Both the position numbers and the translations under genes were made by a program. A model generated the notes under the pieces. The model was not told where the DNA came from. It saw nothing but the letters and a program-made list of their open reading frames with translations, and made no database searches. Shown here piece after piece: positions 1 to 29,517 of a stretch of 29,517 nucleotides of DNA; the first letter of the stretch is position 1, and the number at the start of each line of letters is the position of its first letter. The stretch is from positions 1 to 29,517 of the IMG/VR virus record IMGVR_UViG_3300030104_001612; one strand, written 5' to 3'. This DNA is from a virus.

Positions 1-194
1 ACAGCGGGAACTTTATCTTTTACGCATTCATAATATTTAGATTTAATAAAATCCTGTTGTACGCTTTCTATCTCTTCTACTTTTGCCTTAAAATCCTCAT
101 CCTCTTTAAGCCATTTATAAAAGTTCGTTCTTGATAAACCCGCTGCTTTTAAAGCCGTTGTAACAACTCCCAAGCTTGACTCTAAAGCTTTTAA
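1..194. repeat. Left copy of imperfect terminal overlap
   Basis: This stretch matches bases 29324-29517 over 194 nt with seven mismatches that I counted by eye. Six of the seven are silent in the terS reading frame and one gives Ala/Thr, so the two copies look like two natural alleles and not random read errors. The simplest reading is that the contig closes on itself, with a genome of about 29,323 bp. A short true terminal redundancy is less likely because the copies would then be expected to be identical. Confidence 0.9.
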
Positions 195-233
195 TAATCT
201 TTCTTTGTTAATCTTTGTTCTATTTTGTTCCAT
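1..233 (-). CDS. terS: Terminase small subunit, N-terminal part (continues at the right end)
   Basis: This is the DNA-recognition subunit of the packaging motor, which binds phage DNA and hands it to TerL. The minus-strand frame starts at ATG 233-231 (MEQNRTKINKERLLKALESS) and runs off the left edge. It contains a helix-turn-helix of the terminase/Hin type at about residues 13-37 (VTTALKAAGLSRTNFYKWLK). Joined to 29203-29323 it gives 118 codons including the stop, in frame, which is a usual size for a small TerS. The start directly abuts the stop codon of the glycosyltransferase gene (234-236), so the two are probably translated from one message. Start choice is secure because the frame has an ATG here and a family-like N-terminus. 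Confidence 0.85.
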   Translation of the reverse strand, partial: MEQNRTKINKERLLKALESSLGVVTTALKAAGLSRTNFYKWLKEDEDFKAKVEEIESVQQDFIKSKYYECVKDKVPA

Positions 234-968
234 TTATACAGCTAATTTTATTGCAAACTCATTATTTGTTCTCTTTGCCGAAGCAACCATTCCAGGATAT
301 TGCTTTATTAATTTTTTAATACAAGCTCTTTCAATATCAATAGTTCTATAATCCTTGCAACCGCCCTCTGTTACCCAGTGATGATTTTCCCAGAATAAAT
401 ATCTAACCCCAAGTATTCCGCCTTTATCTTTTATATGGCGTAAGCATAATTCGTAATCTTCCTTTACAGTATACTCTTCATCAAAATAATACTCTCCATC
501 ATTTATAATACCCATTATAGAGCCTAGCGCATAAGTTTTAAATAAAAAGGGTTTGTATGGATAAGTACTTTTGCTGCTGGATTCTGTTGATACTCCCCAA
601 ATCTTATACTCCAATTGAATGCACATATCAAAGAATTTATTAAACTCATTAAGCCAAAAATCTTCATCTTTTATTTTAATCATGTTTACATTCCTTTTAT
701 TGAATCTAACATATCCCGCCGTTTTAACATCATCATCCAGCATAACTACGCGCTTATGATTGCAATTTTTTAATATCCAATTTCTAGTTGGCGTAATGCC
801 TTTAATTTCTTTTGGTATTCCTATTACGTTTTTATAAAATTGCTTGTATTGATGAACCTCACTTTCTGGCACATAAAAAGTACTATCTTTTATAATATCT
901 TGAGTAGTACATTTACCAGCTCTGTTTTTACTTGGAATCGCGCAGTGCATATCTTTTTTTAAATTCAT
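234..968 (-). CDS. TET-associated-type glycosyltransferase (TAGT-like), putative DNA-base glycosyltransferase
   Basis: A 244-residue protein that looks like a GT-A fold glycosyltransferase. Visible signs are an N-terminal AIPSKNR nucleotide-sugar-binding-like stretch (10-16), YVPESE (32-37), GITPTRNWIL (57-66), a DxD-type metal site VVMLDDD (74-80), and a late acidic KEDYE (169-173) followed by a GG turn (202-203). This set resembles the TAGT family described from phages, where members are predicted to attach sugars to modified bases in DNA. No TET/JBP hydroxylase or hydroxymethyl-pyrimidine synthase is recognised in this genome, so the acceptor is unknown. It lies between parB and terS, overlaps parB by 41 nt, and ends one base before the terS ATG. 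The upstream GGAGAGGG, 12 nt before ATG 968, supports the long start; Met7 is an alternative. Family membership is by eye and no search was run. Confidence 0.65.
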   Translation of the reverse strand: MNLKKDMHCAIPSKNRAGKCTTQDIIKDSTFYVPESEVHQYKQFYKNVIGIPKEIKGITPTRNWILKNCNHKRVVMLDDDVKTAGYVRFNKRNVNMIKIKDEDFWLNEFNKFFDMCIQLEYKIWGVSTESSSKSTYPYKPFLFKTYALGSIMGIINDGEYYFDEEYTVKEDYELCLRHIKDKGGILGVRYLFWENHHWVTEGGCKDYRTIDIERACIKKLIKQYPGMVASAKRTNNEFAIKLAV

Positions 969-1554
969 TATACGTTAAAACCCTCTCCATGCTTACAGAA
1001 TCAAATGAAGAGCCTTTTTTATATCCGCCTTTTCTTACTATTCCTAATTTTAAATCTTCTTTTAATTGCTCCCATTCCTCACTATTAGGTTCGCAAATAA
1101 TCATAATATATTCTTTTGGCGGCTCTATTTGTAATGATTGCGGCAGCTCTATTTCTTCGCCCTCTTCCGCCTCATCTATTTTATCATCTGGATTCTGCCA
1201 TACATCCAACCCCCAGTCTTCTAATTTAGTGCTATCCCATTCATTAGCTAACATATCCCACTCCCACTCTCCAAAGCCTACGTTATCTTTTACTATAAAC
1301 TCATCTTTCTGTTCTTTTGTTAATCCTTCCGCTATCTCAATCCATACTTCTTTTAGCCCAGCTTCTTTACTTGCCTTTAATCTCATATTCCCGCCCAGAA
1401 TCATCATTTCCTCATCTACAACTATCGGCCTCAGCTTTAACATTTCTGGAAATTCTTTTATTGATTTTACAAGCTTATTAAATTTATCATTCTTTATTAT
1501 CCTGGGATTATTTGGATTCCCTTTTAATTTGTATAACTTAACCTGTTGCTTCAT
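928..1554 (-). CDS. ParB-like N-terminal domain protein (ParB/sulfiredoxin fold)
   Basis: A 208-residue protein. Residues 5-100 look like a ParB N-terminal domain: NPNNPRIIKNDKFNKLVKSI, then PIVVDEEMMILGGNMRLKA, with GGNMRLKA (54-61) as the counterpart of the ParB box II GGHRRLRA, and a following KDNVGFGEWEWD segment. An acidic linker (about 123-140) leads to a second compact domain with the motif IMIICEPNSEEWEQLKEDL near the C-terminus. Proteins of this type sit beside phage terminase genes and may bind or nick DNA, or modify packaging. True plasmid-type partition is unlikely because there is no ParA. It shares the early transcript with the glycosyltransferase, whose start lies inside its 3' end. 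Confidence 0.75.
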   Translation of the reverse strand: MKQQVKLYKLKGNPNNPRIIKNDKFNKLVKSIKEFPEMLKLRPIVVDEEMMILGGNMRLKASKEAGLKEVWIEIAEGLTKEQKDEFIVKDNVGFGEWEWDMLANEWDSTKLEDWGLDVWQNPDDKIDEAEEGEEIELPQSLQIEPPKEYIMIICEPNSEEWEQLKEDLKLGIVRKGGYKKGSSFDSVSMERVLTYNEFKKRYALRDSK

Positions 1555-1586
1555 AATATATAATAGATTTTTTATTTATTTGTTTT

Positions 1587-1796
1587 TTAGTAATCCATCC
1601 ATCTTTTATTCTTACTGTTTTTTAATCTTTCATCTAAATCCTTACTAATAATTTTACTTATCCTAGCTTCTGGTATTTTAAATTTATCTACTAAAGCTCT
1701 CATACTATTATTGTGTGGATTGTTAAAATAATACTTTGCAATTTCTTTTTCGCCATCTTCATCTAATATAACAGCTTTTCTTTTTTTTCTTTTCAT
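1587..1796 (-). CDS. Small basic helix-turn-helix protein
   Basis: A 69-residue, strongly basic protein. It starts with a Lys/Arg-rich patch (MKRKKRKAV), and residues 31-52 (SMRALVDKFKIPEARISKII) read as a helix-turn-helix. It resembles short DNA-binding proteins of the Rha/Hin-type HTH class but I cannot assign a family. Its ATG lies one base after the TAA of the zinc-ribbon gene (1797), so it is coupled to it. It may be a regulator of the early operon or an accessory packaging factor given the nearby parB. Confidence 0.6.
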   Translation of the reverse strand: MKRKKRKAVILDEDGEKEIAKYYFNNPHNNSMRALVDKFKIPEARISKIISKDLDERLKNSKNKRWMDY

Positions 1797-2048
1797 TTAA
1801 TTAAAATCTTCATTTATTCCCCTTTCTCCGCATAGCCTTTCTTTAGTTCCCTCAATAATCTTTTTTCTTCTTTTGCTTAAAGTCGGCTCCGTTCTTACAA
1901 TTTGCGGCATTCCTTCGGCTGGCTTGCTTTCCATATATTTACCGCATTCGCATAAAACATCAGCTACCCATTTTTTATCTCTATAAATTATCTTAGCTCT
2001 AAGAACTTTTTTTTCTTCCTCTCCGCATGGACATCTGTATATCGTCAT
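1797..2048 (-). CDS. Small zinc-ribbon protein
   Basis: An 83-residue protein with two knuckles, CPCG (6-9) and CECG (33-36), about 25 residues apart, which is the spacing of a four-Cys zinc ribbon. The C-terminal third is basic (LSKRRKKIIEGTKERL). Proteins like this are common in phage early regions and may contact nucleic acid or host transcription proteins, but the role here is not known. It overlaps the DUF3310 gene by 4 nt (ATGA-type overlap). Confidence 0.6.
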   Translation of the reverse strand: MTIYRCPCGEEEKKVLRAKIIYRDKKWVADVLCECGKYMESKPAEGMPQIVRTEPTLSKRRKKIIEGTKERLCGERGINEDFN

Positions 2049-2308
2049 CTTACTAGCCCACCTGTTTTAGTTCCTTTACATTCAACTAACTTATCCAGCT
2101 CAAAATGCAGATGATTTATCGCCTTTCTAATATCTTGCTCGGCTGGATTCCCTTCCTTTTTTCCAGCGCGCAAAAGATAACTAACTGCCGTTCCACAATT
2201 GTAAGATAAATTAAAATCTTCCACTACCTTTCTAGCAGAGTATTTATATTTTTTACCTATATAATAATGCGGCTCTGGGTTCTTTTTGTAATCTTCTTTT
2301 TTATTCAT
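2045..2308 (-). CDS. DUF3310-like phage protein
   Basis: An 87-residue protein with the pattern seen in the DUF3310 family of phage early proteins: HYYIGKKYKYSARKVVEDFNL, then an Asn/Gly turn (YNCGTAVSYLLRAGKK) and a closing helix with DIRKAINHLHFELDKL. The family occurs near phage replication and nucleotide metabolism genes and has been likened to nucleotide-kinase-associated or MazG-like helical proteins. Its biochemical function is not established. It overlaps the next upstream gene by 8 nt. Confidence 0.7.
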   Translation of the reverse strand: MNKKEDYKKNPEPHYYIGKKYKYSARKVVEDFNLSYNCGTAVSYLLRAGKKEGNPAEQDIRKAINHLHFELDKLVECKGTKTGGLVR

Positions 2309-2705
2309 ATTCTCTATTTATTTTTTTTATTGAATCAAAACAAACGCTTAGGCAGCTTGAGCAATTAGTTGTTGTTGAGTAATTAGTATTATGGATAGTA
2401 TTGTAAAGTTCTATCATATCGCTTTTAACGCTTGTATTAGGCGCTCTGCCTTTTTGTATTAGCTGCCATATTCTTTTAGCTTCTTTTACCATTTCATCTG
2501 GCAAATCTTTTGGCGTTTTTACTTCTTTAGTCTTTTCCCATTTTCTTGGATTATCCGCGCACTCCGAAGGGCCGAGCCTTGCCTTCACTTTCATAAAACA
2601 TTTACAAATGGCGCAATTTCCAAGTAAGCTTATATAGTGTTCGCAGCTTTTACATATTGCAATTCTATCTTTATATATATTATTAGAAACGAAAAACCTA
2701 TTCAT
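2301..2705 (-). CDS. Cys-rich protein with N-terminal zinc finger
   Basis: A 134-residue protein. The N-terminal third has CKSC (18-21) followed by CAICKCF (31-37), a probable zinc-binding knuckle. The middle (about 65-90) is a charged helix (KTPKDLPDEMVKEAKRIWQL) and the C-terminal part has further Cys (CSSCLSVC). Similar proteins are found in flavobacterial phages beside DUF3310 and the sigma-like factor, but I know of no assigned function. It overlaps neighbours at both ends, which fits a tightly coupled early operon. Confidence 0.6.
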   Translation of the reverse strand: MNRFFVSNNIYKDRIAICKSCEHYISLLGNCAICKCFMKVKARLGPSECADNPRKWEKTKEVKTPKDLPDEMVKEAKRIWQLIQKGRAPNTSVKSDMIELYNTIHNTNYSTTTNCSSCLSVCFDSIKKINREYE

Positions 2706-2844
2706 CTAACTTGGCCAAATTACTATCATTTTTTCTATCCGCTTTTTTTATATATTTATTTGGCGTTTTAGGTTTCCAATCTGGATGCCTAAAGCCGAAC
2801 TGCATAATAAAGCTGCATTTCTTTTTAGGGTCATACATCTTCAT
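2698..2844 (-). CDS. Small basic protein (48 aa), unknown
   Basis: A 48-codon frame starting at ATG 2844 (MKMYDPKKKC) and stopping at TAG 2698-2700. It fills the only gap between the Cys-rich gene and the sigma-like gene, overlapping the former by 8 nt and the latter by 14 nt, as the genes around it do. It is rich in Lys and aromatic residues (FGFRHPDWKPKTPNKY) and ends in an acidic tip (AKLDE). No family is recognised. Support comes from the neat overlaps and clear codon use, not from homology. Confidence 0.55.
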   Translation of the reverse strand: MKMYDPKKKCSFIMQFGFRHPDWKPKTPNKYIKKADRKNDSNLAKLDE

Positions 2845-3409
2845 TTAACTCTTTTTTTAGTATTGTTCTAACCTTATCAATTGTAGTAAATAAGCTATTT
2901 CTACTTATCCTTGTTTTTTCCGCGAGCGAATCCAGCGTATTCCCGCTATAATAGAGTTTGAAAATTTCTCTATCATACCAATATAATTTATCTAGCTCTT
3001 TATCTATTAACTCCAATTTATTTAAGCTTTCGTTTTCCGCTTCTTTATATGGAATATTTTGTATATTCTTATTATTATAATTATCATTAACGAAATCATT
3101 ATCGTTAAAAGTTGTACTGCTATTAAAGCAAGCGCTATCAATATGAGTATAATATTTTTCATACTTATAATAAAAATTACTTCTGGTACTTGTAAGAGCG
3201 CGCCTTAAAGCTACCGCGCCATATTTTAAAATTCCCTCAATTCCGTCTTTATCATAAATCTTTTTTATTGTTTCGGGATTTATCTGTAAGAAATATAAGA
3301 ACAATTCTTGCACCGCCTCATCAACTTTATTTTTATCCTTTGTAAATCTATAAGCTATTTCTCTAAAATTATCATTTAACTTAGATATTTCTAAATATAT
3401 CTTATTCAT
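2831..3409 (-). CDS. Sigma-70-like / HTH transcription factor
   Basis: A 192-residue protein. Residues 1-90 are helical and resemble a divergent sigma region 2 (DEAVQELFLYFL). An Asn-rich insert (about 95-120) separates it from a C-terminal region-4-like helix-turn-helix: YDREIFKLYYSGNTLDSLAEKTRISRNSLFTTIDKVR, where the ISRNSLFTTIDKV helix would read DNA. Factors of this kind in Bacteroidota phages are candidates for switching the host polymerase to late genes. No phage-specific late promoter motif was identified here. It overlaps the next gene upstream by 8 nt. Confidence 0.6.
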   Translation of the reverse strand: MNKIYLEISKLNDNFREIAYRFTKDKNKVDEAVQELFLYFLQINPETIKKIYDKDGIEGILKYGAVALRRALTSTRSNFYYKYEKYYTHIDSACFNSSTTFNDNDFVNDNYNNKNIQNIPYKEAENESLNKLELIDKELDKLYWYDREIFKLYYSGNTLDSLAEKTRISRNSLFTTIDKVRTILKKELNEDV

Positions 3410-3758
3410 TTTTTAGCTCTAAATTGTCTAGCTTGTTTACAGTTTCTTGCAGCACCTCATCCAATACAACCTTGTACGCTCTTATTACTGAAGCATTTTT
3501 TTTAGTTTCTACTCCAGCAAAAAATCCATTTATTGCAACTGATATATTTATTGGAATTATCATTATCCAGTCATAATAATTATTTTCTCTAACACCCTCT
3601 CCATATCCATTATGGTACTCATAAATTAAATTTAAAACGTCCAGAAAATTCTGATACTTTGTTTTCGATGAAACCTCTTGAGCAAATTTTTTGCAAAGAT
3701 TAATATAAACTTCTACAATTCTTTTATGGTTTTCACTTGAAAAAATTGGAATAGGCAT
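3402..3758 (-). CDS. Early protein of unknown function (118 aa)
   Basis: A 118-residue, mostly helical protein with a central hydrophobic stretch (YDWIMIIPINISVAINGFF, about 62-80) that could be a buried helix or a membrane segment. No family is recognised. A perfect minus-7-type box (TATCTTTG) lies only 4 nt before its ATG, so it may also be made from a nearly leaderless message. It is coupled to the sigma-like gene by an 8-nt overlap, which suggests joint expression. Confidence 0.5.
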   Translation of the reverse strand: MPIPIFSSENHKRIVEVYINLCKKFAQEVSSKTKYQNFLDVLNLIYEYHNGYGEGVRENNYYDWIMIIPINISVAINGFFAGVETKKNASVIRAYKVVLDEVLQETVNKLDNLELKNE

Positions 3759-3762
3759 ACGT

Positions 3763-3770
3763 CAAAGATA
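3763..3770 (-). promoter_or_regulatory. Possible minus-7 box for an internal early promoter
   Basis: On the minus strand this reads TATCTTTG, a full match to the Bacteroidota TAnnTTTG element. No TTTG is present about 20 bp upstream, so only half of the promoter is seen. Transcription would begin close to ATG 3758. Confidence 0.3.
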
Positions 3771-3779
3771 TAAAAAAAG

Positions 3780-4187
3780 TTACTCTATTCCTTTTTCTTT
3801 TTTTAAGTTTTTAACAGCCTCTTTGTAATAACTTATCTTTTCTTCATAATCAACTCTAGAAAGCTTTAATGTTTGCCTGGCTTTAATTTGTAATTTTTCA
3901 GCTGTTCCCTCTCCGTATTCTGCATCTAAATTTTTCCCAAATTTAAACTGTTCTCCTTGGCCAAAAAGATTATCAGCGGCCGACTGGGGTTGTACATTAA
4001 TTTCGCACCATCTAGTCGCTAAATGTTTTCTAGACATAAAGTGTCCAGCATGAATCTTCTTATAATGATAATACCGCCCAGAAGTATAACATTTAGTAAA
4101 TCCCAAATCATCCGCATTTTTCAGCCGAATAAATAAGCTAAAGTATTTATCTAGTTCTTTTTTTAATTTGCTTATTGATTTTGCCAA
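3780..4187 (-). CDS. ninG: NinG/Rap-like recombination protein with degenerate zinc site
   Basis: A 135-residue protein of the lambda NinG (Rap) type, an HNH-like DNA junction-processing nuclease used in phage recombination. The core AGHFMSRKHLATRW (47-60), then INVQPQ and GEQFKFGKNLD, and the closing YGEGTAEKL segment fit the family well. In usual members two pairs (CxTCG and QCxxCN) hold a zinc ion. Here the first pair is C33/S36 and the second is S69/D72, so three of four Cys are replaced. The His of AGHF and Asn73 remain. It may be inactive, or may hold its fold without zinc. It overlaps the HTH gene upstream by 16 nt. Confidence 0.75.
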   Translation of the reverse strand: MAKSISKLKKELDKYFSLFIRLKNADDLGFTKCYTSGRYYHYKKIHAGHFMSRKHLATRWCEINVQPQSAADNLFGQGEQFKFGKNLDAEYGEGTAEKLQIKARQTLKLSRVDYEEKISYYKEAVKNLKKEKGIE

Positions 4188-4456
4188 AGCTCTTTTTGAT
4201 TAAATTCTTTAGGCGGATTCGTATAAGTATATTTTGCGATAGTAGTATTTCTGCCAAATCTAGTTTTTTTAGTTAAAGGAATACTATCAATATTATACCC
4301 CTCTTTTCTATGATTAAAAATTATAGCTGATAATCTAGTTGCTCCATATTCTCTTATAGCTTCATAGCTTGTAATACTTCCATAAGTTTTTAGATGCCAT
4401 AATATAGCATCCGATTGACTTCTAACCTGGCTTTCTGTAATAGTAATTTTTTTCAT
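4172..4456 (-). CDS. Winged helix-turn-helix protein (HTH_39-like)
   Basis: A 94-residue protein matching the small phage HTH domain with the order ILWHLKTYGSITSYEAIREY, then GATRLSAIIFNHRKEGYNI and a two-strand wing (TTIAKYTY). The first part is the helix-turn-helix and GATRLSAII holds the reading helix. Such proteins occur in phage replication or regulation modules, where they may act as small repressors or recombination-directionality-like factors. Its position beside ninG and the replication genes favours a role in early DNA metabolism or control. Confidence 0.65.
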   Translation of the reverse strand: MKKITITESQVRSQSDAILWHLKTYGSITSYEAIREYGATRLSAIIFNHRKEGYNIDSIPLTKKTRFGRNTTIAKYTYTNPPKEFNQKELWQNQ

Positions 4457-4467
4457 TTATTCATTTT

Positions 4468-4836
4468 TTAGTTGATTAATTTAATTGGCTCTTGAAAGTA
4501 TTGTACTTCTTTAGGCTTTCTTCCTAAAGTTTTTACTTCATAATAAGCATTATCGCATATTTTTTTCATTTGATACGTCCATTTATAAAACGTTCTAATA
4601 TCTAAAAATGGCTCATCTTTTCCGAATCGTACTCCATAGGAAAAAGCATCTTCTATCTGATTGAAAGTCATATTATTAAATCTTTTTTCTTTAATCAAAT
4701 CTCCAGCAAATATTTTGCTTAAAGCGGCAATAGTTTTTCCGTCCATATTGCTTCCAATTTCTATTTTAGTTTTAGATATTAATTCGTATACTTTAGAGCT
4801 TAGCTCTTTTAAATTTTCTTGCTTTAATGGCTTCAT
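4468..4836 (-). CDS. Conserved-looking early protein, possible replication accessory
   Basis: A 122-residue, charged helical protein. It has the block FNQIEDAFSYGVRFGKDEPF followed by DIRTFYKWTYQMKKIC, a pattern I associate with small proteins beside DnaD-like initiators in flavobacterial phages, but without a known function. A helicase-loader-like role is a guess based only on its overlap with the replication protein gene (4 nt). No metal or nucleotide motif is visible. Confidence 0.5.
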   Translation of the reverse strand: MKPLKQENLKELSSKVYELISKTKIEIGSNMDGKTIAALSKIFAGDLIKEKRFNNMTFNQIEDAFSYGVRFGKDEPFLDIRTFYKWTYQMKKICDNAYYEVKTLGRKPKEVQYFQEPIKLIN

Positions 4837-5450
4837 AAAAATTCCTTTCCTTTTAAATATTCATTTATTTGCGCATCTATCTTAGACGTTGGGGTTCTTT
4901 CTTTATCTCTTTTTTCCCATGTAATCATAGCACGCTTCCAGTTTTTCATCTTATTCTTTCCAACTTTCCAGCCGTTTGATTCATAAAAAGAAAAAAACGC
5001 TTCAGCATCTATATTATTATTTCGCAAAATACAATAATCTTTAATATCATCTAAAGATGGTTTTTTAAAGCGCTCTTTATTATTACTATATGTAATATTA
5101 TTGTTATTAATTGTATTGTTATTCTTTAGCATTTTTGCTAACACCTCTTTATCATTTTTGCTTACACCCTCATAGCAAATCTGTATATACCTATTAGCAA
5201 TTTCTTTAGTACCCTCTTTATATGTAAAACTTACTTTTATAAATCCATTTCTTTTTAACTCATTTATCCACCTGGAAATAGTTACTTTATTCTTACCATA
5301 TAAATTACTAAAGTATTGATTAGAAGCAAAGCATACTCCATTCATTTGCAATAGAGCGGTTATCTCAGCAAAAAGCAATTTGGCATTAGGCGTAATATCT
5401 GCATATCTTACATACGCTGGAATATAAGAAAAGTAAGTTGGCTTATTCAT
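4833..5450 (-). CDS. Replication initiator-like protein (HTH_36 plus DnaD-like C-terminus)
   Basis: A 205-residue protein. Residues 1-95 form a winged helix of the replication O/HTH_36 kind: ITPNAKLLFAEITAL, then FASNQYFSNLYGKNKVTISR and WINELKRNGFIKV. An Asn-rich linker (about 109-124) follows. The C-terminal 60 residues carry YCILRNNNIDAEAFFSFYES and NGWKVGKNKMKNWKRAMITW, the helical segment seen in phage replisome organisers that bind DNA or recruit helicase. It likely marks and opens the phage origin. No helicase or polymerase gene is present, so replication must rely on host enzymes. It is coupled to the DnaA-like gene by TAATG. Confidence 0.7.
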   Translation of the reverse strand: MNKPTYFSYIPAYVRYADITPNAKLLFAEITALLQMNGVCFASNQYFSNLYGKNKVTISRWINELKRNGFIKVSFTYKEGTKEIANRYIQICYEGVSKNDKEVLAKMLKNNNTINNNNITYSNNKERFKKPSLDDIKDYCILRNNNIDAEAFFSFYESNGWKVGKNKMKNWKRAMITWEKRDKERTPTSKIDAQINEYLKGKEFL

Positions 5451-5959
5451 TAAATAATTTCTAGGTTATAATTGTAATCAGTTAAAGCAAACTTACACTT
5501 TTCTAATTGTTCGTAGAAGTCTTTATAAGAAACTTTAACATCAGTACCATATTTGCCGCTAGTAATTCTTAAAGTAGTTTGATGGACATCGCTATTAAAA
5601 ACGCCATTCTCTTTTAAATAATCCTTTAAATGCTCTAAAGATGAAAAGATTTTTTTAGAGCTTTTTATATTATTATAAGCATTAAAAACCATATTAAATA
5701 CATCCCTGTACCTGGGGAAGCTCCTGTAATTGGACTTATGATGCTTCTCATAATGATAAACGCATACCCTATCTCTTTTAAGCTCTTTTGCTATTATAGT
5801 AGGATGAGTTTCGTCAATCATTCTAGCTACTACCGCAGCTACGCTTCTAGGAACTTGGTATTTTAATTCTCTACTTTTATAAGATAAAGCTCCTTTTCGC
5901 AAGCCAACTAAGCTTGTAGTCAAGTTGCATAAAGTTTTAAAATTCTCTTCTGCTATCAT
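5450..5959 (-). CDS. DnaA domain IV-like DNA-binding protein
   Basis: A 169-residue protein. Residues 8-80 resemble the DNA-binding domain IV of DnaA: LRKGALSYKSRELKYQVPRS with the SR-basic turn, then VAAVVARMIDETHPTIIAKE and LKRDRVCVYHYEKHH, where DnaA would have the helix that contacts the DnaA box. The AAA+ ATPase domain of DnaA is absent. The C-terminal half is helical with no known fold. It could direct host DnaA-like recognition at the phage origin or act as a regulator. Assignment is by pattern only. Confidence 0.55.
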   Translation of the reverse strand: MIAEENFKTLCNLTTSLVGLRKGALSYKSRELKYQVPRSVAAVVARMIDETHPTIIAKELKRDRVCVYHYEKHHKSNYRSFPRYRDVFNMVFNAYNNIKSSKKIFSSLEHLKDYLKENGVFNSDVHQTTLRITSGKYGTDVKVSYKDFYEQLEKCKFALTDYNYNLEII

Positions 5960-5960
5960 T

Positions 5961-6302
5961 TTAAAATGGTAAATCTTTATCGTCAGAAGTTACAAAATCC
6001 GTTGGCGTAAATCCGCTATCTTTTTTAACTTCATTTTGATTAACAAACCACCAGCCGTCGATTTGATTATAATACTTCCCGTTGTATTCTCTAGAATATA
6101 CATTTACGCTAATAGTAACCATATCCCCCTCTTTAAGCTTATTCATTTGCTTAACTCTTTCCCCCATAGCTCTTACAGCAACTATATTATTATATTTCTC
6201 TTCTGTATCTATTAAGCATGTTTGACTTTCCCAGGCCTTTCCAGCCTTAGTTGTTCCCGCTTCAGCTTGAAGCATTTTAATTAGTTTTCCTTTAATTTCC
6301 AT
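5961..6302 (-). CDS. ssb: Single-stranded DNA-binding protein (DUF3127-type OB fold)
   Basis: A 113-residue protein of the DUF3127 family, the small OB-fold proteins typical of Bacteroidota and their phages. The start MEIKGKLIKMLQAEAGTTKA and the segment LKEGDMVTISVNVYSREYNG form OB strands. The C-terminus ends in an acidic, aromatic tip (DDKDLPF), like the tip of bacterial SSB that docks partner proteins. It probably coats single-stranded phage DNA during replication and recombination. It is followed after one base by the DnaA-like gene and preceded after 3 nt by the coiled-coil gene. Confidence 0.75.
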   Translation of the reverse strand: MEIKGKLIKMLQAEAGTTKAGKAWESQTCLIDTEEKYNNIVAVRAMGERVKQMNKLKEGDMVTISVNVYSREYNGKYYNQIDGWWFVNQNEVKKDSGFTPTDFVTSDDKDLPF

Positions 6303-6305
6303 AAT

Positions 6306-6479
6306 TTATTTTTTTATAATTTTTAAAATTTTTTGTATTTTTTCTCTAGCTTCTATAATTTGTAATTTAAGATGCAAGTTGTTTTCTCTTAATCTGTTGT
6401 ATTCGCTTTTTAAATATTGAAGCTGGTCGCTATTATCTAAAGGCGTATTAATACTGTTTTTTGGCATTGCGCTTTCCAT
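6306..6479 (-). CDS. Small coiled-coil protein (57 aa)
   Basis: A 57-codon frame from ATG 6479 to TAA 6306-6308. The first 17 residues are polar (MESAMPKNSINTPLDN) and the rest is a continuous basic helix with heptad-like spacing (LKSEYNRLRENNLHLKLQII). Its stop lies 3 nt before the SSB start, so the two are very likely co-translated. No family is recognised; by context it may be an SSB partner or a small replication accessory. Confidence 0.6.
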   Translation of the reverse strand: MESAMPKNSINTPLDNSDQLQYLKSEYNRLRENNLHLKLQIIEAREKIQKILKIIKK

Positions 6480-6503
6480 AATTTATTATTTAGTTAGTAA
6501 AAA

Positions 6504-6584
6504 AGATAGTAGAAAGGAATTGATAAAGTCACAAAGTATAACCGCTGAGTTATTAAAAATTATTATCTAACCTTTCTACCATCT
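6504..6584 (-). ncRNA. Structured RNA / long-loop terminator-like element
   Basis: The minus-strand RNA can fold into a three-step hairpin of 81 nt. The outer helix is 14 bp between 6584-6571 (AGAUGGUAGAAAGG) and 6517-6504 (CCUUUCUACUAUCU), complete only if one G-U pair is allowed. Inside are a 5-bp GAUAA/UUAUC helix and a 6-bp apical stem (AUAACU, loop CAGC, GGUUAU). On the plus strand the wobble becomes A-C, so the minus RNA is the likely functional form. A run of six U follows the outer helix. It sits in the 108-nt gap between the annealing-like gene and the coiled-coil gene and could be an attenuator, an mRNA processing site or a regulatory leader. Confidence 0.5.
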
Positions 6585-6587
6585 ATA

Positions 6588-6974
6588 TTATTTCTTTTTA
6601 AATTCTTCGCTTTCATCCTCACTCTTAAATCCTATTTCATACAACCCTAAAAGCTTTAAAATCGCTCTAGCAAAACAACGCTTTTCTGCCATTTCCAATA
6701 CATACCAGCTTGTAGTAGAGCCATCTTTAAAAGAATCCCCCTTTTTTGCTGAGCCTGTTGTTCTAATTGTTTTATCCTCTTTTGTAGCCCAGCCTTTTAC
6801 TGAAGCAAAATTTGGCTCTGATTTTATTATATCAAAATCAAAATCTATATTTTCTTGAGCCTGTATTTTCTCTATGGCTGAGCGCGTAAGGATTACATAG
6901 TGCTGATGTTTAAATACATCTTCTGGCTCTAGGCCATAATAAACATATTTTTCCTTAATTTTAGTAGTGTTCAT
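6588..6974 (-). CDS. Possible Rad52/ERF-type annealing or recombination protein
   Basis: A 128-residue protein. The order ILTRSAIEKIQAQENI, then FASVKGWATKEDKTIRTTGS, a Gly/Ser/Trp turn (TTSWYVLEMAEKR) and CFARAILKLLGLYEIGF recalls single-strand annealing proteins and related phage early proteins in which a EMAEKRAxxRA helix follows a beta hairpin. It lies two genes upstream of SSB, which would suit an annealing protein. The match is to a general pattern and I cannot name a family with certainty; it may be a non-enzymatic relative. Confidence 0.45.
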   Translation of the reverse strand: MNTTKIKEKYVYYGLEPEDVFKHQHYVILTRSAIEKIQAQENIDFDFDIIKSEPNFASVKGWATKEDKTIRTTGSAKKGDSFKDGSTTSWYVLEMAEKRCFARAILKLLGLYEIGFKSEDESEEFKKK

Positions 6975-7002
6975 AATTCAATATTTAGTTAATAATTCGG
7001 TT

Positions 7003-7010
7003 CAAAAGTA
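7003..7010 (-). promoter_or_regulatory. Possible minus-7 box before the annealing-like gene
   Basis: On the minus strand this reads TACTTTTG, which fits TAnnTTTG, and it would place a start site about 25 nt before ATG 6974. No TTTG lies at the expected upstream distance, so this is a weak candidate. Confidence 0.25.
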
Positions 7011-7015
7011 TAAAA

Positions 7016-7342
7016 TTATTTTGAATTTATATACTTATTAAGTTGCTCTTTTATATATTCTAAATGCTCAGTATCTATCCATTCTAAAAAGTTATAAGAG
7101 TCAAAACATATCTGAAAATCATTACCATACTCATCCGTTCCCCTTAAATATACTTCGTTCTCATGGGCTTGAAAAGCATTAATAATATTCATTCTTTTAT
7201 GTATTAACTCTTCCTCTTTGGGTTCTGTCGAGTTTCCATTTTTATCTATAATTCCATTTATAAACTTTTCTTGTTCGGTCATTTCAGAAATATCTTTTTC
7301 TGTAAATTCAAATGGTTCTATTGGGTCTGCTATTGGTATCAT
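7016..7342 (-). CDS. Early protein of unknown function (108 aa)
   Basis: A 108-residue acidic protein. The first half is rich in Glu/Pro (PIEPFEFTEKDISEMTEQEK) and the second half has an alpha/beta look (NEVYLRGTDEYGNDFQICFD, then YNFLEWIDTEHLEYIKEQL). No family is recognised. It overlaps the next gene by 4 nt and is part of the immediate-early run behind the promoter at about 8.17 kb, where small host-takeover proteins are usual. Confidence 0.5.
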   Translation of the reverse strand: MIPIADPIEPFEFTEKDISEMTEQEKFINGIIDKNGNSTEPKEEELIHKRMNIINAFQAHENEVYLRGTDEYGNDFQICFDSYNFLEWIDTEHLEYIKEQLNKYINSK

Positions 7343-7674
7343 ATTGTTGTAATTAAGGCTTTATTATTATTCTGTTTATCGTATAATTCTTTATATATCT
7401 TTAAATTTCTTGCAATTCTTATATTATCTTTTTCATTATAAAAGAAAGAGCCTTCCTCTTCAATTTCGTATTCATGGCACTCATTTAAATTAAGGCCAGT
7501 AAGCTCAATATAAGTATCTAAGGCCTCATCTATTTGCTCTTGAGTTCCAAAGATTCTAATGGCTGGCTCTACTTTTTGCAAATCAAAAAACCATCCTTGA
7601 GGCGATAAGCTTCTAATGCTCTTATATAACATTCCATTGTTGTAAAAATAACAACTTTCGCATTTTAATTCCAT
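7339..7674 (-). CDS. Early protein of unknown function (111 aa)
   Basis: A 111-residue acidic protein that starts with a Cys pair (CESC, 5-8) and ends with a charged helix. The middle has a helix with EQIDEALDTYIELTGL followed by an acidic strand pair (ECHEYEIEEEGSFF). One Cys pair alone is not enough for a zinc site unless two chains join or C66 takes part. No family is recognised. It overlaps both neighbours by 4-10 nt. Confidence 0.5.
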   Translation of the reverse strand: MELKCESCYFYNNGMLYKSIRSLSPQGWFFDLQKVEPAIRIFGTQEQIDEALDTYIELTGLNLNECHEYEIEEEGSFFYNEKDNIRIARNLKIYKELYDKQNNNKALITTI

Positions 7675-7916
7675 ACTGTATTATCTTTAAAGTTATAATA
7701 TTCTTTTTTGATTTTTACAAATAAATCTATTACTTGCTCATCAACTGATTTTTCTAATAAAAATAGCTGATGCTCTTTTTCTATATTTTTTAATAGTAAG
7801 TATAGCCCATCTGATACTTTATTGAGCCATACAGGATTCTCATTTAATACATCTAATATAGATATAATAGCTTCCTTTTTATTTGTAGCTTCTAGCATTG
7901 TGTAATTTGATAACAT
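7665..7916 (-). CDS. Small early helical protein (83 aa)
   Basis: An 83-residue protein, helical throughout, with the segments MLEATNKKEAIISILDVLNE and LLLKNIEKEHQLFLLEKSVD. It is acidic overall and ends with aromatic residues (EYYNFKDNTVW). No family is recognised. It is the second gene behind the main early promoter and overlaps the next gene by 10 nt. Confidence 0.5.
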   Translation of the reverse strand: MLSNYTMLEATNKKEAIISILDVLNENPVWLNKVSDGLYLLLKNIEKEHQLFLLEKSVDEQVIDLFVKIKKEYYNFKDNTVWN

Positions 7917-7941
7917 TTTAGTTTTTTTTGGTTAATTATTG

Positions 7942-8130
7942 TTATATTTTTTGTATTGAACTTGGTCGCTTGCCTATCTGTTCCCAAATAAATTCGTGTG
8001 CATCTTTTACTTTAATAAATGGCACTTCCATTATAATAGGTTTGCTTTTTTTAGTAACCCATACTTTCCATTTTTGTGCGATTTCAATTGTTGGATTGTT
8101 TAAGTCCGTTGTGTTTAAAAATAGTTTCAT
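7942..8130 (-). CDS. First early gene, small protein (62 aa)
   Basis: A 62-residue protein that is the first frame behind the early promoter. It contains two beta-like stretches (KWKVWVTKKSKPIIMEVPFI) and a short helix (AHEFIWEQIGK). The ATG is 36 nt after the minus-7 box, leaving a short leader. Being first, it should be among the earliest and most strongly made proteins; host-inhibition or regulatory roles are possible but there is no direct evidence. No family is recognised. Confidence 0.5.
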   Translation of the reverse strand: MKLFLNTTDLNNPTIEIAQKWKVWVTKKSKPIIMEVPFIKVKDAHEFIWEQIGKRPSSIQKI

Positions 8131-8165
8131 TTTAGTTTTATTTAATTTAACTTTGATTGACAGGG

Positions 8166-8195
8166 CAAAGATACATACTTTTTTTTATTTACAAA
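8166..8195 (-). promoter_or_regulatory. Main early promoter, Bacteroidota type
   Basis: On the minus strand TTTG (8195-8192) is followed after 18 bp by TATCTTTG (8173-8166), matching the Bacteroidota primary-sigma consensus at both boxes. Transcription should begin a few bases later, near 8160, and run through all genes from 8130 down to terS. It is the only complete minus-strand promoter found in the intergenic gaps that I checked. Confidence 0.75.
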
Positions 8196-8228
8196 AATAT
8201 TAACGACTTTATTTACAAAGTTATTAAC
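8184..8228 (-). repeat. Tandem operator-like direct repeats on the early promoter
   Basis: Two 21-bp copies, at 8184-8204 and 8208-8228, match at 19 of 21 positions with a 24-bp period (core tttatttacaaa, then ttattaac or tattaac). The promoter-proximal copy contains the TTTG box. A period near two helical turns and the overlap with the promoter fit a binding site for a repressor or activator on one face of the helix. The binding protein is not known; the early HTH proteins are candidates. Confidence 0.6.
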
Positions 8229-8331
8229 AATTTAGTTGTGAATAGCGCTTTTACTAGATAAGAAGATTTAAATGCTGTCTAGTATATAGGTATTAAAAAG
8301 AAAAGAAAGTGCTTAAAATGGCTGTAGGGTT
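8229..8331. other. Gap between lysis block and early promoter
   Basis: A stretch of about 100 bp with no supported gene between the 25-residue peptide gene and the operator repeats. It contains one copy of an AGTATATAG motif (8281-8289) that recurs inverted at 8332-8340 and as the palindrome AGTATATACT at 8370-8379, the latter two inside the small peptide gene. No clear terminator hairpin is visible, so late messages may read into the early operon. Confidence 0.4.
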
Positions 8332-8409
8332 CTATATACTTAGCATAATTACTACTACTATAATAAGTAAGTATATACTAAATAGCTGCCAGGTTGGATT
8401 ATCTTCCAT
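8332..8409 (-). CDS. 25-residue single-pass membrane peptide
   Basis: A 25-codon frame whose ATG overlaps the stop codon of the metallophosphoesterase gene as TAATG (8411-8407). After a short polar start (MEDNPTW) it is almost wholly hydrophobic (FSIYLLIIVVVIMLSI), long enough to span a membrane with the acidic N-terminus on one side. The TAATG link is the same device that joins many known gene pairs in this genome, which is the main support. It may be a lysis accessory, an exclusion peptide or a minimal holin partner. It is too short for homology-based naming. Confidence 0.5.
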   Translation of the reverse strand: MEDNPTWQLFSIYLLIIVVVIMLSI

Positions 8410-9212
8410 TACAAAGGCATTAAAAGGTTAATAGGAAGCGTACCGTTATTAAGAATAACAGCGCAGCCAATTGCGGGTTTTTTTCCCGCTCTAGCATAAT
8501 TAAAAGAATAATTAGTAAAATCAATACCTGTTCCAACTTGTGTACCATATACCCTAAAATTTCTGCCAACGTAATGCTCAGTATAGCATTGAGTATGCAG
8601 ATGTCCTTGTACTGTATTCATCATATCGCTGCGACATTTAGTGCGCGCCGTTCCCCCTTCCCCATGCACGTACTGTACGCCATCTTGAACGTATCTTTCT
8701 ACAAATTCCCAGTTTGGAGTTCCTAATACTTCTGAATATGATTTAAGCCAGGCAGAAGGAATGCCGCCAGTCATAGCTTTACGGGCAGCCATTCTATCAT
8801 GGTTGCCGATGATAACTTTAGTTCCTACTTCATTAAATTCTGAGTACCATCTTTGTACTCTTTGTATTGCATAATTTAGCTCATCCCCCGCTGATGGTAA
8901 ATCTGGGTTTTGCTCATGGTAAGAATATCCCGCTGAATCCAGCACGTCGCCAATAAAGATTATTTGATTGCAATTATAGTTATCATATTGCTCTACAACC
9001 CAAGGCAAATACTCATCCAAATCCCATGGACAGTGCAAGTCGCCGACTACTAGCACGTTGCTAGAGTCAGCTTCCCGCATTTTTTTAATCGCCGCTATTT
9101 CGCGCGGCTTTAATCTGTATCTATTACTTTTTAGATTTTCCAAGGTCCGCCATTGACTGTCCGAATAAGATTGCGAGTAGTGAATACCATACTTTAGAAA
9201 CGGCATCTTCAT
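8409..9212 (-). CDS. Calcineurin-like metallophosphoesterase
   Basis: A 267-residue protein with the complete set of metallophosphoesterase motifs in order: GDLHCPW (57-63), GDVLDSAG (88-95), GNHDR (136-140), VHGEGG (182-187) and GHLHT (203-207), which supply the Asp, His and Asn ligands for two metal ions. Members hydrolyse phosphodiesters or phosphomonoesters; the substrate is not predictable here. The drawn start overlaps the holin gene by 89 nt, so the true start may be later, for example a TTG near Leu24 or Met45; the helix NRYRLKPREIAAIKKM is probably part of the protein. It lies in the lysis block and may act on DNA, nucleotides or envelope lipids. Confidence 0.85.
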   Translation of the reverse strand: MKMPFLKYGIHYSQSYSDSQWRTLENLKSNRYRLKPREIAAIKKMREADSSNVLVVGDLHCPWDLDEYLPWVVEQYDNYNCNQIIFIGDVLDSAGYSYHEQNPDLPSAGDELNYAIQRVQRWYSEFNEVGTKVIIGNHDRMAARKAMTGGIPSAWLKSYSEVLGTPNWEFVERYVQDGVQYVHGEGGTARTKCRSDMMNTVQGHLHTQCYTEHYVGRNFRVYGTQVGTGIDFTNYSFNYARAGKKPAIGCAVILNNGTLPINLLMPL

Positions 9213-9312
9213 CCGCGCCTAGAGCTGAAGCAATTAATGGTACTACTATGGATGATATACCTATCCATACTTTCTTAGATGTTAAAAGTTGTGTAATAAT
9301 GTAGTTCTTCAT
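9124..9312 (-). CDS. Putative holin
   Basis: A 62-residue membrane protein with two hydrophobic stretches: VWIGISSIVVPLIASALG (15-32) and a second around KVWYSLLAILFGQSMADL, divided by an acidic loop (ADEDAVS), and a Lys-rich tail (GKSKK). Size, two membrane segments and position between the cell-wall protein and the metallophosphoesterase match a class II holin, which forms holes in the inner membrane at the end of infection. Its 3' end overlaps the next gene in another frame by up to 89 nt. Confidence 0.7.
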   Translation of the reverse strand: MKNYIITQLLTSKKVWIGISSIVVPLIASALGADEDAVSKVWYSLLAILFGQSMADLGKSKK

Positions 9313-9314
9313 TG

Positions 9315-9800
9315 TTATTTATTTTTGATTATTAAATTTATATTATAGCCATCGCCTAAATTAATTATTTCCTTTATCAGTAAATCCATGGCTAATCTTG
9401 AATTACTAACAAAGTCTTGTTTATTTTTCATCCCTACCAATATACATCCTCTGGAATCCTCTGGTTTATTTCCGCGGTGTATTAGTATATAGCTTCTATT
9501 CGGTACATCTTCTATAAGTATATGCAGATAGTTTCTAGTTGCCGATTCTCTGGGCAATCTTAATCTAGCTTTATATACACCAATAGGAATAGATGATATA
9601 CTTTTTTGATTATCAATATATGGTAATTCTAAAGTATCGCAGAAGCTTTCGCCGTTTAAAAACAATCTGCCAATAATAGATTTATCAGTAAATTTTTCTC
9701 TTAAAATTAAAATATTAATATTGTTGATTTTAGTCTTTGTAGGCTTTATAGATTTTAATGCCATTAACTTCTCTAACAAATTCTTTACGCATTTTAACAT
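9315..9800 (-). CDS. DUF5675-like protein, putative cell-wall enzyme
   Basis: A 161-residue protein (149 if it starts at Met13, position 9764, which has a better leader). The DUF5675 pattern is clear: GRLFLNGESFCDTLELPY, then SSIPIGVYKARLRL and a His/Cys site LIHRGN (106-111) with EDSRGCILVG (114-123). A His followed by SxGC recalls the catalytic centre of L,D-transpeptidase folds. The family is common beside phage holins. With no other endolysin in the genome this is the best candidate for the cell-wall-acting enzyme, but DUF5675 activity is not proven. It lies 2 nt before the holin gene. Confidence 0.65.
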   Translation of the reverse strand: MLKCVKNLLEKLMALKSIKPTKTKINNINILILREKFTDKSIIGRLFLNGESFCDTLELPYIDNQKSISSIPIGVYKARLRLPRESATRNYLHILIEDVPNRSYILIHRGNKPEDSRGCILVGMKNKQDFVSNSRLAMDLLIKEIINLGDGYNINLIIKNK

Positions 9801-9858
9801 CCTTTTCTTTTTCTTTTTTATACTTGGGATTTTTACTGTTAAGCTTCTTTTTTTTCAT
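9730..9858 (-). CDS. Possible small Lys-rich protein (42 aa)
   Basis: A 42-codon frame with an ATGA overlap with the membrane protein upstream (ATG 9858-9856). It begins MKKKKLNSKNPKYKKEKEK and ends GIKIYKAYKD. It overlaps the first 71 nt of the drawn DUF5675 frame, or 35 nt if that gene starts at Met13. A good AAGGA leader precedes its internal Met23. Coding status is uncertain because the extreme Lys content can arise by chance in A-rich DNA. Confidence 0.35.
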   Translation of the reverse strand: MKKKKLNSKNPKYKKEKEKDVKMRKEFVREVNGIKIYKAYKD

Positions 9859-10007
9859 TGTTTATATTTTACGAATTTATAAATAGTAAAGCTAATAGCT
9901 AGCAATAGCGATAATAGTGTAAGCCATTCATTCACTTCCACTAATGAAACCGAAATGGCCGAGCCGTTAACTAGCCCTACTTGCAGCGTATCTTTTAGGT
10001 CTGTCAT
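9855..10007 (-). CDS. Small membrane protein (50 aa), possible second holin
   Basis: A 50-codon frame from ATG 10007 to TGA 9855-9857. The first half is polar (MTDLKDTLQVGLVNGSAISV) and a single membrane helix follows (WLTLLSLLLAISFTIYKFV), with a basic end (KYKQ). Short single-pass proteins of this layout sit in the lysis blocks of many Bacteroidota phages and may be holin-like or antiholin-like. It is not in the set of long frames but has clear overlaps on both sides. Confidence 0.6.
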   Translation of the reverse strand: MTDLKDTLQVGLVNGSAISVSLVEVNEWLTLLSLLLAISFTIYKFVKYKQ

Positions 10008-10089
10008 TATTATTTAATTTAGGCTTTTTATCCAAATAGGATTTTAGCTTAATTTGATTAATTTGTTTAGGTTTATAATGCTTTTTCAT
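9967..10089 (-). CDS. Small basic protein (40 aa)
   Basis: A 40-codon frame that starts in a TAATG overlap with the connector gene (ATG 10089-10087). It is very basic (MKKHYKPKQINQIKLKSYLD, then KKPKLN and RPKRYAASRAS). It overlaps the membrane protein gene by 41 nt in another frame. The coupling supports translation; no function can be given. Confidence 0.45.
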   Translation of the reverse strand: MKKHYKPKQINQIKLKSYLDKKPKLNNNDRPKRYAASRAS

Positions 10090-10649
10090 TATGTTAAATC
10101 TGGAGTTAAGAAATCTCTTAAAGTTAATTTAGTTCCTTGATGCGGCTTTTCTAAATTCATGCCAGCATAATAATTCTCACTTGATGGGTTGACATCCGCG
10201 CCCGTGTTTGTTGAGTAGGCTGGAAAGCTAGCTGTATTATTTCTTATGTAGGTAATCATTCGTTCCCTATAATATGAAGCCGTGTTTAGCACCTCTTCCC
10301 TTAAATGCTGAGCCTCTTCCGTCGTAAGCGGGTTTCCAGTTTCTGAGGTTTTGGAAAAAATATTCCCGTTCTCCAGTTTAAATCGAAGATAGGGAATGGC
10401 ATGGTATAGGCTGTACCCAGGAAGCATATCGCCTATATAATCATCAACTAAAGTTTTATCCGCTCCAGTTAAAGTACCCGCAATAATTTGGTCTTTCAAA
10501 TGTTGCGTTAAATCACTTCCAAGTGCTGTTTCTACATAAAGCTTCTGCGCTTCGCGTACGAATGGGAGCAATATATTAGGGTCAACCGCAATATTTATCG
10601 CCGTACTCTCCTTTAACTTGCTTTCTGATATGAATAAAACGTATGCCAT
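10089..10649 (-). CDS. DUF6712-like head-tail connector/adaptor
   Basis: A 186-residue protein with the pattern of the DUF6712 family of Bacteroidota phages: LFISESKLKESTAINIAVDP, then LPFVREAQKLYVETALGSDL and helices with LVDDYIGDMLPGYSLYHAIP. These proteins are thought to be adaptors that build the ring below the portal. It directly follows the portal gene (17-nt gap), as adaptor genes usually do. The C-terminal third is flexible and Asn-rich (SENYYAGMNLEKPHQGTKL). Confidence 0.6.
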   Translation of the reverse strand: MAYVLFISESKLKESTAINIAVDPNILLPFVREAQKLYVETALGSDLTQHLKDQIIAGTLTGADKTLVDDYIGDMLPGYSLYHAIPYLRFKLENGNIFSKTSETGNPLTTEEAQHLREEVLNTASYYRERMITYIRNNTASFPAYSTNTGADVNPSSENYYAGMNLEKPHQGTKLTLRDFLTPDLT

Positions 10650-10666
10650 AAGTGTCTGTTTTTCAA

Positions 10667-12682
10667 TTATTTAGGTAAAAATCCTTGGTTCTTCATTGTT
10701 TTAGGCGCTCTAGCTACTAGCCCATCATTTCTTTTTATTGTAAAGCCCTCACTTCTAGCCTTTGTCGCCGTTACTATTTTATCTCTCGTAATATTATCTG
10801 GATAATAAACGTAATCATCATCAACTGGCTTAGCCTGGTAAATTACCCTTCTAAAGTAATGGTGGCAGTTTCCACCGCCCTTATAAAGCCAAATTGAGTA
10901 CGTTGCAGCTCCACGTGGACCCCAGCCTGGGTTTACTGGAATGGTTGATAATCTTAATAAATCTTCCTTCCTATAAATCTTTTTGGCCGACATCATAGCC
11001 TTGCAAAAATCTCTGGTTTCCCCTTCTTGCTTTAGGCTTTTATTTTTTGTATACATATACCGAACTTTATAAAAAGATGTTTTGTTTTTATTTAATCCAT
11101 CTTGGCTACTTCTAGCGTTTGGGTTTTGTCTTCCAGTAGAAACAAAATCAAACTTTTCATTTGCCACTTTATTAAGCTCTTCCTCAAAATCAAAATCTTG
11201 ATGCTCTCCATCTACAATTTCATCATCTACTAGCTCCCATCCTTCTGGCACATCTTCGCCAAACTCAGCGATAAAATTAGAAAGCTCAGTTGCTTCAGAA
11301 TGGTCTTTGCAAGCCATATAAGCCGTTCTGCCTTCATATTCGTGTTCATGATACCCAGAGCATCCAATTTTTTTTGCATGCGCCTCAGCCTCTTCTATTG
11401 TACTAAAAACAGGCTCTCCATCTATCATTCCTAATTTACTAAATTTAACTTCTTGCTCAACTGTATCTTCCTCTGCATCTAATGGAGCTAGCCCAAGTTC
11501 TTCTCTAATTTCGTCTTGAGTCATTACTTCGCGTAAAGTTTTAGAATCGAATTGTACTGTAATAGGTTTTAATTGTACGAAATTAACAGGCAAATCCATA
11601 TTATTAACTTGGAAGATTTTTCTAAGCTGTTTAACTATTTGGTCCTGGAATGGTTTAATTACAGTTTGAGTGTAAAAGTTAGCGGCATTTATAAGCTCAT
11701 CAGTATTACTTGAGAATCCATTTGTACTATCTAAGCCCATAAGTGTTTTAGAAGTTACCCTGTGGCCGCTTAAAATATTCTGAACTAAAAGCTCCTGGAG
11801 CGCTAAATATTGCTTGTCAAGGTCGCTAGTGCTTATTGGCGTTACTTCTGGAGTCCTCGTTTTATCATCTGAAAAAGTAAGTACAAAAGAGCCGCTATTA
11901 GATTCTGAGCAAAATTTATCATTTAAGCTCCTTTCGATTTGGTTGCGCTCTTCCATCGTAGGAACTCCGTTCGCGAAGCTTATTAAAAAAGAGCCAGCAA
12001 AACCATTAGATATATTATTAAGATGAAACTCCGATATCTTGGAGTCTATAAGACAATAATTTGCGCATGATACCCAGTCGCTTACATAATAAGAATTCAT
12101 GTTTGGCGAATATAATCCAGAGTATAATATTTGATTTGCAGACGTTCTATCATTTGTATTAAAGGCTGGAACGTAATAAGGTTTATTTTGCCTTGTATTG
12201 CTCCAGTCAGAAGAGATATAATATCCTGGAGTTCTTCCTAGCTCATCTGGTTTAGCGCATCTTAATTTTTCTACTCCTATATGGTAAATTTCAGCGATTT
12301 GAGTCCTATCCTTGCTCCATACTATATTAAGTGCGAAAGCGCCTTGAAGCTTAAAGTCAAATGCTATCTTTTTTATTACTTCATGTAATGATTCATTACT
12401 ATTAGCTCTATTAATAAAGTTTTGCAATTTAACTCTAGTCATCTCATCCCTCTCATCTTCATCCTCTATAACTAAAGCCTCTCCCGCAATCATATCAGCG
12501 GTTGCATTAATAATCGCGCTTGTAATACTGCTAGTATAATATAAATCAATTAAAAATTGAGGATATAAATTGTTCCATTCCCCATTAGCATCCCCATAGG
12601 AAATCCAGTTTCTTTGCGATACTTCTTGAACAACTGGAGAGGTTGATGTTTGCAAGTTAATATTAATAATATTGTCTTTCAT
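10667..12682 (-). CDS. Portal protein with two C-terminal extension domains
   Basis: A 671-residue protein. Residues 1-410 fit a phage portal: WISYGDANGEWNNLYPQFLI, INATADMIAGEAL, DFKLQGAFALNIVW, then SGHRVTSKTLMGL and the closing helix of the stem region. The portal ring is the gate for DNA entry and exit in the capsid. Two extra segments follow: a Cys/His-rich part (IGCSGYHEHEYEGRTAYMAC, about 440-465) and a C-terminal domain with ETRDFCKAMMSAKKIYRKED and NPGWGPRGAATYSIWLYKGG (about 555-615), ending in CHHYFRR. These segments are known from XkdF/MuF-type head proteins; here they sit on the portal. It is the last large head gene, far from terL, which is unusual. Confidence 0.75.
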   Translation of the reverse strand: MKDNIININLQTSTSPVVQEVSQRNWISYGDANGEWNNLYPQFLIDLYYTSSITSAIINATADMIAGEALVIEDEDERDEMTRVKLQNFINRANSNESLHEVIKKIAFDFKLQGAFALNIVWSKDRTQIAEIYHIGVEKLRCAKPDELGRTPGYYISSDWSNTRQNKPYYVPAFNTNDRTSANQILYSGLYSPNMNSYYVSDWVSCANYCLIDSKISEFHLNNISNGFAGSFLISFANGVPTMEERNQIERSLNDKFCSESNSGSFVLTFSDDKTRTPEVTPISTSDLDKQYLALQELLVQNILSGHRVTSKTLMGLDSTNGFSSNTDELINAANFYTQTVIKPFQDQIVKQLRKIFQVNNMDLPVNFVQLKPITVQFDSKTLREVMTQDEIREELGLAPLDAEEDTVEQEVKFSKLGMIDGEPVFSTIEEAEAHAKKIGCSGYHEHEYEGRTAYMACKDHSEATELSNFIAEFGEDVPEGWELVDDEIVDGEHQDFDFEEELNKVANEKFDFVSTGRQNPNARSSQDGLNKNKTSFYKVRYMYTKNKSLKQEGETRDFCKAMMSAKKIYRKEDLLRLSTIPVNPGWGPRGAATYSIWLYKGGGNCHHYFRRVIYQAKPVDDDYVYYPDNITRDKIVTATKARSEGFTIKRNDGLVARAPKTMKNQGFLPK

Positions 12683-12692
12683 AATTTATTTT

Positions 12693-13367
12693 TTATAAGC
12701 CAGATAATCTACTATTCACATTAGCTGTTAAAGCCGCAGAAGATGAGGTGTATATTTGTATTTCTTTTATCGTACCATCATAAGCATTTGTTGATGGTTG
12801 GCGGACTCCTATTGCATCTATTTCCGCCTGGCCAGATTTATTTTCAGTATCGGCTTGAGCAACTCCATTTCTATATAAAGTCATATTATCAGAGCCATCT
12901 CTAGTAAAAACTAAATAATCATCGCCAAAAGTTCCGCTATCCAAATCAAAATCAGCTGCCGAATTATTTATTTTCATTCTTATTCTACTAGAGCTAATAA
13001 TTTTAATAAACTCTCCGCCTCCATCATTATCGCCAATAACTACATTAGAAAAATTACTTGGATTAAGCCTTATTCCAATTGTAAAAGCTCCTGGCAATTC
13101 AATATTAGAAGAGGATTGTAAATAATTTGTATCTGCGCTATTAAACGTTAAAGTTCCAGCTGAGTATGCTGGTTGATTAGTAGCGATACCTTGACCCATA
13201 TCAAAACTATTAGAAGAGCTATCCGCCCAGTTGCTTACATCAGAGCCATTTAAAGTAATTCCAACGGCATTCTGATACCATGCCTTTAAAGAAGCCTCAT
13301 CACTTGGACTCCAAGTTCCTTGGCTTTGCTTATTTACTAAGCTTAATCCGAGTTTTAAAGCTAACAT
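12693..13367 (-). CDS. LamG/concanavalin-like virion protein
   Basis: A 224-residue beta-rich protein. SLKAWYQNAVGITLNGSDVS and NWADSSSN followed by TFNSADTNYLQSS, GAFTIGIRL and DDYLVFTRDGSDNMTLYRNG are the usual order of a LamG/concanavalin-like jelly roll. Such domains bind sugars and occur on phage head-decoration and tail proteins. Its place between head genes favours a capsid decoration or neck adhesin that touches the host surface or mucus glycans. The first 17 residues are an N-terminal helix that may anchor it. Confidence 0.6.
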   Translation of the reverse strand: MLALKLGLSLVNKQSQGTWSPSDEASLKAWYQNAVGITLNGSDVSNWADSSSNSFDMGQGIATNQPAYSAGTLTFNSADTNYLQSSSNIELPGAFTIGIRLNPSNFSNVVIGDNDGGGEFIKIISSSRIRMKINNSAADFDLDSGTFGDDYLVFTRDGSDNMTLYRNGVAQADTENKSGQAEIDAIGVRQPSTNAYDGTIKEIQIYTSSSAALTANVNSRLSGL

Positions 13368-13368
13368 A

Positions 13369-13629
13369 TTACTCTGTATATCCTATTGCTATTCCACTTG
13401 ATAAAGTCATAGCCGTTACGTTCATGAACAAAGTTGTTCCCGCTGGAAGAGTAGTAACTAAAGCCGCTGCATTTGTAACCGTTGCCGCTGTAATAGCTGA
13501 TACTTCGCTATCTACTGGAAAGTAAACAGCGTAAAAATTCTTACCCGATACAGCTCCAGTAAAAACTTCCGTTCCCGCATTTTTACCTAATTGCTCTGTT
13601 AATAATTGTTGTACGTTTTCTATTGCCAT
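13369..13629 (-). CDS. Small Ala/Thr-rich virion protein (86 aa)
   Basis: An 86-residue protein with an N-terminal helix (ENVQQLLTEQLGKNAGTEVF) and then a compact beta domain (NFYAVYFPVDSEVSAITAAT, LPAGTTLFMNVTAMTLSSG). This layout fits a small trimeric capsid decoration protein or a spike that the LamG protein attaches to. It ends 1 nt before the LamG gene. No family is recognised. Confidence 0.5.
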   Translation of the reverse strand: MAIENVQQLLTEQLGKNAGTEVFTGAVSGKNFYAVYFPVDSEVSAITAATVTNAAALVTTLPAGTTLFMNVTAMTLSSGIAIGYTE

Positions 13630-13655
13630 TTTTTATTTTTTTTATTTTTTAAATT

Positions 13656-14135
13656 CTATTGCCCGTAATATATATAATTTGTACCGCTTGGCGCTTGCCG
13701 TTGAGTATATTGAATTTGCTGCGTTCCATCTTTTTCCGATACAAGCATTTTTCCCTTTGTAACTAAGCCTTGAACTACTCCATTATCTTCGCTAGGCTCT
13801 AATACTTGAGTTTCAGTAGATGGGGCGGTTTCCTCTGTAAGTCTTACAGTACCTTCCCAGCTTACTTCATAAACCTCATATTTCCAGAATCCAGCTGGTA
13901 AAAATTTTATTTTACCCGAGTAAACATTTGGCGTTGCACTATAAGCAAAAGTAGCCTTAGTATATCTATTATAAATGTTTTCCGTTTCTGCATAAGCGTA
14001 CTGGATTGATTTATCCATATCATTACTAAATTTAAATAAATGCCTTATATGCGCAGAAGTAACCGCCGTATTAATTCTATTATCTTCTGTTTGTATATAA
14101 GCCGAAAATCCTGTTTCAGTAATTGCTTGTATCAT
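13656..14135 (-). CDS. Virion protein, possible neck or decoration protein (159 aa)
   Basis: A 159-residue beta-rich protein: AYIQTEDNRINTAVTSAHIR, ATFAYSATPNVYSGKIKFLP and GFWKYEVYEVSWEGTVRL. A Thr/Glu/Pro-rich linker (about 100-112) precedes a short C-terminal domain (QGLVTKGKMLVSEKDGT, then PSGTNYIYYGQ). No family is recognised. It lies behind the terminator that follows the second tube-like gene, so it is probably made in lower amount. Confidence 0.5.
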   Translation of the reverse strand: MIQAITETGFSAYIQTEDNRINTAVTSAHIRHLFKFSNDMDKSIQYAYAETENIYNRYTKATFAYSATPNVYSGKIKFLPAGFWKYEVYEVSWEGTVRLTEETAPSTETQVLEPSEDNGVVQGLVTKGKMLVSEKDGTQQIQYTQRQAPSGTNYIYYGQ

Positions 14136-14180
14136 ACTATATAATAGAAATAGTCTTTATTTATTTGCTTATAAAAGAAA

Positions 14181-14199
14181 AGAGGGTATAAAACCCTCT
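14181..14199 (-). terminator. Intrinsic terminator after the second tube-like gene
   Basis: On the minus strand AGAGGG (14199-14194) pairs with CCCTCT (14186-14181) across a 7-nt loop and is followed by TTTTCTTTTAT. It lies 35 nt after the stop codon at 14234 and before the next gene, so it likely limits read-through into the decoration, portal and lysis genes. Confidence 0.7.
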
Positions 14200-14233
14200 A
14201 ATCCCGAATATATATGAAAACTACTAATTGTTT

Positions 14234-14812
14234 TTATAATCCTGTTGATACAATAGTTCCAAAAGTAATTCCTGTATCAAAAGGGTCAGTACCATAATCT
14301 TCCATCATTGGAAACGGCTCTTTCTCCATGCCGTCCAGTGTAAGTGAATATCCATTTCTGTCACCCCAGGCTTGTCCCGAGTCGATAGTACCAGCGTTAA
14401 GCTCCATTCCGTTAGTTACTCCTAAAGCAACAATAACATCATGTCCATTAGCTAATTGCTGATTAAGCTGCGCAAATACTACTGTTTTCGTCGCTGCTAA
14501 TAATTTAATTTCCATTTGGTCTTCCTTGCTTAATCTATTGTAAACAATATTAATAGTAGGTTGATAATAGACAGTTCCATTTTCTCTACTTCCAACAATC
14601 GTTTCTGTTAAGCTAGATGTGCCAATTGGTAAAGTGTATTTATACAAATCATTACTTCCCATTTGTATATCAGTAATTTCATTTACTGTTACTCCCGCCG
14701 TCATTGTTATACTTGTAATTTGGTCTAATACTGCGAAATATACTGCATTGATACCGCCCGATATTCGGTTACAGTCCAATACCCTTCCGCGCGTCAGTGC
14801 TGTGCATGCCAT
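14234..14812 (-). CDS. Major virion protein, tail-tube candidate, copy 2
   Basis: A 192-residue protein, clearly a paralogue of the next gene (same start pattern ALTRGRVLDCNRISGG and shared core GSRENGTVYYQPTINIVYN, LSKEDQMEIKLLAATKTV, SGQAWGDRNGYSLTL). I judge them about 60 per cent identical. Size and beta-rich nature suit a tail-tube protein or an abundant head protein. The copies differ most in the loop after residue 30 and at the C-terminus, where the ring surface would be. It is flanked by terminators, in keeping with high local expression. Confidence 0.55.
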   Translation of the reverse strand: MACTALTRGRVLDCNRISGGINAVYFAVLDQITSITMTAGVTVNEITDIQMGSNDLYKYTLPIGTSSLTETIVGSRENGTVYYQPTINIVYNRLSKEDQMEIKLLAATKTVVFAQLNQQLANGHDVIVALGVTNGMELNAGTIDSGQAWGDRNGYSLTLDGMEKEPFPMMEDYGTDPFDTGITFGTIVSTGL

Positions 14813-14831
14813 AATTTTTTATTTTTTAAAT

Positions 14832-15428
14832 TTATAATCCTGTTTTATTTACTGTTATAGGGATATTCCCCGTGTTTAAATTGTCAAAAGGTTCGCTAGA
14901 ATAATCCTTCAACATTGCAAACGGCTCTGTTTCCATTCCTGTCATTACTAAAGAATATCCATTTCTATCCCCCCAATTTTGGCCGCTATCAATTGTTCCA
15001 TTATTTAACTGCATCCCATGTACCATACCCATTGCTACTATTACAGAATGGCCATTGGCCAACTCCTGGTTTAATTCAGCAAAAATAACTGTTTTAGTTG
15101 CAGCTAAAAGAGATATTTCCGCCTGGTCCTCTTTGCTTAATTTATTATAAACAAAGCTAATAGATGGAGTATAATATACCGTTCCATTTTCCCGCGAGCC
15201 TACTATTGTGTCAGTAAAAGATGAAGTTCCTATTGGCAATAAGTAACGGAATACCGCATTATCTGCCATAGCTATATTTTCTATTTCTCTTACTTGGTTT
15301 GGAGCTGCCGTTGTATCATAAGTAATTGTTCCTACTTGACTTAATACTGCAAAATACACCGCGGAAATTCCGCCGCTTATTCTATTACAGTCTACAACTC
15401 TTCCACGTGTCAACGATGTGCAACTCAC
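14832..15428 (-). CDS. Major virion protein, tail-tube candidate, copy 1
   Basis: A 198-residue paralogue of the following gene. Shared blocks are SLTRGRVVDCNRISGGISAV, LPIGTSSF, IVGSRENGTVYY, LSKEDQAEISLLAATKTVIF and NWGDRNGYSLV. It is the first gene after the capsid gene. Both copies keep all visible core residues, so both look functional. Two tube-like proteins could form a mixed tube, or one may have become a head or tail-end protein. The assignment as tube protein is by size and context. Confidence 0.55.
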   Translation of the reverse strand: MSCTSLTRGRVVDCNRISGGISAVYFAVLSQVGTITYDTTAAPNQVREIENIAMADNAVFRYLLPIGTSSFTDTIVGSRENGTVYYTPSISFVYNKLSKEDQAEISLLAATKTVIFAELNQELANGHSVIVAMGMVHGMQLNNGTIDSGQNWGDRNGYSLVMTGMETEPFAMLKDYSSEPFDNLNTGNIPITVNKTGL

Positions 15429-15447
15429 TATATCTCTTTATTAAAAG

Positions 15448-15471
15448 AGTAGGGGATTTTACCCCCCTACT
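15448..15471 (-). terminator. Intrinsic terminator after the major capsid gene
   Basis: On the minus strand AGTAGGGG (15471-15464) pairs with CCCCTACT (15455-15448) over an 8-nt loop, then CTTTTAATAAAG. It lies 11 nt after the capsid stop codon and before the tube-like genes. The U-run is short, so it may act as a partial terminator or stabilise the 3' end of the capsid message. Confidence 0.65.
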
Positions 15472-15482
15472 TTATTAAATTA

Positions 15483-16418
15483 TTACGACTGGTGTACGAT
15501 ATCCGCTCCAACCCCTAATTGAACTCCCATAGCATATTTAGCTACGACTCTAATGTTTGAACTTCCATCCAATTTAGACATGTCTAGCATCGATATACGA
15601 GTACTATCTGAAAGCAAGTCAGCTCCTAGGAATAAATTACTTCTCTCCGCTGCTACCATTTCATTGTTAGGTAGTCCAGGACAAACCGCAATTTTATAGC
15701 CTTCAAATACTGGCTCATAATCTCCATTCATATTATAAGCATTAACATATCCTAAAGTAGATACAGCTGAAATATATAAAGCATACGTTTTAGCATTCAT
15801 GTAAATATATAAATCATCTTTAGTTAAAGCTGAATTTAAATTAGATGCCATTGCTGCTGTTAAAGATTGTAAGTTAGCTATAATGTTACCAGCATCATAA
15901 GGAGCAGTTGCTGCATCAGCATTAACAGTCCCATCCGTTGCGAATCTTCCTGTTGTAGCTGTTAAGAATCCTTCAAACTCTCCATTTGTAGCTCCTGTTC
16001 CTGTCCAAATATTATTTTCTACATGATTAGCGATTATTTCGCCCATGTAAGATATTACATAGTCATCGAAAGATGCTGGCGGCGGAGAACCCGCTCCCGC
16101 TCTCATTTGTAAAGCTTCCCAAGAACTTAAAAGATTATTAGTACATAAATCCATGTTAATCTGTAAGTCCTTAACTTGTAACACCTTTTCCGTTAATTCT
16201 AATTTACCGTTTTTCTCAAAATCGCAAGTTGCATCTCTTACTACTCCATGGCCATCTGCATCCGCGCCATGCGACATTTTTTGTATTACTGATTTAAATT
16301 TAACGTTTTCCATTAACGTCATAAAGTCTATACTTTTCGCTTCTTTAAGTGCTGCCGAAATATAAAAGCCAGCCGCCTTTCCCGCAAAAGTTGAACCTGT
16401 TATTGTTGGTTGTGCCAT
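15483..16418 (-). CDS. Major capsid protein
   Basis: A 311-residue protein in the expected place after scaffold. It starts with TGSTFAGKAAGFYISAALKE and has the HK97-like features of a long N-arm, a helix-rich segment with ENNIWTGTGATNGEFEGFLT and an A-domain-like part (LYIYMNAKTYALYISAV), then YKIAVCPGLPNNEMVAAERS and the final strands RVVAKYAMGVQLG. It builds the icosahedral head. The pro-arm may be cut by the XkdF-like protease or the delta domain may be the separate scaffold. A terminator hairpin follows at once, and no own promoter was found. Confidence 0.75.
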   Translation of the reverse strand: MAQPTITGSTFAGKAAGFYISAALKEAKSIDFMTLMENVKFKSVIQKMSHGADADGHGVVRDATCDFEKNGKLELTEKVLQVKDLQINMDLCTNNLLSSWEALQMRAGAGSPPPASFDDYVISYMGEIIANHVENNIWTGTGATNGEFEGFLTATTGRFATDGTVNADAATAPYDAGNIIANLQSLTAAMASNLNSALTKDDLYIYMNAKTYALYISAVSTLGYVNAYNMNGDYEPVFEGYKIAVCPGLPNNEMVAAERSNLFLGADLLSDSTRISMLDMSKLDGSSNIRVVAKYAMGVQLGVGADIVHQS

Positions 16419-16444
16419 AATTTTAAAATTTTAATTATTATTAT

Positions 16445-17182
16445 TTATTTATTATTTAAGGTATGTAAAATTCTTTCCCTTTTAGTCATTTTTTTGTATT
16501 CTCTTTTAGACAATACTGGAGCTTCTGGGCTGAATTTATTAGTATTTAAAGGCGCATCAGCTGGGCTTGCAGCCAATTCAGTTTTTAATTTCTCATTTTC
16601 TGCCTTTAATTTTTCTATTTCTTCATCAGCTGAAAACTCAACTACCTCAGTAGTTTTAGTAGTAACTGTTTTAGGATTTTCGCCTGGCTCTTCGCTAGTT
16701 TCCTCAGTCATTTCAACCTCTTCTGATTCGCTATCGCCTAATCTAGATTTAATATCCGCAATTGCATCTTCTAGGTTGTCAACTCTATCTTTCATTTCTT
16801 CATAAGTTTTAGCCCAGTCAGTTTCCTCAGCTTCGCTTTCATAATCATCATCTTTTTTCTCCATTTCCACCTCTTCAGACATTTCTTCCTTCTCTTCTTT
16901 GGCTTCAACTTCCTCTTCCGTTTCTGATTCTAATACACTAGAAATTATACCCTCATCGTCCACTCTAAAGGAAACTCCAGTATCAGTTTTATACGTTCCC
17001 GCTGGAAGTGGTATGGTTGTACCGTCTTCCGTCAAAACTGAGATATCAACCCCAGATTCTAGTTCTTCGGCTGTTGATACATAGATAGTACCGTCTTCGC
17101 CTTTTGCCTGCCATGCAAGCTTAATTTCTTCCTCAGCCTTATTTAAGCCAAGTGCTACAAGTATTTGTTCTTTAATATCCAT
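16445..17182 (-). CDS. Scaffolding protein candidate
   Basis: A 245-residue, very acidic protein. The first 80 residues include a small beta domain (GEDGTIYVSTAEELESGVDI and LPAGTYKTDTGVSFRVDDEG). A long Glu/Lys-rich coiled coil follows (from about residue 85), then EEIEKLKAENEKLKTEL and a basic tail (SKREYKKMTKRERILHTL) that would touch the capsid. Acid-rich helix plus basic end is the usual form of phage scaffolds. It lies between protease and capsid genes, as expected. The N-terminal beta domain is an unusual addition. Confidence 0.65.
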   Translation of the reverse strand: MDIKEQILVALGLNKAEEEIKLAWQAKGEDGTIYVSTAEELESGVDISVLTEDGTTIPLPAGTYKTDTGVSFRVDDEGIISSVLESETEEEVEAKEEKEEMSEEVEMEKKDDDYESEAEETDWAKTYEEMKDRVDNLEDAIADIKSRLGDSESEEVEMTEETSEEPGENPKTVTTKTTEVVEFSADEEIEKLKAENEKLKTELAASPADAPLNTNKFSPEAPVLSKREYKKMTKRERILHTLNNK

Positions 17183-17213
17183 AAGTTCTTTTTTTATATA
17201 ATAGAATTGTTAT

Positions 17214-17930
17214 TTATTTTATTTGATTTTCGCGTATTATCTCATTTAAAGCTGATAATATTTCTTCATCAGTTGGGCTTTTTTCTGACATCTTTTGCAT
17301 CTTGTCAGTAAAATACCCCTCAATACTAAGTCCGCGCAAATTCCCTTGTTTTATCTCTTTCCAAAGCTCATCATTAGTTATTTTAAGTTTGACCATCCAT
17401 GTTCCTTTAGGCAGAGAAAAGCCGTATAAATTGCTCTTATCTAATTTTGTGTCTTCTATTATCCAGCTTTCAACTGTTAAAACTCCAGAAACTCTTTCAT
17501 TATGCTCATGAGTTGCCTTATGATGATTATTATGTTTTAAATAAAGTTCAGATGCGCGGCGCACCGTTGAAGGACTAAAGTAAACATAGTACTCCTTATC
17601 TGTATTAGGGTCGTACCTAAATATTTGTTTGTTTGGTATAAGCGCTGGGCTTACCAAAACTCTTTGGTCTTCATCTACTTTAGCAAAAGTTAAATTATTT
17701 TTTTCTTTTCCAAAATAAACAAAGTTTTCTTCTATTGCTGGGCTTGATACTAAGCTAATAGCATCAATAGCCAGCTCTTCGCTGTTATCATCTATTACCA
17801 ATTCTACAATAGATGTTGTCTTTTCGTAATAGTCTTTGTTAGCGGCTTCGCATTCAGCTTTAGAATCATATTCGCAGCTTCCTGTTTTTCCCCATTTATA
17901 TTTTCCGTTGTCGCATTTTTCGCAAGGCAT
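17214..17930 (-). CDS. XkdF-like prohead serine protease
   Basis: A 238-residue protein. Residues 38-235 match the XkdF/S78-type pattern: LAIDAISLVSSPAIEENFVY, FRYDPNTDKEYYVYFSPST, the His region KATHEHNE (138-145), then LTVESWIIED, GFSLPKGTWMVKLKI and LRGLSIEGYF (199-207), where Ser202 is the likely nucleophile. It should trim scaffold and capsid proteins. In front is a Cys-rich segment (CEKC 3-6, Cys19, Cys27) that could bind zinc and is also seen on related phage proteins. It follows the tape measure gene, which marks the switch from tail to head genes on this map. Confidence 0.75.
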   Translation of the reverse strand: MPCEKCDNGKYKWGKTGSCEYDSKAECEAANKDYYEKTTSIVELVIDDNSEELAIDAISLVSSPAIEENFVYFGKEKNNLTFAKVDEDQRVLVSPALIPNKQIFRYDPNTDKEYYVYFSPSTVRRASELYLKHNNHHKATHEHNERVSGVLTVESWIIEDTKLDKSNLYGFSLPKGTWMVKLKITNDELWKEIKQGNLRGLSIEGYFTDKMQKMSEKSPTDEEILSALNEIIRENQIK

Positions 17931-17966
17931 ATTATTATATAGATTTTAAGTTAATATATTTGATTT

Positions 17967-19880
17967 TTAAATTGTTGCTCTCCTTCTTATATTGGCTAGT
18001 TGGTCTTGACTCTGAGTCATTTCATCAGTAACAACAAAGGCTTTTAAAGGCTCTGGCTGCATTCCCCCAGATAATTCAAATGCTCCCGACATCATTTGCG
18101 GAGCTGGAGTTTGAGATTCCGCATCTGGGCTGCTATAACTTCCCCCGCTTATATTTGGAGCGCTACCGCCACCCCCGCCAGAGCTTGCTATTGCTTTTAC
18201 ATTAGCTAATCCAGAAGCGATTGCTGCCGCCGCTGCTATTCCCCCTAAAGCTGGTCCTACATAAGGAATACTAGCCATAGAAGCATAAGCTGCCGTTGCT
18301 CCTTTATAAGTATCAATTGTAGCTTGAGTAATCGCCATGGCTTTCCCAGCTGCCGTTTCTTTTCCTAATATTGTCGCAAAATTCCCCGCCGTTTGCGATG
18401 CAATTCCTAATCTTTTCTCTGCGCTCATTTCGCTCCATTTAATAGCATCCTTATCCGCCTTTTCGCTTTCCTTAGCAAATTGCTTCGCTATCTCTGTTCT
18501 TTTTCTAGCGTATTTTTCTTCTATTGCGGCTTTTACTTCCTCAGCATTTTCCATTAATTCAGCGGCCGCTATTGCTTTATCCTCTTCAATTTTTAGCTCT
18601 GCCAAAGCCCTTTGTTGTAAATCTTCTATTAAAGCTAAAGAATTTTCTTGCTGTAAGGCTAGTAATATATCAGCTTCTTTTTTCTGGCGGTCTAATTTTT
18701 CCTTTAAAGCCTTTTCATCTTCCGCTTTTTGCTTATCAATTCTATCTTGCTCTTCCTTGGCTCTAGCATCTTTCTCAGCTTGTATTTCCCTTTCAAAAGT
18801 ATTTACTTCTGTCATTACTCTTCTACGCATTTTAACAGATGCCGTTTCTTTTTCAATTAAAGCTACTTTTAAATCCGCCAGCTTTTTTTCATCTTCAACT
18901 AGATTTTCAGATTGCGCCATTTGTAATTCCTGGATTCTAACCGCTTCCTCAGCCAACTCTAGCTCTCTATTAGTAGTTTCCTCTTCTAGCGCTAAAGCCT
19001 TTTTTAAATTCTCTAATCTAACTGCCGCAGACAAGCTTTCATCTTCTGCCGCTAATCTAGCTTTCTCAATTTCCTGTCTAGTTTTGGCTTTTTGAATGCT
19101 AAATTCTATTTCCGCATCTCTTAATCTTTGCGAGGCTTTCTCTAATTGAGTCATGATTTTAACCTCTTCTTTTATTTCATCTACTACGCCTTTAGTAATT
19201 CCTTTAACATCTTGCATTGCGCCTTTAATATCCCCTTTAAATACCTTGACTATTGCGCCGCCAAATGTAGATATTCTATCTTTCAAAACATCAACTGTTG
19301 CGCCTACTGCTGTAAAAGCTACCTTGAGCTGGTCAGCTCCTTTTTTAGTACTTGTAAAATATGTAGCTAAAGAGCCAAAGGCCACCAATAAAGCTCCAAT
19401 TCCAGTCGACATTAATCCAGCTTTTATTGTTCCGAACATTGCTTTAGCCGCTGGGATTATTTGGCCAAATGCCGATTTAATACCATTTAAAGAAACTCCC
19501 ATTACATTAAAATTACCAATAGAGCCTGTTATTGCCTTATCCGTTTCTTTTTGCTCTTCATTAAATTTCTTAACTTCTTTAGATGCTTCTTTTTGCTCTA
19601 ATTTTAAGCCTTTTAAAGCGTTCTTTTCAAGCTTAATATTAGTTTCTGTTTTTTTTATCTTTTTATTTAAATCATCCATACCAGCATACCATGCGCCTTT
19701 AGGGATTGAGTCTTGTTTAGATTTTAATTGTATTAATTCCTTTTCCAAATCATTTAATACTTTTTCTTGTACTTCAATAGATTTAGTTACATTATCCAAA
19801 CTCTTCCCCCAGTCTTGAGTATCTTTAGTTACTGATTTTATATTACTTTTTACTTCGTATTCTAACACCTCTTTTGCCAT
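17967..19880 (-). CDS. Tail tape measure protein
   Basis: A 637-residue protein that sets tail length. It starts with a coiled coil (about 20-115, e.g. SIEVQEKVLNDLEKELIQLK) and has a hydrophobic part GQIIPAAKAMFGTIKAGLMS then IGALLVAFGSLATYF (about 140-175). A very long charged coiled coil follows (about 230-490, rich in Glu, Lys, Ala and Arg). A hydrophobic Ala/Gly-rich region (YVGPALGGIAAAAAIASGLA) leads to a flexible Gly/Ser tail. At about 1.5 angstrom per residue the tail would be somewhat under 100 nm, an estimate by the general rule. No peptidase or lysozyme domain is present. Confidence 0.8.
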   Translation of the reverse strand: MAKEVLEYEVKSNIKSVTKDTQDWGKSLDNVTKSIEVQEKVLNDLEKELIQLKSKQDSIPKGAWYAGMDDLNKKIKKTETNIKLEKNALKGLKLEQKEASKEVKKFNEEQKETDKAITGSIGNFNVMGVSLNGIKSAFGQIIPAAKAMFGTIKAGLMSTGIGALLVAFGSLATYFTSTKKGADQLKVAFTAVGATVDVLKDRISTFGGAIVKVFKGDIKGAMQDVKGITKGVVDEIKEEVKIMTQLEKASQRLRDAEIEFSIQKAKTRQEIEKARLAAEDESLSAAVRLENLKKALALEEETTNRELELAEEAVRIQELQMAQSENLVEDEKKLADLKVALIEKETASVKMRRRVMTEVNTFEREIQAEKDARAKEEQDRIDKQKAEDEKALKEKLDRQKKEADILLALQQENSLALIEDLQQRALAELKIEEDKAIAAAELMENAEEVKAAIEEKYARKRTEIAKQFAKESEKADKDAIKWSEMSAEKRLGIASQTAGNFATILGKETAAGKAMAITQATIDTYKGATAAYASMASIPYVGPALGGIAAAAAIASGLANVKAIASSGGGGGSAPNISGGSYSSPDAESQTPAPQMMSGAFELSGGMQPEPLKAFVVTDEMTQSQDQLANIRRRATI

Positions 19881-19890
19881 ATCTTTTATT

Positions 19891-20715
19891 TTATATAATC
19901 ATTTCGTAAATATGAAGCGTACAGCTCCAACTTATATTCATATCCGCAGCTCCAGTTACTTGAAAAACCATATCGCTCCCGCTAAAATTCATATTAGCCG
20001 TCCATCCCGCCACCGTTCCAGAGCTTACAACTACTGGCGTTGACTCATCTACTGAAGTTTCAAAAATTATACCAGTTGTAGTTAAAAATATCCTATCGCC
20101 ATCTGAACCAGCTGCTGTTCCGCCTGTTCTAACTCCTATTACTTTAGCTTCAAAAGATAAATAACAATTTCCCGAATCAACAGCTATTGCTGTTGTATTT
20201 ATATCGCCATTTACAAATAAACTTGTTGCGGACTCATCTGTTGTAGTTCCTGTTAAAGCTAATATTGAACTTTGCGCCTTTCCTTTTCCCGCTCCAGAAA
20301 AACCGCCACCGCCAAACACTATCTCTCCCGCTCTATAAGCAATCCCATAATTTCCTAATACTGAAGCATTATCTGCATACTCTTTTATTTCATTATTACT
20401 GCCGATAATAACGCTATTCCTGGAGTTTCCTTGGATTAAATTACTCTCCCCCATTACAAACGTATTATTTGCGCCTTCGCCTGTTACATTTTGAGAGCCT
20501 TGGATATTATTGCTTTCATTCCTAAAATTATTCGCTAATTTAGTGCTGTATTTAAAAGCGCTACAAGTTCCATCTACTCTATTATAGGTATACCCATACG
20601 CTTCGCATTGCTGTTGATTAGCCATTACTTCAGTAGTTCCATTTGTAAAAGTAACCTCTCCCGTTTCAGTAATCGTATTAGGCTTAATATTATATCCTGG
20701 TAAAAAATCTCTCAT
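19891..20715 (-). CDS. Tail tip or spike protein with YadA-head-like repeats
   Basis: A 274-residue protein. The N-terminal 45 residues are a virion-attachment-like part with TETGEVTFTNGTTEVMANQQ. Residues about 60-125 hold short repeats ending in N or G (SNNIQGSQNVTGEGANNTFV, MGESNLIQGNSRNSVIIGSN), like the left-handed roll of the YadA head domain. The last 120 residues are beta-rich and Gly/Thr-rich and may bind the host. A trimeric receptor-binding spike is likely but not proven. It is joined to the 988-residue tail protein by TAATG. Confidence 0.6.
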   Translation of the reverse strand: MRDFLPGYNIKPNTITETGEVTFTNGTTEVMANQQQCEAYGYTYNRVDGTCSAFKYSTKLANNFRNESNNIQGSQNVTGEGANNTFVMGESNLIQGNSRNSVIIGSNNEIKEYADNASVLGNYGIAYRAGEIVFGGGGFSGAGKGKAQSSILALTGTTTDESATSLFVNGDINTTAIAVDSGNCYLSFEAKVIGVRTGGTAAGSDGDRIFLTTTGIIFETSVDESTPVVVSSGTVAGWTANMNFSGSDMVFQVTGAADMNISWSCTLHIYEMII

Positions 20716-23681
20716 TATGGTATAAGTATAAATTCTATTACAGCCAAATCATTAGGCTTATAATCTATTTTATTTATTCTAAATTCTCTGTTTTTAATAT
20801 ATATCCTATCGAACATATTTAATGTATTAATATCCCCAGGCGTTACGTTTACTTTTAAAGTCATTATTCTAGTATCAGGATTATATAATTCTCTAAAATA
20901 AGGTTCCCAGTAATTCCCAAAAAGATTATTAGCTGTCGGCTGGCCTAGCCCTGTTAATAATTGACATACTCCAAAATGATAATCATCTGTATCTGTTGAT
21001 ACTGGCGGATTGCTTGTTACTGTTGGTATATCTGATAAATGAGTAAACTGTAAAAACTCATCTTGCACCTCTCCAAACTCTCCATTCTGAGCGGGTATGT
21101 AATAATCAATACCTGTATCAATCCTTCCATTATTATAAAGTATTCTTGGGCTATTTTTAAATCCTTGACTCTCTCCGCTTTCTACATCATAAGAATATAT
21201 AGCTGGCGTAATAATATTTATATATTGAGGCATTAATCTTTTACATATTGTAGCTGCAAACGGCGAAGCTATAACTTCCTTAGTTCCAGATAGTAAAGTC
21301 CTTAATCCGCTTGCTGATATTGAAGCATCATAAACCATACTTCCGTAGGAATGGCCAGCTGGACTAAATTGATTGCCTGGTACTGAATTTTTATATACGC
21401 TGAAAGCATAATCATCCTCATCTTCCTCAAAGCCAAAATAAGTTGCTTGATTTAATTCTATTAAAGGTTTTAATTTTATTTCTTCTACATCTATCTTTTC
21501 AGTCCAGTCTAAAGTTTGAGAATTTGGATTATCAACAAAGATATCCCCATAAGGCTCAATCAGTATATTATTAGGGTCTGATTTATCTGGAATAGTTACC
21601 AGATTAAACATCGTCATTATACCTTTAAGAAAATCCCATTGCTTTAACCCCCCCCTTGCTACATTTAGCAAAGAATCAGTTTGAGCCGCTACATTCTGAT
21701 AAGTTACTTGTAAATGGCTTTCAGTTGTATCAGATACTCTTATTTTGCCACCACTTCCGAACTCTTTCGCTTGCATTTCAATATAATCATTTGAATTTAA
21801 AGACGTACTAAATGTTCCTTGTATATTTGCGCTTCCTCCAGGAGATATTAATTTTTTTTCTTGCTTAAAAGTTTCTAGTACATTGCCACCACCATCAAAT
21901 TTACAGATTCGCATTTCTACACTCCAATCACTTATTGGTGCTATGTTCTCAATCTGTATTCTGAAATCTACATTGCAATTTAAACTATTGACATCAGAAA
22001 TAAATCTATAATTAGTATTATCCCATAATGCTGTATTACCAGGCGGCACTCCAGCTGTATTAACATTTATTGTAGTCCATATTGACTGTTGAATTGTTCT
22101 ATTTGAGGCATCTGTTACCCTTCTTACAAAATCATCTCTTAATGGAGCTGCTCCTGTTGGGTTTTCCCCCCAGTTAAAGTCCATAAATAACTTCCCAAAT
22201 TCCGTACTATCAATAAAATTACTTGTATAAGAAAAATCCGTTTCCCCAAATATTCTATCTATTAAGTATTTTACTTGTATGAACGGCCTAAAGGCTTGCT
22301 CTAAAAGCGTTAGCTCTGGATTACCTAGCGTTGCAGTTGTACCCGTAGCGCCATTGGCAATTAACATTTGATGAGTCCAATCGACAAAAGGATATTTTAA
22401 TACATTAGTATTACTTGCTCCTAATGCCGCATCATAAGCAAAACTAGATGTTGGTAAAGGATTTGTTAAAGGCAATCCCGTGCTATCATACCAGCTATTC
22501 TTTATACTTGTTTTATTGTAATCATGCAATAATTCAGAAAAATCCATATCCCCAAAAGTCGCTTCACCTACCAAATCAGCAAATGCTACTACTTCAGAAT
22601 ATAAATTAATATTATAACTAATTTCTCCGCCCTTATCTTGAATTTCAATTAAGCGCATATATCCCTCAAATAATATAAATCCATCTTGCTTTAATTCGCA
22701 TTTAGTTCTTCCATAAGGATTAAAAGTAGTATTTCCCTGGGATGTTCTTGTAATATCAAATATATTTTCAAATATTTGGTTGTTTCTTTTAGTTCCTGGA
22801 ATTGTAAACGCCTTAGAATATGATTGTACCTTTTCTGCTACATTTTTAAAATCATCTACGCTAAATGTTAAGGGTATAGCCTCATCTTCATATAAATCGC
22901 AAATTACTTGGCCATTAGTAATAGCTGGGCTTCCTGGCGTAAAAGTAGTAGTTGCTTCTACTGAGCCTCTTACAGATATTGAAGTTACAGTTGTAGTATG
23001 CAGCCCGCCATTGTTTTTCTGCGGCGATATTGAAAGTATTTGAGAGGTTTCTTGAGCTGTAAAAGTATAAGTATTAACAGGTCCTAAAAAACTAGATGTC
23101 GAAAAATTTGCTTGAGGCGGCGTTGTTACTGCAAGGGTATTATTATAAGATTGAGGAAGAAAACTCATTACCTGGTTTTGAGAATCATAGTAAGCTTGTC
23201 CGCCTTGATTGCTATTCCAAATAGCCAAATTAGGTATTATACCATCAGAAATCGCTGGTCCTATTAATGGGAATTGCTCAGTAGTTTTTATTTTTACTTC
23301 ATATTGCTGGCCAACTACCAGATTATCCATCTTTTGAAATACAGTTCCAAAATATCCAGGCCCTACAAACTCTTGACTTACAAACTCTAGGTTCCCGTTT
23401 ACGCTAATAGGATAATCTTTAAATACAGGAAATCCCCCAAATACGCCATTTCTATATATATACCATTGGTTTGATTGAATAGGAGCAACTTGTTGATGAG
23501 TCCAAAGCGCACTTCTACCAGTCCAATTACCATAATAATTCTCAGCGGCTGGAGCGCCTAAAGCCTCATCTACTCCAGAAAAAACCTGGCCATTAGTTAT
23601 ACATTCGGTATTATTTCCAGTAAAGGTTGTAGTACTTATGCCTTCATATATTTGCGGGAAAAGTAGTAGTTGTACGCTCAT
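20715..23681 (-). CDS. Large tail protein, baseplate/tail-hub candidate (988 aa)
   Basis: A 988-residue beta-rich protein. An N-terminal 250 residues look like a carbohydrate-binding-type sandwich (FQKMDNLVVGQQYEVKIKTT). From about residue 260 (NGQVICDLYEDEAIPLTFSV, KVQSYSKAFTIPGTKRNNQI) it resembles the central tail proteins of Bacteroidota phages, with AFRPFIQVKYLIDRIFGETD in the middle and the closing DRIYIKNREFRINKIDYKPN and DLAVIEFILIP. This is probably the hub or tail-tip platform. No peptidase or lysozyme motif is visible. It lies between the 475-residue tail protein and the spike gene. Confidence 0.6.
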   Translation of the reverse strand: MSVQLLLFPQIYEGISTTTFTGNNTECITNGQVFSGVDEALGAPAAENYYGNWTGRSALWTHQQVAPIQSNQWYIYRNGVFGGFPVFKDYPISVNGNLEFVSQEFVGPGYFGTVFQKMDNLVVGQQYEVKIKTTEQFPLIGPAISDGIIPNLAIWNSNQGGQAYYDSQNQVMSFLPQSYNNTLAVTTPPQANFSTSSFLGPVNTYTFTAQETSQILSISPQKNNGGLHTTTVTSISVRGSVEATTTFTPGSPAITNGQVICDLYEDEAIPLTFSVDDFKNVAEKVQSYSKAFTIPGTKRNNQIFENIFDITRTSQGNTTFNPYGRTKCELKQDGFILFEGYMRLIEIQDKGGEISYNINLYSEVVAFADLVGEATFGDMDFSELLHDYNKTSIKNSWYDSTGLPLTNPLPTSSFAYDAALGASNTNVLKYPFVDWTHQMLIANGATGTTATLGNPELTLLEQAFRPFIQVKYLIDRIFGETDFSYTSNFIDSTEFGKLFMDFNWGENPTGAAPLRDDFVRRVTDASNRTIQQSIWTTINVNTAGVPPGNTALWDNTNYRFISDVNSLNCNVDFRIQIENIAPISDWSVEMRICKFDGGGNVLETFKQEKKLISPGGSANIQGTFSTSLNSNDYIEMQAKEFGSGGKIRVSDTTESHLQVTYQNVAAQTDSLLNVARGGLKQWDFLKGIMTMFNLVTIPDKSDPNNILIEPYGDIFVDNPNSQTLDWTEKIDVEEIKLKPLIELNQATYFGFEEDEDDYAFSVYKNSVPGNQFSPAGHSYGSMVYDASISASGLRTLLSGTKEVIASPFAATICKRLMPQYINIITPAIYSYDVESGESQGFKNSPRILYNNGRIDTGIDYYIPAQNGEFGEVQDEFLQFTHLSDIPTVTSNPPVSTDTDDYHFGVCQLLTGLGQPTANNLFGNYWEPYFRELYNPDTRIMTLKVNVTPGDINTLNMFDRIYIKNREFRINKIDYKPNDLAVIEFILIP

Positions 23682-23682
23682 T

Positions 23683-25110
23683 TTATACGGCTTGAGTTCT
23701 TAATGTTTTGGTTTTTTCTATTTCAAAAGTATACTGTATAATCCTATCATTAGCAATAGTTTTTCTAGTAAAGCTTGAGGTTTTTAATCTTACTGGCGTA
23801 ATATATTCATTAAGCATAGCTCCTGGCAAATCCTCTTTATACCCTTCTAGCATGTATATCTCTGGGCTATTTATCATTTCTTCAAACATTATATTTTCGC
23901 CCTCTGGAATACAATCAGTATTAATCGTAATGCTTTCTGTTGCATTTACTCTAAAAGTCTTTTTTCCGCCTTTAAAGCTATCTATACTATACGTTGCAGC
24001 ATTCCAAGTTCCATGCAGCTGAGTATATGTAGTACCTTTAGTTGTTAATTTTCTTACTGATTTTTTAGTAAAAGTATAATAATCCCACGCTCCCCATTTA
24101 TTTAGCCAGCATAATCTAATGCTCTCAAAATTCTTATCATCTGGACAATTTACATTTATAGTATACGTTTGAGATATTGCTGCATTTGCAGAATTATGCG
24201 CTGTTACTGTATAATAAGCCAAACCAGCACTCTTCGCCGCTACATAATTTGTACTCCAATTTTGCAAATTACCAGGGAAGCAACCAATAAAGAGCAAATT
24301 ATCATCGCTGCTATTTATTACGCTAGTCCCAGCATTGGTATTATCGTTGTCAATAGTATCTGCCGTAGAAATTGTACTTCCATCTGAATCATAATAAATT
24401 ATCTTAATATAACTTGGTAAAGCGCTTTCATCTTCTGCCAAAATAGGAAGCGTTCCATAATCCCCGTCATTCGCGTATTGAGTAATCGGAGCATTAGTTA
24501 AAAAAGATTTAGTACTATCTGTTAAATTAAAAGCATCTAAATTATATCCAAAATTCCCAGAAGCTCCATTTATTTCCAAAACATCATCGGGATTTAAATA
24601 TCCATTAAACAATTTATATATATCAGAATTTTTTTCAGTACCATCTTGTATTCTAACTACATTATCATTCTGATTCCCCGCTGCATCTTCCGCGCCTAAA
24701 TATTCAACTGAAAATTCAATACCTAAGTATCTTACGCAATTAAAATTTAAAGAGTATTTATCTACTGTATGTACTAGAAATCTTCTAACAGCATTAGTTG
24801 TCGCGCCTTTATAAGTACTAGCAAAATCATCTGTATAGTAAGATAGATTATCGGCTTTAACGTAATTTTCTATTACATTGCGAAAATCAAATATTCCAAC
24901 TCCCGCATTATTTGGTGTTGTTTTAAACGTACCGATTAAATCTGTTGTTGTAGATGGGTTAGGCGTTGCGCTGGAAATATGAACCTTTGCTACAAATTTT
25001 ACTTTTTGCTCATTATTAACGGCCGTATCATTAGATACTACAAATATTACTTCTTGGCCTACTGGTAATACATTAAATATTGGATTTTGTTTTATAACTG
25101 AAGCTGCCAT
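23683..25110 (-). CDS. Tail protein (475 aa), distal tail candidate
   Basis: A 475-residue beta-rich protein. It begins FNVLPVGQEVIFVVSNDTAV and has VGIFDFRNVIENYVKADNL, then the FESIRLCWLNKWGAWDYYTF segment and the end FTRKTIANDRIIQYTFEIEK. This pattern is known to me from structural proteins in flavobacterial phages and would suit a distal tail or baseplate ring. Its position one base before the 988-residue hub candidate supports a joint structure. The family name is uncertain. Confidence 0.55.
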   Translation of the reverse strand: MAASVIKQNPIFNVLPVGQEVIFVVSNDTAVNNEQKVKFVAKVHISSATPNPSTTTDLIGTFKTTPNNAGVGIFDFRNVIENYVKADNLSYYTDDFASTYKGATTNAVRRFLVHTVDKYSLNFNCVRYLGIEFSVEYLGAEDAAGNQNDNVVRIQDGTEKNSDIYKLFNGYLNPDDVLEINGASGNFGYNLDAFNLTDSTKSFLTNAPITQYANDGDYGTLPILAEDESALPSYIKIIYYDSDGSTISTADTIDNDNTNAGTSVINSSDDNLLFIGCFPGNLQNWSTNYVAAKSAGLAYYTVTAHNSANAAISQTYTINVNCPDDKNFESIRLCWLNKWGAWDYYTFTKKSVRKLTTKGTTYTQLHGTWNAATYSIDSFKGGKKTFRVNATESITINTDCIPEGENIMFEEMINSPEIYMLEGYKEDLPGAMLNEYITPVRLKTSSFTRKTIANDRIIQYTFEIEKTKTLRTQAV

Positions 25111-25116
25111 ATTTTT

Positions 25117-25677
25117 TTATTTTGTAAACGTTGTTAAATAAGAAGTTACATCTTTACTAAATAATGATGGAAAATCTTTTTGTAATTTCTTATAATATAT
25201 ACTTAAAGGCGTAGATAAAAAGCTTATACTTTTAATACCTTCGCGCTTTATTTTTTTGCTTATTAAATAAGCGAATCCCGACAAAAAGCGCCCTGTATTT
25301 TTATCTCTTCCTCTCCCCATCCCTTTAGGCTTAATACCCTTTTTTTTAATCCATTTGGAAAGTATATCAATTGGCGGTCCTTTTGTTGTATAAGCGTACG
25401 GGCTAGATAATGTTTTGCCTTTATAATTCTTATAACTTCTTTTAGTTTTATTTCCCGATACTCCTTTGTCTAAAAAAGTACCATAATCTGCCATATAAAA
25501 TTTTACACTAAAGCCATTAGGGTCTTTACTTACTACGGCTCTTATTGAATTGCCTAAAGCTGTATTCCCTCTAGCCTTACCAATAGAGTCTTTAGATTTG
25601 GATAACATTCCCTTCGCATCTCTTACTACCTTTTTTGCGAAGCTATCTAAATATCGCTGTAAGTTTTTAGTTTTCAT
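25117..25677 (-). CDS. HK97 gp10-like tail-completion protein
   Basis: A 186-residue, strongly basic protein. LQRYLDSFAKKVVRDAKGML, GNTALGNSIRAVVSKDPNGF and SVKFYMADYGTFLDKGVSGN are typical of the gp10-like head-tail joining or tail-completion family, which stabilises the head-tail joint. The middle is Lys/Gly-rich (GIKPKGMGRGRDKNTGRFLS). It is joined by TAATG to the beta protein upstream. In most phages this gene lies between head and tail blocks; here it leads into tail genes and is far from the head block. Confidence 0.65.
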   Translation of the reverse strand: MKTKNLQRYLDSFAKKVVRDAKGMLSKSKDSIGKARGNTALGNSIRAVVSKDPNGFSVKFYMADYGTFLDKGVSGNKTKRSYKNYKGKTLSSPYAYTTKGPPIDILSKWIKKKGIKPKGMGRGRDKNTGRFLSGFAYLISKKIKREGIKSISFLSTPLSIYYKKLQKDFPSLFSKDVTSYLTTFTK

Positions 25678-26126
25678 TATACAAGCGCTACGAACATTTC
25701 CATTTGTACTGCCGTACTACTAGCTGGCCTAGCTTGTACGTTTGCCAAATCTTCAAAGCTTGCAAAGCCTGGGCTTGTATCTGCCTCTGCAACCATCACT
25801 TCCTCTCCATTGAAAAGCATATGCGAGCCGCCTGGTCTTATTTTTACTGTATAATTAGTTGCTGTTCCTACTACTGCTAAATATACCGCATCTGTTGTGC
25901 TTAAATTAGTAAGCCTTACATACGCTGTATTTTCTACATCTAAAGCTCCCGCTGAAGCATGAGGGGTTGTTGCAAAAGTCGCTATTGTTGTAGTTTGCGA
26001 TGCAGCGCAAGTTACAGTTCTTTCAAATGTATCTACTACTCCAGAGGTTACAATAGTATTTGATGAGCCTCTTAAAGAGCCGTTTATAACCACCGCTTCG
26101 TTAATTGTTACTGTTAAATCTGCCAT
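25677..26126 (-). CDS. Small beta-rich virion protein (149 aa)
   Basis: A 149-residue protein of strands: DLTVTINEAVVINGSLRGSS, CAASQTTTIATFATTPHASA, TAYVRLTNLSTTDAVYLAVV and YTVKIRPGGSHMLFNGEEVM. This resembles the Ig-like or decoration proteins often found in phage tail and neck regions of Bacteroidota phages. No exact family. It is coupled by TAATG on both sides (25677 and 26126). Confidence 0.55.
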   Translation of the reverse strand: MADLTVTINEAVVINGSLRGSSNTIVTSGVVDTFERTVTCAASQTTTIATFATTPHASAGALDVENTAYVRLTNLSTTDAVYLAVVGTATNYTVKIRPGGSHMLFNGEEVMVAEADTSPGFASFEDLANVQARPASSTAVQMEMFVALV

Positions 26127-26557
26127 TATTTTTTCTTTTTATTATCTATTTGTTTTAATTTATTTATCGCCCAATTTATACCGCTAGTACCACCCCATCC
26201 CAGCCAGGCTACATAACCTTTATCTTTCCAGGGGGTTGCTTTATATTCTGGATTAATCTTTGCATTTTTTTCATGCCTTTTAAAAGATGCCATTCTTGCA
26301 ATCGTATCTCTGGATATTGGCTTTTTCTTTGCCAACTGATTAGCTCTAGTCCATCCAACTCTAGTCATTCCTTTAACTTCATCCCCATATTTATCGCGCC
26401 ATTTTAATACCTTCTTTGCGTTATTGCTAGCCGATACTGGATAATCATTATAACTCTTTAACTTTATGCTTATAGCTTCTAATTTAACTAATACATCTTC
26501 ATAGCTCATAGCCTTATTGTTATTTTTGGCGGTATTAATTGTATTTCTATTTTCCAT
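26126..26557 (-). CDS. Virion-associated basic protein with WGG motif (143 aa)
   Basis: A 143-residue basic protein with a pattern known from the ends of phage head proteins of many groups: YPVSASNNAKKVLKWRDKYG, TRVGWTRANQLAKKKPISRD, TIARMASFKRHEKN and GYVAWLGWGGTSGINWAINK. In other phages this block is fused to protease or portal proteins; here it stands alone. It may bind nucleic acid or protein in the virion. The basic tail ends KKKK. Confidence 0.55.
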   Translation of the reverse strand: MENRNTINTAKNNNKAMSYEDVLVKLEAISIKLKSYNDYPVSASNNAKKVLKWRDKYGDEVKGMTRVGWTRANQLAKKKPISRDTIARMASFKRHEKNAKINPEYKATPWKDKGYVAWLGWGGTSGINWAINKLKQIDNKKKK

Positions 26558-26573
26558 ATTTTAAATTTAAACA

Positions 26574-27122
26574 TTAGTAACCAGCTCCCGCATCAGTTAC
26601 AGGAATAGTACAAGTATCAAAATCATTCATAACTTTTATCCCTAAAGTAAAGCTCCATCCGCATAGCAAATTATCGAACCTCTCCTGGAATGGCTCAATC
26701 GTAAATTGGTCTTCAGTAAAGTATAAAGGAAAATTAATATTATTTACTCCAGCCATCGACTGCCTTGAACTATGGCGCAGCATTCCAATAAAATCAGTAC
26801 ATATTTCTAACGTTTGATTCCATACCTGTTGCTCATTGTTTTTAGGATTAATTAATTTTGTTAATTGAGATGCCTGGTACGTTTGCCAGTCCTCTTTCTC
26901 TGATACTAAGTCGCATACAAAAAGCTGAAAATTATATATTAATTCACTTTCCCCAGTAGATACATTTATCGGATTTATATGCAGCAAAGGAAACTTCTGA
27001 AGTTTCTCCAGGTTAATATCAAATATATCGCCAACCGATACAGTTGTTATTTGATTATGGTACTCTCCTAATCTGCAAAGAGTATTTATTACGTTATTAT
27101 ATGTTTTATTATTTACTGCCAT
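26574..27122 (-). CDS. Tail or neck protein of unknown family (182 aa)
   Basis: A 182-residue alpha/beta protein. TYNNVINTLCRLGEYHNQIT, TVSVGDIFDINLEKLQKFPL and LHINPINVSTGESELIYNFQ are followed by FVCDLVSEKEDWQTYQASQL and a C-terminal FQERFDNLLCGWSFTLGIKV. The order of an N-terminal helix, then a strand-rich core and a helix, is that of small tail-terminator proteins, but no family is secured. It overlaps the 44-residue frame by 14 nt. Confidence 0.5.
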   Translation of the reverse strand: MAVNNKTYNNVINTLCRLGEYHNQITTVSVGDIFDINLEKLQKFPLLHINPINVSTGESELIYNFQLFVCDLVSEKEDWQTYQASQLTKLINPKNNEQQVWNQTLEICTDFIGMLRHSSRQSMAGVNNINFPLYFTEDQFTIEPFQERFDNLLCGWSFTLGIKVMNDFDTCTIPVTDAGAGY

Positions 27123-27243
27123 TTTTAACTTTATTTTGAGATTCTAAATCGGTTTCATAACTAAGCCAAGTTAGACAATCTATTAAGTTTAATTTAGTAA
27201 TCCTATCTAAATTAGAAATATCTGCATTTGCCAGCCTATACAT
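27109..27243 (-). CDS. Small tail-chaperone partner (44 aa)
   Basis: A 44-codon frame whose ATG overlaps the stop of the 214-residue gene as TAATG (27245-27241), in the minus-1 frame relative to it. It is helical (LANADISNLDRITKLNLIDC, then LTWLSYETDL). A long frame followed by a short overlapping minus-1 frame is the plan of G/GT tail-assembly chaperones in many siphophages. No classical slippery heptamer is visible before the stop, so re-initiation is more likely than frameshifting. Confidence 0.55.
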   Translation of the reverse strand: MYRLANADISNLDRITKLNLIDCLTWLSYETDLESQNKVKNGSK

Positions 27244-27887
27244 TACACCGAACCAGCTCCATCTTTCGCTGAAGGATTTTGAGGCGATTGCATCATCATT
27301 TCCTTCTGCAGTTCCATCAAATATGATTCCGAAGTCATTAACAATACCATTACGAAATGATAAAAAAAAACCAGCGCTTCTTGCACTTCCTCAGCTTTCA
27401 TCTTTTTCATTTCCTCGGCCCTTATGGCAATATCGCCATCATAAGCCTCTATGGTATAAACTCCCGTTTCAGTTTCGTCTACAATTGGCCGATATAATAT
27501 CGCCATTATTTTAGGTAGATTATTTCTCATATTATCTTTAATATAAGTTTCTAAGTCCGCCCATTCTCCCAAAGTAATAGAGTCTAAATCTGGATGGAAT
27601 CCATAAGCCTTCCCTTCTATTTCAATTTTCTTTTTTAAAGAACTATTTTTTTCTTTTTGCAACTCCGCTATCTTTCCCATTATGATAGCTACATCCTTGA
27701 GTTCCAATTGATTAATTAAATCTAAAGGTATTGTTGATAAAACCTCTATTGTCTTCTGCGCTTCCTGGCTTTTAAGCCCGCTATCCAAATCAACTAATTG
27801 CAGCCACTTTTCAAGCGTTACCTCATCCCAGCTATTAATTAATCTATACTCTTTATCTTTTTTATTTTTTTTAATTTTTATTTTCAT
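27243..27887 (-). CDS. Tail assembly chaperone candidate (214 aa)
   Basis: A 214-residue protein: SWDEVTLEKWLQLVDLDSGL, EVLSTIPLDLINQLELKDVA, then IEIEGKAYGFHPDLDSITLG EWADLE, and RAEEMKKMKAEEVQEALVFF. The end is AKDGAGSV. The pattern is known from flavobacterial phages close to tail genes and resembles a G-type chaperone that coats the tape measure. It is the first gene after terL on the message. It is more than 7 kb upstream of the tape measure gene, which is far for this class, so the role remains a proposal. Confidence 0.5.
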   Translation of the reverse strand: MKIKIKKNKKDKEYRLINSWDEVTLEKWLQLVDLDSGLKSQEAQKTIEVLSTIPLDLINQLELKDVAIIMGKIAELQKEKNSSLKKKIEIEGKAYGFHPDLDSITLGEWADLETYIKDNMRNNLPKIMAILYRPIVDETETGVYTIEAYDGDIAIRAEEMKKMKAEEVQEALVFFYHFVMVLLMTSESYLMELQKEMMMQSPQNPSAKDGAGSV

Positions 27888-27908
27888 ACATATATATATT
27901 AATAGAAA

Positions 27909-27940
27909 TTTGCATTATTTAGTTTAAGAACGTATATTTG
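27909..27940 (+). promoter_or_regulatory. Plus-strand Bacteroidota-type promoter
   Basis: TTTG (27909-27912) is followed after 20 bp by TATATTTG (27933-27940), a complete match to TTTG/TAnnTTTG. It faces rightward, against all genes, in the gap between the chaperone candidate and terL. A chance match cannot be excluded in such AT-rich DNA, but a hairpin terminator lies shortly downstream. Confidence 0.5.
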
Positions 27941-27944
27941 TCAT

Positions 27945-28015
27945 TAGTTTGATTCATTTTTAGTTAGAACCCCCGTTTAATATCTCTTGTCGTAATACTT
28001 GGCGGGGGTTTTTTT
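27945..28015 (+). ncRNA. Candidate plus-strand small RNA of about 70 nt
   Basis: The region between the promoter at 27909-27940 and the T-run at 28009-28015 holds no plus-strand coding frame of note. The expected start is near 27945, from the usual distance to the minus-7 box. The RNA would consist of a short AU-rich 5' part and the terminator hairpin with a 27-nt loop (27976-28002). Its 3' end meets the stop codon of terL on the opposite strand (28014-28016), so it hardly overlaps mRNA of terL. The minus strand here holds a 12-codon frame (27919-27957) of doubtful value. Confidence 0.45.
27968..28015 (+). terminator. Intrinsic terminator for the plus-strand RNA
   Basis: AACCCCCG (27968-27975) pairs with CGGGGGTT (28003-28010), followed by five more T. 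The 8-bp stem is GC-rich in an AT-rich setting. The 27-nt loop is longer than usual. The U-run is on the plus strand only; on the minus strand the hairpin is followed by TTCTAACT, so leftward terminator action would be weak. Confidence 0.55.
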
Positions 28016-29216
28016 ATTGCACAAAATATCTTCCAGCATTTGGATTATCTAAATGATATATAATATTATAGCGCGCGGCATCAATAGCATGGTTAAAAGA
28101 ATCATGATATAATTTAGAAGATTTATCTGAGTATACATAATTATTCAGCTCTTTAGCTATATTGGTTGATTCTGGAGTTACTACTAAATGATAATCTTGC
28201 ATCCTGGTTATACCGCTTTCAATAGTTCCTTTTTTTACAGGCTTTATATTAACCCCCAGATGCTTTAAGTCCGCTATAAGCCTAGGCTCTGCGCTATCCG
28301 CTACTATTAATTTATCTGCTACTTTATCTAAAATAATTGCAGACAATTCTTGCGACTTTAAACCATTCTTGTATATATGCTCTTTTAAATATATCCTTTG
28401 CTTCTTTTTATCAATTGCCACTTCCACTAAGCTATCGGGGTCTACGCTAAAGCCAAAATCCATTCCGCAAGATGTCTGCAAGCCATCGGGATTAAAATCC
28501 CCAAAGCTCCAGTTTTCAAATACTACCCCTTCAGCTTTATCTAACCATCCCCCAAGTATTTTATGTTTATACTTTTTAACATTATTAAGCTTTATAGCCT
28601 TTATACGCTCTAAGAAGCTCGTAGACAGGTTTTCTTTATTGTCTAGGTACGTACTATGTATATAGCATATATTGCCTTTAGAACCGTTAAAACCAGCCTC
28701 CACGCCTTTATCCTCAAAAAACCTTTTATATATCCAGTGCTCTTTAGTTACTGGATTTAATATTAATATAATTCTGTTTTGAGTATTTTTTTCTCTAATG
28801 CTTAAATCTATTGTATCAAATATATCTTCATCAATTAGCTCTTCTGCCTCGTCTAATACCCAGCAGCTTATTCCTTGTAATGATTTTAGGCTAGCTGTTT
28901 GATTACCAGCTGATGTTTTTATTCCTCTAAATAGTATATCTGAATTATTGCTTGTATTTAACACCTCTGTTTTATTTACGCTAAATATATTATCAAATCC
29001 CAGCAATCCTATTTTCTCTAAAAATTCTGGAATGATTGAAAGATGCGCCGATACCATTGTAAACCTTGTAAAAAGTATTCTTATCCCTTTAGTCATTGTC
29101 AGCAAGGTTAAGAATGCCGTAACAGCAAAAGATTTTCCAGAGCCTCTTCCGCCCGTTATTATAAAATACCGCGCATCCGATTCAAAAAGCGCCTGGTATT
29201 TATTATTCAGTTTCAG
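28014..29216 (-). CDS. terL: Terminase large subunit, no ATG start
   Basis: The ATPase and nuclease that packs DNA into the head. From a CTG at 29216 it has 400 residues, usual for the PBSX-type (Terminase_3) family. Walker A is TGGRGSGKS (21-29), Walker B is VLDEAEE (about 120-126), motif III is LNPVTKEHW, and the nuclease part shows CGMDFGF (Asp253), LIVADSAEPR (Asp307) and NHAIDAARY (Asp379). The frame is open from a TAG at 29220-29222 and has no ATG before Walker A, so it must start at ATT (29219), CTG (29216) or CTG (29210), overlapping the end of terS. The first ATG or TTG would remove the ATP-binding loop. The stop lies in the T-run of the plus-strand terminator. Confidence 0.9.
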   Translation of the reverse strand: MKLNNKYQALFESDARYFIITGGRGSGKSFAVTAFLTLLTMTKGIRILFTRFTMVSAHLSIIPEFLEKIGLLGFDNIFSVNKTEVLNTSNNSDILFRGIKTSAGNQTASLKSLQGISCWVLDEAEELIDEDIFDTIDLSIREKNTQNRIILILNPVTKEHWIYKRFFEDKGVEAGFNGSKGNICYIHSTYLDNKENLSTSFLERIKAIKLNNVKKYKHKILGGWLDKAEGVVFENWSFGDFNPDGLQTSCGMDFGFSVDPDSLVEVAIDKKKQRIYLKEHIYKNGLKSQELSAIILDKVADKLIVADSAEPRLIADLKHLGVNIKPVKKGTIESGITRMQDYHLVVTPESTNIAKELNNYVYSDKSSKLYHDSFNHAIDAARYNIIYHLDNPNAGRYFVQ

Positions 29217-29517
29217 AATCTACAAATTTTATTATTGGCATATTAATCGGTTTATCGCCCGAAGTTACATCTAATCTATTAGTTTCATTCCATCCTAATC
29301 TAGTTTTAGCGGCATGAATTACCACAGCGGGAACTTTATCTTTTACGCATTCATAATATTTAGATTTAATAAAATCCTGTTGTACGCTTTCTATCTCTTC
29401 AACTTTCGCTTTAAAATCCTCATCCTCTTTAAGCCATTTATAAAAGTTTGTTCTTGATAAGCCCGTTGCTTTTAAAGCCGTTGTAACAACTCCCAAGCTT
29501 GACTCTAAAGCTTTTAG
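29203..29517 (-). CDS. terS: Terminase small subunit, C-terminal part (open at the right edge)
   Basis: The frame runs in from the right edge without a start and stops at TAA 29203-29205. Its first part repeats residues already seen at the left edge (SRTNFYKWLKEDEDFKAKVE) with one change, Ala to Thr, in the turn before GLSRTNF. The C-terminal segment VIHAAKTRLGWNETNRLDVT and PINMPIIKFVDSETE is the oligomer and TerL-contacting part of the family. Coupled with bases 1-233 it makes one complete gene. The TTG at 29496 is not the true start. Its last 14 nt overlap the terL frame. Confidence 0.85.
   Translation of the reverse strand, partial: LKALESSLGVVTTALKATGLSRTNFYKWLKEDEDFKAKVEEIESVQQDFIKSKYYECVKDKVPAVVIHAAKTRLGWNETNRLDVTSGDKPINMPIIKFVDSETE
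29324..29517. repeat. Right copy of imperfect terminal overlap
   Basis: The counterpart of bases 1-194, with seven substitutions and no indel. The substitutions fall in two groups, around 29400-29412 and 29446-29466, plus the last base. All but one are silent, which points to two related strains in the source DNA. Confidence 0.9.

Follow-up and report, generated by a model that had tools for sequence, protein, structure and literature searches.

A recurrent ParB-TAGT gene pair in phages and its predicted role in glycosylating phage DNA

INTRODUCTION

What does a TAGT-family glycosyltransferase act on in a phage without a recognizable base hydroxylase, and with which of its gene neighbors does it work? 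The question is raised by the viral record IMGVR_UViG_3300030104_001612, analyzed here over its whole length of 29,517 bases (the window), with the main genes all on the minus strand. A sequence-only reading had placed the glycosyltransferase between a ParB-like gene and terS, and we recover both neighbors, the ParB-like gene upstream at 928-1554 and a terS-like gene downstream at 233. We propose, with a probability of about 0.72, that ParB and TAGT form a mobile two-gene phage module which glycosylates the phage's own DNA, guided by ParB, late and as protection.

RESULTS AND DISCUSSION

The window is an essentially complete phage genome

The first and last 194 bases of the window (1-194 versus 29324-29517) are identical at 187 of 194 positions (96%), with 7 mismatches. 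Because the record ends overlap in this way, terS appears as two partial ORFs, and the overlap and the split gene together identify the window as an essentially complete phage genome of ~29.3 kb, circular or circularly permuted. The assembly of the circular genome ran on beyond one full turn, and the mismatches are strain variation. The terminase genes are as follows.

3 to 233, minus strand: N-terminal part of terS (phrog_4044 terminase small subunit, 2.5e-7), running on at 29203-29517 across the circular join
29203 to 29517, minus strand: C-terminal part of terS (Sf6_terminase, weak), with the 194-bp end overlap
28014 to 29105, minus strand: terL (Terminase_3, E = 2e-27)

The phage is small and probably of marine origin; "marine" serves below as shorthand for the TAGT subfamily of the window, an environment that we infer. 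DUF6712, the low G+C content (31 to 36%), and a BT4734-like primase in a relative suggest a Bacteroidota host, while a scan of genome contigs returned a single MAG contig, which gives no host. AT-rich elements (TATATAATAGA... and TTCCATAATTTATTTTTT) recur at or near minus-strand start codons of the window (1546-1585, 14127-14166, 17195-17224, 6297-6314, 6474-6491, and 12677-12694) and look like promoter or translation-start signals.

The glycosyltransferase is a TAGT with conserved catalytic motifs

234 to 968, minus strand: TAGT-family GT-A glycosyltransferase, listed at 244 aa (PF20691, phrog_842, AlphaFold GT-A fold)
729 to 737, minus strand: codons of the DDD metal-binding motif (D78-D80), invariant in 210/210 homologues
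450 to 461, minus strand: codons of EDYE (170-173), of which E170-D171 is the putative catalytic acidic pair; E170, D171, and Y172 invariant in 210/210
928 to 950, minus strand: parB/TAGT gene overlap of 23 nt, the same in most marine loci

The ORF at 234-968 matches the Pfam TAGT profile PF20691 from end to end (E = 8.7e-16; 58.9 bits against a cutoff of 27.5; profile positions 1-205 of 205), as well as PHROG 842, "beta-glucosyl-HMC-alpha-glucosyltransferase" (E = 2.8e-25). The motifs SKNR (13-16), TPTRNW (59-64), LDDD (77-80), and EDYE (170-173), by which a 244-residue TAGT-like protein had been recognized from the sequence alone, are all present. Across 210 aligned homologues, D78, D79, D80, K169, E170, D171, and Y172 show no variation at all. 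Together with a median dN/dS of ~0.03 among 32 close marine pairs, this indicates that the catalytic motifs are intact and under strong purifying selection.

The profile and structure check that had been suggested for this protein also came out in favor of a TAGT, with a match above the Pfam cutoff and a predicted GT-A fold (AlphaFold AF2 model, pTM 0.79). Foldseek ranks TarP/TarS at the top, and GalNAc-T2 and BcsA (a GalNAc-transferase and a cellulose synthase) match with Z of ~12. The closest structures are teichoic-acid, peptide, and polysaccharide enzymes, and the GT-A fold by itself is no pointer to DNA as the substrate. A 2026 survey likewise counts the TAGT of T6 among the GT-A enzymes, next to GT2 (PMC13216743).

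The true start is likely the internal Met7 at 950, giving a protein of ~238 aa, because nearly all homologues begin there with exactly the same 23-nt overlap with parB; translational coupling of the two genes is probable. The gene thus does begin inside parB, as the sequence-only reading had it (23 nt from Met7). That reading's statement that the gene ends one base before the terS start can be made more precise: the stop codon of TAGT (234-236) and the ATG of terS (233-231) are immediately next to each other.

The ParB-like partner carries a domain found solely beside TAGT

928 to 1554, minus strand: ParB-like partner, 208 aa (ParB_N, PHROG ParB families, ParB/Noc/KorB/Srx fold)
943 to 1149, minus strand: ParB C-terminal domain (residues ~136-204), confined to TAGT-associated ParBs

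The product of the upstream ORF matches Pfam ParB_N (PF02195) at E = 4.6e-5 and 23.8 bits, just under the 26.3-bit cutoff, which the partner proteins in two other loci (L071 and L072) pass. It also matches PHROG families with ParB domains (E to 1e-25), and Foldseek retrieves ParB at E = 7e-6 in addition to Noc, KorB, PadC, and Srx, giving the protein a ParB/Srx fold. No ParA-type Pfam match was obtained among the window ORFs scanned. An N6/N4 methyltransferase, fused or adjacent, is absent from the window ParB, which at 208 aa has ParB_N only and is followed by TAGT. The gene product Javan291_0034 (L072, 5393-5983) is annotated as a "DNA modification methylase" yet contains a ParB domain only, and was probably misannotated from ParB-methyltransferase fusions.

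The C-terminal part of the ParB-like protein appears to be a domain that occurs solely beside TAGT. For a model built from the marine domain, TAGT adjoins every match except one at which the contig breaks off, and where there is a second ParB copy without the domain, that copy has no TAGT beside it. For the equivalent model of a second TAGT subfamily (see below), all 74 of the 74 matched ParBs precede a TAGT, with 0 matches in the ParBs of methyltransferase, Mom, and DpdA-like loci. The two domains are linked to each other only moderately (hhalign probability, 87).

ParB and TAGT form the conserved unit

The window-subfamily set comprises 69 IMG/VR loci with TAGT relatives at 51 to 85% identity, and a second scan with the TAGT protein of the Streptococcus prophage Javan291, which is 24% identical to that of the window, kept 80 loci. 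These loci are phylogenetically related and partly redundant and many contigs are fragments, so the counts below do not represent independent events. ParB is located directly upstream of TAGT in 66 of 66 uncut marine loci. The second subfamily has ParB in this position in 64 of 72 loci, and in 6 more a single gene separates the two. The pair is also present in Javan291 and in cultured Microbacterium phages. The glycosyltransferase of Microbacterium cluster EC falls below Pfam TAGT detection and is treated here as a putative distant relative because of its tblastn match to the window TAGT (E = 3e-6), the motifs in common, and the gene order. The next gene after the pair in these phages encodes a UDP-glucose dehydrogenase, not a terminase, which hints at glucuronate as the donor sugar there.

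Nine near-complete genomes have only the TAGT and ParB families in common to all 9, with TerL in 7. Likewise, in 24 second-subfamily loci with ~6 kb on both flanks, ParB (23 loci) and TAGT (22 loci) are near-universal, and the next family is found in 13. Between TAGT and TerL identity, the correlation is weak for the marine loci (rho = 0.36) and absent for the second subfamily (rho = -0.07), whereas TAGT and ParB identity remain correlated in the two sets after correction for TerL (partial rho = 0.34 and 0.36; permutation p = 0.001); in this comparison, the very low TerL identities beside near-identical TAGTs in L137/L138 and L074/L075 may reflect fragments and are not to be read singly. Because TAGT identity tracks ParB, but TerL only weakly or not at all, the two genes seem to be passed from phage to phage together. 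The conserved unit is thus ParB-TAGT and not parB-TAGT-terS. The earlier suggestion that ParB-type DNA handling is coupled to the glycosyltransferase is supported by near-obligatory adjacency, sharing among the nine genomes, correlated identity, and the C-terminal domain.

Two arrangements among these loci stand apart. A single 44,117-bp contig (L090 and L091) returns the same ParB match, 64% identical to the window, with identical scores, and may run past the full genome length or hold two copies. In L236 (3735-5156; also L237 and L238), a 473-aa protein encoded directly after the ParB gene combines a P-loop start (GPSCAGKT) with a TAGT domain (E = 1e-49), a predicted fusion of a kinase-like protein and a glycosyltransferase.

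A predicted route to glycosylated DNA and its acceptor

In the mechanism that we favor, the ParB-like protein, whose ParB/Srx fold is of a nucleotide-binding kind, would load onto phage DNA or scan along it and hold TAGT through the TAGT-specific C-terminal domain. TAGT would then glycosylate a base, either plain or already modified, with the sugar of a nucleotide-sugar (probably a UDP-sugar). The position of the genes shortly ahead of the terminase suggests that this would take place late, after replication and before packaging, the stage at which Mom of phage Mu acts. The sugar on the DNA would then protect against host nucleases and restriction.

According to the 2026 survey, the TAGT of T6 puts a second glucose on glucosylated hmC in DNA (PMC13216743). 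The window clade probably glycosylates DNA as well, although the acceptors known for TAGT in DNA are the hydroxyl of hmC or a sugar attached to it, and no enzyme that would make a hydroxylated base is seen here. TET/JBP was found in 0 of 94 record searches (~90 distinct records) by a search that detected the positive control, Mycobacterium phage Nigel. A ThyA-type dCMP/dUMP hydroxymethylase was found in 0 of 50 records, the window, Smarties, and Javan291 among them, by a search that was positive in all nine control genomes. Pfam profiles likewise identified no base hydroxylase in the ORFs of the window and of six other genomes with the pair. At the profile level, this agrees with the earlier statement that the window has no recognizable base hydroxylase. 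The accompanying premise, that known systems pair TAGT with TET/JBP or a hydroxymethylated base, does not make the window unique, since 288 of 753 phage genomes in the survey have solitary TAGTs, without alpha- and beta-glucosyltransferases (PMC13216743).

The alternative that fares best would have TAGT act on hydroxymethylated or hydroxylated pyrimidines, in the style of T6 or TET, with the hydroxyl supplied by an unrecognized phage enzyme or by the host and with ParB only delivering the glycosyltransferase. It overlaps the mechanism above, the acceptor being the sole difference, and we regard it as a real, if tentative, possibility. As far as is known, the characterized DNA-acting relatives of TAGT all use oxygen acceptors (PMC13216743), and many ORFs of these phages are without assignment and could hold such an enzyme. 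The searches for TET and ThyA-type enzymes weigh against it, as does the comparison of gene content. We considered a hidden hydroxylase as a conserved third gene and rejected this candidate, since no third gene is common to the module-bearing genomes (nine genomes; 24 loci). A hydroxylase would accordingly have to be either nonhomologous from one phage to the next or present in all of the very different hosts; the acceptor hydroxyl would come from unrelated, unseen sources, or the module would need none.

The second of these options, in which ParB-TAGT would be self-sufficient and transfer a sugar in one step to an unmodified base (e.g., an exocyclic amine), with ParB choosing or opening the site, seems to us somewhat unlikely. 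We know of no precedent in DNA modification for one-step glycosylation of an unmodified base. Sugar on DNA that lacks any hydroxylated base, if it were indeed found, would overturn the rule that such a base is required for the glycosylation of phage DNA.

ParB relatives accompany other DNA base modifiers

That TAGT acts on DNA is believed mainly because relatives of its ParB partner accompany other enzymes that modify DNA bases. With the Javan291 ParB as bait, we collected 58 loci, 43 of which have a recognized base-modifying partner: 32 N6/N4 methyltransferases (mostly fused to ParB, the rest adjacent), 4 DpdA-like proteins, 2 Mom proteins, and 5 other TAGTs. The rest comprise 8 loci in which a GNAT-like ORF comes after a P-loop protein, 1 with a radical SAM protein, and a few others. 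In addition, several distinct TAGT subfamilies carry ParB, and ParBc has been described as a frequent neighbor of the phage DNA carboxymethyltransferase CmoX (PMC12783734).

Some of these loci show further features. The ParB gene is followed by a P-loop ATPase-like protein and/or a GNAT sequence in L228 to L235 and in L299 (2453-4074; Leptospira phage LE3), possibly a further ParB-coupled type of modification. A DpdA-like queuine transglycosylase follows ParB in L227 (phrog_887), L241, L266, and L273, and in L227 and L273 the gene after it has a QueC-like start. One phage of the window subfamily (L089, 3989-5333) has, besides the ParB-TAGT pair, a second ParB-like gene that overlaps an N6/N4 methyltransferase.

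A substrate other than DNA, either a surface glycan or a protein (from the host, or ParB itself, the terminase, or the capsid), with ParB paired to the glycosyltransferase as its target, would fit the GT-A fold, which is nearest to those of wall teichoic acid enzymes and peptide GalNAc-transferases, and the ParB C-terminal domain, present solely beside TAGT, could be the acceptor domain. We nevertheless consider this improbable: the enzymes that occur with relatives of this ParB N-domain (Mom, DpdA-like proteins, and N6/N4 methyltransferases) all act on DNA bases, and ParB is carried by TAGT subfamilies that are distinct from each other.

The terminase neighborhood varies

The survey of parB-TAGT-terS proposed in the sequence-only reading succeeded for parB-TAGT, which recurs in phages without TET, and failed for terS as a fixed third member. 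A terS-family gene is next downstream of TAGT in 38 of the 69 marine loci; 13 have a small unassigned gene and then TerL, another 13 have TerL within six genes, and 3 have no TerL within six genes. Phages with very similar TAGTs have strongly differing terminases. In Leptospira phage LE3, ParB and a P-loop/GNAT protein are followed by terL a few genes on, and since this other ParB-linked gene also sits shortly before the terminase, the position looks like a general late-gene slot.

The proposed link to recognition of the packaging start thus finds no support. In that scenario, ParB would bind near terS, TAGT would glycosylate the DNA there, and the terminase would recognize the mark. Most marine loci do have terS, or a small unassigned gene and then terL, directly downstream, and terL follows shortly after the pair in Javan291; however, other genes intervene in several loci, the Microbacterium phages have another neighborhood, and a repeat search of the window turned up no family of parS-like repeats dispersed along it. 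Because terminases and neighbors vary while ParB-TAGT stays constant, we dropped the packaging mark as the main idea and hold it to be very unlikely. Weakest of all, and strongly disfavored, is adjacency as a by-product of shared ancestry or synteny within one phage lineage and without functional coupling. Many marine loci do stem from related phages, but ParB and TAGT are still found together at 24% identity, in environmental viral contigs (marine and other) and in phages of Streptococcus and Microbacterium, where the other genes differ, and the ParB has a partner-specific domain.

Comparison with known systems

TAGTs, including solitary ones, were already known, and our search of a limited literature library found no report of the ParB-TAGT pair or of a ParB-coupled module without hydroxylases. 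The pairing gives a partner to solitary TAGTs, which earlier work lists as probably novel transferases with no context known for them, and ties them to a wider plan of ParB plus base modifier (methyltransferase, Mom, DpdA-like, and CmoX). It also points to the lab-grown Microbacterium cluster EC phages, whose DNA can be analyzed.

The T6 beta-glucosyl-HMC-alpha-glucosyltransferase (TAGT, PF20691) shares its family profile, GT-A fold, and acidic metal motif with the window TAGT. It acts on hmC already glucosylated by an alpha-glucosyltransferase, whereas the window has no recognized hydroxymethylase or TET and instead has, in the adjacent gene, a ParB whose C-terminal domain is TAGT-specific. 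Hypermodification systems of the TET/JBP-TAGT type use the same glycosyltransferase family together with the TET/JBP enzyme that was not found in the ~90 records searched here, and hmC glucosylation of the T-even type involves the ThyA-family hydroxymethylase, found in 0 of the 50 records searched. The solitary TAGTs in PMC13216743 resemble that of the window in having no alpha- or beta-glucosyltransferase beside them.

On the ParB side, the phage ParB-DNA methyltransferase fusions (phrog_498) have an N-domain homologous to that of the window ParB, but there the modifier is a methyltransferase within the same protein, whereas in the window it is a glycosyltransferase encoded by a separate, overlapping gene and ParB has a C-terminal domain of its own. 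In phages with Mom (PF25680) or a DpdA-like protein, the ParB N-domain gene immediately precedes the base modifier, as in the window, with other chemistry and without the TAGT-specific C-terminal domain. Finally, the CmoX/CmoY carboxymethylcytosine system resembles the window in that ParBc is frequent in its neighborhood, and it proceeds by carboxymethylation and then an AMP-forming ligase (PMC12783734), where the window module would proceed by glycosylation.
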